Source: Anaerolineae bacterium
GTDB lineage: Bacteria; Chloroflexota; Anaerolineae; JACIWR01
DNA: 52,804 bases
Reading direction: 5' to 3'
NCBI GenBank assembly: GCA_024653325.1
Contig: JANLFX010000013.1
Span: 1 to 52,804 of the forward strand
In this document: positions 1-52,804 of the stretch, piece by piece
How the letters are laid out: every line of letters starts with the position of its first letter
Position numbering within the stretch: the stretch's first letter is position 1
Position numbers and translations under genes: made by a program
The notes under the pieces: generated by a model
What the model was told of the DNA's origin: nothing
Database searches by the model: none
Seen by the model: only the letters and a program-made list of their open reading frames with translations

Positions 1-1
1 C

Positions 2-55
2 GAGGGCACCAGCGAGATACAGCGGCTGGTCATCGCCAACCAGGTGTTGCGGTAG
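2..55 (+). CDS. Acyl-CoA dehydrogenase, C-terminal fragment (truncated by window edge)
   Basis: Frame 2 reads EGTSEIQRLVIANQVLR*, the typical acyl-CoA dehydrogenase C-terminal motif. Confidence 0.8.
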   Translation, partial: EGTSEIQRLVIANQVLR

Positions 56-197
56 GACGGCGATTGTAGGATATAGTTTGCTGGGCCACACATTTCGCAA
101 TTTTCTGGAGGATGGTGTATGCCTGTACCAACAGAAGTTAAACCGCTTGATAACTACCGACTCTGGGTCAAATTTTCCGATCGTTCTAGCCAGACCC

Positions 198-216
198 GTC
201 ACGCTGCAAGCGTGAC
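198..216. repeat. Perfect 8-bp-arm palindrome GTCACGCT-GCA-AGCGTGAC
   Basis: Direct reading; dispersed-repeat type. Confidence 0.6.
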
Positions 217-291
217 CTACTGAAGTACCCGGTGGAGCGCCACTACTGCAATAACAGCGGCAGCCCACCCAGCTCTGAATTGTGAGGTCAA

Positions 292-813
292 ATGGAACTG
301 GCACCGCGAAACAAGGATCGGCTGACGGTTTATCCCTCGGCCGGACCCAAGAACTCATTGCAATACTGGACCAAGATGGCGAATCCCCTCAAGGTGATTC
401 GCAATTTTCTGCTGATTTACACGGCCCGTTTTCTGCCCTCGGTGACGCTGAAGAATGTGTTTTACCGCTGGTGCGGGGCCAAGATCGGGCGCGATGTCTC
501 CTTTGGGCTGTGTGCGATGATGGACATCTTCTTCCCGGAGGAGATCACCATCGGCGATAACACTGTCGTCGGCTACAACACCGTTTTCCTGGGCCACGAG
601 TTTCTGCGGGACGAGTGGCGGCGTGGGCCGGTGGTTGTCGGGAAGAACGTGGTCATCGGGGCTAACTGCACTATCTTGCCCGGCGTGGTCATCGGCGACG
701 GGGCCACGGTGAGCGCGATGAGCCTGGTGAACAAAGACGTACCGCCTGGAACCATGGTCGGCGGAGTGCCTATCCGCCTGATCAGGGGGGCTGAAAAAGA
801 GGACCTGGAGTAG
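292..813 (+). CDS. Acyltransferase, left-handed beta-helix hexapeptide repeat family
   Basis: Hexapeptide pattern IGDNTVVGYNTVFLGHEF...VVVGKNVVIGANCTILPGVVIGDGATVSAMSLVNKDVPPGTMVGGVPIR. Confidence 0.85.
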   Translation: MELAPRNKDRLTVYPSAGPKNSLQYWTKMANPLKVIRNFLLIYTARFLPSVTLKNVFYRWCGAKIGRDVSFGLCAMMDIFFPEEITIGDNTVVGYNTVFLGHEFLRDEWRRGPVVVGKNVVIGANCTILPGVVIGDGATVSAMSLVNKDVPPGTMVGGVPIRLIRGAEKEDLE

Positions 814-820
814 GGAAAGC

Positions 821-1441
821 ATGGAAGCAGTGAGCGAAAAGCGGCGGGCAGGGGCTCTGTGGGCCTATTGGTGGATGCGCGACCTGGTGCTTTACAGGCC
901 GATGGCGATTTTCATCATCCTCTGCAACCTCATCGGCTCGATATGGGGATTCATCTTCTGGTACGGACAGACCCTGTTGCAGACCCCCTGGTACATGTGG
1001 GTCTTTGTCCCCGATTGCCCGTTGTATGCCCTGCTGTTCGTGGCCCCGCTGGCGCTGATTCTGCTGGGACGCAGCCGCCCCTGGATCAACGCCCTGGTCG
1101 CTGTAGGGCTGATCAAGTACGGCATCTGGACGGTGTTCTACTGGGTGGTGTATTGGTCGCGCACAGCGGATTTCAACTTTATGAGCATGGCCATGACCGT
1201 GACCCACACAGGGATGATTTTGGAAGGGCTGTTTCTGCTCTCATTCCTGCGCATGGACTGGCCCACTGTGCTCGGGGTCGGTGGGTGGTTTTTGCTCAAC
1301 GACTGGGTAGACTATGGTCTGGACTACCATCCCAGTATCCCCTGGCAAGTGCCTCTCAATTGGATGCAATGGCACACCGTGGCCGTGACAATGGTGTTTA
1401 TATTATTGTACGCGGTCATGGCCGAACGGCGGCGGATGTGA
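821..1441 (+). CDS. DUF1405-like multi-pass membrane protein
   Basis: Hydrophobic helices; DCPLYALLF / LIKYGIWTVFYW motifs. Confidence 0.7.
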   Translation: MEAVSEKRRAGALWAYWWMRDLVLYRPMAIFIILCNLIGSIWGFIFWYGQTLLQTPWYMWVFVPDCPLYALLFVAPLALILLGRSRPWINALVAVGLIKYGIWTVFYWVVYWSRTADFNFMSMAMTVTHTGMILEGLFLLSFLRMDWPTVLGVGGWFLLNDWVDYGLDYHPSIPWQVPLNWMQWHTVAVTMVFILLYAVMAERRRM

Positions 1442-1833
1442 AGCGCTCCACCGGACTCACCTGGTTCTCCTTGTGGGTCTTCGCTCTGGGCGGATATAGC
1501 CTGGCCCGGGCCTGGGTGCTCTGGCGTCAGTGGGATGTGCTAGCCGAATTGGGGGCGGCGATCAGCCCGCTGGTGATTGCCTGGAGCGTGTTGTGGGGAG
1601 TGGGGCTGATGGCGGCCGGCGCAGGCCTGTGGTGGCGGCGGGAATGGGGGCGTAGATTGGCACTGGTCTGCATCCCGTTGTATTATCTTTGCGGGCTGAT
1701 CAATCAGTTCTTTTTTGTGCGCTCCGAATTCTGGCGTCGTCGCGATGCGGTGATAGTTTTGGTGGCCGTCGTGGTCAACGCTTTTGCCCTCTGGTTCTTG
1801 AACCGGAGAAGCGTACGGCGGCAATTCAGGTAA
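1438..1833 (+). CDS. Small membrane protein, GTG start overlapping the previous stop
   Basis: C-terminal part of ORF 859..1833; GTG at 1438 overlaps TGA 1439-1441; four predicted TM helices. Confidence 0.6.
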   Translation: MKRSTGLTWFSLWVFALGGYSLARAWVLWRQWDVLAELGAAISPLVIAWSVLWGVGLMAAGAGLWWRREWGRRLALVCIPLYYLCGLINQFFFVRSEFWRRRDAVIVLVAVVVNAFALWFLNRRSVRRQFR

Positions 1834-1861
1834 CGAGTAACAAGAAGGAGAGGTTAAGCTG

Positions 1862-3412
1862 ATGGCAGGTGACTCGAGGTTGGAGCGGCTGAAAGCAATG
1901 CGGGAACAGGCTCACCAGGGCGGTGGGCAGCGGCGCATTGACGCCCAGCATGAGAAAGGCAAACTCACCGCCCGTGAGCGATTGGGGCTGCTCCTTGATC
2001 CGGGCAGCTTCTACGAAATAGATGAGTTCGTTATCCACCGGGCTACCGGTTTCGGGATGGAGGAACAACATTACCTGGGCGATGGTGTGGTCACCGGTTG
2101 GGGTACAATAGATGGCCGGCTGGTGTACGTCTTCGCTCAGGATTTCACGGTGATGGGCGGCAGCCTGGGACAGGCCCACGGGGCGAAAATCTGCAAAGTG
2201 ATGGACCTGGCCATGAAAAACGGCGCACCGCTGATCGGCATCAACGACTCCGGTGGGGCACGCATTCAAGAGGGAGTGGATTCCCTGTGGGCCTACGGCG
2301 AAATTTTCACCCGCAATACCCTGGCCTCGGGCGTCATCCCCCAGATTTCGGTCATCATGGGGCCTTGCGCTGGCGGCGCGGTCTATTCTCCGGCCATCAC
2401 CGATTTTGTCTTTATGGTGGAGGGCACCAGTCACATGTTCATCACCGGCCCGGCGGTGATCAAAGCCGTCACCCGCGAGGAGGTGACCCAGGAGGAGCTG
2501 GGTGGGGCCATGGCTCACAACGTGAAAAGCGGGGTGGCCCACTTCGCCGCCCCAGACGAGGAGACCTGTCTGGCCCAGGTGCGACGGCTGCTCAGCTTCC
2601 TGCCGCAGAACAATGTCGAGGACCCGCCCCGTGTCGTACCCACCGACAATCCGCAGCGCATGGATGAAGCATTGGATACCATCGTGCCCGATGATCCCGG
2701 CAAGCCCTACGACATGAAAGAGATCATCGCCCGCGTGGTGGACGATGGGGAGTTTATGGAGGTGCACGAGCACTTCGCCCAGAACCTCATCGTCGGCTTC
2801 GCCCGATTGGACGGCTACCCGGTGGGCATCGTCGCCCAGCAACCCATGGTCCTGGCCGGAGTGATTGATATTGACGCTTCCGACAAGGGGGCGCGTTTCA
2901 TCCGCTTTTGCGACTGCTTCAACATCCCCCTGGTTACCTTCTGTGATACCCCTGGCTACATGCCCGGAGTGGCCCAGGAGCATGGGGGCATCATCCGCCA
3001 CGGGGCCAAAATGCTCTACGCCTACGCCGAGGCCACCGTGCCCAAGGTGGCAGTCATCACCCGCAAGGCCTACGGCGGGGCCTACATCGTGATGAGCTCC
3101 AAACACCTGCGCGGTGACATCAACCTGGCCTGGCCCAGCGCCGAGATCGCGGTGATGGGGCCGGAGGGGGCCGTAAACGTGGTGTTCAGCCGCGATCTGG
3201 AGGCGGCGGAAGATAAAGAGGCGCGGCGGGCGGAATTGATTCAGGAATACCGTGACAAATTTGCCAATCCTTACGTCGCGGCGGCGCGGGGCTACCTGGA
3301 CGCGGTCATTGCCCCGCACGAAACCCGCCCGCGCTTGATCCAGTCCCTGCGTATGCTGGAGAACAAGCGCGACAGCCTGCCACCGAAAAAGCACGGGAAC
3401 ATCCCGCTATGA
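1862..3412 (+). CDS. Acyl-CoA carboxylase carboxyltransferase subunit (propionyl/methylmalonyl-CoA type; 12S-like)
   Basis: Crotonase-fold carboxyltransferase motifs [59 protein letters not shown]. Confidence 0.95.
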
Positions 3413-3450
3413 GTCAGGTGACTGTCACCTGAAGGCCGGAGGGAGAGTAG

Positions 3451-3729
3451 ATGTCAGCAACATTAAGCAAGATCAAGCGGTTAGAAGAATACTTCTCATT
3501 GATGGGTAACGGACCTGAAACCAAAGTATGGGATTTGGCCCTGGATAAATTGTTGGCGCGTGAGATAGCTCACTTGAGGGCAGACATGGCCCGCCTGGAG
3601 GCCGAATTAGCCAAGGCGGTGCCTGTTTTTGGACGTCGAATGTCTGGAAAATTGGGCGGAAAGCAGGCAACGGGATTTCGACTACGTGTACGTCTCCCAA
3701 AGCCTGGTGGGAGAGGCGGGGACCGATGA
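3451..3729 (+). pseudogene. Antitoxin-like N-terminal fragment, probably truncated or frameshifted
   Basis: MSATLSKIKRLEEYFSLMGNGPETKVWDLALDKLLAREIAHLRADMARLEAELAK looks like a coiled antitoxin-type protein; after about residue 60 it turns low-complexity Gly/Arg-rich where another frame opens. Confidence 0.45.
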
Positions 3730-3841
3730 CCCAAATGTGATCCTGGGGAACTCATTCATACAATCTATGCAGGTCTCGCCAGACTACCAACTGGTTTACG
3801 CCTCGGAGCGGATCAAGATTTTTCAGTATGTAGGGAAGTAG
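3629..3841 (+). pseudogene. C-terminal fragment of an unrelated protein (possibly a glycosyltransferase/membrane protein tail)
   Basis: VECLENWAESRQRDFDYVYVSQSLVGEAGTDDPNVILGNSFIQSMQVSPDYQLVYASERIKIFQYVGK reads as a C-terminus with no N-terminal partner. Confidence 0.4.
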
Positions 3842-3863
3842 GGCAACTGTTGCACAGTTGCCC
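3841..3863. repeat. Perfect 10-bp-arm hairpin GGGCAACTGT-TGC-ACAGTTGCCC
   Basis: Direct reading; lies just upstream of the RBS of the pycB/oadA-like gene. Confidence 0.8.
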
Positions 3864-3879
3864 TATTTGGGAGGATACA

Positions 3880-5385
3880 ATGTCCGAAAAACTCACTCCC
3901 TTACGTATCACCGATACCACCCTGCGCGATGCGCATCAATCGTTGCTGGCCACGCGCCTGCGCACCGACGACATGTTGCCCATCGCCCCCAAAATTGACC
4001 GGGTGGGCTTCCACTCCGTCGAGGTGTGGGGAGGAGCCACTTTCGACGCCTGTATGCGTTTCCTGAATGAGGACCCCTGGGAACGCCTGCGTCAGCTCAA
4101 GGCGGCCATGCCCAACACCCCCTTCCAGATGCTTTTGCGTGGTCAGAACCTGGTTGGCTACCGCCATTATCCCGATGACATCGTGGAGCGGTTCATTGTC
4201 AAAGCCCGCGAAAACGGGATTGACATCTTCCGCATCTTCGACGCCTTGAACGATGTGCGCAATATGCTATGGGCCATGAAAGTAGCCAAGCGAGAGGGCG
4301 GGCACGTCCAGGCTGCTATCTGCTACACCACCAGCCCCATACATCACTTGCGTACTTTTGTCCGCCTGGCGACCGAATTGGAAGAATTGGGCGCGGATTC
4401 CATTTGCATCAAAGACATGGCCGGCCTGATCACCCCCCAGGTGGCCTTTGAACTTGTAGCTCGAATAAAGTACGCCGTCAAGATCCCGGTGCAATTCCAT
4501 ACCCACTTCACCAGTGGAATGGCCACTGCTGCCTGCATCAATGCCGCCGAAGCCGGGGCTGACGTGGTGGATGCGGCTATCTCATCTATGGCTTTGGGCA
4601 CTTCTCAACCGCCCATCGAGACCTTGGTGGGTGTTTTTGAGGGGACCCAGCGCGATACTGGGTTAGACCTGGACCTGCTGATGGAGATCGCCGCCTACTT
4701 TGCCACCGTGCGCCAACGTTATGCTCACTTTGAGGGGCGGGACAAGGGTGTGGATGTCAGCGTGCTGCGCTATCAGATCCCCGGTGGGATGATTTCCAAC
4801 CTGATGACCCAATTGCGAGAACAGAATGCCCTGGACCGCTACCAGGAGGTGCTGTCCGAAGTACCCCGTGTGCGGGCCGACCTGGGTTATCCACCTTTGG
4901 TCACCCCCTCCAGCCAGATCGTGGGCACTCAGGCCACGCTGAACGTCCTGCTCGGCGAACGGTACAAGGCCATTATCGAGGAAGTAAAAGCCTATCTCAA
5001 GGGATTGTACGGCCGCCCCCCTGGACCGGTGAATGAGGACCTGCGGCGCAAAGCCATTGGCGACGAGGAACCCATCACCTGCCGCCCGGCAGACCTGCTG
5101 GAACCGGGATACGAGAAGGCAAAACAAGAGATTGGCGAGCTGGCCCAATCCGAGGAGGACGTGCTTTCCTACGCCTTGTTCCCCCAGGTTGGGCGGGACT
5201 TCCTGGAACGCCGCGCCCGCGGGGTGCGCCTGGAGGACGAGGCGGTAGCGGCTATCGCTGCGGTGCTGGCCCGCCAGGAAGGTTGGGTTGCTAAACAGTC
5301 AGATGCACCAGCATGGGCTGCGTTCTCGCCGTGGAAGCTGCAAGGCCGACCGGTGGGCCGGTGGGGAGGGTGGATACGATGGTGA
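3880..5385 (+). CDS. Pyruvate/oxaloacetate carboxyltransferase subunit (PycB/OadA/5S-like)
   Basis: ITDTTLRDAHQSLLATRLRTDDM, EVWGGATFDACMRFLNEDPWERLR, PPLVTPSSQIVGTQATLNVL, ALFPQVG; ATG at 3880 after GGGAGG. Confidence 0.93.
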   Translation: MSEKLTPLRITDTTLRDAHQSLLATRLRTDDMLPIAPKIDRVGFHSVEVWGGATFDACMRFLNEDPWERLRQLKAAMPNTPFQMLLRGQNLVGYRHYPDDIVERFIVKARENGIDIFRIFDALNDVRNMLWAMKVAKREGGHVQAAICYTTSPIHHLRTFVRLATELEELGADSICIKDMAGLITPQVAFELVARIKYAVKIPVQFHTHFTSGMATAACINAAEAGADVVDAAISSMALGTSQPPIETLVGVFEGTQRDTGLDLDLLMEIAAYFATVRQRYAHFEGRDKGVDVSVLRYQIPGGMISNLMTQLREQNALDRYQEVLSEVPRVRADLGYPPLVTPSSQIVGTQATLNVLLGERYKAIIEEVKAYLKGLYGRPPGPVNEDLRRKAIGDEEPITCRPADLLEPGYEKAKQEIGELAQSEEDVLSYALFPQVGRDFLERRARGVRLEDEAVAAIAAVLARQEGWVAKQSDAPAWAAFSPWKLQGRPVGRWGGWIRW

Positions 5386-5864
5386 CCGAGGCAACCCTGA
5401 CCATAGATGGCATCCCTTACGAGGTGATGATCCGCGGCGAGCTGGTGACCGTGGATGGGAAACCCTTCGCCGTGCAAGTGGCTGATGATGGAGTACATCT
5501 GACTCACAAGAAGTACTCCGTGGAAATTGATGGGGGCATTGTCATCGTAGATGGCGTGCCCCATCGCCTGGAATGGAAGCGCCGTCGGACCACGGCAGGG
5601 GTTGCTCAAAAAACCGAAGCGCCACTTCCTGCGGCGGAGGGAGCGGTCACAGCCATCTTGCCCGGTAAGATTGTAGAGCTGCGCGTGCGCGAAGGCGATG
5701 TGGTGAAGCAGGGGGATGTAGTCGCTATCCTGGAAGCGATGAAAATGGCGAACGAGCTGAAAGCGCCACAGGGGGGCACCGTGCGCGCCGTGCACGTGCG
5801 GGTCGGCGATGACGTGGAACAACACCAGGTATTGGTGGAGATCGAATCTGCAGGAGAAGCTTGA
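5379..5864 (+). CDS. Biotin carboxyl carrier protein (1.3S-like)
   Basis: Biotinylation motif EAMKMANELKAP; ATG 5379 after GGGGAGGG. Confidence 0.92.
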   Translation: MVTEATLTIDGIPYEVMIRGELVTVDGKPFAVQVADDGVHLTHKKYSVEIDGGIVIVDGVPHRLEWKRRRTTAGVAQKTEAPLPAAEGAVTAILPGKIVELRVREGDVVKQGDVVAILEAMKMANELKAPQGGTVRAVHVRVGDDVEQHQVLVEIESAGEA

Positions 5865-5877
5865 GCTTGTCCTACAT

Positions 5878-7686
5878 TTACCCCAAGTACATGGCCTGAG
5901 CAAAGGTGGTGGCGAACTGGGGAGCAGTGGCCAGCTCGATGTACCTGACGCGACTGGCGATAGCCTGGGCCTCTCTCCGTTTAGTCTTAGAGATGAGCGC
6001 CAGCTTGGCTCCCATCCCGGCAGCATTTCCCACCTGCCGAAAACGATCCAGAGGCAGTCGTGGTAACATGCCAATCGCCACCGCGCTGGCCACGTCAATG
6101 TAAGTGCCAAAGGCTCCGGCGATTATCACCTGGTTGATCTCGTCTGAGGTCACGCCGTTTACTTCCAAAAGCACATTGATGCCGGTGCGCATCGCCCCTT
6201 TGGCCAATTGTAACTCGCGCACGTCCTTCTGCGTGAAGGTGATGGCCGGACGGCCATCACCCCATTCATCCTCGGCGACGAGCACGAACTCGCGAACCCC
6301 CTGAACATCGCGTACGCGAGGGTGTTCGCCCATCCGTCCCCGGCTATCCACGATACCAGCCTGGTAAAGCTGGGCCAGAGTGTCCAGAATGCCTGAGCCG
6401 CACAGGCCCACCGGTGGCGCGCCTCCAATGGTCTGATATTCGACCCGATCATCCACCAGGCGCAGGCGTTCGATAGCCCCGTTAGCTGCCCGCATCCCAT
6501 GTTTGATGTGCGCCCCCTCAAAGGCTGGACCTGAAGCACAGGAAAGGCTGGTCAGCGTGCCGTGGTTCACCAGGCATACCTCGGTATTGGTGCCGATGTC
6601 AATGGCCAGTACCAGGCCCTCGGCCTGGGTCACGCCGGTGGCCAGCAGCATAGCCACATGATCCGCGCCAACATACCCGGCGATATTGGGCAACAAGTGC
6701 ACAGTCGCCCCCGGCGCGAAATGGAGCCCCAGATCCCGGGCCTTAACGTCCAGAGCCGAGGCGACGGCCGGCACATAGGGCGCTTTGGCCAACTGATCCA
6801 CCGGCAGGCCCACGAAAAGGTGGTGCATGGCCGTATTGCCGACCACGACTGCTTCGACGATGTGAGCAGGCGCGACCCTAGCTTCGGCGCACATCTCGAT
6901 GGCAGTCTGGTTCAGGGTTTCGACGACCAGCTCTTGTAAGCGTGCAGCCTGGGCCGGTGATTCCCCGGCAAAGGCCAGGCGGGCGATGACGTCCTCGCCG
7001 TAGGCGATCTGCGGGTTCATAACGCCTTTGACGGCCAGCGTCCGTCCTGTTTCCAGGTCTACCAGATAAGCGGCGATCTTGGTCGTGCCCAGGTCCACGG
7101 CCAATCCCAGGGGGCGGACCGCCGATGGCAACAGGGCCACGACCTCTTCATCTCGTACTGCCACACGCACCTGCCAGCCTTCGCCCCGCAGACGCAGGGG
7201 GAGCTCGCGTAAGACGGCGAGATCCAGAATAGAAACCATGACCCCATATTGTTGGGCCAGTGCCTCTAGCAGCCGCCCGGCATCAGCCCGCAAGTCATCC
7301 AGGGAGGGAGGATCAAGGGTGACCAGATAGGTTTGCACCGGTGGTTCCACCGCCACAGGGAGTTCTTCCCCTTCCACCTGGGTCCTCTGTGGCGTGGTCA
7401 GCGATTCTGGGGGCACGCGCACCTTGCAATTGCCCAAAGGGACAGTCTGGCAGGCCAGGCGATACCCCGCTGCCAATTGTTCAGAGCTGAGGAATTTGCC
7501 CTCGCTCGATGTGGGTGTCGAGACCTCGCCCTCCATGATCTGGACAACACAGCGGCCGCAGGTTCCGCCTCCGCCGCACAGATTAACCAGGTCCACGCCC
7601 AATTCGCGGGCGCAGTTCAGCAGGGTACTGCCGGTCGGACACTGGCCCCGGCGTCCTACCGGCTCAAAATCAACGTGTACTGTCAT
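5878..7686 (-). CDS. ASKHA-domain reductive activator of corrinoid proteins (2Fe-2S N-terminus, DUF4445)
   Basis: N-terminal ferredoxin Cys pattern NLCGGGGTCGRC...ACQT; LAVDLGTTKIAAYLVDLETGR; IAGAFGTYID. Confidence 0.9.
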   Translation of the reverse strand: MTVHVDFEPVGRRGQCPTGSTLLNCARELGVDLVNLCGGGGTCGRCVVQIMEGEVSTPTSSEGKFLSSEQLAAGYRLACQTVPLGNCKVRVPPESLTTPQRTQVEGEELPVAVEPPVQTYLVTLDPPSLDDLRADAGRLLEALAQQYGVMVSILDLAVLRELPLRLRGEGWQVRVAVRDEEVVALLPSAVRPLGLAVDLGTTKIAAYLVDLETGRTLAVKGVMNPQIAYGEDVIARLAFAGESPAQAARLQELVVETLNQTAIEMCAEARVAPAHIVEAVVVGNTAMHHLFVGLPVDQLAKAPYVPAVASALDVKARDLGLHFAPGATVHLLPNIAGYVGADHVAMLLATGVTQAEGLVLAIDIGTNTEVCLVNHGTLTSLSCASGPAFEGAHIKHGMRAANGAIERLRLVDDRVEYQTIGGAPPVGLCGSGILDTLAQLYQAGIVDSRGRMGEHPRVRDVQGVREFVLVAEDEWGDGRPAITFTQKDVRELQLAKGAMRTGINVLLEVNGVTSDEINQVIIAGAFGTYIDVASAVAIGMLPRLPLDRFRQVGNAAGMGAKLALISKTKRREAQAIASRVRYIELATAPQFATTFAQAMYLG

Positions 7687-8863
7687 GCACTGCTCCTAAC
7701 CTCTTCGCTACCAGCCACGAGACAATTGTACCAATACCGGCCACAATCGTCAAGCTGGTGCTACCTGCTGACCAATGGTTTTGGCTGAAGATAGCCCCCA
7801 GGACCGGCGGCCCTGTGAGCGAACCGGTATTCGCACCTACGGTCAAGATAGCCACAGCCAGACCGGCCAATTCAGGGCCAGGCATGGTCTCCGGGGCGAA
7901 GGCCAGCGCCGCCGTGGGAATGAAGTTGGAAATAAACCCCAGGGCGATCATATAAGGCGCTACCATGTTCACATTTGCCAGGCGGAAACCCCAAAAGATA
8001 AGAAAGCTCATGAGCAAAAAGGAAGCCGGGAGCAAGGCATAGCGGTTTTTGAGGTGCCCGAGAACCCAGCCGGCGATGACGTTTGCCGGAATAGCAGCCA
8101 GGAACATCAGGCTGGCGTAAAAGCTGGCCGTGGCCGCTTCGATGTGCAGGGCGTCGCTCAGAAAGGTAGGAGCCCACGAGTTGTACCCGATCAGGCTGAA
8201 ACTGAAAGTAGCAAAAGCTAAAGCCAGACACCAACTCGGCGGGTTGAACAGCCTCATGCCGACTGAGCTTGCCGGCTTCCGTTCCCGCCGGGTTGCTGTC
8301 TGGGGTACAGTCACCACCAGGCCAAAGAGGACAAAGGCCAGAAAGGCTAAGAGCGCGCCAAACCACCAAATCGCCCGCCAGCCAAAGGAAGCCAGCAGAG
8401 GATGGGCGATGTTGAACATGATCACATTGCCGATAGGAACCCAGGCTGTCCAGAGGCCCATGGGCAGGCCCAGTTCTTTAGGTCTGAACCACATACTGAT
8501 CACCGTCGGCGCTGTGACGGAGAGTAGCCCCAGGCTGATTCCTTCGATGACGCGACCGAGCAACATCACCGCCGCGTTCGGGGCCATGGCCCCGATAGCC
8601 GACCCGATGATAGTACAGCTCAGAGCGATGAGTCCGGTGATCTTGGGCCCCAGCCGGACCAATAGAAAAGCGGCGGGAATGGCAAGCATGAGGCTGGTGG
8701 CCGACGACACGGACATCAGCCAGCCGCCGGCCACCATGCTCACGTGCAACTCATTCATCAGCACCCGTATGAGGGGCGGAACTTTGAAAGAATTAATGGC
8801 GGTGATGATACCGGCCAGAAAAGTGACCATCATCACCGCCCAAGCCTTTTGTTTGTCGGTCAA
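7670..8863 (-). CDS. MFS transporter
   Basis: 12-TM-like hydrophobic pattern, RLGPKITGLIALSCTIIGSAIGA. Confidence 0.88.
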   Translation of the reverse strand: MTDKQKAWAVMMVTFLAGIITAINSFKVPPLIRVLMNELHVSMVAGGWLMSVSSATSLMLAIPAAFLLVRLGPKITGLIALSCTIIGSAIGAMAPNAAVMLLGRVIEGISLGLLSVTAPTVISMWFRPKELGLPMGLWTAWVPIGNVIMFNIAHPLLASFGWRAIWWFGALLAFLAFVLFGLVVTVPQTATRRERKPASSVGMRLFNPPSWCLALAFATFSFSLIGYNSWAPTFLSDALHIEAATASFYASLMFLAAIPANVIAGWVLGHLKNRYALLPASFLLMSFLIFWGFRLANVNMVAPYMIALGFISNFIPTAALAFAPETMPGPELAGLAVAILTVGANTGSLTGPPVLGAIFSQNHWSAGSTSLTIVAGIGTIVSWLVAKRLGAVHDSTR

Positions 8864-8901
8864 GATATTGCCCTGTGGAAAACGGTATGGCTGTTCAGGC
8901 G

Positions 8902-10260
8902 CTATTTATATACCCCATATTCTTTGGTGGAATCAACCATCGCCTTGACATTCTCCGGCTTGGCATGGTCGAAGAACGCCCCATTGCACACGATGAGGCC
9001 CCCGTCCTTGCCCACCGTCTCGATGAGATTCTTGACGTAGTCTCTCACCTCCTGTGGTGTACCCAGGCTCAACATGGAAGAAGGCACGTTGCCGAGGAGA
9101 CAGGCGTTCCGGCCCAAGGTTTTCTTGACCTGCACCATATCCGACTGGTCAACCATCCACAGGGTCTTGCCCTGGGGGATGTCCTGGACAATCTCCAGTC
9201 GCGTATTCCAGAAGCCCTCAAGCGCAGGAAGCGGTACGCACCCGCCCTCAATCAGGCCCAGGATGACCTCTTTAAGGGTCGGCCAGAAGAATTTCTTGAA
9301 CTGCTCATCGGAGAGGAAACCATCAGCACCCTTATGGAGCGGAATGAAGATGAGCGGATTGCCAGTCGCTTGCGCTGAGCCTATCCCCATCTTAATCATG
9401 AGCGGCGTCAGGACCTCCATGGCCTTGAGGAGTTTGTCGGGCCGCCGGTAAATGTCCAGCATAATCCCTTTGGTGCCGCGGAGAGTATCGCCGATGACGT
9501 CGAACGGGGCCTTGGTGAATCCACCCAATATGTTCGGGAAGCCGAACGTGGCTAACGCACCATCGGCCCCACCTATGGCTCCTATCCATTGCAACGCCTC
9601 AGCACCGGCTTTGAAAAGAGCCTGAAAGGTATTCTGAACGGGTGGCAACCCGAAGGGAATGAAGTTGAGGGCAACACCGTACATCTCGAGGATGCCGGGG
9701 AAAAACGGGAGCATCTGAAAGCCCCCCAATGCCCCGAAGACACGCGGCAGGTAGACGTTGATGAAGTAACCCGATGGGTCCTGAATCAGCGCGTCATACT
9801 CCTCTGGCTTCATGTATTCGCCCTCATTGCACTGGTAGCAGTGTTCAGGCGCGACCCCGTGGCCTGGCCAGGAGTAGAGCTTATAGTCCAGGATCTCGAA
9901 AAACTTCCCCGGACCGGGGGCGTATGCACCCCAATGTACATCCGGTTCAAACTCGAGCACGAAATTCTGAAAGACTTCGGCACATTTGCCGTAGTCATAC
10001 ATGGCCTCTTCAACGGTCATCCCGGCAGAGGTCCAGGGGAACATGCTGGGGAACACGGTGACCGGCACCCTGTCCGGAAGCTTCTTCATCTCGATAGCAT
10101 CTTTGAACCTGATGATTCTCTCCTTATACGCCTTCTCGGCCTCCGGACTCTGGAACTGAAGGGCATTCCCCTGAGGATCCTTTGGCGAAAGTTTCCCTTG
10201 CCACAGCGCCTCCAGCTTTTCATCTGGGGATAACTGTTTTCCCATTTTTGTTACCTCCAT
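8902..10260 (-). CDS. Uroporphyrinogen decarboxylase-family methyltransferase (MtaA/MT-like)
   Basis: UroD-fold corrinoid methyltransferase features; context with corrinoid protein. Confidence 0.85.
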   Translation of the reverse strand: MEVTKMGKQLSPDEKLEALWQGKLSPKDPQGNALQFQSPEAEKAYKERIIRFKDAIEMKKLPDRVPVTVFPSMFPWTSAGMTVEEAMYDYGKCAEVFQNFVLEFEPDVHWGAYAPGPGKFFEILDYKLYSWPGHGVAPEHCYQCNEGEYMKPEEYDALIQDPSGYFINVYLPRVFGALGGFQMLPFFPGILEMYGVALNFIPFGLPPVQNTFQALFKAGAEALQWIGAIGGADGALATFGFPNILGGFTKAPFDVIGDTLRGTKGIMLDIYRRPDKLLKAMEVLTPLMIKMGIGSAQATGNPLIFIPLHKGADGFLSDEQFKKFFWPTLKEVILGLIEGGCVPLPALEGFWNTRLEIVQDIPQGKTLWMVDQSDMVQVKKTLGRNACLLGNVPSSMLSLGTPQEVRDYVKNLIETVGKDGGLIVCNGAFFDHAKPENVKAMVDSTKEYGVYK

Positions 10261-10277
10261 TTCTCTGCTGAGAATTC

Positions 10278-10910
10278 TTACTTAGCGCCGACCCATTGCT
10301 TGGCCAGGGATACTCCGGCCATGGCATCTCGCCCGTAGGCATCAGCGCCGGTATATGCCTTTATCTCCTCGTTGACTTGACCACCGCCAATCATGATCTT
10401 GACCCCATCCCGCAGGCCCGCCTCTTTGATGGCATCAACGGTCTCCTTCATAGTGTCAAAAGCCAGGGTCAGGAAACCGCTCAGGCCGACGACCTGGGGC
10501 TGAAAGTCGCGGATGGCCTCCACAAACTTCTGCGGGGGCACATCCACACCCAGGTCCAGGACAGCGAAGCCGTTGACGTCAAGCATAAAGGTGACGATGT
10601 TCTTGCCAATGTCGTGAATGTCCCCCTGGACGGTGCCGATGACCACTTTGCCGTAGCGGGTGACCTCCGGTGCCTTGGCCAACGCTGGCTTGACGATTTC
10701 CGTGATCTGGCCCAGCATCTCACCGGCCAGCATCAATTCGGGCAGGAAATAAGTGCCCTCCTCGTAACGCTGACCGACGACGGCCATGGCCTCCCGGGCC
10801 GCGTCCAGGATTGTCATGGGATCTGAATCGCTTTCCACCATCTCTCTGACTATTCTGAGAGCATCTTCCTCCCTCATGTCAGCGATGGCATTGACCAGTT
10901 CCTTTGACAT
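10278..10910 (-). CDS. Corrinoid (B12)-binding methyltransferase subunit, copy 1
   Basis: Cobalamin-binding DxHxxG in GTVQGDIHDIGKNIV; helical cap domain MREEDALRIVREMVESDSDP. Confidence 0.95.
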   Translation of the reverse strand: MSKELVNAIADMREEDALRIVREMVESDSDPMTILDAAREAMAVVGQRYEEGTYFLPELMLAGEMLGQITEIVKPALAKAPEVTRYGKVVIGTVQGDIHDIGKNIVTFMLDVNGFAVLDLGVDVPPQKFVEAIRDFQPQVVGLSGFLTLAFDTMKETVDAIKEAGLRDGVKIMIGGGQVNEEIKAYTGADAYGRDAMAGVSLAKQWVGAK

Positions 10911-10981
10911 AATATCCTCCTTTCCTTATCAAAAAGAATTATTCGGGGCCACACCGCCCCGTGATGGTCCGTAGAAGTTCG

Positions 10982-11779
10982 TCACTTGCCAAAGACCCCG
11001 GCGCGGTAGGCGCGGGTATAATTGAGACAGTGACGGTCGCGCCCCAGCACCAGCTCGGCTGCTATCAGCACGGCCTTCATCTCGCGGTCCAGTGGGTCAA
11101 TAATCGCGCTGTCCAACCCGGCTTGCAACGCCAGCGTCAGGAAAACTCGATTGATGTACGACCGGGCCGGCAATCCGAAGGAAATGTTGCTCAATCCTAT
11201 GGTCAGGTGCACATTGGGGAATTCGCGGCGGATAGCGTGGATCGTATCCAGGGTGATCAGAGCAGCTTGGGTGTTGGTGGCCAAGGTCATGGCCAGGGGA
11301 TCGACATATACCTTCTCGTCGGGCACGCCGGCGGCACGGGTGGCCTCCATGACCTTATGCACAACCGCCATGCGCTGCTCGCAGGTTTCGGGGATACCCC
11401 GTTCGTCCATGGCCAGAGCGATAACCGGGCAACTGTGCTTGGCTACCAGCGGCAGGATGCCCTCCAGCCGTGACGGCTCGCCGCTGATGGAGTTGATCAT
11501 AGGTGTCTGCTGGACCACCTGGATGGCGGCCGCCAGGGCCTGGGGGTTGGCGCTATCCAGACATAGTGGCACTTTCACCACCGGCTGGATGGTTTCCACC
11601 AGCCAGATCAAATCGTCCGGTTCGCGGTTAGGGTGCGTGCCGGCGTTGACGTCCAACCAGGCAGCACCCGCCTCGGCTTGTCTGATGGCCAGGTCTTGTA
11701 TAAAAGCCGAGTCACGCTCCATAATGGCCTGGGCCACCCGCTTACGCGTGCCATTGATTTTTTCGCCAATAATTTGCAT
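10982..11779 (-). CDS. Pterin-binding methyltetrahydrofolate:corrinoid methyltransferase (MtgA/AcsE-like)
   Basis: MQIIGEKINGTRKRV, WLDVNAGTHPNREPDDLIWLVETIQ, PMINSISGEPSRLEGILPLVAKH, GLSNISFGLPAR. Confidence 0.93.
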   Translation of the reverse strand: MQIIGEKINGTRKRVAQAIMERDSAFIQDLAIRQAEAGAAWLDVNAGTHPNREPDDLIWLVETIQPVVKVPLCLDSANPQALAAAIQVVQQTPMINSISGEPSRLEGILPLVAKHSCPVIALAMDERGIPETCEQRMAVVHKVMEATRAAGVPDEKVYVDPLAMTLATNTQAALITLDTIHAIRREFPNVHLTIGLSNISFGLPARSYINRVFLTLALQAGLDSAIIDPLDREMKAVLIAAELVLGRDRHCLNYTRAYRAGVFGK

Positions 11780-11818
11780 ACACGGCTCCTTTCTCCATAA
11801 ATTTTTTGCAACATCGTC

Positions 11819-12514
11819 TTACGGATTGGTGATGAAATCCTGGTAGGTTATCTTTTCACCGGGGCGAACGACAACAAAATCGCCATCCCACGGGCCGTAA
11901 AGCATCTTTCTGATCAGAGCATTGGAGCCGGGTATCTCTTCATAGCGCAGCCCAAAACGCGCCGCTGTACACCGGCTGTATTCCCGGTAGCGCTCCAATT
12001 CGTACTGGCCAGTGTTGATCAACGCCAGCCGGGTGTAGTTCTTGAGCATCTGGTTCATCAGCCATCTGGCCTTTTCTTCGCCGTACTGTTCCACTAGGCG
12101 ATCGTACTCGGCAAAGGGGCTGTCGCCTACCTCGATCCAACCCTTGGTCAGATAGTAGGTCCCTGGCTCGCGGTGGGCTTGCTGACGGTAAGCTGTCCTT
12201 GACCCTAAAAAAATGGCGATGCAATCGTCTACTTTGGGCACGACCAGGGTGCAATGCGTGGCCTGCAATCCGACCACGGCCATGGAACAGAGACCATAGC
12301 CCAGGAGGATTGTGTCTATCTGGGGGGCGGTGGCATCAATGGCTTCCTGGAGAATGCGCTTGAGTTCCTGGGGATTGATATGCAGGCCAAAGTCCAGTAC
12401 CTGAACTTCCATGCCGGGCGGCAGGTGGGGTCGCATCTCTTCGATAACAGTCGCACAGGCGATCACTTTTGTGCGCGCTGCGTTTCTTGGATCCGATAGT
12501 TTAATATGCGTCAT
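11819..12514 (-). CDS. DUF1638-like protein
   Basis: KVIACATVIEEMRPHLPPGMEVQVLDFGLHINPQELKRILQ; LLGYGLCSMAVVGLQA; upstream ATG candidates also exist. Confidence 0.75.
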   Translation of the reverse strand: MTHIKLSDPRNAARTKVIACATVIEEMRPHLPPGMEVQVLDFGLHINPQELKRILQEAIDATAPQIDTILLGYGLCSMAVVGLQATHCTLVVPKVDDCIAIFLGSRTAYRQQAHREPGTYYLTKGWIEVGDSPFAEYDRLVEQYGEEKARWLMNQMLKNYTRLALINTGQYELERYREYSRCTAARFGLRYEEIPGSNALIRKMLYGPWDGDFVVVRPGEKITYQDFITNP

Positions 12515-12540
12515 AGTAAGTATATTATACAATTATATAT

Positions 12541-12597
12541 GGAAGTTGTCAAATCTGCACGTTTATTTATTTGACAATTCCAATGAGATATTATACA
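12541..12597 (+). promoter_or_regulatory. Candidate divergent promoter/operator: inverted repeat TTGTCAAAT...ATTTGACAA overlapping a TTGACA -35
   Basis: Arms 12546-12554 and 12569-12577; TTGACA 12571-12576 with TATACA 12592-12597. Confidence 0.5.
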
Positions 12598-12629
12598 CTG
12601 ATATAGAGAAGTCATTTGAGGTACAACCC

Positions 12630-13397
12630 TTGATAGACGAAGCAAACGATACCATTGATCGCGATTCATACGAACCGGCTTACGCCCAATTGGTGCGCAT
12701 CCTGCGACGGCAGATCGCCACCGGTGTCTTTCGCCCTGGCGACCGCCTCCCCTCCGAGGCCCAGCTCTGTGAACGTTATGGCGTCAGCCCGATGACCGTG
12801 CGCCGCGTCATCAACATCCTGGCTGACCAGGGGGTGGTGGTGGCCGAACAGGGACGAGGTACCTTTGTCAAGCCCTTAGAGCTGGGCACCGCCATTTTTG
12901 ATCTGGACAGGCTACAGCAGCTCTTCCGCGACGAAAGCCAGTCCCAGGTAAAGCTTTTGGAGGTACGCATCGTCCCCGCCACCGAACGCACTGCCCGCAA
13001 GCTGGCCATCGAGGTCGGAGAGCGGACTATTTTCATCCGGCGGCTGATCTTTCAGGGTGAGAACCCCATGCTTTTGCACCGCGAATACGTGCTATACGAC
13101 CCCACCCGCCCCATTATCGAGGCCGAGATGGAAGTTACCTCCCTGCGCGGCCTGTTTATGGGCGGCAACGAGTCAGCCTTGAAATGGGGCGATCTGGCCA
13201 TTGATGCTACCGTGTTGACCGACGATGAGGCTACCCTGCTTCACTCAGAAGTGGGCGCTGCTGCCTTTCGCCTGGAGCACATTTTTTATGACTTTGACAA
13301 CCGACCGGTCAGTTGGGGGTGGTTCATCTGTCCTGGTGACCGTTTGCGTTTTACCGCCAAGGTTGGCATTCACGATCAGGAGACAAACAACCCATGA
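12630..13397 (+). CDS. GntR-family (HutC/UTRA) transcriptional regulator
   Basis: wHTH YAQLVRILRRQIATGVFRPGDRLPSEAQLCERYGVSPMTVRRVINILADQGVVVAEQGRGTFV plus UTRA region; TTG start at 12630 proposed. Confidence 0.9.
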   Translation: MIDEANDTIDRDSYEPAYAQLVRILRRQIATGVFRPGDRLPSEAQLCERYGVSPMTVRRVINILADQGVVVAEQGRGTFVKPLELGTAIFDLDRLQQLFRDESQSQVKLLEVRIVPATERTARKLAIEVGERTIFIRRLIFQGENPMLLHREYVLYDPTRPIIEAEMEVTSLRGLFMGGNESALKWGDLAIDATVLTDDEATLLHSEVGAAAFRLEHIFYDFDNRPVSWGWFICPGDRLRFTAKVGIHDQETNNP

Positions 13398-14047
13398 CCG
13401 ATTCAGATACTAATGTGGAACTGATTACGGCTATCGCTGATCTCAAGGAGCAGGCTGCCCTGGCCCTCGTTGAAAAGCGATTGGCTGGTGGGGAAGACCC
13501 ATTGCTCATCATTAAAGACTGCCAGGAGGGGTTGCGCCGGGTGGGCCTTCGCTACGAGCGAAATGAATATTTCCTGGCTGGTTTGATTATGGGCGGTGAG
13601 ATCTTTCGCCAGGTGATGGAACTGGTCCAGCCCGTTGTGGAGCGTCAGGTCTCGGGTCAGGCTTCGGGACGCATTCTCCTGGGCACGGTCGCGGGCGATA
13701 TTCACGACCTGGGCAAGAACATCGTCAACATGCTGTTGAGTTGTCACAACTTTGCTGTCTATGACCTGGGTGTGAATGTGTCGCCCACGACCTTCGCCGA
13801 GCAGGCTGCCCAGGTACACCCTCACCTGATTGGCCTCTCCGGCCTGTTGACCAGTTCTTATCAGGCCATGCACGAGACGGTGGCCCTGCTGCGCGCTCAG
13901 GGATACCACGGGCCGATCGTCATCGGCGGGGGGCAACTCAGCGAGGAAGTATGTCGGTATGTGGGGGCCGATGACTGGACCACCGATGCAGTGACTGGCG
14001 TGGAACTGTGTCAGCGATTGGTGGCAGGGCGGGGGCGAGAGAAATAG
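13394..14047 (+). CDS. Corrinoid (B12)-binding protein, copy 2
   Basis: GTVAGDIHDLGKNIVNMLL; ATGA overlap with the GntR stop. Confidence 0.93.
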   Translation: MTDSDTNVELITAIADLKEQAALALVEKRLAGGEDPLLIIKDCQEGLRRVGLRYERNEYFLAGLIMGGEIFRQVMELVQPVVERQVSGQASGRILLGTVAGDIHDLGKNIVNMLLSCHNFAVYDLGVNVSPTTFAEQAAQVHPHLIGLSGLLTSSYQAMHETVALLRAQGYHGPIVIGGGQLSEEVCRYVGADDWTTDAVTGVELCQRLVAGRGREK

Positions 14048-14123
14048 CGCAGCTTGGCCCTTCAGTTACACCCATGCTGTCTTCCCCTCTTCCCTCCCTC
14101 CAACTTGCAATCCACAGATGTTC

Positions 14124-14152
14124 TTGACATTTCCATATCAATGAGATACAAT
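14124..14152 (+). promoter_or_regulatory. Sigma70-like promoter TTGACA-17-TACAAT
   Basis: Direct reading, upstream of PiT gene. Confidence 0.65.
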
Positions 14153-14253
14153 GTTCGGCAGGTATCTCCTGCCGGACGATTATGCGGACCGCCTGGAGCG
14201 CTGTCCGCTTTGTCGTTTTTATCGGACGAGACCTCGGTTGGCGGAGGTGAGTT

Positions 14254-15249
14254 TTGACCCCCTCGTTATTAATCACCGTCTTAATCGTCGTGGCCCTGAT
14301 TTTCGATTTTCTCAACGGGTTTCACGACTCTGCTAACATTGTGTCTACCATGATCTCTTCGCGGGCCATGCGTCCGCGCTCGGCATTATTGCTCAGCGCG
14401 GCGGCGGAATTCTGTGGCCCCTTTCTTTTCGGCGTGGCAGTGGCGACGACCCTTGGTCACGAGGTCCTCGTTGGTCAGGCGGTGACCATGTCGGTGATTT
14501 TATCTGCTTTGGGTAGTGCCATCGTGTGGAACCTCGTTACCTGGTTGCTGGGCATTCCTTCCAGTTCGTCGCACGCGCTCATCGGCGGGTTGGTTGGCGC
14601 CGCCGTGTTGGGTTTCGGTTTTGAGGCCATTTTGGTTGGTGGCCTGTTAAAAGTGTTGGCCGCCCTGTTGCTCTCCCCGCTTTTCGGATTGTCGTCCGGC
14701 TATCTTTTTATGAAACTGGTTTTATTTGTGGCCAGAGGGGCCTCCCCACGGATCAACTGGCTGTTCAAGCGAGCTCAGGTGCTGACTTCGTTGGCCTTGG
14801 CCTTGAGCCACGGTTCTAACGACGCGCAGAAGACAATGGGTGTCATCACCATGGGCCTGGTAGCGACAGGGTATTTGTCCACTTTTGCCGTGCCCTGGTG
14901 GGTCGTGCTCGTGTGTGCGGGAGCAATCTCCCTGGGCACGATGCTGGGCGGATGGCGGATCATCCGCACTCTGGGCGGCAAGTTCTATAAGATCCGACCA
15001 GTACACGGTTTTTCAACGCAGGTAGCCTCTGCCGCTGTTATTTTGGGCGCAGCATTGCTGGGTGGACCGGTGAGCACCACGCAGGTAATAAGTTCGGCCA
15101 TCATGGGGGTGGGGGCGGCAGAACGCATTTCTAAGGTGCGCTGGCAGGTAGCGGGCGAGATTGTCATGGCCTGGATATTGACTATACCAGCCACGGCGTT
15201 GATGTCCGCCATCTTGTATTGGCTAATTCCCAGTCTGGGGCACGTTTAG
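14254..15249 (+). CDS. PiT-family inorganic phosphate transporter
   Basis: FDFLNGFHDSANIVSTMISSRAM, GIPSSSSHALIGGLVGA, SHGSNDAQKTMGVI, signature duplicated motif; TTG start after GGAGG. Confidence 0.95.
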   Translation: MTPSLLITVLIVVALIFDFLNGFHDSANIVSTMISSRAMRPRSALLLSAAAEFCGPFLFGVAVATTLGHEVLVGQAVTMSVILSALGSAIVWNLVTWLLGIPSSSSHALIGGLVGAAVLGFGFEAILVGGLLKVLAALLLSPLFGLSSGYLFMKLVLFVARGASPRINWLFKRAQVLTSLALALSHGSNDAQKTMGVITMGLVATGYLSTFAVPWWVVLVCAGAISLGTMLGGWRIIRTLGGKFYKIRPVHGFSTQVASAAVILGAALLGGPVSTTQVISSAIMGVGAAERISKVRWQVAGEIVMAWILTIPATALMSAILYWLIPSLGHV

Positions 15250-15258
15250 GAGCGAGCG

Positions 15259-15885
15259 ATGGGTCTGCGAGACTTTTTCAAACCACGTCAAGATAAATTT
15301 CTGCAACTGATCATTGACCAGGCAGCCAAGACTCTGGAGGGCATGGAAGCCCTGGATGAGTTCATGAAGGATCCCACCGAAGAGAAAGCCAGGGTAGTGC
15401 GCAAAGCCGAAAAGGAAGCCGACGAACTGCGTCGTATCCTGATTGACGAACTGAACCGCACCTTCGTCACCCCGATTGACCGCGAGGATATCTTCGCCCT
15501 ATCGCGAGCCGTGGACGACGTCATAGATTATGCCAACACCACCGTAGAGGAAATGAGCATCCTGGGGGTGCAGCCCACTCCTTACTTGCGTCGTATGGTC
15601 TCGCTGTTGGAGGATGCAGCCGCCGAATTGCACATGGCAATGCTGAGGCTGAAAGGGCACCCTGGCGTGGCCAACGAGCACGCCATGCGAGCTAAGGCGC
15701 TGGAGAACCGGGTGGAAGCCGTTTACCGCGAGGCGCTGGCCGACTTGTTCAACGGACCAGAGGACGTGCATCACATTGTGCAGATGCTCAAATTGCGGGA
15801 GATATACCGGCACTTGAGCAATTGCGCCGACCGGGGCGACGAAGCGGCCAATATCATCTCCGACATCGTGGTGAAAATGACATAA
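15259..15885 (+). CDS. DUF47 (PhoU-like) phosphate transport regulator
   Basis: RTFVTPIDREDIFALSRAVDDVIDYAN motif; next to PiT. Confidence 0.93.
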   Translation: MGLRDFFKPRQDKFLQLIIDQAAKTLEGMEALDEFMKDPTEEKARVVRKAEKEADELRRILIDELNRTFVTPIDREDIFALSRAVDDVIDYANTTVEEMSILGVQPTPYLRRMVSLLEDAAAELHMAMLRLKGHPGVANEHAMRAKALENRVEAVYREALADLFNGPEDVHHIVQMLKLREIYRHLSNCADRGDEAANIISDIVVKMT

Positions 15886-15957
15886 CGCAGCAAAGTCAGC
15901 GAGTTCAGCGAGAGCTCGCCAATTCGCTGATTCGCCGGGTAGAGGAAAGAGTTTTCT

Positions 15958-17898
15958 ATGGTGGTCGCAGAGATTGGTCACTGGTCGCTGGTGCTGGTTC
16001 TGATAGCGACGCTGGGTGCAGCCGTGGCTTTTATTGTGGGAGCAGGGCGCAGCACCAGGTTGCTGGCCGGAGCGGGCAAAGCGCTCATCGCTTCTTGGGT
16101 ATTGATTACCCTGGCTATAGTTATTTTGACTTACGCGCTGCTGGCCCGCCAATTCCCAATCAAGTACGTGTACGAGCACACTTCAATCACCTTGCCCCTG
16201 GTTTACACTCTCTCGGCCTTGTGGGCCGGACAGGAGGGTTCACTGCTCTTGTGGCTGTGGCTGGTCGCGGGGTTCACGCTGGTGGCGGCCCGGCGCAGGG
16301 CAGGGCTGACCGGTTTGCATCCCTATGCCCTGGCTGTGCTTTCCATCATTCAGGCGTTCTTCGCTGCCGTTCTGGTATTCGAGTCTAACCCCTTTACCCT
16401 GTTGCCAGAAACTCCCTCGGACGGCTTCGGGCTGAATCCCCTGCTCCAAAATGTGGGCATGGTCGTCCACCCCCCGCTGATTTTCATTGGCTATGCGGCG
16501 TTCGCCGTGCCCTTTGCTCTGTCCGTGGCCAACCTGATCGCCGGCTGTCTGGATAGTGGTTGGTTGCGCAGCGCGCGTCAGTGGGGTTTGTTTGCCTGGG
16601 GCGCGTTGGGAGCGGGTATTCTCGTTGGCGCGTGGTGGGCCTATCGGGAATTAGGCTGGGGCGGCTATTGGTCCTGGGACCCGGTGGAGAATGCCTCGTT
16701 GATCCCCTGGCTGACCGGCACGGCCAGGCTCCATGCGACGATGGCTGAGGAGCAACGGGGGGTATTCAGGGCGTGGAACGTCGCCCTGGTCACCGCCACT
16801 TTTCTGTTATGTCTGTTCGCTACTCTGGTTACCCGTAGCGGGTTCATCCAGTCGGTGCACGCTTTCGGCCGCTCCCGCATCGGCTATTATTTTCTGGGAT
16901 TCATTGCCGTCTGGCTGTTGCTGGTGGTCATTCTTGCCGTTCTCCGTCGCCGTGAACTGTCCAGCCGGCATGAGTTGCGCGACTTGTTTTCCCGTGAAAG
17001 TGGGTTGCTGTTGAGCAATCTGCTGTTGGTGGGCGTGGCCCTGGCCGTGCTGCTGGGCACGCTGTTCCCCGCCCTCATGGAGATCGTACACGGCACGCAA
17101 GCGGCGTTAGAGCAGGCTTTCTACGAGCGGGTAATAAGCCCGCTGGCTCTGACTGTCATTGTTCTCATGGGGGTATGTCCGTGGCTGGTCTGGGGCCGAA
17201 CCCAACCCGAGATCCTGAGCCGTAAATTGGTCGGGCCGGCCGGTGTTGCCCTCCTGGTTACTGTTGGCCTAGTCATCGGCGGGGTACGCCGTGTTTTCGC
17301 CGTGGTCTCGTTCGGTGTATGCGCCTTCGTCGCCATATCCATCCTGAGCGAGTTTGCGCGCGGATTCACCATCAGACGACAAAGCGGGGAAAATCCTACC
17401 CAGGCCTTGGTCAGGTTGTTCGGCAAAGCCCGCCACCGATACGGTGGTTATCTGGTGCATCTGTCTATCGTGCTCATCTCTATCGGGATCACCGGCTCGT
17501 CGGTTTACAAGGTTGAGCGGCTGGTGGCTCTTGACTGGGGAGAGGCGGTCACCGTCGGCGGCTACACTTTGACCTACGAGGGCCTCCAATTCGAGACTTT
17601 ACCTGACAAGGAGCTGGCCCGGGCGACTCTGCGTGTGAGCGGTCACCAGCGGGTTGTGCTGTCCCCAGAGCTTAACTATTATCACAACATGAAACAGCAA
17701 GTCTCCGAGGTGGCTGTGCTGAGCTCGCTAAAGGAGGACCTGTACGTTGCTCTCGTGGGGTGGGATAATTATGGGGAACTGGCATCTTTCCTGATTCTGG
17801 TTAATCCATTGGTGACGTGGCTGTGGATTGGGGGAGGGTTGATGATATCGGGCACGATAATCGCCCTTTGGCCGAAAACAGCCGGAGGCCAGCGATGA
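15958..17898 (+). CDS. ccmF: Cytochrome c biogenesis heme lyase, CcmF/CcsA family
   Basis: WGGYWSWDPVENASLIPWL tryptophan-rich motif, multi-TM. Confidence 0.93.
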   Translation: MVVAEIGHWSLVLVLIATLGAAVAFIVGAGRSTRLLAGAGKALIASWVLITLAIVILTYALLARQFPIKYVYEHTSITLPLVYTLSALWAGQEGSLLLWLWLVAGFTLVAARRRAGLTGLHPYALAVLSIIQAFFAAVLVFESNPFTLLPETPSDGFGLNPLLQNVGMVVHPPLIFIGYAAFAVPFALSVANLIAGCLDSGWLRSARQWGLFAWGALGAGILVGAWWAYRELGWGGYWSWDPVENASLIPWLTGTARLHATMAEEQRGVFRAWNVALVTATFLLCLFATLVTRSGFIQSVHAFGRSRIGYYFLGFIAVWLLLVVILAVLRRRELSSRHELRDLFSRESGLLLSNLLLVGVALAVLLGTLFPALMEIVHGTQAALEQAFYERVISPLALTVIVLMGVCPWLVWGRTQPEILSRKLVGPAGVALLVTVGLVIGGVRRVFAVVSFGVCAFVAISILSEFARGFTIRRQSGENPTQALVRLFGKARHRYGGYLVHLSIVLISIGITGSSVYKVERLVALDWGEAVTVGGYTLTYEGLQFETLPDKELARATLRVSGHQRVVLSPELNYYHNMKQQVSEVAVLSSLKEDLYVALVGWDNYGELASFLILVNPLVTWLWIGGGLMISGTIIALWPKTAGGQR

Positions 17899-18596
17899 TC
17901 AGGGTGCGGGGACTGGTCAAGACTTTCGGAAACACGGTCGCTTTACAGGATGTGGATTTGGACGTGGCTGAGGGGGAGTTTCTGACCGTGGTGGGCGCCA
18001 ATGGCGCGGGCAAGACTACCCTCATCCGCGTGCTGGCCACGCTCAGCAGATCGACGGCCGGGGAGGTGCGCATCGGTGGATTGGACCCGGCCCGAGACGC
18101 AATAACCATTCGCCGCCGGATCGGGGTGGTCTCACACCAGCCGCTGCTCTATGGCGACCTGAGTGCCGTTGAGAACCTGACCTTCTACGGGAGGATGTAT
18201 GACGTGCCTGCCCTTCCATGCCGCATCGGGGAGCTGCTGGATCTGGTGGGCCTGAGCGCCCGCAGAAACGATGCGGTACGTACTTTCTCGCAGGGTATGC
18301 GCCAGCGACTGGCCATTGCCCGCGCCTTTCTGCACGATCCGGCCATTCTTTTACTGGATGAACCTTTCAGCGGTTTGGATCAACAGGCTACGGCGATGCT
18401 GGGGCAAATGCTGGGGAATCCCGGCCCTGGCAGGGAACGCACGGTGGTGGTGACCACCCACGACCTGGAGCGTGGGCTGGGCATGGGCGACCGACTGGCC
18501 GTCCTGGCCCGTGGCCAGATTGTGTACCAGGCCTGCCGTGATGAGCTGGACCTGGCACGTCTGCGCGCCATTTATCAGTCCGTTTCCACCCTCTGA
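17895..18596 (+). CDS. ccmA: Heme exporter ABC ATP-binding protein CcmA
   Basis: Walker A GANGAGKTTL, signature FSQGMRQRLAIARAFLHDPAILLLDEPFSGLD; ATGA overlap with ccmF. Confidence 0.9.
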   Translation: MIRVRGLVKTFGNTVALQDVDLDVAEGEFLTVVGANGAGKTTLIRVLATLSRSTAGEVRIGGLDPARDAITIRRRIGVVSHQPLLYGDLSAVENLTFYGRMYDVPALPCRIGELLDLVGLSARRNDAVRTFSQGMRQRLAIARAFLHDPAILLLDEPFSGLDQQATAMLGQMLGNPGPGRERTVVVTTHDLERGLGMGDRLAVLARGQIVYQACRDELDLARLRAIYQSVSTL

Positions 18597-18635
18597 CCAT
18601 CGTTCCTTTATCCGCCATCTGCCATTCGCTATACC

Positions 18636-19304
18636 ATGAACTACCTGCGCAAAGTCTGGACCATCGTCTGGAAAGACCTGTTAACCGAACTGCGTAGCAG
18701 GGAGATGATCGCTTCCATGCTGGTCTTCGCCCTGCTGGTGCTGTTCATCTTCAACTTCGCCTTCGAGTTGCGGGTGGAACAGGTGACGGCCGTCGCCCCG
18801 GGCGTGCTGTGGGTGACGTTCATCTTTGCCGGCATGCTGGGTCTGAGCCGTGCTTTCGTGATGGAGAAAGACCAGGGATGTTGGGACGGGTTGCTTCTGA
18901 GCCCGGTGGATCGCAGTGTGCTTTATTTCGGCAAGATGCTGAGCAACGTTCTATTCATGTTGATCGTGGAAGCCATCGCCCTGCCCGCGTTCGTCGTACT
19001 TTTTAATTTGCCGTTTCCGCCACTGCTGCCGGTCGTCGTTTTCCTGAGCACGATTGGATTTGCCGCGGTGGGGACACTGTTTTCGGCGATGACCGTGCAC
19101 GTCCGTGCCCGCGAGGTGTTGTTACCCGTGCTTCTTTTCCCAGTCGTCGTGCCGGTGATTATCGCCGCCGTTAAACTCACTGCTGGCCTGCTGGATGGAC
19201 TGCCCCTGGGTGAGATGGGCCATTGGCTGCGGCTGCTGGTGGCCTTCGACATCATCTTTCTGGCCGTGGCCTGCATGACCTTCGATTACGTGGTGGAAGA
19301 GTAA
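18636..19304 (+). CDS. ccmB: Heme exporter permease CcmB
   Basis: VWKDLLTELRSREMIASMLVFALLV; EKDQGCWDGLLLSPVDRSVLYFGKMLSN typical of CcmB. Confidence 0.9.
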   Translation: MNYLRKVWTIVWKDLLTELRSREMIASMLVFALLVLFIFNFAFELRVEQVTAVAPGVLWVTFIFAGMLGLSRAFVMEKDQGCWDGLLLSPVDRSVLYFGKMLSNVLFMLIVEAIALPAFVVLFNLPFPPLLPVVVFLSTIGFAAVGTLFSAMTVHVRAREVLLPVLLFPVVVPVIIAAVKLTAGLLDGLPLGEMGHWLRLLVAFDIIFLAVACMTFDYVVEE

Positions 19305-19340
19305 AAAAACCCATCTGGCAAATTCGTAGTGATGACTTCA

Positions 19341-19374
19341 GTCGTTTTGAGAGCTACTGAAGTCGCTACTACGA
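19341..19374. repeat. Inverted repeat CGTAGTGATGACTTCAGT/ACTGAAGTCGCTACTACG (arms about 19327-19374)
   Basis: Direct reading, about 3 mismatches over 18-bp arms. Confidence 0.55.
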
Positions 19375-19393
19375 GCACTTTTTCGGATAGGTT

Positions 19394-20626
19394 CTAAGGC
19401 ATTCTACCCCCCATCCCCAGCGCTCGCTGGATGGCCTGCCAGCACCCCTCTGGTTTGGTAGGTTGCTCGGGCTCCTCTGGCGGTGGGGCAGCTTGCAGAT
19501 AAGCCTGGTAAACGTCGGCGCGGCCCGCGCCCTGCGTATTGGCCTCGAAACCCAGGTCTTTAGCGGTTTGCGTCAGCAGCTCTTTGACCTGAGCGGGAGA
19601 CAGGCCGGGAGCAGTCTGGAGTAACAGGGCCACGGCCCCGGTGGCGTGCGGAGTAGCCATACTGGTACCTGAGGCTTTGGTGTAGTAATCGTCCATAGGA
19701 AAGCCCATCGTCGTACCTTTAGCCCGGGGAGCAACGATGTCCACGCCGGGGAAGACCAGGTCTGGCTTGGTACGCCCGTCGCTGGTGGGACCACGTGAAG
19801 AGAACGATGCGATGTCGTCCAGCTTGTCCGATGCGCCAATAGTAATTACTTGCCGCGCACACCCCGGCGAACCCACCGTGCTCGCTCTAGGCCCCATATT
19901 GCCGGCAGCGACACAGACCACCACCCCCGCTGCCACCGCTGCGTCGCAGGTCTCGGACAGGGCGTCGGTACCGTCGCACGGGGCCGGCCCCCCCAAAGAA
20001 AGGTTGATTACCCGTACTCCCTGCTCCACCGCCCATTCGATGCCGGCCATTACCCAGCTCATCATCCCCGAACCAGAGGCATCGAGCACCTTGGCCACGT
20101 AGAGGCTGGCTTCCGGCGCGATTCCCCGGTATTTCCCGCCTTGCACCGAACCATCGCCGGCAGCGATACCCGCCACATGGGTGCCGTGTCCGTTGTCATC
20201 ACGGTAACCGGTTCCGGTGGGCACGAAATTTGCGCCGGCCACGATCCGACCTGCGAAGTCCGGGTGATCGGGGTCAATGCCCGTGTCCACAATCCCTATT
20301 TTCACTCCACGTCCGCGCACGCCGGCAGTCCACACCGCCGGGGCGTTGATCAGGGGAGCAGAATCTTGTAGACAGGTGTGCACCGGCAGGTCTTGCCAGA
20401 TATGCGCCACGCTGTCGTCCTCGCTCAGAGCGTGGATGTCGGCAGGCTTGACCCGCATAGCTGCTGCTGGCACCAGTTTATACCGGAAATCGGGAACCAC
20501 CCCCGCCACCAGCTTCTGGGCAGCCATCACTTCGGTGCGATATTTAACTATGATAGGGATCGTCTCCTCGGCTGGCGTAGTGGCCATGGTTTGAACCAGT
20601 CCTGTGGCGATTTTTGCCGTGTTCAT
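19394..20626 (-). CDS. S8 family subtilisin-like serine peptidase with N-terminal inhibitor-like region
   Basis: Catalytic D (VKIGIVDTGIDPDHPD), H (NGHGTHVAGIAAG), S (ASGTSMATPHATGAVALL). Confidence 0.96.
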   Translation of the reverse strand: MNTAKIATGLVQTMATTPAEETIPIIVKYRTEVMAAQKLVAGVVPDFRYKLVPAAAMRVKPADIHALSEDDSVAHIWQDLPVHTCLQDSAPLINAPAVWTAGVRGRGVKIGIVDTGIDPDHPDFAGRIVAGANFVPTGTGYRDDNGHGTHVAGIAAGDGSVQGGKYRGIAPEASLYVAKVLDASGSGMMSWVMAGIEWAVEQGVRVINLSLGGPAPCDGTDALSETCDAAVAAGVVVCVAAGNMGPRASTVGSPGCARQVITIGASDKLDDIASFSSRGPTSDGRTKPDLVFPGVDIVAPRAKGTTMGFPMDDYYTKASGTSMATPHATGAVALLLQTAPGLSPAQVKELLTQTAKDLGFEANTQGAGRADVYQAYLQAAPPPEEPEQPTKPEGCWQAIQRALGMGGRMP

Positions 20627-20651
20627 GTCCTACCCCTTTCTGTGTGACGGA

Positions 20652-20921
20652 TCATTTTCCCCAGGTATGCACCGGCCGATCTTCCTCCAAAACCTCGACC
20701 CAGGGCTCTTGCACCAGCGACAGACATGCGGCCGCCGGCCCCTGAATAGCCATCCGGCGGGTAAGCCGAAACTGCTGTCGCACCTCAATACCGCGCTCTT
20801 TCAATAAAGCGACGTACCGACCCGGTTCATCGGTCGTGCGCACGATGAGCTGAACCTGCGCAGTACCCGCCGCCCGCAATTTCTCCAACAGTTCGACGGA
20901 AGCCTTCCCCATGGTTCTCAC
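20652..20921 (-). CDS. Small I9/prodomain-like protein upstream of the subtilase
   Basis: 89 aa, VQLIVRTTDEPGRYVALLKERGIEVRQQFRLTRRMAIQGPAAACLSLVQEPWVEVLEEDRPVHTW resembles a subtilisin propeptide fold. Confidence 0.6.
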   Translation of the reverse strand: MRTMGKASVELLEKLRAAGTAQVQLIVRTTDEPGRYVALLKERGIEVRQQFRLTRRMAIQGPAAACLSLVQEPWVEVLEEDRPVHTWGK

Positions 20922-20969
20922 AACCTAGTTTCTCTAGCGAAACTTCGCCTCAAACCGACGAGTCGGTCT

Positions 20970-21040
20970 CACCGCAGAGCACGCAGAGGGCGCAGAGCTT
21001 TCTCTATCTTTCTCTCTGCGTGCTCAGCGTCTTGGCGGTG
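20970..21040. repeat. Imperfect palindrome of the CACCGCAGAGxACGCAGAGGGCGCAGAG type
   Basis: Left arm CACCGCAGAGCACGCAGAGGGCGCAGAG; right arm CTCTGCGTGCTCAGCGTCTTGGCGGTG. Confidence 0.7.
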
Positions 21041-21125
21041 AAAACTTGACTCATTTGTCGAGATTTGAGGTTATGAAGATGCCTAGTTGCTGGTTGCTGG
21101 TCGCCAGTTGCCAGCAACCGGTGTG

Positions 21126-21157
21126 AAAAAACGTCCTCGCCAACTGCGACGAGGACG
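21126..21157 (-). terminator. Rho-independent terminator for the rpiR-like gene
   Basis: Minus strand CGTCCTCG...CGAGGACG followed by TTTTTT. Confidence 0.75.
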
Positions 21158-21199
21158 CCTGGTAACAATTCTGCTAGACACTCTCCTGGAGCAGGTGTC

Positions 21200-22087
21200 T
21201 CACTCAGACCTGGTAACATCTTTTCTAAAAGCGGCAAACGCCTCGCCCTGGCTTTCTACCAGTTTGACGTAGGTCTGCTCCAGAGCTGCCTGTTGTTCGC
21301 TCACCTTTTCCGGTGCCTCACCGGCCAGTATTTGCCAGATGGCATCCATGACTGAGACCAGCGAGCCAAAAGACGGTATGGCGGTCATGGACTTGCTGGG
21401 GCAAATGATCACCGTATCGGCCACGTGCGCGACGGGAGAAGCGTGGGTACTGACCAGGCCCACCGTTTTGGCTCCGCGCTCGCGGGCAAACTGCAAAGCG
21501 CCGGCCGTCTCAATCGCGGCCTTGGAATGGCTCACGCCAACTACCAAATCCCCGGCAGTGAGTTTCCCCAAGGCCGGAGCCAGGGCTGCCGTGTCACCGC
21601 TGAACGCCTCTGCCGGTAATCCCTGTGAGCGCAAACGGGCGGCAAAAAAGTGGGCCAGAGATAGCGACTCTCCCTGGGCGATGATGTATATATACTTCGC
21701 TGCTCTCAAGGCCTCAGTGACTTGCTGTATCGTCTGAGCAGGAATGGTTGTCAACGCCTGTTCGATATTCTCACGCTCATTGAGCATGACGGCGATAAAA
21801 GGGCTCTCTGCTTTTATCTCACCCGTTGCCAGCTCGCGGGCGATCTTAAGTTCGCCTCTGACCAGGCTCTGTACCTCTCGGGCCAGGGGAGGATATCCAG
21901 AGTATCCGATGTCCTGAGCAAAGCGAACCACTGTGGCCACATCAACTTTGAGGTGGCGGGCCAGTTGTGAGGCACTCATAAAAGCTGCCTCTTGCGGCGA
22001 TGACATCAAGAAGTCAGCAATCTTCTTTTTGTTAGGCGACAGCTTCGCATACGTCTGTCTTATCCGTTCTTGAAACATGTGACTCAC
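21200..22087 (-). CDS. MurR/RpiR family transcriptional regulator with SIS domain
   Basis: N-terminal RpiR HTH (LSPNKKKIADFLMSSPQEAAFMSASQLARHLKVDVATVVRFAQDIGYSGYP) and SIS domain. Confidence 0.93.
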   Translation of the reverse strand: MSHMFQERIRQTYAKLSPNKKKIADFLMSSPQEAAFMSASQLARHLKVDVATVVRFAQDIGYSGYPPLAREVQSLVRGELKIARELATGEIKAESPFIAVMLNERENIEQALTTIPAQTIQQVTEALRAAKYIYIIAQGESLSLAHFFAARLRSQGLPAEAFSGDTAALAPALGKLTAGDLVVGVSHSKAAIETAGALQFARERGAKTVGLVSTHASPVAHVADTVIICPSKSMTAIPSFGSLVSVMDAIWQILAGEAPEKVSEQQAALEQTYVKLVESQGEAFAAFRKDVTRSE

Positions 22088-22150
22088 CCTCTCTTTCGTA
22101 TTGAGCTTTTTACCCCCTGCCTTCAGGGGAGTTCCACCACCCGTGAATAA

Positions 22151-22179
22151 AGTATACCTCGTTTGTCAGTATCTGTCAA
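22151..22179 (-). promoter_or_regulatory. Sigma70-like promoter TTGACA-17-TATACT for the rpiR-like gene
   Basis: Minus-strand hexamers at 22174-22179 and 22151-22156. Confidence 0.7.
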
Positions 22180-22249
22180 ATGCTTGGCAATCTTCGTTGC
22201 GGTTTCTGAAACAAATCCCTAACCCGACCAAGCCGGAACCAAACAGGCA

Positions 22250-22322
22250 AACCACAAAGGACACAAAGGGCACGAAGGAGACCAAGCTTGTACCTTTGTA
22301 TCCTTGGTGTCCTTCGTGGTTC
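22250..22322. repeat. Imperfect palindrome ACCACAAAGGACACAAAGGGCACGAAGG ... CCTTGGTGTCCTTCGTGGT
   Basis: Direct reading; related half copy at 36190-36222. Confidence 0.7.
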
Positions 22323-22390
22323 ATTTTCTTACCCAATAAGCAAGAATTTCACTCGTAAGGTACCAGCACAGAGCGGAAGATGCCTCGTAT

Positions 22391-22419
22391 TTGACAGATT
22401 TGATGAAATCAGGTATTCT
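22391..22419 (+). promoter_or_regulatory. Sigma70-like promoter TTGACA-17-TATTCT
   Basis: Direct reading, upstream of polysaccharide deacetylase. Confidence 0.65.
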
Positions 22420-22472
22420 CAGAGGTAGGATAAGTTGCCAACTCGTCTGCTAAAAAGTTCGATAAAGGGGTA

Positions 22473-23528
22473 TTGATGAAGAAAATCCCGGTCCGGCTGG
22501 GTGTCACGCTGCGTATGGGCATTCTCCCCTTATTGGTAGTGATGCTCAATTTGGCGTTGTTGCGTACCGATTCTGTGCCCGAAGTGGTGACTGCTACCTA
22601 CGTGCCGCGCCAGGCTACTCTAAGCGCACGCTACGGTACCCGTCCGCCGACGGAAACTGTCCAACCCACGATCACCTCCACAGCTACTCACTCATCGCCC
22701 ACTCCTACCCTGACTGGGACACCGACCTCAACTCCGGCTGCCACCCCCACGGTGACCAAGACTCCTACACCGACGCCCACCGCGACAGCAACGCCTACTC
22801 CGCCTCCGCTGCCCACTCCGGATGGCGTGGCTCGCCAGGTCCGCGTGCCGATTTTGATGTATCATCACGTGGCTGTCCCCCCGGCAGATGCCGACATCTA
22901 CCGCCGTGACCTCTCGGTCTCACCGGAGAACTTTGCCGCCCAATTGCAGTATCTCGCCGAACAAGGCTATCAGACGATCACTTTATATGACCTGGTCTAT
23001 CACCTGAGCCTGGGTTGGCCACTGCCTCCCAAGCCCATCATCATTACCTTTGATGATGGCTACCGCGATAATTACACCAATGCCCTTCCGGTGCTGCTTA
23101 AACATGGCTTTGTGGGCACTTTCTTCATCCTCACCGAGCCCATTGACCAGAAACACGAGGATTATCTGACCTGGAATCAAGTCAGGCGAATGAGTGAGGC
23201 CGGCATGGACATCGAAGTACATGGGCGCACGCATCAAGACCTGCGCGGCAGGGATACCGACTTCCTGATCTGGGAAATTGTGGGACCGCAGGAGATTATT
23301 GAGGCACGTATTCATCAATTGCCGCGCTTTTTCTGTTACCCGTCCGGCCAGTACGACGAAAACGTGGTTGCTTTGCTGAAGTCCGCTTATTTTTGGGGCG
23401 CAGTGACCGTGGAGCAAGGCACCTTACATACAACTGATGGTTTGTTTCAACTCCGGCGCATCAGGGTTAAGGGAGCGGATACCCTGGATGATTTCATCGC
23501 CAAGCTGGAATGGGACTGGCCTGACTGA
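22473..23528 (+). CDS. Polysaccharide deacetylase with N-terminal TM and Thr/Pro-rich linker
   Basis: ILMYHHVA, ITFDDGYRDNYTNALPVLLKHGFVGTFFI; TPTPTPTATATPTPP linker. Confidence 0.93.
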   Translation: MMKKIPVRLGVTLRMGILPLLVVMLNLALLRTDSVPEVVTATYVPRQATLSARYGTRPPTETVQPTITSTATHSSPTPTLTGTPTSTPAATPTVTKTPTPTPTATATPTPPPLPTPDGVARQVRVPILMYHHVAVPPADADIYRRDLSVSPENFAAQLQYLAEQGYQTITLYDLVYHLSLGWPLPPKPIIITFDDGYRDNYTNALPVLLKHGFVGTFFILTEPIDQKHEDYLTWNQVRRMSEAGMDIEVHGRTHQDLRGRDTDFLIWEIVGPQEIIEARIHQLPRFFCYPSGQYDENVVALLKSAYFWGAVTVEQGTLHTTDGLFQLRRIRVKGADTLDDFIAKLEWDWPD

Positions 23529-23578
23529 TTGATCCCGGCCAGGCCGGATTAGGAATAGTTTAGGAAATCTGATAGTTT

Positions 23579-23607
23579 TTGACAGACAAGCTGTGTTATA
23601 GTATAGC
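23579..23607 (+). promoter_or_regulatory. Sigma70-like promoter TTGACA-17-TATAGC upstream of HMGR
   Basis: Direct reading. Confidence 0.6.
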
Positions 23608-23618
23608 TAACTTGGCAA

Positions 23619-23646
23619 GCCGCAACTTAAGTTGGGGCTTTTTTAT
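23619..23646 (+). terminator. Terminator/attenuator-like hairpin AAGCCGCAACTTAAGTTGGGGCTTTTTT between promoter and HMGR start
   Basis: Near-perfect palindrome followed by a T tract. Confidence 0.6.
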
Positions 23647-23667
23647 GTGTTTTCGTACGGAGGCTGA

Positions 23668-24960
23668 ATGGCACGGACTTCCCGGTTGCCGGATTTTTAT
23701 AAGTTGAGCGCGGATGAGCGGGTGGAGATAATCGCCCGCTGGGCAGACCTGACTGCCGAGGAAACGAGTATCCTTATTGGCCAGCAGGGACTTTCTGTTG
23801 CTCAGGCTGATCACATGATCGAAAACGTGGTCGGCGTCCACGGCCTGCCATTGGGGATTGCGGCGAATTTTCTAATCAATGGCCGCGATTATCTGATCCC
23901 CATGGCCATCGAGGAGCCATCGGTGGTGGCGGGAGCCAGCTTCGCCGCCCGGCTGGTGCGCGCCGGCGGGGGCTTCATCGCCACCAGTACGCCGCCAGAG
24001 ATGATCGCCCAGATTCAAGTGCTGGATGTGCCTGATCCGTGGGCGGCGCGCTTCGACCTGCTGGCTGCCAAGCCGCGCCTGCTGGAACTGGCCAATCAAA
24101 CCGATCCGGTGGTCGTCGGCCTGGGCGGAGGCGCGCGCGACCTGGAAGTGCGGGTCATCGAGGATAGCCCCATCGGACCGATGGTTGTCGTCCATCTCAT
24201 CTTCGATTGCCGGGACGCGATGGGAGCCAATACGGTGAACACCGCTGCCGAGGCTCTGGCGCCTACGGTCGAGAAGATTACCGGCGGACGGGTGGTCCTG
24301 CGCATTCTGTCCAATCTGGCCGATAGACGCCTGGCCCGGGCCAAGGCGGTCATCCCCGCCGAAGCTTTGGCCTTCGGTGAGTTCGCCGGGGAGACGGTGG
24401 TGGAGCGCATCGTGGAGGCCTACGCGCTGGCCGCCGCCGATCCATACCGCGCAGCCACGCACAACAAGGGCATCATGAACGGCATTGATGCGGTGGTCAT
24501 CGCCTGTGGCAATGATTGGCGGGCCATCGAGGCTGGTGCGCACAGCTACGCCGCCCGCTCAGGGCGCTATACGTCCCTTTCAACCTGGGCTAAGGACGCG
24601 GCAGGCAACCTGGTGGGCACGCTAGAACTGCCGCTGGCGGTGGGCATCGTCGGCGGAGCCAGCCGGGTGCATCCTACTGCTCGGGTGGCGCTGAAAATCC
24701 TGGGGGTGAAGACGGCCAATGAGCTGGCAGAAGTCATCGTGTCCGTAGGCCTGGCCCAGAACCTGGCCGCCATCCGCGCCCTGGCCACGGAAGGCATCCA
24801 GCGAGGACACATGGAACTTCACGCCCGGCAAGTAGCCATCGCCGCTGGTGCGGAAGGGGAACAGGTCGAACGGGTGGCAGCCCAATTGGTGGCCGAACGC
24901 CGCATCCGCCTGGACCGGGCGCAGGAAATTCTACACGAAATAACCGCAGCACATCGTTGA
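23668..24960 (+). CDS. mvaA: Hydroxymethylglutaryl-CoA reductase, class II (degradative-type)
   Basis: [79 protein letters not shown]. Confidence 0.95.
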
Positions 24961-24979
24961 GAGGAGTGTATCCAAAACC

Positions 24980-26041
24980 GTGACATCGAAGCTCATGAGA
25001 CCGACTCGTGAGGTGGGTATCATCGGCTACGGAGCCTACGTACCCCGCTATCGCCTGCCGGCCACCGAGGTGGACCGCGTGTGGACCGATGGCTACAGCG
25101 GTACGCCCATCAAAGAGAAAGCCGTGCCTGGTCCAGACGAGGACACGGCTACCATGTCCATCGAGGCCGCCCGCAATGCCTTAAAGCGGGCTGGAATTGA
25201 TCCGGTTCGTATCCGCGCCGTATGGGTAGGTTCGGAATCGCCCCCCTACGCGGTGAAACCCGCTGCCACTATCGTCGCCGAGGCCATTGGAGCAGTGCCG
25301 GAAACCCAGGCCGCCGATTGGGAGTTTGCCTGTAAAGCCGGTACCGAGGCGATGCAGGCCGCGATTGGCATGGTGGGTTCCGGGATGATGGATTACGCCC
25401 TGGCCATCGGCGCAGATACCGCCCAGGGCCGTCCCGGCGACGCGCTGGAATATACGGCCGGCGCGGGAAGCGCGGCTTACCTGCTCGGTCCCAAAGAGGA
25501 AAGCCTGGCCTACTTCGAGGCATCGTACTCGTACGTCACCGACACGCCGGACTTTTTCCGTCGGCCCTATCAGCACTACCCACAGCACGGCAGCCGCTTC
25601 ACCGGCGAACCGGCCTATTTCAAACACCTGCTGGCCGCGGCCCAGGGCCTGCTGAACGAGTTGGGCTACACGGCCAAAGATTTCGCTGCCGCCGTGTTCC
25701 ATCAGCCCAACGTGGCCTTTCCCCAGCGAGCGGCCAAAGAGTTAGGGTTCAGCCGCGAGCAGATTCAGACCGGCCTGCTGGTTTCGGAAATAGGCAACAC
25801 CTACGCCGCTTCTTCCTTACTCGGTTTAACCGCCATTCTGGATCAGGCCAAGCCTGGTGATCGCGTGCTGTTGGTGTCCTATGGCTCGGGGGCGGGCAGC
25901 GATGCCTTCTCTTTGATCGTTACAGACAGGGTGGTCGAGCGGCAGAATAAGGCTCCGCATACGCGGGATTACATCGCCCGCCGCAAGGAGATTGATTACG
26001 CACTGTACGTGCGCTATCGGAAAAAGTTGCACATGCACTGA
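24980..26041 (+). CDS. Hydroxymethylglutaryl-CoA synthase (archaeal-type)
   Basis: [74 protein letters not shown]. Confidence 0.93.
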
Positions 26042-26043
26042 TC

Positions 26044-26096
26044 AATGCACAATGCACAATTGACACTGCACAATTGAGCATTGAGCATTGTGCATT
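26044..26096. repeat. Inverted repeat AATGCACAATGCACAATT...CAATTGAGCATTGAGCATTGTGCATT
   Basis: Direct reading, between HMGS and thiolase. Confidence 0.65.
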
Positions 26097-26114
26097 CCTG
26101 AGGAGGTGGGATTT

Positions 26115-27272
26115 TTGCGCGACGTATCTATCATTGGCATTGGACAGACGAAAGTTGGGGAGAACTGGGAGAAGTCGTTGCGCCAGTTGGCCGGAGAGGC
26201 GGTATTGGCGGCCATGCGCGACGCCAGCATCGAAATGGCCGACATGTTGTACGTGGGCAACATGCTTTCCGGCGAGATCGCGGCCCAGGAGCACCTGGGG
26301 GCTTTGGTGGCCGATTTCGTCGGGTTGCGGGGGATCGAGGCGGTGAAAGTCGAGGCGGCCTGCGCCTCCGGAGCGGCGGCGCTGCGCCAGGCGTACATCG
26401 CTGTGGCCGGCGGGATGGCCGACGTGGTCATCGCCTGCGGGGTGGAAAAGATGACCGACGAGGTGGGAGAAGTGGTCACCAGTGCACTGGCCCTGGCTGG
26501 TGATGGTGAATACGAGACTTTCCATGGCCTGTCTTTCGTAGCCATTAACGCGCTGCTCATGCAGCGGTACATGTACGAGTTCGGCTGGAAGCACCGCGAT
26601 TTCGCTGCTTTCGCGGTCAATGCGCACCAGAACGCTGTCCATAATCCCTACGCCATGTTCCCCAAGCCCATCACGGTGGAGCAGTTCGAGCAGGCCCGTT
26701 TGATTGCCGATCCCATCAATCTGATGGACTCCTCGCCCGTGGCCGACGGGGCAGCAGCCGTTGTGCTCTGTCCCACCGAACAGGCCAGAGCGTTCACCGA
26801 TAACGCAGTGCGCATCGCGGCTTCGGCTGTGGCCACGGATGCCGTGGCTATCCATGACCGCCCGGATCCGCTTTTCTTGCAGGCGGTGTACACATCGGCG
26901 CAGAAGGCGTATCGTCAGGCAGGGATCACGCCGCAGGACATTGACCTGTTCGAGGCCCACGACGCTTTCACCATCATGGCCGCACTATCCCTGGAAGCCT
27001 GCGGCTTCGCGCCACGGGGCCAGGGCGTGCGCCTGGCCCAGGAAGGGGACATCGCTTTGGACGGACGCATCCCCATTTCCACCATGGGCGGTCTGAAGGG
27101 GCGGGGTCACCCGGTAGGGGCGACGGGCATCTACCAGGTGGTGGAGGTCGTGCAACAACTGCGCGGTCAGGCTGGCGGCAATCAAATTAAAGATGCCCAT
27201 TGGGGCATGGCCCAGAACATCGGAGGCAGCGGCGCGACAGTGATTACCCATATCATGGAAGCATTGTCGTAG
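26115..27272 (+). CDS. Thiolase (acetyl-CoA acetyltransferase, archaeal/SCP2-thiolase type)
   Basis: VEAACASGAAALRQAYIAVAGG, LFEAHDAFTIMAALSLEACGF, GGLKGRGHPVGATGIYQVVE; TTG start after GAGGAGG. Confidence 0.93.
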   Translation: MRDVSIIGIGQTKVGENWEKSLRQLAGEAVLAAMRDASIEMADMLYVGNMLSGEIAAQEHLGALVADFVGLRGIEAVKVEAACASGAAALRQAYIAVAGGMADVVIACGVEKMTDEVGEVVTSALALAGDGEYETFHGLSFVAINALLMQRYMYEFGWKHRDFAAFAVNAHQNAVHNPYAMFPKPITVEQFEQARLIADPINLMDSSPVADGAAAVVLCPTEQARAFTDNAVRIAASAVATDAVAIHDRPDPLFLQAVYTSAQKAYRQAGITPQDIDLFEAHDAFTIMAALSLEACGFAPRGQGVRLAQEGDIALDGRIPISTMGGLKGRGHPVGATGIYQVVEVVQQLRGQAGGNQIKDAHWGMAQNIGGSGATVITHIMEALS

Positions 27273-27380
27273 CGACTGGTGTCAAAGAACGAGATTCCCT
27301 TCGGCTGCGCTCAGGGCAGGCTTTGCCCCTACGGGGCTCAGAATGACAAGAGCAGAGTTTTATTCAACGGAGGTATACAG

Positions 27381-27776
27381 ATGGGAATTCCCAATCATTG
27401 GAGAACGCAGCATCAACGCTATCGGCTGGTCGGTGAAATCTGTCAGCATTGCGGGGCCAAGTTATTCCCGCCCCGGGACGTGTGTCCGGAGTGCTCGCAG
27501 CCGGCGTACGAGCCGTTTACATTCAGCGGACGGGGCCAGGTTTACTCACATTCCACCGTCTTACACGCACCCCGGGGTTACGAGGAGTTCGTGCCTTACA
27601 CCGTGGCTCTGGTCAAGCTGGAGGAGGGGCCGCTGGTCACTGCTCAGCTCACGGATGTGGACGCGGGTGAAGCATACATCGGCATGCCGGTAGAGATGGT
27701 CACCCGGAAACAGCGGGAGGATGGCGAGGAGGGGGCCATTATCTACGGGTACAAGTTCCGGCCCGTCTTACAGTAA
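27381..27776 (+). CDS. Zn-ribbon/OB-fold (DUF35) protein
   Basis: CQHCGAKLFPPRDVCPECSQ zinc ribbon followed by OB fold. Confidence 0.92.
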   Translation: MGIPNHWRTQHQRYRLVGEICQHCGAKLFPPRDVCPECSQPAYEPFTFSGRGQVYSHSTVLHAPRGYEEFVPYTVALVKLEEGPLVTAQLTDVDAGEAYIGMPVEMVTRKQREDGEEGAIIYGYKFRPVLQ

Positions 27777-27800
27777 CTTGACATTGTTAAATGCGGACGG

Positions 27801-27835
27801 AAAGTGCGCCGCACCTGAGAGGTGCGGCGCACTTT
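27801..27835. repeat. Perfect 16-bp-arm palindrome AAAGTGCGCCGCACCT-GAG-AGGTGCGGCGCACTTT
   Basis: Direct reading; related copies at 41943-41976 and 42742-42775. Confidence 0.85.
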
Positions 27836-27838
27836 GCA

Positions 27839-28650
27839 TCAGGGCCGCCAGGAGGGAGCCTGGTCGTCGGCATCGTTGTCGGTGATGTTCACCAGGCCGC
27901 TGCCGTCCCGGTTTATCACGTAAATGTCCCAATCGCCGTCCCGGTCGGAGTAAAACATGATGCGCTTCCCATCGGGCAGCCAGACGGGGCCGTGATAGCT
28001 GGCATACGGATCGCGCGTCAAGTTCACCTGAGCGGAGCCATCCGCGGCCATCAGGAAAATATCCGTATAACCGTCACGGTCGGACTCGAAGGCAATGGTG
28101 CTGCCGTCCGGCGACCAGACCGGCCCAAAGTCGTCGGCCGGGTCGTGGGTCAACTGGGTGACGCGCTCACCGGTGTGATCCATGACGAAGATGTCCCAGT
28201 CGCCTCCGCCACGGCGCGAGGCAAAGGCAATGCGCTTTCCGTCCGGCGACCAGGAGGGAGATACGTCGCTGGCCGGATTGTCGGTGAGACGCGTCACGTT
28301 CGAGCCGTCGGCATCCATGATGTATAGCTCCCAGTTCCCATCGCGGAAAGAGGAAAAGGCCAGTTGCTCGCCATCCGGCGACCAGGCCGGAGTCCAATCC
28401 TTGTTCTCGTGGCGGGTGAGGTTGGTCTGCTCGCTGCCGTCGGCGTTCATCACGTAGATCTCCTGGTTGCCGTCGCGCAGGGAGACAAAGGCGATGCGCC
28501 GTCCATCCGGTGACCAGACCGGATCGAATTCGTCGGCCTCGGTCAAGGTCAGCCGCACTGGCAAAGAACCGTCCTCGTTCATGAGGTAAATTTGCAAAGG
28601 CTCATCGGTGTTTTGCCGGAAGGCATAGGCGATGACCGGCGCAGGGATGG
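27839..28650 (-). repeat. Tandem PD40/WD40-like blade-encoding repeats
   Basis: Recurring WSPDGxxIAFxSxRDGxxDIYVMxADGS. Confidence 0.85.
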
Positions 28651-29995
28651 GAGTGGGAGTGAAGGGCACGGGCGTCCCATGGCTTGTGGGCACGATGACG
28701 GGCGACGTGTTACTGGCCGGCGTCTCTGGAGCGGTAGGGGAGAATCCGGCGGGGAAAAGGCGATGGAGGAGCAAAATTAGCAAGACAACGCCCAGCAACC
28801 CTATCGCCCCTATCCAGAGAAAGTCCGTTCCGGATTCCGATTGGGGGCGCTCTTCCCTTTCTACTGGCGCTGGCCGTCGTTCTGGACGGCGCCGCACCCG
28901 CCAGGGGCCTTCGCGCAACACGGTCTCCACCGGGTGTTGACGAGCCACCCACAGGCGGAAGAGTTCGACGGCGAAGCGGAAGCTGTTCGCCCCCATGCGC
29001 ACCAGAAGTCCACGGTGCTCCAGGTTGCTCAGCTCATCCTCGATCTCGGGCAATCTCAGGCGAGTTCCCTGGCTGCTCAAGAGCTGGTGAATGTCGTACT
29101 GAGTAGCTATTCCATGCTGGCCACGCAGGGTAGCCAAAGCGGCCAGTACCCCTTGTTCCCGGGGTGAAGAGGTTACCCACCATTCCTCGAATATAGGTTG
29201 GGGAGCTTCCACCAAATCGGCAAGCGCCGCCTCCACATCCGAAAGAGCGACATGCCCACTGCCGATGCAGCGGTTGACCAGCTCTCTGCAGAAGAGTTGG
29301 ATGAAACAGGGATGATTGGAAGTCAGTTCCAGGACGCGAGTCACAGCCCAGGGATCGTAATGCAGCCAATCTTCTACCGGCCGGCGCACCAGGTCTTCGC
29401 CCTCATGAGTGGCCAGAGGCCCCAGGTCACGAAGCGCGGCATCCGCGAAGAGGTCAGGCCAGCGTTGAAAAAGGGTTTCCAAGTCCGTGGCTGTAACCAG
29501 GAGGCTTAGCCGCTGCTCGGAACGAATGGCGGCGAGCAATGTCTTTGCCAGAACATCATCCGCCATCCGGTCGAAATCATCCACCAGCAAAACTAACCGG
29601 TTCTCGCCCAAGGCTGCCTGGGCCTGGCGCAGAAAGGTAATAAAGGTTTCCCCAGCAGCCTCTTCCTCGAAATCTGCTGGTGACGGTGGAAGCATTGTTA
29701 GAGCATGGGCCATGGTGTCCGCTACCGTCCACAGAGATATGGCCCCGCTCTCCGCTCCAGATTCCAGACCGATCGAGACGGGCACACAATTGGGGGGCAA
29801 TTTGCCGGCCAGGTGGAGCAACAGGGAGGTTTTGCCCATCCGCTCAGGACCGTGGACGACGATAACCGGGTGGCCGGTGAGCACTTGTTCGTGCACCCAG
29901 GCGATTATGTCTCCCCGACCGAAGAACATTTTCCCTTCGGCGGGGCGGCCAATTCGGTAAGGATTGAGCTTAGTTTCCATCTGTGATTTCCTCAA
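27839..29995 (-). CDS. STAND-like AAA ATPase, TM segment, C-terminal TolB/PD40 beta-propeller
   Basis: Walker A HGPERMGKTSLL, Walker B RLVLLVDDFD, TM IGAIGLLGVVLLILLLHRLF, six WSPDG..IAF.S.RDG..DIYVM blades. Confidence 0.9.
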   Translation of the reverse strand: MRKSQMETKLNPYRIGRPAEGKMFFGRGDIIAWVHEQVLTGHPVIVVHGPERMGKTSLLLHLAGKLPPNCVPVSIGLESGAESGAISLWTVADTMAHALTMLPPSPADFEEEAAGETFITFLRQAQAALGENRLVLLVDDFDRMADDVLAKTLLAAIRSEQRLSLLVTATDLETLFQRWPDLFADAALRDLGPLATHEGEDLVRRPVEDWLHYDPWAVTRVLELTSNHPCFIQLFCRELVNRCIGSGHVALSDVEAALADLVEAPQPIFEEWWVTSSPREQGVLAALATLRGQHGIATQYDIHQLLSSQGTRLRLPEIEDELSNLEHRGLLVRMGANSFRFAVELFRLWVARQHPVETVLREGPWRVRRRPERRPAPVEREERPQSESGTDFLWIGAIGLLGVVLLILLLHRLFPAGFSPTAPETPASNTSPVIVPTSHGTPVPFTPTPIPAPVIAYAFRQNTDEPLQIYLMNEDGSLPVRLTLTEADEFDPVWSPDGRRIAFVSLRDGNQEIYVMNADGSEQTNLTRHENKDWTPAWSPDGEQLAFSSFRDGNWELYIMDADGSNVTRLTDNPASDVSPSWSPDGKRIAFASRRGGGDWDIFVMDHTGERVTQLTHDPADDFGPVWSPDGSTIAFESDRDGYTDIFLMAADGSAQVNLTRDPYASYHGPVWLPDGKRIMFYSDRDGDWDIYVINRDGSGLVNITDNDADDQAPSWRP

Positions 29996-30010
29996 GCAGC
30001 CAGGTGACAG

Positions 30011-30637
30011 TCACTTCACGGCGACTATGACCCGTACCGGACCATTCCCCGGCCATTCTTCTGTAGCCCTCAGTCCAATCTCTTGTAGATAAGCATCCAC
30101 CTGTGGCCGGGGGCCTCGTTGGCCGGTGATCGCGTAGAGCCATTCGATAAAACGACTCAGGAAACCATGTCCTTTCAGTCTCGCTTCGGCGACGACTACC
30201 GCCCGGCCACCTGGTCGCAGTACCCGGGCTACCTCACGCAGAGTGCTTGGCTGAAGGATGAACTCGGCTGGAAAAGTAGACACCACTGCGTCGAAAGCGC
30301 CATCGGTGAAAGGGAGGGCCTGTGCCCACCCGCGACACAAGGGCACATCTAATCCCCGCCGGCGCAACTTGCGCCGGGCAATGCGCACCATATAAGGCGA
30401 CAGGTCCAATCCATATGGCCGGTAACCTGCCCCCGCCAGGTCTATCAGCAGGTTGCCTGTGCCGAAGGCCAGGTCCAGGACCCGCTCGCCTGGCAGGTAA
30501 GGGATCGCTGCTCGTTGCCAACGCCGCCAGTTCCCCAGGGAGACTAGCCAGCTTACCACGTCGTAGGTCCAGGCGAACTGATTATACAGTAGATGAAAAC
30601 CCCAACGCACCAGTGCGATCCACAACCGGCGGGTCAT
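30011..30637 (-). CDS. Class I SAM-dependent methyltransferase (UbiE-like)
   Basis: RVLDLAFGTGNLLIDLA, ALPFTDGAFDAVVSTFP, LREVARVLRPGGRAVVV. Confidence 0.92.
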   Translation of the reverse strand: MTRRLWIALVRWGFHLLYNQFAWTYDVVSWLVSLGNWRRWQRAAIPYLPGERVLDLAFGTGNLLIDLAGAGYRPYGLDLSPYMVRIARRKLRRRGLDVPLCRGWAQALPFTDGAFDAVVSTFPAEFILQPSTLREVARVLRPGGRAVVVAEARLKGHGFLSRFIEWLYAITGQRGPRPQVDAYLQEIGLRATEEWPGNGPVRVIVAVK

Positions 30638-31482
30638 CGGACCAATACGCTGAAATTCACCAACTCGATGCCCAATTCGTTCACCTTTTCCTGTACCTGG
30701 GGATGGCAGAGCAATTCCAGCTCGCGTTCCCGTTCCACCGCGTAGCCGCTTTCCCGGCGCAGTTGTTCATCGGCCAGACCGGGGTGGGTCATCAGCTCAG
30801 TAACACCAGGGGACAGCCCTTCCAAAAGTCTCAGCAATCGCTCCGGGGTGAGGGCTTCCGTGCCGAAAAACTCCCCCACGAAGTGATCGGGATGAGGTAC
30901 CCTGGCTTCCTGCACCAGCCGCCAGTCCTCGGCTGCGATCTGAAGCAACATGTCCGATGGCATGTCGGCAGCAATGGCCGGCATCCCCTGTTCGCTGAGT
31001 TTCTCCAGCGGTGGCAGGGGCATGCGCATCGGCAGATTGAACTCCTTGGCCAGGTCCACGTGCACGGCGAAGAAAGGTGGGTACAGGTACGCGAGGTGGT
31101 GACAATCCAGGTGAGTTGGCCGTCGTCCGCTGGAAAGGAAAAGCTTGATCTGGGCGCGCAGTTCGGCTCTGAGTTGCTCCAGGTCAACCTCGATCAGGCG
31201 CTCCACGAGTTCTGCTGGCCGGTAGAAGGCTCCGCTCCCGTGCACCAGACTGGGCACGTCCTCTGGTAGAAGAACAGGATAGCCCGAGGTAAACACCAGA
31301 TGTACACCCATGCCCAGGCGAGGGTATTCGGCGGCCAGGCGCAGCGCTTCACCAGCGTAGGGCATATTCATCATCACCGATGTGCTGGTGACAATACCAT
31401 ACTTGTGGGCCCGGAGGATGCCCTCGGTCACACCCGGCGTGCGTCCGCAATCATCGGCGTTAACAATCAATCGTCTGACCAT
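30634..31482 (-). CDS. ChbG/HpnK (YdjC) family carbohydrate deacetylase
   Basis: RRLIVNADDCGRTPGVTEGILRAHKYGIVTSTSVMMN, GMGVHLVFTSGYPV, HLDCHHLAYLYP, LMTHPG. Confidence 0.92.
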   Translation of the reverse strand: MVRRLIVNADDCGRTPGVTEGILRAHKYGIVTSTSVMMNMPYAGEALRLAAEYPRLGMGVHLVFTSGYPVLLPEDVPSLVHGSGAFYRPAELVERLIEVDLEQLRAELRAQIKLFLSSGRRPTHLDCHHLAYLYPPFFAVHVDLAKEFNLPMRMPLPPLEKLSEQGMPAIAADMPSDMLLQIAAEDWRLVQEARVPHPDHFVGEFFGTEALTPERLLRLLEGLSPGVTELMTHPGLADEQLRRESGYAVERERELELLCHPQVQEKVNELGIELVNFSVLVR

Positions 31483-31520
31483 GCTTCACCCTTTTTTAGT
31501 AACGCGGGCTTAAGCCTGTA

Positions 31521-32510
31521 TTACATAAGCCCTATGGCCCGGTACCAATCCAGTGTCTCACGTGTTCCTTCTTCAAAAGAACGGGCGCGGAATCCCAATT
31601 CACGCTGAGCCTTCTCGCTGGAGACCTGCCAGTCGTAAAACACGTAGCTGGCCAGATTAAGGGGATACCACGGTTCGCGGCGGGTGAAAAACGCTATCCC
31701 CTCCAACACGCCAGCGAAAGCCAGCATTAACCAGGTTGGAGCATTGATACACCAGTTACCCTTACCGGAAAGCCGGCTGACAATAGTGTTAATCTCACGG
31801 TGAGAGAGGCTTTCACCGCTTACGTTGTAAATCTGCCCGACGCGACCCCGCCGCAGGGCCAGGGCAATGCCCCAGGCCACGTCTTTGACGTAGGCGGGGA
31901 AGGTTATCCGACGCCCGCCGTGCACCTGCACCCGCCAGCCACGCAGGAAATCCTCAAAGAACAGCCGGTTGAAAGCGTAATGTCCCCACGGCCCATAGAG
32001 TGCGCCCGGACGGACGACTATCGCCGGCAGGCCGTACTGGGCATGGAAACTCAGCACCAGACGCTCGGCTTCCAGTTTGGTCCGCTGATAAGCGTCGTGG
32101 GGTGCGCAGGGATAATCCTCGTCAATCACCTGTCCAGAAAGCGGGCGACCGATCACGGCTACGGTGGAGATGTGGACAAAACGCTGTACCTCGGCCTGAC
32201 AGGCAGCGCGGAGCACGTTCAGCGTGCCCTGTACATTGGTTAAGTAGAACTCGCGATAGGGCCCCCACATGCGGAACAGGGCAGCAGCGTGGATCACGTG
32301 CTCGCACCCCCGGATAGCCTGACACACGCTTTCGGCATCGCGCACGTCACCCCAGGCCAGGTCTACCCCCAGGTTGCGCAGGAAATCAAGTTCGTACTCG
32401 CCATCTGGCCGCTGGCGGCGGCGCACCAGGGCGCGCACCTCATCCCCCTGGCCGATCAACTGTTCACATAGATTGCGCCCCAGAAACCCCGTGGCTCCGG
32501 TGACGAGGAT
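31521..32510 (-). CDS. NAD-dependent epimerase/dehydratase (extended SDR)
   Basis: MILVTGATGFLGRNLCEQLIGQG, YQRTKLEAERLV; start ATG proposed at 32513/32510 region. Confidence 0.9.
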   Translation of the reverse strand: MLVTGATGFLGRNLCEQLIGQGDEVRALVRRRQRPDGEYELDFLRNLGVDLAWGDVRDAESVCQAIRGCEHVIHAAALFRMWGPYREFYLTNVQGTLNVLRAACQAEVQRFVHISTVAVIGRPLSGQVIDEDYPCAPHDAYQRTKLEAERLVLSFHAQYGLPAIVVRPGALYGPWGHYAFNRLFFEDFLRGWRVQVHGGRRITFPAYVKDVAWGIALALRRGRVGQIYNVSGESLSHREINTIVSRLSGKGNWCINAPTWLMLAFAGVLEGIAFFTRREPWYPLNLASYVFYDWQVSSEKAQRELGFRARSFEEGTRETLDWYRAIGLM

Positions 32511-32537
32511 CATTGTCCCCCCCATGCTGTTTGCTGG

Positions 32538-34385
32538 TTACTGGTTGCTGGTTGCCAGCTCCCTGGCCATGTCTTCTAAGCCCAGGGCTGCGAGGCGCTC
32601 GCGCGCGGGCCTGCCGGTGAGCGGGTCCCAGCCGCGCCAGGCATAGTACTCGTCCATCAGCCGGTCCATATCCGGGACACGGCCTTCGGCACCGCCCCCG
32701 GGCAGGGGCTGTAAGAGCAATTGGGGTAAGCGGTCATCGGCAGCGGAAAGGCCCAGCCGCACGTTGATGATCCGCTTGAGGTTGAAGGCCCGTTCGCCCA
32801 GGGGTAGCAAATCCTCGAGGGCCAGGTCCCAGCCGGTGGCCGCGCTGAGCATGCCCCGGGTAACAGAAGCCGGTGGGTTGGCGAATACGCACATGATCAG
32901 CGCGTTGTACAGCGTGCGCCAGTCCTGCTGGCGGGCAGTGATCCGGGCCTTCTCCGCCGAGGACTCGAAACGATCGCCCATGACAATGCCCAATTCCTCT
33001 TGTTGCAAGCCCTGATCCACCAGGTACATATCGCCCTGGTTGTGACACGCCCCTCGCGGTCCGGTGGCATAATTCACCGCCATGCCAAAGAAAGCGCGCG
33101 GGTCGTGCATGGGCACTTCCAGGCCCTTGACCTGCACTGCTAATTCTTCGACACCGAAATGCCGGGCCACGGCCCGCGAGCCCTCGGCCAGCAGGTCGCC
33201 GAAACCATAACGATAGGCGATCATCTCCATGAGACGGATGGCTGTTTCAGCATCGCCCCAGTGTAACTCCAGACCACCGGTGTCCCGGGTGGTGATAAGG
33301 CCCTGCTCATACAGGTAATAGGCCAGGGCGATGGTCACCCCGCCGGTGATGGTATCCAATCCATAGCGGTTGCCCAGGTGATTGATGTAGGCGATGGCCG
33401 GCAGGTCGTCCACCAGGAGCAGCGAACCGCAGGCGGCTATCGTCTCATATTCCGGGCCGTCCACCCGGCTCAGGCCATACCGCTCGCTGATGTCGGTCAG
33501 CCGCCCACAGGCGATGGGACAGCGATAGCAGGCCACATTTTTAACCAGGATGGTCTCGGCCATGGTCGCCCCGCCGATGGGAGTGACGTTCATCTCGGCT
33601 CCGGTGAAGTAGCGGCTGGGCATGTCACCAAGCATCATCAGCATCTCGGCGCTACCCGCCGTGCCCATCAGGCGCAGAATCTCTGTAGTGAGGTCTTCTT
33701 TAATGGCCTCGCGTGCCTGTTGTACATAATCTCTGAACGCTTGCTCGTCGGCCAGGGGCACCTTCCCCGTTCCGCGCACGGCGATGGCTTTCAGGTTTTT
33801 ACTGCCCATCACCGCGCCCATGCCGGTGCGACCTGCCGCGCGCCCCGCGTCGTTCATCACCGCCGCGTACTTCACCAGGTTCTCGCCCGCCGGGCCGATA
33901 CAGGCTACCCGCGCCTGTGGCTCGCCCAACTCCTGACGGATGGATTCCTGAGTCTGGTAGCTATCCTGCCCCTGCAGGTGACTGGCATCGCGCAGTTCGG
34001 CTAGACCGTCTTTGATCCACAGGTAAACCGGGTGCGCGGCCCGCCCGGTGAGCAGGATGCCGTCGTATCCGGCGAATTTGAGTTCCGGCCCCCAGTAGCC
34101 GCCGGAATTGGACTCACCCCAGATGCCGGTCAGCGGCGAGCGAGCACAGACGACGTAGCGCCCGCACGAGGGGGCTGCTGTGCCCACCAGGGGCCCGGTC
34201 ATGAACATCAACGGATTCTCCGCCCCCAGGGGATCGGTCTGCGGGGTGATGAGGTCATAGAGATAGCGGGCTGCCAGTCCACTGCCGCCCACGAACTGGC
34301 GCGCCCAGTTCAGATTCAAAGACTCGTCTGCAATGTGGCCGTTGCTCAGGTCCACGCGCAGCAGCTTGCCCATGTAGCCACTCAA
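32538..34385 (-). CDS. Aldehyde:ferredoxin oxidoreductase family (tungstopterin) enzyme
   Basis: GKLLRVDLSNGHI, FVGGSGLAARYLYD, GRTGMGAVMGSKNLKAIAV, CYRCPIACGR; TTG start after GGAGG proposed. Confidence 0.95.
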   Translation of the reverse strand: MSGYMGKLLRVDLSNGHIADESLNLNWARQFVGGSGLAARYLYDLITPQTDPLGAENPLMFMTGPLVGTAAPSCGRYVVCARSPLTGIWGESNSGGYWGPELKFAGYDGILLTGRAAHPVYLWIKDGLAELRDASHLQGQDSYQTQESIRQELGEPQARVACIGPAGENLVKYAAVMNDAGRAAGRTGMGAVMGSKNLKAIAVRGTGKVPLADEQAFRDYVQQAREAIKEDLTTEILRLMGTAGSAEMLMMLGDMPSRYFTGAEMNVTPIGGATMAETILVKNVACYRCPIACGRLTDISERYGLSRVDGPEYETIAACGSLLLVDDLPAIAYINHLGNRYGLDTITGGVTIALAYYLYEQGLITTRDTGGLELHWGDAETAIRLMEMIAYRYGFGDLLAEGSRAVARHFGVEELAVQVKGLEVPMHDPRAFFGMAVNYATGPRGACHNQGDMYLVDQGLQQEELGIVMGDRFESSAEKARITARQQDWRTLYNALIMCVFANPPASVTRGMLSAATGWDLALEDLLPLGERAFNLKRIINVRLGLSAADDRLPQLLLQPLPGGGAEGRVPDMDRLMDEYYAWRGWDPLTGRPARERLAALGLEDMARELATSNQ

Positions 34386-34403
34386 TATGTCCTCCTTCGG
34401 TAG

Positions 34404-34422
34404 GGCAGGCTCGCAGCCTGCC
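34404..34422. repeat. Palindrome GGCAGGCT-CGC-AGCCTGCC
   Basis: Direct reading, in the AOR leader. Confidence 0.7.
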
Positions 34423-34503
34423 AACGCCCCGTGGTAGGCGAAGGTGTCCTCACCGAGCCCCTTTCGCCTCGGTCGGGAGACCTTCGGCGATCAGCCGCGC
34501 CTA

Positions 34504-35667
34504 TCAGAAATCCACCTCCTTACCCGCGAAGGCATAGCGATACAGGCGCTCGATTTCCGCGGTGGTAGCCATCCGGGCGTTGGTCAGTGCCGATGCGTCT
34601 AACTCAGTCTTTTCCGTCAGTTCCGCCAATGCCGACTCAAAGTCATCAGCGCTGATGCCCAGCTCCGGCAGAGTGACCGGTTGCCCTATCCTGCGCATCA
34701 ACTCCCGAATGCGGTGGGCCAGCACGTATGCCGCGCGCCCGGCGGGCTCAGGTTCCATGCCGAGAAAACACACAATTTCGGCCAGGCGCTCACCAGCCTC
34801 CGCGCGCGTGAATTCCAGCACGTAGGGCAACGCCAGGCCCACCGCCCGCCCATGAGGGATATGCCAGACCGCGCCCATGGTGTGGCCCATAGCGTGGGCC
34901 AATCCCGTCACCGAGTTGCCGAAGGCCATTCCCGCGATTGTGGCCGCGTTGTGCATCTTTTCGCGGGCCTCGGCGTCGCCGCCGTCGGCATAGGCGCGGG
35001 GCAGGTATTCGAAAATCAATTGGATGGCTTTAAGAGACAATCCATCGGAGAAATCATTGTGCCAGGTGCTGATATAGGCCTCTACGGCATGTGTCAGGGC
35101 GTCCATGCCGGTATCGGCGGTGATCTGTGGCGGCAGGTTGATCACCAGACTGGGGTCCACGATAGCGATGTCGGGCATGATCTCCGGGTTTAGCAGGGCC
35201 AGTTTGCGCCGGCTCTCCAGGTCGGTGAGCACCAGGTACCAGGTGGTTTCGGCCCCCGTGCCGCTGGTGGTGGGGATGGCGATCAGGCGGGCCTTCCGGC
35301 GCAGCCCCAATTTGTCGAAAGGGTTGATCCCGGCAGGGTCGGCTTCGGGGTTTTCGTAGAGGAACCACATCGCCTTGGCCGCGTCCATACTGGAACCCCC
35401 ACCCAGGCCGATAATCCAATCCGGGCCGAATTCACGCATGGTCTGCGCGCCCCGGCGCACCGTCTGCAGCGAAGGGTCGGGCTCCACCTCGGCGAAGACT
35501 GCGCTTTCCATGCCGGCGGCCCGCAAATGCTTCTGGATAACCTCCACAAATCCCAGGCTGGCCAGGGTGGGATCGGTGACAATGAAAGCCCGCTGCCCCT
35601 CCAGTTCATCGAGATGGCTCAGAGCATCTTCGCCGAACACTATCTCCGGGGTTCGAAAATACCACAT
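34504..35667 (-). CDS. Iron-containing alcohol dehydrogenase
   Basis: GLGGGSSMDAAKAMWFL, TTSGTGAETTWYLVLTD, DALTHAVEAYIS, GLAHAMGHTMGAVWHIPHG. Confidence 0.95.
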   Translation of the reverse strand: MWYFRTPEIVFGEDALSHLDELEGQRAFIVTDPTLASLGFVEVIQKHLRAAGMESAVFAEVEPDPSLQTVRRGAQTMREFGPDWIIGLGGGSSMDAAKAMWFLYENPEADPAGINPFDKLGLRRKARLIAIPTTSGTGAETTWYLVLTDLESRRKLALLNPEIMPDIAIVDPSLVINLPPQITADTGMDALTHAVEAYISTWHNDFSDGLSLKAIQLIFEYLPRAYADGGDAEAREKMHNAATIAGMAFGNSVTGLAHAMGHTMGAVWHIPHGRAVGLALPYVLEFTRAEAGERLAEIVCFLGMEPEPAGRAAYVLAHRIRELMRRIGQPVTLPELGISADDFESALAELTEKTELDASALTNARMATTAEIERLYRYAFAGKEVDF

Positions 35668-35694
35668 CAGATTACACTCCTTCCGGCCTTCCAC

Positions 35695-36105
35695 CTACTC
35701 CAGGAACTCGGTCTCAATCTTGGTGCAGGAATTAACGATCTCGATGGCGGCCTTGGGCACTTTCATCACCCTCATCATATCGCCCTTGAGCTTGAGCTTG
35801 CGGGTCATCATCCCCTGAATGGGATCAAGTTGCTTTTCGATCACCTTTCGCCAGGTGCTCATTGGGGCCGACATCCGGTAAGCGGGGTTTCTTTCGTCGG
35901 GGTTTTTGGTAGCGAACGCCTCGCGGCACTTGCCGTGCCACAGGTCCATGTACAGGTAGATCGTCTCGGTCAGGCTGCCTTCCGGTTCGACGATGAAGTA
36001 GAAATCACCCTCCCAGTCCTTGGCGGCCTGTGCGTAGGCTTCGTTAGCGTTGAGTTGCGCGCACAGAGCCTTGATCCATTCGTCAGTTGCAAATTTAATG
36101 GCCAT
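35695..36105 (-). CDS. SCP2 sterol-binding domain protein
   Basis: Lipid-transfer fold pattern; LKLKGDMMRVMKVPKAAIEIVNS. Confidence 0.8.
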   Translation of the reverse strand: MAIKFATDEWIKALCAQLNANEAYAQAAKDWEGDFYFIVEPEGSLTETIYLYMDLWHGKCREAFATKNPDERNPAYRMSAPMSTWRKVIEKQLDPIQGMMTRKLKLKGDMMRVMKVPKAAIEIVNSCTKIETEFLE

Positions 36106-36266
36106 TGATGTCCTCCATAGAAATCTCCTTATACACATTTGAGCTCAAAGTTCCAGGTCCAAAGTTACCTTCTGCAAAAAGGCTCTTTTTACCACAAAGG
36201 ACACAAAGTACACGAAGTATAAAGTTGCGAGCTTACCATTCGCCAGCCACCCACCCACCTAACTAC

Positions 36267-37046
36267 CTAACTACCCACCCACCCTCCCGCCACCTGCCGC
36301 AACACATCCGGACGATTGGTGATAATCGCATCCACTCCCAGGTCCAAAAGACGGCACATCTCGTCGGGGTCATCTACCGTCCACACGTTGATCCGATAAC
36401 CTCTGGCTTTCACTGCCCGGACATAGGCCGGGGTAACCATAGTGAAATCCGGGTGACGGGCCTCGTGAGGAGCCAGGGGCGCAAGCCAGGCTCGCCGCAA
36501 GTAAATCGGCAGGTTGTGAGCGTAAAGCAGGCCGGTAGGGATACGCGGGTTGAGGGACTTGACCCGTCGCAGGGCCAGGGGGTGGAAAGAGGAGACGATC
36601 ACCCGATCCACCAGATTGTTATCCTCAATCAACCGCACCACCTCTGCTTCCAACCCCGTGTTCACCAACGTAAAGGGGAGCTTAAGCTCGATGTTCAGCA
36701 GCAGGCGATAGCCGACGGCATCCATCACCTCTTGCAGGGTCGGGATGTGCTCGCCGGCAAAAGCGGCGTCGAACCATGATCCGGCGTCCAGGGCCTGCAA
36801 CTCGGCCAGTTTTTTTTCGGCCACCGGGCCGCTGCCGTCGGTGGTGGCGTCCACAGTAAAGTCGTGGATGACCACCACTGCGCCGTCTTTGGAGAGTTGC
36901 ACATCCAGCTCCACGCCATCGGCGCCCAGTTCCGCCGCCAGACGGAAAGCGGAGAGGGTATTGGCCGGAGCCCGCGCGCTGGCCCCCCGGTGGGCGAAGT
37001 TCAACACACGCCCTTGGTAAAAGTAGTCCAGGTTTTCAGCGGGCAT
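36267..37046 (-). CDS. Glycerophosphodiester phosphodiesterase
   Basis: FAHRGASARAPANTLSAFRLAAELGADGVELDVQLSKDGAVVVIHD. Confidence 0.95.
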   Translation of the reverse strand: MPAENLDYFYQGRVLNFAHRGASARAPANTLSAFRLAAELGADGVELDVQLSKDGAVVVIHDFTVDATTDGSGPVAEKKLAELQALDAGSWFDAAFAGEHIPTLQEVMDAVGYRLLLNIELKLPFTLVNTGLEAEVVRLIEDNNLVDRVIVSSFHPLALRRVKSLNPRIPTGLLYAHNLPIYLRRAWLAPLAPHEARHPDFTMVTPAYVRAVKARGYRINVWTVDDPDEMCRLLDLGVDAIITNRPDVLRQVAGGWVGS

Positions 37047-37069
37047 CTAAGATCAACCTATACACAGAC

Positions 37070-37154
37070 AAGTTCAGAGTTTCAAGTTCAAGGTTCAAGG
37101 TTTTTTTATCACCCCCGCCTGAAACCTGTAACCTGGAACTTTTAACCCAGAACT
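37070..37154. repeat. Imperfect inverted repeat AGTTCAGAGTTTCAAGTTCAAGG...CCTGTAACCTGGAACTTTTAACCCAGAACT
   Basis: Direct reading. Confidence 0.55.
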
Positions 37155-38448
37155 ATATCTCCACGAAATACGCCTCGCACGCCCGGTCAATCAGGTCACG
37201 GCTGAGCACCGGCTCCACGTTCAGGTAGCGGGCGATGTCTATCAGTTCATCCACAATGTCACGCGGCTGGCAGGCCCGCAACGGACGCCCTGGTTTAAGA
37301 TAGTGCTCCCTGAGCAAATATGCCAGGGCTTCATCGTCGTAAGGCACGCCGCGCGCCTTGCACACCCGTTTGAAAATCTCCCGATACTCCTCGAAAGTCG
37401 GATCGCCAATGTAGATTTTGTGCCGGATGCGGCGTAGAAACGCCTCGTCCACCAGGTCCTTGGGCTCCAAATTGGTGGAAAAGACGATGAGTACCTCAAA
37501 AGGCACTTCGATTTTGCGCCCGGTGTGCAGGGTCAGATAATCCACTCGCTTCTCCAGGGGCACGATCCAGCGGTTGAGAAGGTCGCGGGGCCGTACCTGC
37601 TGTCGCCCGAAATCGTCAATGAGAAGCATCCCGCCATTGGCCTTCACCTGGAAGGGGGCCTCGTAGTATTTGGTAGTCTCGTTGTAGGTCAAATCCAGCC
37701 CATCCAGGGTAAGCTCACCACCAGTAATGACCACTGGTCGGTGGACCAGCACCCAACGCTGGTCGAGATTAGCGCGTCCCCGAGCTTTTTCTCGTGCCTC
37801 ATTGCTTTCCTCCACCCGTTGATGGCTGGCCTCATCGAACACCTTAATGATTTGCCCATCTACTTCAATGGCATACGGCACGTAAATGTCGTTCTGGAAC
37901 ACCATCCGACCAATGCTCTCGGCAATCGAGGTCTTGCCATCGCCGGTGGGCCCATACAGGAAGATAGAACGACCGGAATTAGCCGCCGGGCCGATGCGGC
38001 TGAAGGCATCCTCATTGATCACCAGATGGGCAAGGGCTTTACGCATGGCCCGTTGGTGGATAGTGACACTGGAAAGGGGTTGCTGGCGCACAGCATAAGT
38101 GTAGGCTTCCAAAGTAACCGGGGCCGGACCGACGTACTCGCTGCGGTCCAGGACTTCGCGCGCTTTCTCGCTCCCCTTGCTGGTGATCATGTACTGGTAG
38201 GCGGCAGCGCCCAGGCCGCCCGCGCCTTTGACCTCTATATATTGTTCCCGCTTGAGGAACTCCAAGACCTCTTCAACCACCCTGGCAAAAGGCAGCTTGA
38301 CTCGTTCTGCGATCTCGTAGCCAGTGATGTGTCCCACGAAATATATCACCTTGAGCACCAGATCGGAGATGAATCCCAGGTTGAGGCCAGAATCCTCAAT
38401 GGAATTTACCGGAGGCGGTTCGAAACCCAGTGCTTCCCCGTCCGTCAT
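37153..38448 (-). CDS. MoxR-like AAA+ ATPase with N-terminal winged-helix-like region
   Basis: FLYGPTGDGKTSIAESIGRMV Walker A, GGMLLIDDFGRQQV Walker B, sensor IVFSTNLEP. Confidence 0.85.
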   Translation of the reverse strand: MTDGEALGFEPPPVNSIEDSGLNLGFISDLVLKVIYFVGHITGYEIAERVKLPFARVVEEVLEFLKREQYIEVKGAGGLGAAAYQYMITSKGSEKAREVLDRSEYVGPAPVTLEAYTYAVRQQPLSSVTIHQRAMRKALAHLVINEDAFSRIGPAANSGRSIFLYGPTGDGKTSIAESIGRMVFQNDIYVPYAIEVDGQIIKVFDEASHQRVEESNEAREKARGRANLDQRWVLVHRPVVITGGELTLDGLDLTYNETTKYYEAPFQVKANGGMLLIDDFGRQQVRPRDLLNRWIVPLEKRVDYLTLHTGRKIEVPFEVLIVFSTNLEPKDLVDEAFLRRIRHKIYIGDPTFEEYREIFKRVCKARGVPYDDEALAYLLREHYLKPGRPLRACQPRDIVDELIDIARYLNVEPVLSRDLIDRACEAYFVEI

Positions 38449-38451
38449 GGC

Positions 38452-38853
38452 TCAGCCCTCGTTCTGTTCCTGCGGCTGGCTCTCGGTCAAGGCCCGGCGA
38501 ATTGTGGCCAGGAGATCGCGCACCACGAAGGGTTTGACCACGTAGTCGTAGAATTGCCCCTTGTGCTCGAGGACGCTCTGGATGTTTTCCCGCTGCTCGC
38601 GGGCGGTGAGCATGATCACCGGCAGGTCACGGAAGGCGTTGTCAGACCTAATTTCATCCAGCACTTCCCAGCCGTCCATTTCGACCATCATGATGTCCAG
38701 CAGGACCAGGTCTACCTGGTTTGTGCGCAATATCTGTAGTCCTGTGGGGCCATCGTAGGCGGACAGCACCTCGTAGCCGGCCCCTTCCAGCATGAGACGG
38801 CCCAGAGCAACCATGCCCTTGTCGTCCTCGATCATCAAAATGCGTTTGGTCAT
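38452..38853 (-). CDS. Response regulator receiver-domain protein
   Basis: MTKRILMIEDDKGMVALGRLMLEGAG...VDLVLLDIMMVEMDGWEVLDEIR...VIMLTAR...DYVVKPF. Confidence 0.92.
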   Translation of the reverse strand: MTKRILMIEDDKGMVALGRLMLEGAGYEVLSAYDGPTGLQILRTNQVDLVLLDIMMVEMDGWEVLDEIRSDNAFRDLPVIMLTAREQRENIQSVLEHKGQFYDYVVKPFVVRDLLATIRRALTESQPQEQNEG

Positions 38854-38890
38854 CTCGCCCTCCTGTTGGAAGTCGGGTTGGCAACCCGGC

Positions 38891-40363
38891 CTACGGCGCG
38901 TAGCGGAAGGGATGTCTTGCGGATTCTTTCTCGTTGAGCAGCTCGTCAAGCTGCGGTCGGTTCTCCAGGGCCTTGCGGATGGCCGCACGCATGGCCTTGT
39001 AATTGTTGAAGGCGATGCGTGTGCGAATGGCCGCTGCCGGGTGAACGAAGACATTGGCGATCATACACAAATCGTCCAGCGCGTCTTGGGGAAGCACTCC
39101 GGCGGCGATTTCGTGTTCGATGGCCAGGTTCACACCGCGGGCGGCCTCCTCGTAAACGTGCTGGCGCTGCTTCTGAGTGCGCACTGTGACCGTGGGCACC
39201 AGCAGGGTGCGGGGTCGCTCGCAGATGACGCGCAACTCATGGCCGGGGCGTGGTTCGGTCAGCGCACGCTCTAAGGCCCGTCCCACGGGGCCGTCTTTGA
39301 GGCCCAGCAGCAGGTCAATGTGGGCAATCTCCTGGAATGGCGGGCCGGCGAAGCCCTCACCCACCTTCATGGTGAAATCCGCGAAGCGGGCCGGGGTGCG
39401 GGGAATGGCCGGAAAATCGCTGGTGTACACCTGCCCGTTTATCTCGAACTCACGACGCACGCGGGGGATCTTGCCCAGGTCCTCCAGTTGGATGCGCAGC
39501 TCCTCGCGGTCCTCGCGGCGGAAGGCGCCGCCGGGCATGATGGGATGGCGCGAATTGCTCATCACCAGGCCCATCATTTGCAGGCCCTCTTTGATGGCCT
39601 GCGTCGGCCCATTGCGGGAAAGGATGCGCACCAGTTTTTGAATCCTGGCCTGCCACATCTGCGCTGTGGCCAGATCGCCCCGCTGAACGGCGGCATAGAT
39701 TTCCTGGTAGATGTCGGGAATGAGATTGCCCCCGGCCAGGATGGCCCCGTCGGCGCCGGCGGCCAGGGCCGCACATAGCATCTCGTCGTGGCCGACGAAG
39801 ATGCCCACCACGCCTTTCACTTTCTCGAACAGGGCTTCCATGAAGGGCATATCGCCGCTGGTATCCTTGATGCCCACCACGTTCTCGAAGTCCCTGGCCA
39901 TGCCCTCCGCCGTCCACCACCGGTAATGAGTGCCCGCGCACTGGGGAATGTTGTACAGGATGAGCGGGATGCCCACCTCGTTGAGCGCCTCGTAGTGCTC
40001 GTATACCTCGTTGAAGGTGGGTTTGAGATAGTACGGGGCGGCGACCAGGGCCGCCGTCGCTCCGGCGTCGCGCGCCCAGGTGGTGAGAGCCACCGTCTCG
40101 CGGGTGCTGGGACAGGCCGTGCCGGCCACCACCGGTACCCGCCCGTTCACCTCATCCAGACAAATCTCGATCACCTGTTTGCGCTCATCCATGGAAAGAT
40201 ACGGGAACTCGCCCGTCGTCCCGCAGGGCACGACGCCGTTCACGTGAGGCAACACGTGGCGGATAAGGGCGCGAAAGGCTGCCTCGTCAACCTCATCCTG
40301 CGCAGTGAACGGCGTCACCAGCGCGGGAAAGATGCCTTTGAACCAGTTGGGTTTCTTGGTCAT
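38891..40363 (-). CDS. DapA-family (class I) aldolase/synthase with C-terminal Fae-like domain, copy 1
   Basis: N-terminal DapA motifs CGTTGEFPYLS, LYNIPQ, VGIKDTSGD; C-terminal MKVGEGFAGPPFQEIAHIDLLLGLKDGPVGRALERAL...VNLAIEHEIAAGVLPQDALDDLCMIANVFVHPAA...NNYKAMRAAIRKAL aligned by eye with Fae. Confidence 0.85.
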   Translation of the reverse strand: MTKKPNWFKGIFPALVTPFTAQDEVDEAAFRALIRHVLPHVNGVVPCGTTGEFPYLSMDERKQVIEICLDEVNGRVPVVAGTACPSTRETVALTTWARDAGATAALVAAPYYLKPTFNEVYEHYEALNEVGIPLILYNIPQCAGTHYRWWTAEGMARDFENVVGIKDTSGDMPFMEALFEKVKGVVGIFVGHDEMLCAALAAGADGAILAGGNLIPDIYQEIYAAVQRGDLATAQMWQARIQKLVRILSRNGPTQAIKEGLQMMGLVMSNSRHPIMPGGAFRREDREELRIQLEDLGKIPRVRREFEINGQVYTSDFPAIPRTPARFADFTMKVGEGFAGPPFQEIAHIDLLLGLKDGPVGRALERALTEPRPGHELRVICERPRTLLVPTVTVRTQKQRQHVYEEAARGVNLAIEHEIAAGVLPQDALDDLCMIANVFVHPAAAIRTRIAFNNYKAMRAAIRKALENRPQLDELLNEKESARHPFRYAP

Positions 40364-40485
40364 TGCATTCTCCTGCCATGAATTTGCCAGCTTCAGTACA
40401 TCACAATTCGTAGCGGCGGACAACCCTTTGGCGAAGCTCAGATCAGGCCCTGTCCGCCCACAAAAGTGGCCACAGCGGGCCGCCG

Positions 40486-41913
40486 CTACCCTTCACTGCC
40501 AAACGCTTGCCGGATAGCTTCACTCATTGCCTGACGGACGTTATGATACAGAGTGTGGCGGTCCAAAGCCCGCGGATGCACGCTGGCCAGCACGATCATC
40601 ACCTGGGTGTCCATCGCCGATGCGGGAATTACCCCGGCCTCCAGCGCGTCCACGATGGCCCGCGCCACGGCGGATTGGGTAGGGCCGTAGATCATGTTCG
40701 CCTGGCGCAGGTTCTTCTGCTCCAGCGTGGGCAGGATCAGCGTCGGCGGGCGGACGGTGAGGTTGGGCTCCAGGATCGTGGTCAGCGCCTCGCGGCGGTG
40801 CAACGGGTACGTGAGCTGATAGGCGTAAGCCTCACCCAGCGGCGAGTCCTTCGGCCCGGCGATGAGGTCGAGTTGCACGCATTCCGGCTCCTCGCCCGCC
40901 GCGCCCGTGCCCAGTCGCAGCTCTGCCTGGCGGATGATCTCCGGCGACAACTCTAAATCGCCAAACCGCTCCTCCAGGGGCCCGGTGGGAACCTGGAAAT
41001 CGGGATAGGAGTTTTGCACCTTGCCCAGCTTTTCCAGTTCCAGCTCGATCTCGGCCCGGTCCTCATGCAACAGGGCCCCGCCCACACTTTTCAGCGGCCG
41101 GCGGGGGCGACCGGTGTCCACGCCCATCATTTTCAGCGCCTGTTTGACGGCCACGCCGCCCCCGTAGCGACAGAAGATGCGCGACAGCTTCTGCACGCTG
41201 CGCTGCAACTGGCGGGCGCGGGGCAAATCACCAGCCTGAACCGCCGCAAAAACCTGCTGCCACACTTCCGGGTAGACCTGGGCACTGGCCAGAATCATGC
41301 CGCTGGCCCCGCCGGACAAGGCGTTCAGCACCACCTCGTCATGACCGACGAACACGTCAATGCGGTCGCCGCAGAACTCCAGCACTTCCATCATGTAAGG
41401 CAGGTCGCCGGAGCTATCCTTGAGGCCGACGATGTTGGGGATGTCGGCCAGGTCCTCGACGACGCGGCGCGGCAGGTAGGCATCCATCACCTGAGGGATG
41501 TTGTATAACAGGATAGGGATGTCCACTGCACGGGCGATTTCGTAGAAATGCTGGTACACGCCCTTATCCGATGGATGCAGGAAGTACGGGGTGACGATGA
41601 GACAGGCGGTAGCTCCTGCTTCTTTCGCGTCACGGGCCAGTTCAATGGCCTGTCGTGTGGACGGCGCACCTGCCCCGGCGATGACTGGCTTGCCGCTCGC
41701 TTCCTCGACGGCAATTTCTACCAGCCGTTTTTGTTCCTCCCTGGTCAGATACGGGAATTCGCCAGTAGTCCCGCAAGGTACCAGGCCATCTACGTGGGGC
41801 AATACATGCCGAATCAGGTGGCGGAAAGCCGCCTCGTCAACGTTCTCCTCCTTATCGAAAGGCGTCACCAAGGCGGGGAAGACGCCCTTCATCCACGGTA
41901 CTTTCACCGGCAT
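40486..41913 (-). CDS. DapA-family (class I) aldolase/synthase with divergent C-terminal Fae-like domain, copy 2
   Basis: CGTTGEFPYLT, LYNIPQ, VGLKDSSGD; C-terminal LRLGTGAAGEEPECVQLDLIAGPKDSPLGEAYAYQL...VARAIVDALEAGVIPASAMDTQVMIVLASVHP...HNVRQAMSEAIRQAF. Confidence 0.8.
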   Translation of the reverse strand: MPVKVPWMKGVFPALVTPFDKEENVDEAAFRHLIRHVLPHVDGLVPCGTTGEFPYLTREEQKRLVEIAVEEASGKPVIAGAGAPSTRQAIELARDAKEAGATACLIVTPYFLHPSDKGVYQHFYEIARAVDIPILLYNIPQVMDAYLPRRVVEDLADIPNIVGLKDSSGDLPYMMEVLEFCGDRIDVFVGHDEVVLNALSGGASGMILASAQVYPEVWQQVFAAVQAGDLPRARQLQRSVQKLSRIFCRYGGGVAVKQALKMMGVDTGRPRRPLKSVGGALLHEDRAEIELELEKLGKVQNSYPDFQVPTGPLEERFGDLELSPEIIRQAELRLGTGAAGEEPECVQLDLIAGPKDSPLGEAYAYQLTYPLHRREALTTILEPNLTVRPPTLILPTLEQKNLRQANMIYGPTQSAVARAIVDALEAGVIPASAMDTQVMIVLASVHPRALDRHTLYHNVRQAMSEAIRQAFGSEG

Positions 41914-42235
41914 ATTGTGGGGACCTCCTTGTTAGCTCCTGAAGGTGCGACGCACTTCCCAAAGTGCGTTGCACCTGACTGGTTGTACTCTGCCTCGGAT
42001 TCTCGCATAGCATACGCTCGCTGGTGCGGCCCTATGGTGAGAAAAACCACCGTCTTATCGGGCAAGCCCTCGCAAAAGCAATATTCGCACTGAGGTACAG
42101 TGCGGCATTCTTCGCAGATGACGAACACCAGGCGAAAATTGCGGTCAATACGCGCGCTGCGGCAACCGCGCAGATTGATCTGACCAGGTCTGTAACCAAG
42201 CCGCCCGGTATTGTGATAGGGGTTTCGAGAACGCG
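41904..42235 (-). pseudogene. Cys-rich RelE/ParE-like toxin remnant (N-terminus missing, C-terminus extended by a repeat)
   Basis: Minus-strand open frame RNPYHNTGRLGYRPGQINLRGCRSARIDRNFRLVFVICEECRTVPQCEYCFCEGLPDKTVVFLTIGPHQRAYAMRESEAEYNQ then repeat-encoded SGATHFGKCVAPSGANKE. Confidence 0.5.
41943..41976. repeat. Palindrome AGGTGCGACGCACTT...AAGTGCGTTGCACCT (family of 27801)
   Basis: 15-bp arms, one mismatch. Confidence 0.8.
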
Positions 42236-42283
42236 GTTTACCACTCTCAGGACACGGCTGCGTAGACCAGCGTAACGGGTAAG

Positions 42284-42444
42284 AGGCTGTCTAAAAATTC
42301 GGTTCGGCGACTAAAGTCACACCTGTAGGGCTTGCAGCCGAGCGTCCATCTGCATGGACGCGCTTCCGTCCGCGCAGGCGGACGGCCAGCCGGAGGCTCA
42401 CCAGGCGTGATCTCTAATCGCCAGCCTAATTTTCAGACATGCTC
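42284..42444. mobile_element. MITE-like 161-bp element with imperfect TIRs and candidate TAAG target duplication
   Basis: Left end AGGCTGTCTAAAAATTCGGTTCGGCGACTAAAG; right end reverse complement GAGCATGTCTGAAAATTAGGCTGGCGATTAGAG; internal hairpins GCGTCCAT-ATGGACGC and CCGTCCGC-GCGGACGG; TAAG at 42280-42283 and 42445-42448. Confidence 0.6.
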
Positions 42445-42473
42445 TAAGATTGCTGCTGAACAGAGAGGTATAC

Positions 42474-42716
42474 TCAGCGTGATAACTCATCCCCCCAGAC
42501 TTCCTCGTGGCTGAGCAAGTTGAGTTCTCCTCGCTCCTTCATCGCCCGAATCTCCAGCAGGTCTTGATACAATGGCGAGTCGTCGTCCAGATAGACCACG
42601 CCCTCCTCTTCCTCCCACGCGCGGGCCAGCTCCTCGCGCACTACCCGCCTGATCAAAGCTTCCAGCTCGGCCAGGCTCAGGCTGGCCACCGTCTTCTCGG
42701 TAACTGCTGCACTCAT
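42474..42716 (-). CDS. Putative antitoxin (small acidic protein)
   Basis: MSAAVTEKTVASLSLAELEALIRRVVREELARAWEEEEGVVYLDDDSPLYQDLLEIRAMKERGELNLLSHEEVWGDELSR. Confidence 0.6.
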   Translation of the reverse strand: MSAAVTEKTVASLSLAELEALIRRVVREELARAWEEEEGVVYLDDDSPLYQDLLEIRAMKERGELNLLSHEEVWGDELSR

Positions 42717-42741
42717 CTGCGTCCTCCCACCACATCCCCGC

Positions 42742-42775
42742 AGGTGCGACGCACTTTCGTAAAGGCGTCGCATCT
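42742..42775. repeat. Palindrome AGGTGCGACGCACTTT-CGT-AAAGGCGTCGCATCT (family of 27801)
   Basis: One bulge and one mismatch relative to perfect arms. Confidence 0.75.
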
Positions 42776-42780
42776 CTAAG

Positions 42781-43731
42781 CTACGGTTTCGGGATAGCCA
42801 GATCCGCCGGACCCAGTGCGGACATCCTCAGTTCGGGGTTGTTTTCCTGGATGATCTCGTGGATAATCTGGGCGTATTTGACCTTGGCGCGCCCCCATTC
42901 GGCCAGCATCGCCTCGCCAACCCACGGCTTGTAGAGAGCAGCACCGGTGGCCGCACAGGCCGGTCCAGGTTCGATCTTGAAGTAGCATGGCGCGCAAACG
43001 CGGGCCATTTCGGGGCCATCGTAGAAGCGAGTGTATCCGCCAAAACTTTCGGTGAGGAGAATGTGTAGGTCCAGGGGGATGTTCACCGCCTGACGGATGG
43101 CGGCTAATTGGGGCAGGGTAAGGTCGGCGACGGGGTTGAAAGTGCCTGCGCCCAGCATTTCCAGCACCTTGCCTCCAGCGGCATTGGCATGTCCGGCGTA
43201 GATAGAGACCTTGAAGGTCACGTCCTGGGGAATATCACCGTTCTTTTTCATCTCGTTGAGCAGCCAGAGCAGGCCCTCATCAATGACCAGGAAGCCCCTG
43301 AACCCGAGGTCAATGCAGGTCATAATGTCGGTGATCACCTGGCGCAATTGATCGGAACCCCGGAAACGCAGGCCCGAAAGACTGCCCTCCGGCGTAATGG
43401 GTTGCCGGCCAATATCCCAGGCGGCGCGCGGGCCTGGGGTGAGAATTACCTCCATTCTTGCCTCGGCCGCCATCTGGGCAAAATCGCGCAGTTCGGCCTT
43501 GTCCAAAAAGGTGGCGCCCATTACTACCGAAATCAAGCGGTGAATGGGAATCTTGCGCTTCTGCGATTCATCAATCACCGCCTCCAGCACTGCTGGCCGT
43601 TCTATACCCGAGATCTCCATCCGATAGTGAGCTCCGTCCGGGAAGCGCTTGCTGCTGCTTGGCAGATCGTAAGCATCACGGCCGGGGATGCCCACTTTCT
43701 CCATCGCCTTTGATACCTTGTTCATCTCCAT
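42781..43731 (-). CDS. Peptidase U32-like TIM-barrel protein
   Basis: LGFRGFLVIDEGLLWLLNEM, DVTFKVSIYAGHANAAG, PLDLHILLTESFGGYTRFYDGPEMARVCAPCYFKIEPGPACAATG. Confidence 0.65.
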   Translation of the reverse strand: MEMNKVSKAMEKVGIPGRDAYDLPSSSKRFPDGAHYRMEISGIERPAVLEAVIDESQKRKIPIHRLISVVMGATFLDKAELRDFAQMAAEARMEVILTPGPRAAWDIGRQPITPEGSLSGLRFRGSDQLRQVITDIMTCIDLGFRGFLVIDEGLLWLLNEMKKNGDIPQDVTFKVSIYAGHANAAGGKVLEMLGAGTFNPVADLTLPQLAAIRQAVNIPLDLHILLTESFGGYTRFYDGPEMARVCAPCYFKIEPGPACAATGAALYKPWVGEAMLAEWGRAKVKYAQIIHEIIQENNPELRMSALGPADLAIPKP

Positions 43732-43894
43732 TGATGTTCCTCCTGAATTTTCTCTGCAAGTGGATGTGCACTTACCGTTGAAAAAAGCCATTCAATATGC
43801 CTGCATTTTACCATCTTGTGAGCTTACAGTCAAGCGGATTAAAAACATCGGGTGTATTTTCACTTTGGGGGCGAGTTGCTGCTGTGCCCTGGCC

Positions 43895-44105
43895 GCGGAG
43901 ACCTCTCCCATCCCCCCAGAATATGGTAGGCGCGGTTTCTTACCGCGCAACCCCGGTCACGACAGTGGGCCTGCGCGGTGCTGGGGGCCGTCGGCCGCGC
44001 TATGGAAAGCGCGGCTACCCCAACTTCGCTCAGGGCGCAGCCCTTCGGCGGGCTCAGGACGCAGCAGCGGTCGGCCGCTACGGAACAAACCTGCCCCGAA
44101 ACTGA
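43895..44105. repeat. Composite of short palindromes (GCGCGGT-TTCTT-ACCGCGC; GCCGCGCT-AAGCGCGGC and others)
   Basis: Direct reading; no convincing CDS. Confidence 0.5.
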
Positions 44106-44241
44106 AACGCACCCAAAAACATCCGCCGGTTGCGCAATCTGCGGAAGGGTCTGCCTTTTTGCTGTTTAGCATGATTGTGATATACTTATAACCGAATTGA
44201 GAATGACCAACGTTCCTGAGGGAAACGGCGGAGGTGCAACG

Positions 44242-44787
44242 ATGAACTTTCTAGACGTGCTGTTGACCCTCGCTTTGATAGCTGGCGGGGCGTTAGGCCT
44301 TTTCCAAGGGGTCATCAAACAGGTGGTTGCTGTAGGCAGCTTGTATCTCGCCCTGGTCATAGGTACCATCTCTTACCGATTGGCCGGAGGATGGCTCAGT
44401 TCCACGTTCGGCTATGCTCGAGCAGCCAGCGATACTCTGGCTTTTATGGTGATCCTGGCTATTCTGTATGTCGGTCTTATGCTGGCTATCCTCGACTTAC
44501 TCAGGAGTTCCAAACAAGTGCTACCGGGCATGATGGACCGGCTAGGAGGGATGGTCCTCGGGTTCTTCAACCTCAGCATCTGGGTTGCCATCGTCCTCTC
44601 TCTGGTGAACTCCACCCTCGGTGTCCCGTGGTATGGCTATGATTCCATTCGTCAAGCCATCCTCCACCAGATTCAAACCTCGGCCTTGAGGCCGGCGTTC
44701 GGCTACCTGTTGCCCACCCTGCTTGTTACCGTGCGTCCCTTCCTGCCAGGTGGATTACCGCCGCTCTTCACCAGTCTACTTTACTGA
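44242..44787 (+). CDS. CvpA-family membrane protein
   Basis: MNFLDVLLTLALIAGGALGLFQGVIKQVVAVGSLYLALVIG; four TM. Confidence 0.8.
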   Translation: MNFLDVLLTLALIAGGALGLFQGVIKQVVAVGSLYLALVIGTISYRLAGGWLSSTFGYARAASDTLAFMVILAILYVGLMLAILDLLRSSKQVLPGMMDRLGGMVLGFFNLSIWVAIVLSLVNSTLGVPWYGYDSIRQAILHQIQTSALRPAFGYLLPTLLVTVRPFLPGGLPPLFTSLLY

Positions 44788-44917
44788 GTGTCTGGCTGAT
44801 ATTGAGCACAACTGGGCCTGGACGATGAGCGTCCAAGTCCCGGAGATAAGATTACAGGGGCTGGGGACCGGTGACCGGCTGCTGAAAGCCAGCAACCGGC
44901 AACTGATTCCAAAGTAG

Positions 44918-44947
44918 TTGACAAAAGGGTGGATAATGTGGTAAACT
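44918..44947 (+). promoter_or_regulatory. Sigma70-like promoter TTGACA-18-TAAACT
   Basis: Direct reading. Confidence 0.5.
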
Positions 44948-45011
44948 GTTTTCAGAACGATGGGCCAGACGATTCAGCGATTTGCTGACTCGCTTGAAAG
45001 GGGAGGGAGCG

Positions 45012-46346
45012 ATGAAACTCAGTGACTATGAACGTTCACCGATTACACGCGGAATGCACGGTTCACAATTTATCTACGACAAGCCTGGTACTGGTACTCT
45101 ACAAGAACTGGTTGCCGCTAAATTTGGCTGGTTCAAAATCCTGGATGACAGCGGGGGCAACAGTATTGATACCTGCCTCTGGTTACGGCAACACGACGTC
45201 ATGCCCATCGTCCGTTTCTACCGGCCTAATCCCAACCCCGGCAAACTGCCCGCCAACGCTTTGGACACCATCAGTCGCTATGTTGATCGGGGCATTACCC
45301 GTTGGTTTGAGGTGAACAATGAACCCAATATTGATGGGGAGTGGGCGCCGGAATATCGGGCTACTCTGGAGTACGGCAATGCCAGTATAGTCATGCCTAA
45401 CTGGCTGGAGGATGCTGAGGCTATCATAAAACGAGGGGGGTATCCGGGCTTTCCAGCCCTGGCCCATTGCGGGCGGAAGCCACGCGAGGGCAGTACCACC
45501 ACCTACGAGCGTTACTTCGAGTGGCTGGCCACCAATGCCTACGATCGGGCCAAGTACGTCTTCGAAAACGGGGCCTGGTTCGCCATGCACCCCTATGTCT
45601 TCAACCACGGGTACAAGGACAAAGACGGCGTGTGGCATTTCGAGTATCCCTATGACCCCATCTGCCAGGCTGATGATCCCGGGCGCACGGCTTTCGATGA
45701 CGACGTTGGCCTGGGATGCACAGAGGTACCAACCCAGTTGCTCAAGAAGTACTTTGGCCTGGGTCCGCTGCCGGTAATAGGCACAGAAGGAGCCTTCTGG
45801 GGCTGGGGTGACAACCGTTATCCCAAATACGAGGGTGCGGCGAAGGCCGAGGCCCACGTAGCCATGTTCGACTGGATGGCCACGCAGGGCCCGCCCTGCC
45901 TTTTTGGTCTGTGCCTTTGGGTACTCAACGAGTGGTTCAAACACGACAAGTACATCCATGATCGGTTCAAGCAGACTCAGCCAGCGCTCAAAGTGCTCCC
46001 GGTAGAAACGACTGTGACTCCCCCCCCGCCCACCCCTCCTGTCACCGGCTGGGAGAGCCACTATGTGCTCTTCCCTCAGGGCGCGGAATGGGCCTGGTAT
46101 GAGGCCGCCAGCCGCTATCTGACCACCTTCCGTGTGACCAACGGGCAGAGCGCCGATGATGCCGGTGTGGTACATGGCAACCTGGGCCACACCATCACCG
46201 TGATCAACCCCGACAGCAAATTGATGGACTACCTGGTCCAGTTTAACGCCAATCTCGATGTTATCCGTGCCGCCACGCCCGCCGAATTAAAGACCATCCT
46301 GGATGCCCGTGTGGCCCGCAATGACCGCTTTGGCAGAATCAAGTAG
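45012..46346 (+). CDS. Glycoside hydrolase-like TIM-barrel protein with Pro-rich linker and C-terminal domain
   Basis: RWFEVNNEPNIDGEW (acid/base-like NEP), PVIGTEGAFWGWGDNRYP; linker TVTPPPPTPPVTGW. Confidence 0.65.
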   Translation: MKLSDYERSPITRGMHGSQFIYDKPGTGTLQELVAAKFGWFKILDDSGGNSIDTCLWLRQHDVMPIVRFYRPNPNPGKLPANALDTISRYVDRGITRWFEVNNEPNIDGEWAPEYRATLEYGNASIVMPNWLEDAEAIIKRGGYPGFPALAHCGRKPREGSTTTYERYFEWLATNAYDRAKYVFENGAWFAMHPYVFNHGYKDKDGVWHFEYPYDPICQADDPGRTAFDDDVGLGCTEVPTQLLKKYFGLGPLPVIGTEGAFWGWGDNRYPKYEGAAKAEAHVAMFDWMATQGPPCLFGLCLWVLNEWFKHDKYIHDRFKQTQPALKVLPVETTVTPPPPTPPVTGWESHYVLFPQGAEWAWYEAASRYLTTFRVTNGQSADDAGVVHGNLGHTITVINPDSKLMDYLVQFNANLDVIRAATPAELKTILDARVARNDRFGRIK

Positions 46347-46387
46347 GCGCGCGGCTGTGCGCCCCTGCAGTTGAAACTGAGACTCAC

Positions 46388-46825
46388 ATGATCCTGCGGT
46401 TCATCACCTACGGGTTGCTCGGCTGGTGTGGCGAGATTATCTGGACCGCGACGAAAGGGAAACTCGGTGGCCAACAGCGAGATTGGAAACTGAAAGGCAC
46501 CACCTCTTTGTGGATGTTTCCCATTTATGGCCTTATCGTTCCCTTGTACGAACCGGCCCACAACGCTGTGCGCGCTTGGCCGTGGCCGCTCCGGGGAGCC
46601 ATATACATGCTGGGCTTCTGGATCGTCGAGTATCTGGCCGGTCGGGTGCTTAAGCTCTTCTTTGGCGTTTGCCCCTGGGATTACAGCCATGCCCGCTGGC
46701 ATGTGCACGGTTTAATCCGCTTGGACTACGGCCCTATCTGGTTCCTGATCGGGTTGGGCCTGGAGCCCGTCCACGATTTCCTGGTACGATTGACCCCCGC
46801 CATTCAGCAAGCCCTGGTTCATTAG
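46388..46825 (+). CDS. Putative ABC-transporter type membrane protein (PF06541-like)
   Basis: FITYGLLGWCGEIIWTA, GTTSLWMFPIYGLIVPLYEP, YLAGRVLKLFFGVCPWDYS. Confidence 0.75.
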   Translation: MILRFITYGLLGWCGEIIWTATKGKLGGQQRDWKLKGTTSLWMFPIYGLIVPLYEPAHNAVRAWPWPLRGAIYMLGFWIVEYLAGRVLKLFFGVCPWDYSHARWHVHGLIRLDYGPIWFLIGLGLEPVHDFLVRLTPAIQQALVH

Positions 46826-46856
46826 GGCAGGCGAGAGCATTGCCCTCGCCTGCCCT
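46824..46856 (+). terminator. Perfect 12-bp stem AGGGCAGGCGAG...CTCGCCTGCCCT after the membrane gene
   Basis: Direct reading; no T tract, so could be a dispersed repeat. Confidence 0.5.
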
Positions 46857-46923
46857 GTCGTTTCGCCAGAAGCAAACTTCGATAACCAACATACTCCTAA
46901 CTCGTGACGCTCCCGCGCACGGC

Positions 46924-46952
46924 TTGACAGATCACCCCTTTCCTGGTATACT
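46924..46952 (+). promoter_or_regulatory. Consensus sigma70 promoter TTGACA-17-TATACT
   Basis: Direct reading. Confidence 0.75.
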
Positions 46953-46956
46953 CTCA

Positions 46957-46973
46957 TTGTCAACAGTTGACAA
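46957..46973. promoter_or_regulatory. Palindromic candidate operator TTGTCAAC-A-GTTGACAA
   Basis: Perfect 8-bp arms just downstream of the -10 and upstream of the GntR gene. Confidence 0.65.
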
Positions 46974-46997
46974 AACTCACCTCTAAGAGACGGTGTG

Positions 46998-47666
46998 ATG
47001 AAAGTACCCCAACTTAAACATGAAAGCCTCCGCGACGCCGTGGTCAAATTGATCGAGGAAGCATTGTTGAACGGCGAGCTGCAGCCAGGGAAGCGTATCG
47101 TCGAGGCCGACCTGGCTCAGCGGGCGGGGATCAGCCGGGGCCCGGTGCGGGAAGCTATCCGCCAACTGGTTGGCGAAGGCATCCTGGTCAGTTATCCCTC
47201 CAGAGGTACTTTTGTCGCCCAGTGGACTCCTCGGGCGGTGGAAGAGGCTTATACTCTGCGTGCTGTCCTAGAGCGGTTCGCCGTCGAGGAAGCGATCAAG
47301 CGCATCACGCCTGATGAGATCGCTCAACTTCAGGCCACGGTGGATGAGATGGAGCGCAGCGCCACCGAGAACGACAGCCGGGCGCTCATGCGACTCGATA
47401 TTCGTTTTCACGAACAACTCTACACTTTTTCCGGGCATTCACTGCTACAAGAGGTGCTTGCCCAGTTGCGGCGGCGACTTTATTGTTTGATGGCCCTGGA
47501 TCAGGGCTATTCCGCCCACCGGGATGAGACGGCGGGAGATCATCAGCGCATCGTGGATGCATTGAAGACGGGCAATGCAACCATAGCCGGGGAGGTCATC
47601 GCCGCTCATATCTTGGCAGTGGGCGCCGAGGTGGTTGAACAGGTGCGGAGTTGGTCAACCCAGTGA
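46998..47666 (+). CDS. GntR-family (FadR/FCD) transcriptional regulator
   Basis: LRDAVVKLIEEALLNGELQPGKRIVEADLAQRAGISRGPVREAIRQLVGEGILVSYPSRGTFV and FCD domain. Confidence 0.94.
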   Translation: MKVPQLKHESLRDAVVKLIEEALLNGELQPGKRIVEADLAQRAGISRGPVREAIRQLVGEGILVSYPSRGTFVAQWTPRAVEEAYTLRAVLERFAVEEAIKRITPDEIAQLQATVDEMERSATENDSRALMRLDIRFHEQLYTFSGHSLLQEVLAQLRRRLYCLMALDQGYSAHRDETAGDHQRIVDALKTGNATIAGEVIAAHILAVGAEVVEQVRSWSTQ

Positions 47667-47676
47667 CGGGAGCTAC

Positions 47677-48942
47677 ATGGAACAGGAAATCCTTTTGCCG
47701 TATGGTGCAGGCACCCTCCAGTTTCGCATACCCAGGGCCAACCTGACGGGTATTTATTCCCCATCTCCGGTAATCGCCTGCGCCGACCCGGAAATGGAAG
47801 TCGTGCGTGCTCTGGCCCATCCACTCGATACCCCACCCCTCTCTGATCTTGTGCATCCCCGCGAGAAAATCATCATCCTGCTGGATGACCACACGCGAGC
47901 CACACCGGTGGCGCAGATTTTGCTCCTATTGCTGGCAGAATTGAGGGCTGGCGGGGTCAAGGATGAAAATATAACGCTGCTGATCACCCACGGCACTCAC
48001 CGCCTGAGCAGCGAGGAGGAAGTACGTCGTAAAGTCGGCGATGAGGCTTACAGACGCTTCCGTATCGTGCAGCATCAATGCACTGACGAGGAGAACCAGG
48101 TCTATCTGGGGTTGACCAGCCGGGGCACTCCGGTGTGGGTTAACCGCCTGGTCGTCGAGGCGGACCGTCGCATTGGCATCGGGCACATCGGCCCCAGCCC
48201 TTATGCCGGTTACTCCGGCGGCAACAAGCTGCTCTTGCCCGGTGTGGCTGCGCTGGACACCATCAACGCCAATCACAGTCTCGTGGTCCTGGGTTTCCGT
48301 CAGCCAGGCCGGGTGGACGTGCCATGCCGGCTGGACATCGAGGAAGCGGGTGAGATGCTGGGGTTGCACATGGTGGTGGACGTGGTGCTGGGTCAGGACG
48401 AGCGGATTGTGCGCGCTTTCGCCGGCACGCCGGCAAGGGTGTTCCAGGAAGGACTCACGCTGGCCCGCCATGCTTACGAAGTGGTCTGTCCGGGAGAAGT
48501 GGACGTGGCGATCACCTCCGCTTACCCTTACGATATGGACCTTTACCAGGCAGTACGCGCCGTGGAATACGCCGACGCGGTGGTGCGCGAGGGGGGCAGC
48601 ATCCTGCTGGTCGCTGCTTGTCCCGAGGGCATCGGCGACCAGGGATTTTATTCCCTGATGGCTGACCGGACGAAAAAGCCCGACGATTTTCTGCGCGACA
48701 TTGTGCGCCGTAATGGCCTGGTCACTTTTAGTGTGCTCGGATACTGTCTGGCCCGGATCAAAGCCGAAAAGAAGTTGTACATCGTCACGGAAGGCATCCC
48801 GGACGCGGCGCTGGAGGCGATGGGCTTTCACCATCTGATTTCCCTCCAGGCTGGAGTGGACGCATTGTTGGGGGAATACGGCTCGCAGGCGCAGGTGGCC
48901 GTCTTCCCCATGGGCTCGTCCACGATTCCTGTGGTGAGGTAA
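47677..48942 (+). CDS. LarA-like (DUF2088) nickel-pincer racemase-family protein
   Basis: LDDHTRATP, LITHGTHR, GHIGPSPYAGYSGGNKLLLPGVAALDTINANHS. Confidence 0.88.
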   Translation: MEQEILLPYGAGTLQFRIPRANLTGIYSPSPVIACADPEMEVVRALAHPLDTPPLSDLVHPREKIIILLDDHTRATPVAQILLLLLAELRAGGVKDENITLLITHGTHRLSSEEEVRRKVGDEAYRRFRIVQHQCTDEENQVYLGLTSRGTPVWVNRLVVEADRRIGIGHIGPSPYAGYSGGNKLLLPGVAALDTINANHSLVVLGFRQPGRVDVPCRLDIEEAGEMLGLHMVVDVVLGQDERIVRAFAGTPARVFQEGLTLARHAYEVVCPGEVDVAITSAYPYDMDLYQAVRAVEYADAVVREGGSILLVAACPEGIGDQGFYSLMADRTKKPDDFLRDIVRRNGLVTFSVLGYCLARIKAEKKLYIVTEGIPDAALEAMGFHHLISLQAGVDALLGEYGSQAQVAVFPMGSSTIPVVR

Positions 48943-49049
48943 CCCCCTAACCCTTCCCCTGGGGATGGGGAAAGGGGGTCGGGGCTCTGGGAAGGAGGGC
49001 TCTTATATGTGATTCGTTTATACGCTTTTCGGAAGGAGGGATAATCGCT

Positions 49050-49844
49050 ATGGAGGAGAAAACGACCGAAAAAGTCAGTGCTCCGTCTAGAGGCCGGATC
49101 GGGGGAGCCTCAATCGCCTGGGTAACGTTGTACGGCGCTTTGTGCGGAGTCACCGGCCTGGTTCCCATCTTCCCCTACGTCGGAGGTGGAGGATACGTGC
49201 CGTTGACCACCCCCTTTTGCGCTATCGCTCCCCTGCTACTGGGGCCGTGGGGCGGAGTGATCGCCGCCATCGTCGGTGGGGTTATCGGTATGTTCATCGC
49301 ACCTGCTGCCTATCCACTACAAGTGGTAGACATCTTCCTCAATGCCGTGCTCCCGGCCCTTTTTGTAGCTTTGATGGTGAAAGATGATCGGCTTTGGAAA
49401 GTGACGGTGCCTTTGTTTATCATCATCGGCATCGTGGGTTGGTTGGTGCCTTTTTACATCCCAGGTGGGGCTGGCGGATTCGGCCGGGTGCCTGAACCCC
49501 TCTACTTCATCATGGCTGCTCTCTATTGGGTTCCCTCAACCATCATCGCGGTCACGCCTTTGGGTACCCGGTTGATACCGAAGTGGGTGCTTTCCAAAAA
49601 CCGGATCGAGCGGTATGGCGGCATCTTCCTGGCCATCCTGGCGGCGATGTTCATCTGGTGGCTGCCTTGGACCCGCCCCTACTGGTATCTGTTCAACTTC
49701 TCTGCCGAACTGGGTGTCGCCACCCACGTAGCCTACTCCTGGTGGGTGCCGGCGCTCTCCGCCATCACTGCGGTCATCACCATCCCCATTATCGAAGCCC
49801 TGGAACGCAGCGGATTGCCGAAGATCGCTGGCGCTATCTGGTAA
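49050..49844 (+). CDS. ECF transporter S-component-like membrane protein
   Basis: Multi-TM, followed by EcfA and EcfT genes. Confidence 0.7.
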   Translation: MEEKTTEKVSAPSRGRIGGASIAWVTLYGALCGVTGLVPIFPYVGGGGYVPLTTPFCAIAPLLLGPWGGVIAAIVGGVIGMFIAPAAYPLQVVDIFLNAVLPALFVALMVKDDRLWKVTVPLFIIIGIVGWLVPFYIPGGAGGFGRVPEPLYFIMAALYWVPSTIIAVTPLGTRLIPKWVLSKNRIERYGGIFLAILAAMFIWWLPWTRPYWYLFNFSAELGVATHVAYSWWVPALSAITAVITIPIIEALERSGLPKIAGAIW

Positions 49845-49875
49845 GCCGAGACCCTCCTTCCCACGAGTCTTACTA

Positions 49876-49951
49876 CCTCACCCCTACCCCCTGCGCCCCC
49901 TTCCCCTCCCCGATTCGGAGAGGGGAAGGGGGTTGGGGGAATGGAGTGAGG
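49876..49951. repeat. Imperfect palindrome CCTCACCCCTACCCCCTGCGCCCCCTTCCCCTCCCCGATTCGGAGAGGGGAAGGGGGTTGGGGG...GTGAGG
   Basis: Direct reading; shorter relative at about 48942-48985. Confidence 0.7.
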
Positions 49952-49970
49952 TCTGCGAGGAGCACTGCCC

Positions 49971-51731
49971 GTGACCAATGACCCGATTATCTCGTTACAA
50001 GACGTCACATTCACCTACGAAGGGGACGTGGTTGCCCTGCACAACTTAAACCTCACGGCGCGCAAAGGCGAGTTCGTCGTCGTGTTAGGGGCTAACGGCG
50101 CGGGTAAATCCACCCTCTGTTACCTGATCAGCGGTATTGTGCCCCATATCTACGGTGGCCGTCGGCGAGGCCGGGTGTCGGTGGCCGGCCTCGATCCGTG
50201 GGATGAGCCGCTGTACGCTACCGCTCAGCGCTGCGGGGTGTTGATGCAGGACCCCGAGGTGCAGTTGTTCATGCCCACCCTGAAGGCAGAACTGGCCTTC
50301 GGCCCGGCCAACCTGGGCGTGCCACGGGATGAGATCAGCAAGCGCTCGCGGGAGGCCCTGGCCCTGGTGCGGCTGGAGGGCCTGGAGGAGCATAATCCGC
50401 GCGATCTGTCGGGCGGACAGAAGCAACGGGCGGCGCTGGCCGCCGTGCTGACCATGAACCCGCAGGTGCTGGTGCTCGACGAACCTACCTCGCAACTCGA
50501 TCCGTTGGGCCGCTGGGAGGTCGTGGAGGCCATCGAACGCCTGAAGCAAAAAGGTGACCTGACCATCATTATGACCACTCATGAGACGGAAGAAATACTG
50601 CGCCTGGCCGACCAAGTCCTCGTGTTGGAGCGAGGAGAGGCTGTGCTCCAGGGAACGCCCTCGCAGGTTTTCACCCAGGCTGAACGGTTGGAAGAGGCCG
50701 GGGTCAAGACGCCCGCGCTGATCCAGGTGCAGTCCAGGTTGTCCGGACATGAAGGCGACTACCCGGAAGAGAAACAGGTCAATCTCACTATTTCCGCAGT
50801 CGCCCAGCGGGCGCGCCAGGCCATACAAGCGGGCAGGCTGGTTGTACGTCCCGCAGCCCTTCCATCACTCCGTCCTGTCGCTCTGGATCGCCCCGTTATC
50901 CTGGAAGCCCGCGACCTGACCGTGGAATATCCTGGCCCGCCGCCCGTCGTGGCCCTGCGCGGCGTGAACGTGCAGATTCGCCAGGGTGAGTTCGTGGGCA
51001 TCGTCGGCCAGAACGGATCGGGAAAGAGCACGCTGGTCAAGTGTTTCGTCGGCCTGCTGAAACCCCGGCAGGGGGAGGTTCTTTTCAAGGGGGAAAGCAT
51101 CCGCAAACTCTCGATAGGCGAGATAGCCCGTCGCGTGGGACTGGTGTTGCAGAACCCGGATTATCAGTTGTTCACCGCTTCCTGCCGCGATGAGATTCGC
51201 TTCGGTTTACGCAACGTGGGCGTGCCTGCTGAGGAGATAGAACAGAGGGTCGAAGAAACACTGCGCATGGTGGGGTTGAGCGAGGAAGCTGACCTGTTCC
51301 CCTTCCGCCTCTCTTTCGGTGACCGGCGCAAACTGGCCGTGGCGGCCACAATGGCCCTCGGCCCGGAGGTGCTGATCATGGACGAGCCAACCACGGCCCA
51401 GGATCATCGCGGGCGGTACCAGTTAGCCGAGTTGGCCAGGCGTTTTCACGAAGAAAAGCAGGGCACGGTGTTGATGATCACCCACGATGTGGACCTGATC
51501 GCCCGCTACGCCCACCGCTTGATTGTGCTCTACCAGGGCCAGGTGCTGCTGGATGGCCCCACGCCGGAGGTTTTCGGCCAGGTGGAGGAACTCAAGAAAA
51601 GTTTCGTCGTGCCGCCGGTGGCGGCCCAACTGGCCGCAGAATTGGCCCCCCTCGGCGTACCGCCCCACGTGATGACCCTGGAGGAACTCTGGCAGGTACT
51701 CGTCCCTCAGCGCGACAGGGGAGGTGAGTGA
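49971..51731 (+). CDS. Fused dual-ATPase energy-coupling factor (EcfA-EcfA')
   Basis: Two Walker A sites GANGAGKSTL and GQNGSGKSTL, two signature regions. Confidence 0.93.
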   Translation: MTNDPIISLQDVTFTYEGDVVALHNLNLTARKGEFVVVLGANGAGKSTLCYLISGIVPHIYGGRRRGRVSVAGLDPWDEPLYATAQRCGVLMQDPEVQLFMPTLKAELAFGPANLGVPRDEISKRSREALALVRLEGLEEHNPRDLSGGQKQRAALAAVLTMNPQVLVLDEPTSQLDPLGRWEVVEAIERLKQKGDLTIIMTTHETEEILRLADQVLVLERGEAVLQGTPSQVFTQAERLEEAGVKTPALIQVQSRLSGHEGDYPEEKQVNLTISAVAQRARQAIQAGRLVVRPAALPSLRPVALDRPVILEARDLTVEYPGPPPVVALRGVNVQIRQGEFVGIVGQNGSGKSTLVKCFVGLLKPRQGEVLFKGESIRKLSIGEIARRVGLVLQNPDYQLFTASCRDEIRFGLRNVGVPAEEIEQRVEETLRMVGLSEEADLFPFRLSFGDRRKLAVAATMALGPEVLIMDEPTTAQDHRGRYQLAELARRFHEEKQGTVLMITHDVDLIARYAHRLIVLYQGQVLLDGPTPEVFGQVEELKKSFVVPPVAAQLAAELAPLGVPPHVMTLEELWQVLVPQRDRGGE

Positions 51732-52537
51732 TGCAACCTGTATTTCGCTATACCCACGTGGACACCCCCATCCATCGCCTGCACCCGCTGGTCAAAGTGA
51801 CGTACGTGCTGCTAACCCTGGTGTTAGTCATGTACCCCATCAAAGCAAGCGACATGCCGGTTCTGCTCATCTGGCTGGGCTTCTCGGCGGTGTTGTGGAC
51901 CGTCGCTCGCATCGAGCTGCGGCGTTTCACCACCCTGCTGAAGATCCTGACCGGCACGTTCATCTTCCTGATCCTGATCCAGGGTTTCACCTATCGCGGC
52001 GGCCATACGCCACTCATTGTGCTGGGTCACTTGAAACTGTGGGAAGCGGACCTGGGGGTGATCACCAAAGAGGGAGTGTGGTTCGGGCTTGTGCTTTGCG
52101 TACGCATCCTGGTAGCCACCTCGTCGCTGCCGCTGTTCGTGATGACCACGCCCGCTTCTGCTATTATGACGGCGATGGGCAAACTGCGCGTCCCGCAGAC
52201 CGTCACTTTCATGTTTGTCAGTGCCCTCTCGTTCACCACGTTGCTCTTCGAAATGTGGGGTTCCATCGTGGAGGCCCAGAAACTGCGCGCTTTCGACATT
52301 GATTCGATGAATTTCGTCAAACGCGCCGTCAAAGCCTACGTGCCGATCATCACCCCGTTAATCCTGCTGCTTTTCCGCAAAGCCAACGACTTCCAGATCG
52401 CCATGGAGACCAAGGGCTTCGGTGCTCCCATCGAACCTACGGAGATCGAAACGCTGACTGCCCGTCCGACGGATTACCTGTGGCTGGCTTTCATCGTGAG
52501 CGTTTTCGTGTTGTGCACGGTGCTGAAGTTTTCATGA
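51731..52537 (+). CDS. ECF transporter T component
   Basis: IHRLHPLVKVTYVLLTLVLVM, multi-TM; ATGA overlap with EcfA. Confidence 0.92.
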   Translation: MQPVFRYTHVDTPIHRLHPLVKVTYVLLTLVLVMYPIKASDMPVLLIWLGFSAVLWTVARIELRRFTTLLKILTGTFIFLILIQGFTYRGGHTPLIVLGHLKLWEADLGVITKEGVWFGLVLCVRILVATSSLPLFVMTTPASAIMTAMGKLRVPQTVTFMFVSALSFTTLLFEMWGSIVEAQKLRAFDIDSMNFVKRAVKAYVPIITPLILLLFRKANDFQIAMETKGFGAPIEPTEIETLTARPTDYLWLAFIVSVFVLCTVLKFS

Positions 52538-52578
52538 CACGCAACACGCAATACGTAGTGCGTGGTGCGTGTTGCGTG
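52538..52578. repeat. Inverted repeat CACGCAACACGCAATACG...CGTGGTGCGTGTTGCGTG
   Basis: 16/18 arm identity by eye. Confidence 0.65.
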
Positions 52579-52601
52579 GAAACTTTAAGGAGGACCGAAC
52601 C

Positions 52602-52673
52602 GTGGGAAAACACCCTTCTTTGGACGAAGGGCTGGAAATATTCCGTCGGGCAGTGCTGGCCGAATCCAATTGA
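52602..52673 (+). other. 23-codon ORF with strong Shine-Dalgarno; possibly a truncated gene
   Basis: AAGGAGG then GTG: MGKHPSLDEGLEIFRRAVLAESN*. Confidence 0.35.
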
Positions 52674-52804
52674 GAGAAGCCATTGTGGTAGAAAAGTGAC
52701 TGGTCTGAAACTCACGCCAAGACGCAAAGTTCGCTAAGTTTTTCTCCATCGCTCATGTCCACTATAGCGAACGGTAAGTAAACGAACAGGCCGGTCAGCG
52801 TCGC

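Follow-up and report, generated by a model that had tools for sequence, protein, structure and literature searches.

Two Adjacent DapA-Fae Fusion Genes on the Minus Strand

The stretch of DNA analysed here (the window, 52,804 nucleotides) carries two neighbouring genes that each join a DapA-family aldolase to a domain of the formaldehyde-activating enzyme (Fae), together with a third conserved gene, named gene X here. Their features are the following:

38891..40363, minus strand: copy A, DapA-family aldolase plus Fae domain of the His22 type, 490 aa from ATG
39530..40342, minus strand: copy A class I aldolase (DHDPS family) domain; Pfam DHDPS at residues 8-278, E 1e-71
38906..39364, minus strand: copy A Fae domain; keeps His22, Asp24, Thr73 and the HPF tail, without the PNL loop and GPxQ88
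40486..41913, minus strand: copy B, likewise a DapA-Fae fusion (475 aa), immediately upstream of copy A
41083..41889, minus strand: copy B class I aldolase domain; catalytic Lys/Tyr/Thr intact, Pfam DHDPS E 5e-74
40492..40908, minus strand: copy B Fae domain; His22 replaced by Gln and no C-terminal tail, keeps the PNL loop, RQ and GPxQ88
42781..43791, minus strand: gene X, conserved protein, predicted TIM barrel, probable start 43731

The preliminary description, in which copy B was overlooked, had read copy A as a class I DapA-family aldolase followed by a Fae domain, and both assignments were borne out. Besides the Pfam match listed above, the aldolase part has the Lys, Tyr and Thr residues (the Lys166 codon lies at about 39866-39868), and residues 334-486 match Pfam Fae (PF08714; E 3e-35, 122 bits, cut-off 27). 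The NCBIfam model TIGR03126 (one_C_fae) gave 131.6 bits, above its equivalog cut-off of 118.05, and the C-terminal part alone matched the Fae of PDB 1y5y over its full length (phmmer, E 1.9e-21). In an AlphaFold2 model (mean pLDDT 90.7) the first ~295 residues match DHDPS structures (TM 0.95) and the C-terminal domain is alpha/beta; since DapA-type structures crowd the fold search, being the only ones among the top 50 matches listed, the Fae fold of this domain rests on sequence. The same fused frame recurs in the congener G399 at 93% identity and in dozens of independent genomes. Chance, or an artefact of frame or assembly, was ruled out by the profile matches, by this recurrence and by the low dN/dS reported below.

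Copy B is likewise recognized by Pfam Fae (E 8e-33, 114 bits, cut-off 27) and is homologous to 1y5y over the whole length (E 7e-17), with a TIGR03126 score of 111.2 bits, slightly under the 118.05 cut-off. Copies A and B hold the sole Fae domains of the 3.86-Mb host genome. Since the Fae domain of copy A lacks the GPxQ/PNL segment that copy B supplies, the functional unit is probably the pair.

Gene X (~313-336 aa) precedes copy B or a single fusion in 13 related loci, bacterial as well as archaeal; at L085, with A and B on different contigs, it still overlaps the start of B. No family match was found for it in Pfam, NCBIfam or PDB sequences, and a fold search with a medium-confidence model returned generic TIM barrels only (TM about 0.45). 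A paralogue 37% identical to it (G000:C77:14122-15009) adjoins IclR, cupin and creatininase-like genes. Around the related loci no conserved operon partner other than gene X was found. Downstream of the pair, on the same strand (32538-38862 of the window), lie genes for a response regulator, an AAA-type ATPase, a GDPD phosphodiesterase, an SCP2-like protein, an Fe-alcohol dehydrogenase and an aldehyde ferredoxin oxidoreductase. These genes are not conserved near other pairs; the pair of L037 also adjoins an aldehyde oxidoreductase-like gene.

Distribution and Gene Order

Within the phylum, fused copies occur in 3 of 399 genomes (the host's own, G192 and G011), always two in each, and also in the congener. 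Other Fae matches among these 399 genomes are short frames beside dehydrogenase or other genes. Short Fae-like proteins of other Chloroflexota (L003, L004, L005 and L008), encoded beside Zn-alcohol dehydrogenase, enolase-superfamily or other genes, form a separate Fae-like branch.

When 85,462 species genomes were scanned with the A-type Fae domain, 55 loci were obtained, mostly in Anaerolineae and related Chloroflexota, and also in Thermoplasmatota/Methanomassiliicoccales, Baldrarchaeum, a Brocadiia MAG, a MAG labelled Proteobacteria and Bathyarchaeota, a list that MAG binning errors may inflate and in which two archaeal records (L035 and L041) are single chromosomes. The B-A pair itself occurs in Chloroflexota and Thermoplasmatota, and also in one Asgard-type archaeon and one MAG of planctomycete type. 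The two genes are mostly neighbours with a constant order: of the 37 loci that could be assessed, 33 have B within 550 bp upstream of A and on the same strand, the reading frames overlapping in 13 of them, and in a few genomes the two genes stand apart. This patchy spread of an intact pair suggests that it has been transferred as a unit. The pair genomes (49 genomes scanned) contain two Fae domains, nearly all in frames of ~500 aa, and no stand-alone Fae; B accompanied A in every one of them except G408, at a contig edge. Bathyarchaeota carry a single, undivided DapA-Fae gene, in which the Fae domain obtains good scores from the A profile and the B profile alike.

Phylogeny and Selection

In an outgroup-rooted tree of the DapA domain the single fusions fall outside the A+B clade (support 99), within which A forms one clade (98) and B another (63), with broadly matching internal orders. 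In the Fae-domain tree, too, the A copies (100) and the B copies (99) each form one group; both trees are quick ones with SH-aLRT support only. These topologies indicate that fusion preceded duplication and that the pair was inherited together, and they put a single duplication later than the fusion. Against the congener, dN/dS was 0.05-0.06 for genes A and B (for A, about 0.05-0.06 over both domains) and ranged by domain from 0.03 to 0.10 in the two genes, with 0.05-0.10 for the Fae parts. By these ratios, purifying selection acts strongly on both halves of A and of B.

Residues of the Fae Site Are Divided between A and B

The active site of Fae lies between adjacent subunits, and its ligand and catalytic residues, in M. 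extorquens numbering, we take to be H22, D24, L53, K71, T73 and Q88. Among the A copies, H22 and D24 are kept in 48 of 48, T73 in 46 of 48 and the HP tail in all 48; P58 and Q88 are found in none of the 48, and the PNL loop is deleted. Among the B copies, the PNL loop is kept, as are P58 (37/38), G85, P86 and Q88 (38/38) and R78 and Q79 (38/38); H22 survives in only 4 of 38, being mostly Gln, T73 has given way to Glu or Pro, and 37 of 38 have no tail. The single Bathyarchaeal fusions keep H22, D24, P58, Q88 and the tail in seven of seven, and essentially all of the listed site residues but K71, which is missing from all fusions, the single ones included. The complete set was not found in one chain: A is without K71 and Q88, and B is without H22, L53, K71 and T73. 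Over the full set of 61 columns that the single fusions and canonical Fae conserve, complementary loss in A versus B was not significant (Fisher p 0.81), and our claim of complementarity is therefore limited to the named motif positions. A similar A/B split of the aldolase Tyr107 was considered and is not claimed; 26 pairs are Y/F, but 7 are F/F and 4 are Y/Y.

The Aldolase Half

Lys161, Tyr133 and Thr44/45 of the aldolase are kept in all copies except those of one archaeal lineage (L068/L072, of Methanomassiliicoccaceae/Methanomethylophilaceae type), in which the Schiff-base Lys is gone from both the A and the B aldolases and the split Fae motifs are kept; in this lineage MtnA-like and class II aldolase genes follow the pair. 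Arg138 of DHDPS, which binds the carboxylate of aspartate-semialdehyde, has been replaced, by Cys, Val or some other residue, in every A copy, B copy and single fusion, a loss that rules out a DapA of the lysine pathway, and Asp187 of DHDPS is His in the fusions. As read from these residues, the aldolase half is a class I pyruvate-type aldolase and not a DHDPS. The aldolase domains also have an invariant D-E pair after Gly-His (GHDE), at a position that binds the sugar hydroxyls in sialic acid lyase, and the invariance of this motif makes a larger acceptor possible. The formation of 4-hydroxy-2-oxobutanoate from pyruvate and formaldehyde is a known aldolase reaction (PMC8879981), and we name this compound as a tentative substrate. 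Such a reaction would account for the Fae partner in the way that Hps accounts for it in Fae-Hps (PMC5241800).

The C1 Carrier and the Host Genome

The C1 cluster of the host includes Mch, FhcC and Ftr above the NCBIfam cut-offs, an MptN-like ligase below it (285.7 vs 350) and genes resembling those of pterin synthesis; for beta-RFAP synthase the model gave sub-threshold matches only, one of them a mevalonate-kinase-like protein. The methanopterin C1 cluster at G000:C125 (L021:3749-12080), in a Chloroflexota-type genome without stand-alone Fae, comprises Mch, FhcC, Ftr, MptN-like, DHPS-like and PTPS-like genes. Since the host has methanopterin genes and no other Fae, the A/B pair is its only candidate for this enzyme. 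Mch was found in 13 of 49 genomes and FolD in 42 of 49 (weakly in two), and FolD was not found in any of the Bathyarchaeota searched, presence and absence in MAGs being imperfect for both genes. On this occurrence the single fusion goes with methanopterin and most pairs with folate. Methanopterin as the sole or general carrier was rejected, Mch being missing from most pair genomes, including the single-chromosome archaeal L035 and L041; tetrahydrofolate is probably the carrier in most of the other pair genomes.

Proposed Mechanism and Alternatives

It was proposed earlier that copy A hands an aldehyde from its aldolase to a C1 carrier. The intact aldolase site, the purifying selection on the Fae domain and the host's Mch, FhcC, Ftr and MptN-like genes in the absence of another Fae agree with this hand-over; one gene acting as a self-sufficient enzyme does not agree with the lack of GPxQ/PNL in copy A, for which both the aldolase substrate and the carrier are what we infer. 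The sequences give good support to A and B being partners, and an obligate partnership is in our view quite probable. That the chemistry concerns formaldehyde and a C1 carrier appears somewhat more probable than the contrary, and we give an even chance to the fuller hypothesis that B and A together make up one enzyme, as its two subunits, with a split Fae site and with formaldehyde passed between a pyruvate aldol and a pterin.

According to this hypothesis, one ancestral DapA-Fae fusion, of which Bathyarchaeota still have the single form, would have been duplicated and the two Fae domains would then have specialised, so that A would give the His22/Asp24/Thr73/tail side of the Fae site and B the side of the PNL loop, the Arg-Gln pair and GPxQ88, with a working site only where A and B domains meet. 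The aldolase half would make or break the C-C bond between pyruvate and formaldehyde (4-hydroxy-2-oxobutanoate being the best guess), and the Fae half would pass formaldehyde to or from a pterin carrier with no release on the way, the carrier being tetrahydromethanopterin in the host and in Bathyarchaeota and probably tetrahydrofolate in most other pair genomes. The heteromer, its shared site, substrate, direction, carrier and activity are all elements that we infer. A homopentameric Fae is ill-suited to a simple alternating A/B ring, and the loss of K71, the presence of Mch in only 13 of 49 genomes, the loss of Lys in L068/L072 and the few non-adjacent pairs count against two subunits of one enzyme.

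If the two halves had separate jobs, the Fae part (A+B) would trap the formaldehyde of the cell and the aldolase part would act on a larger 2-keto-3-deoxy acid or serve as an assembly scaffold, with no common aldehyde. The invariant GHDE, at the position that binds sugar hydroxyls in sialic acid lyase, would suit such a division, as would the L068/L072 aldolases that have lost the Schiff-base Lys beside Fae halves that retain the split motifs, and the aldehyde oxidoreductase and Fe-alcohol dehydrogenase genes downstream of the pair. We consider it unlikely, and favour coupled chemistry, because phyla from two domains of life have retained the fusion, in the single as well as in both paired forms, with the aldolase site intact in nearly all. 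It is improbable, in turn, that the Fae-like domains are no longer catalytic and serve an ordinary DapA-family aldolase as a ligand-binding domain for regulation or oligomerisation, the ligand being formaldehyde, a pterin or some other compound. The canonical site is incomplete in A and in B when each is taken alone, K71 is gone everywhere and Mch is absent from most pair genomes, which would agree with such a role; however, His22 is present in 48 of 48 A copies and Gln88 in 38 of 38 B copies, the dN/dS of the Fae parts is 0.05-0.10, the single archaeal forms hold a nearly full site and the methanopterin-bearing host has no other Fae. Finally, A might on its own be a complete Fae whose pocket has been remodelled, and B a paralogue, decayed or regulatory, retained for the aldolase tetramer, as the tail and the proposed general-acid His kept by A would allow, along with TIGR03126 scores of 131.6 for A, above the cut-off, and 111.2 for B, just under 118. 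This seems quite improbable given that the Fae domain of B is under purifying selection with essentially invariant GPxQ, RQ and PNL positions, and that B accompanies A in all scanned pair genomes but one (G408, at a contig edge).

If the two-subunit reading is true, the pair would supply the missing formaldehyde-entry step of those Chloroflexota in which methanopterin genes are present and Fae is not, would form a direct link from pyruvate metabolism to the C1 carriers and would stand as nature's counterpart of the engineered formaldehyde-pyruvate aldol step of synthetic methylotrophy. It would also offer a readable example of a duplicated enzyme that shares one active site over two subunits, with the undivided form surviving in Bathyarchaeota.

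Comparison with Known Systems

In the open literature searched, no description of a DapA-Fae fusion or pair was found, in line with the earlier remark that none had been reported; the pair is real and conserved, and apparently undescribed. It is possible, although doubtful, that this chimera of a pyruvate aldolase and Fae represents an undescribed enzyme class, which would comprise direct formaldehyde transfer between a 4-hydroxy-2-oxo acid and a pterin, an obligate two-subunit form derived from one fused gene with sites shared by paralogues, a spread over archaea and bacteria, and a tetrahydrofolate-using Fae in folate-only organisms.

With the class I aldolases of the DHDPS/NAL family (DapA, NanA, YagE) the fusions have in common the fold, the Schiff-base Lys, Tyr133 and Thr44, and they differ from them by Arg138 to Cys/Val, Asp187 to His and the C-terminal Fae extension. 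The stand-alone Fae of methylotrophs (1y5y, Methylobacterium extorquens) is homologous over its whole length to A (E 2e-21) and B (7e-17); unlike it, the fusions have an aldolase attached, Thr in place of K71 and site residues divided over two paralogues. An analogy already drawn in the preliminary description, and upheld here, is that with the archaeal Fae-Hps fusions, for which direct capture of formaldehyde on methanopterin has been proposed (PMC5241800). Copy A matches the Fae-Hps model NF009833 in its Fae part only (residues 332-486, 91.5 bits vs 274) and is without a hexulose-phosphate synthase domain. Some Bathyarchaeota carry both Fae-Hps and DapA-Fae; in two such genomes (L081 and L082) the Fae-Hps has an extra N-terminal segment resembling a helix-turn-helix. 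As in DapA-Fae, the Fae of Fae-Hps (NF009833; Methanospirillum, Methanosarcina) is fused to an aldolase that releases or fixes formaldehyde, but there Fae is N-terminal and its partner is Hps, of an OMP-decarboxylase-like fold, whereas in DapA-Fae it is C-terminal and joined to a class I pyruvate aldolase, and the fusion usually comes as two complementary genes.
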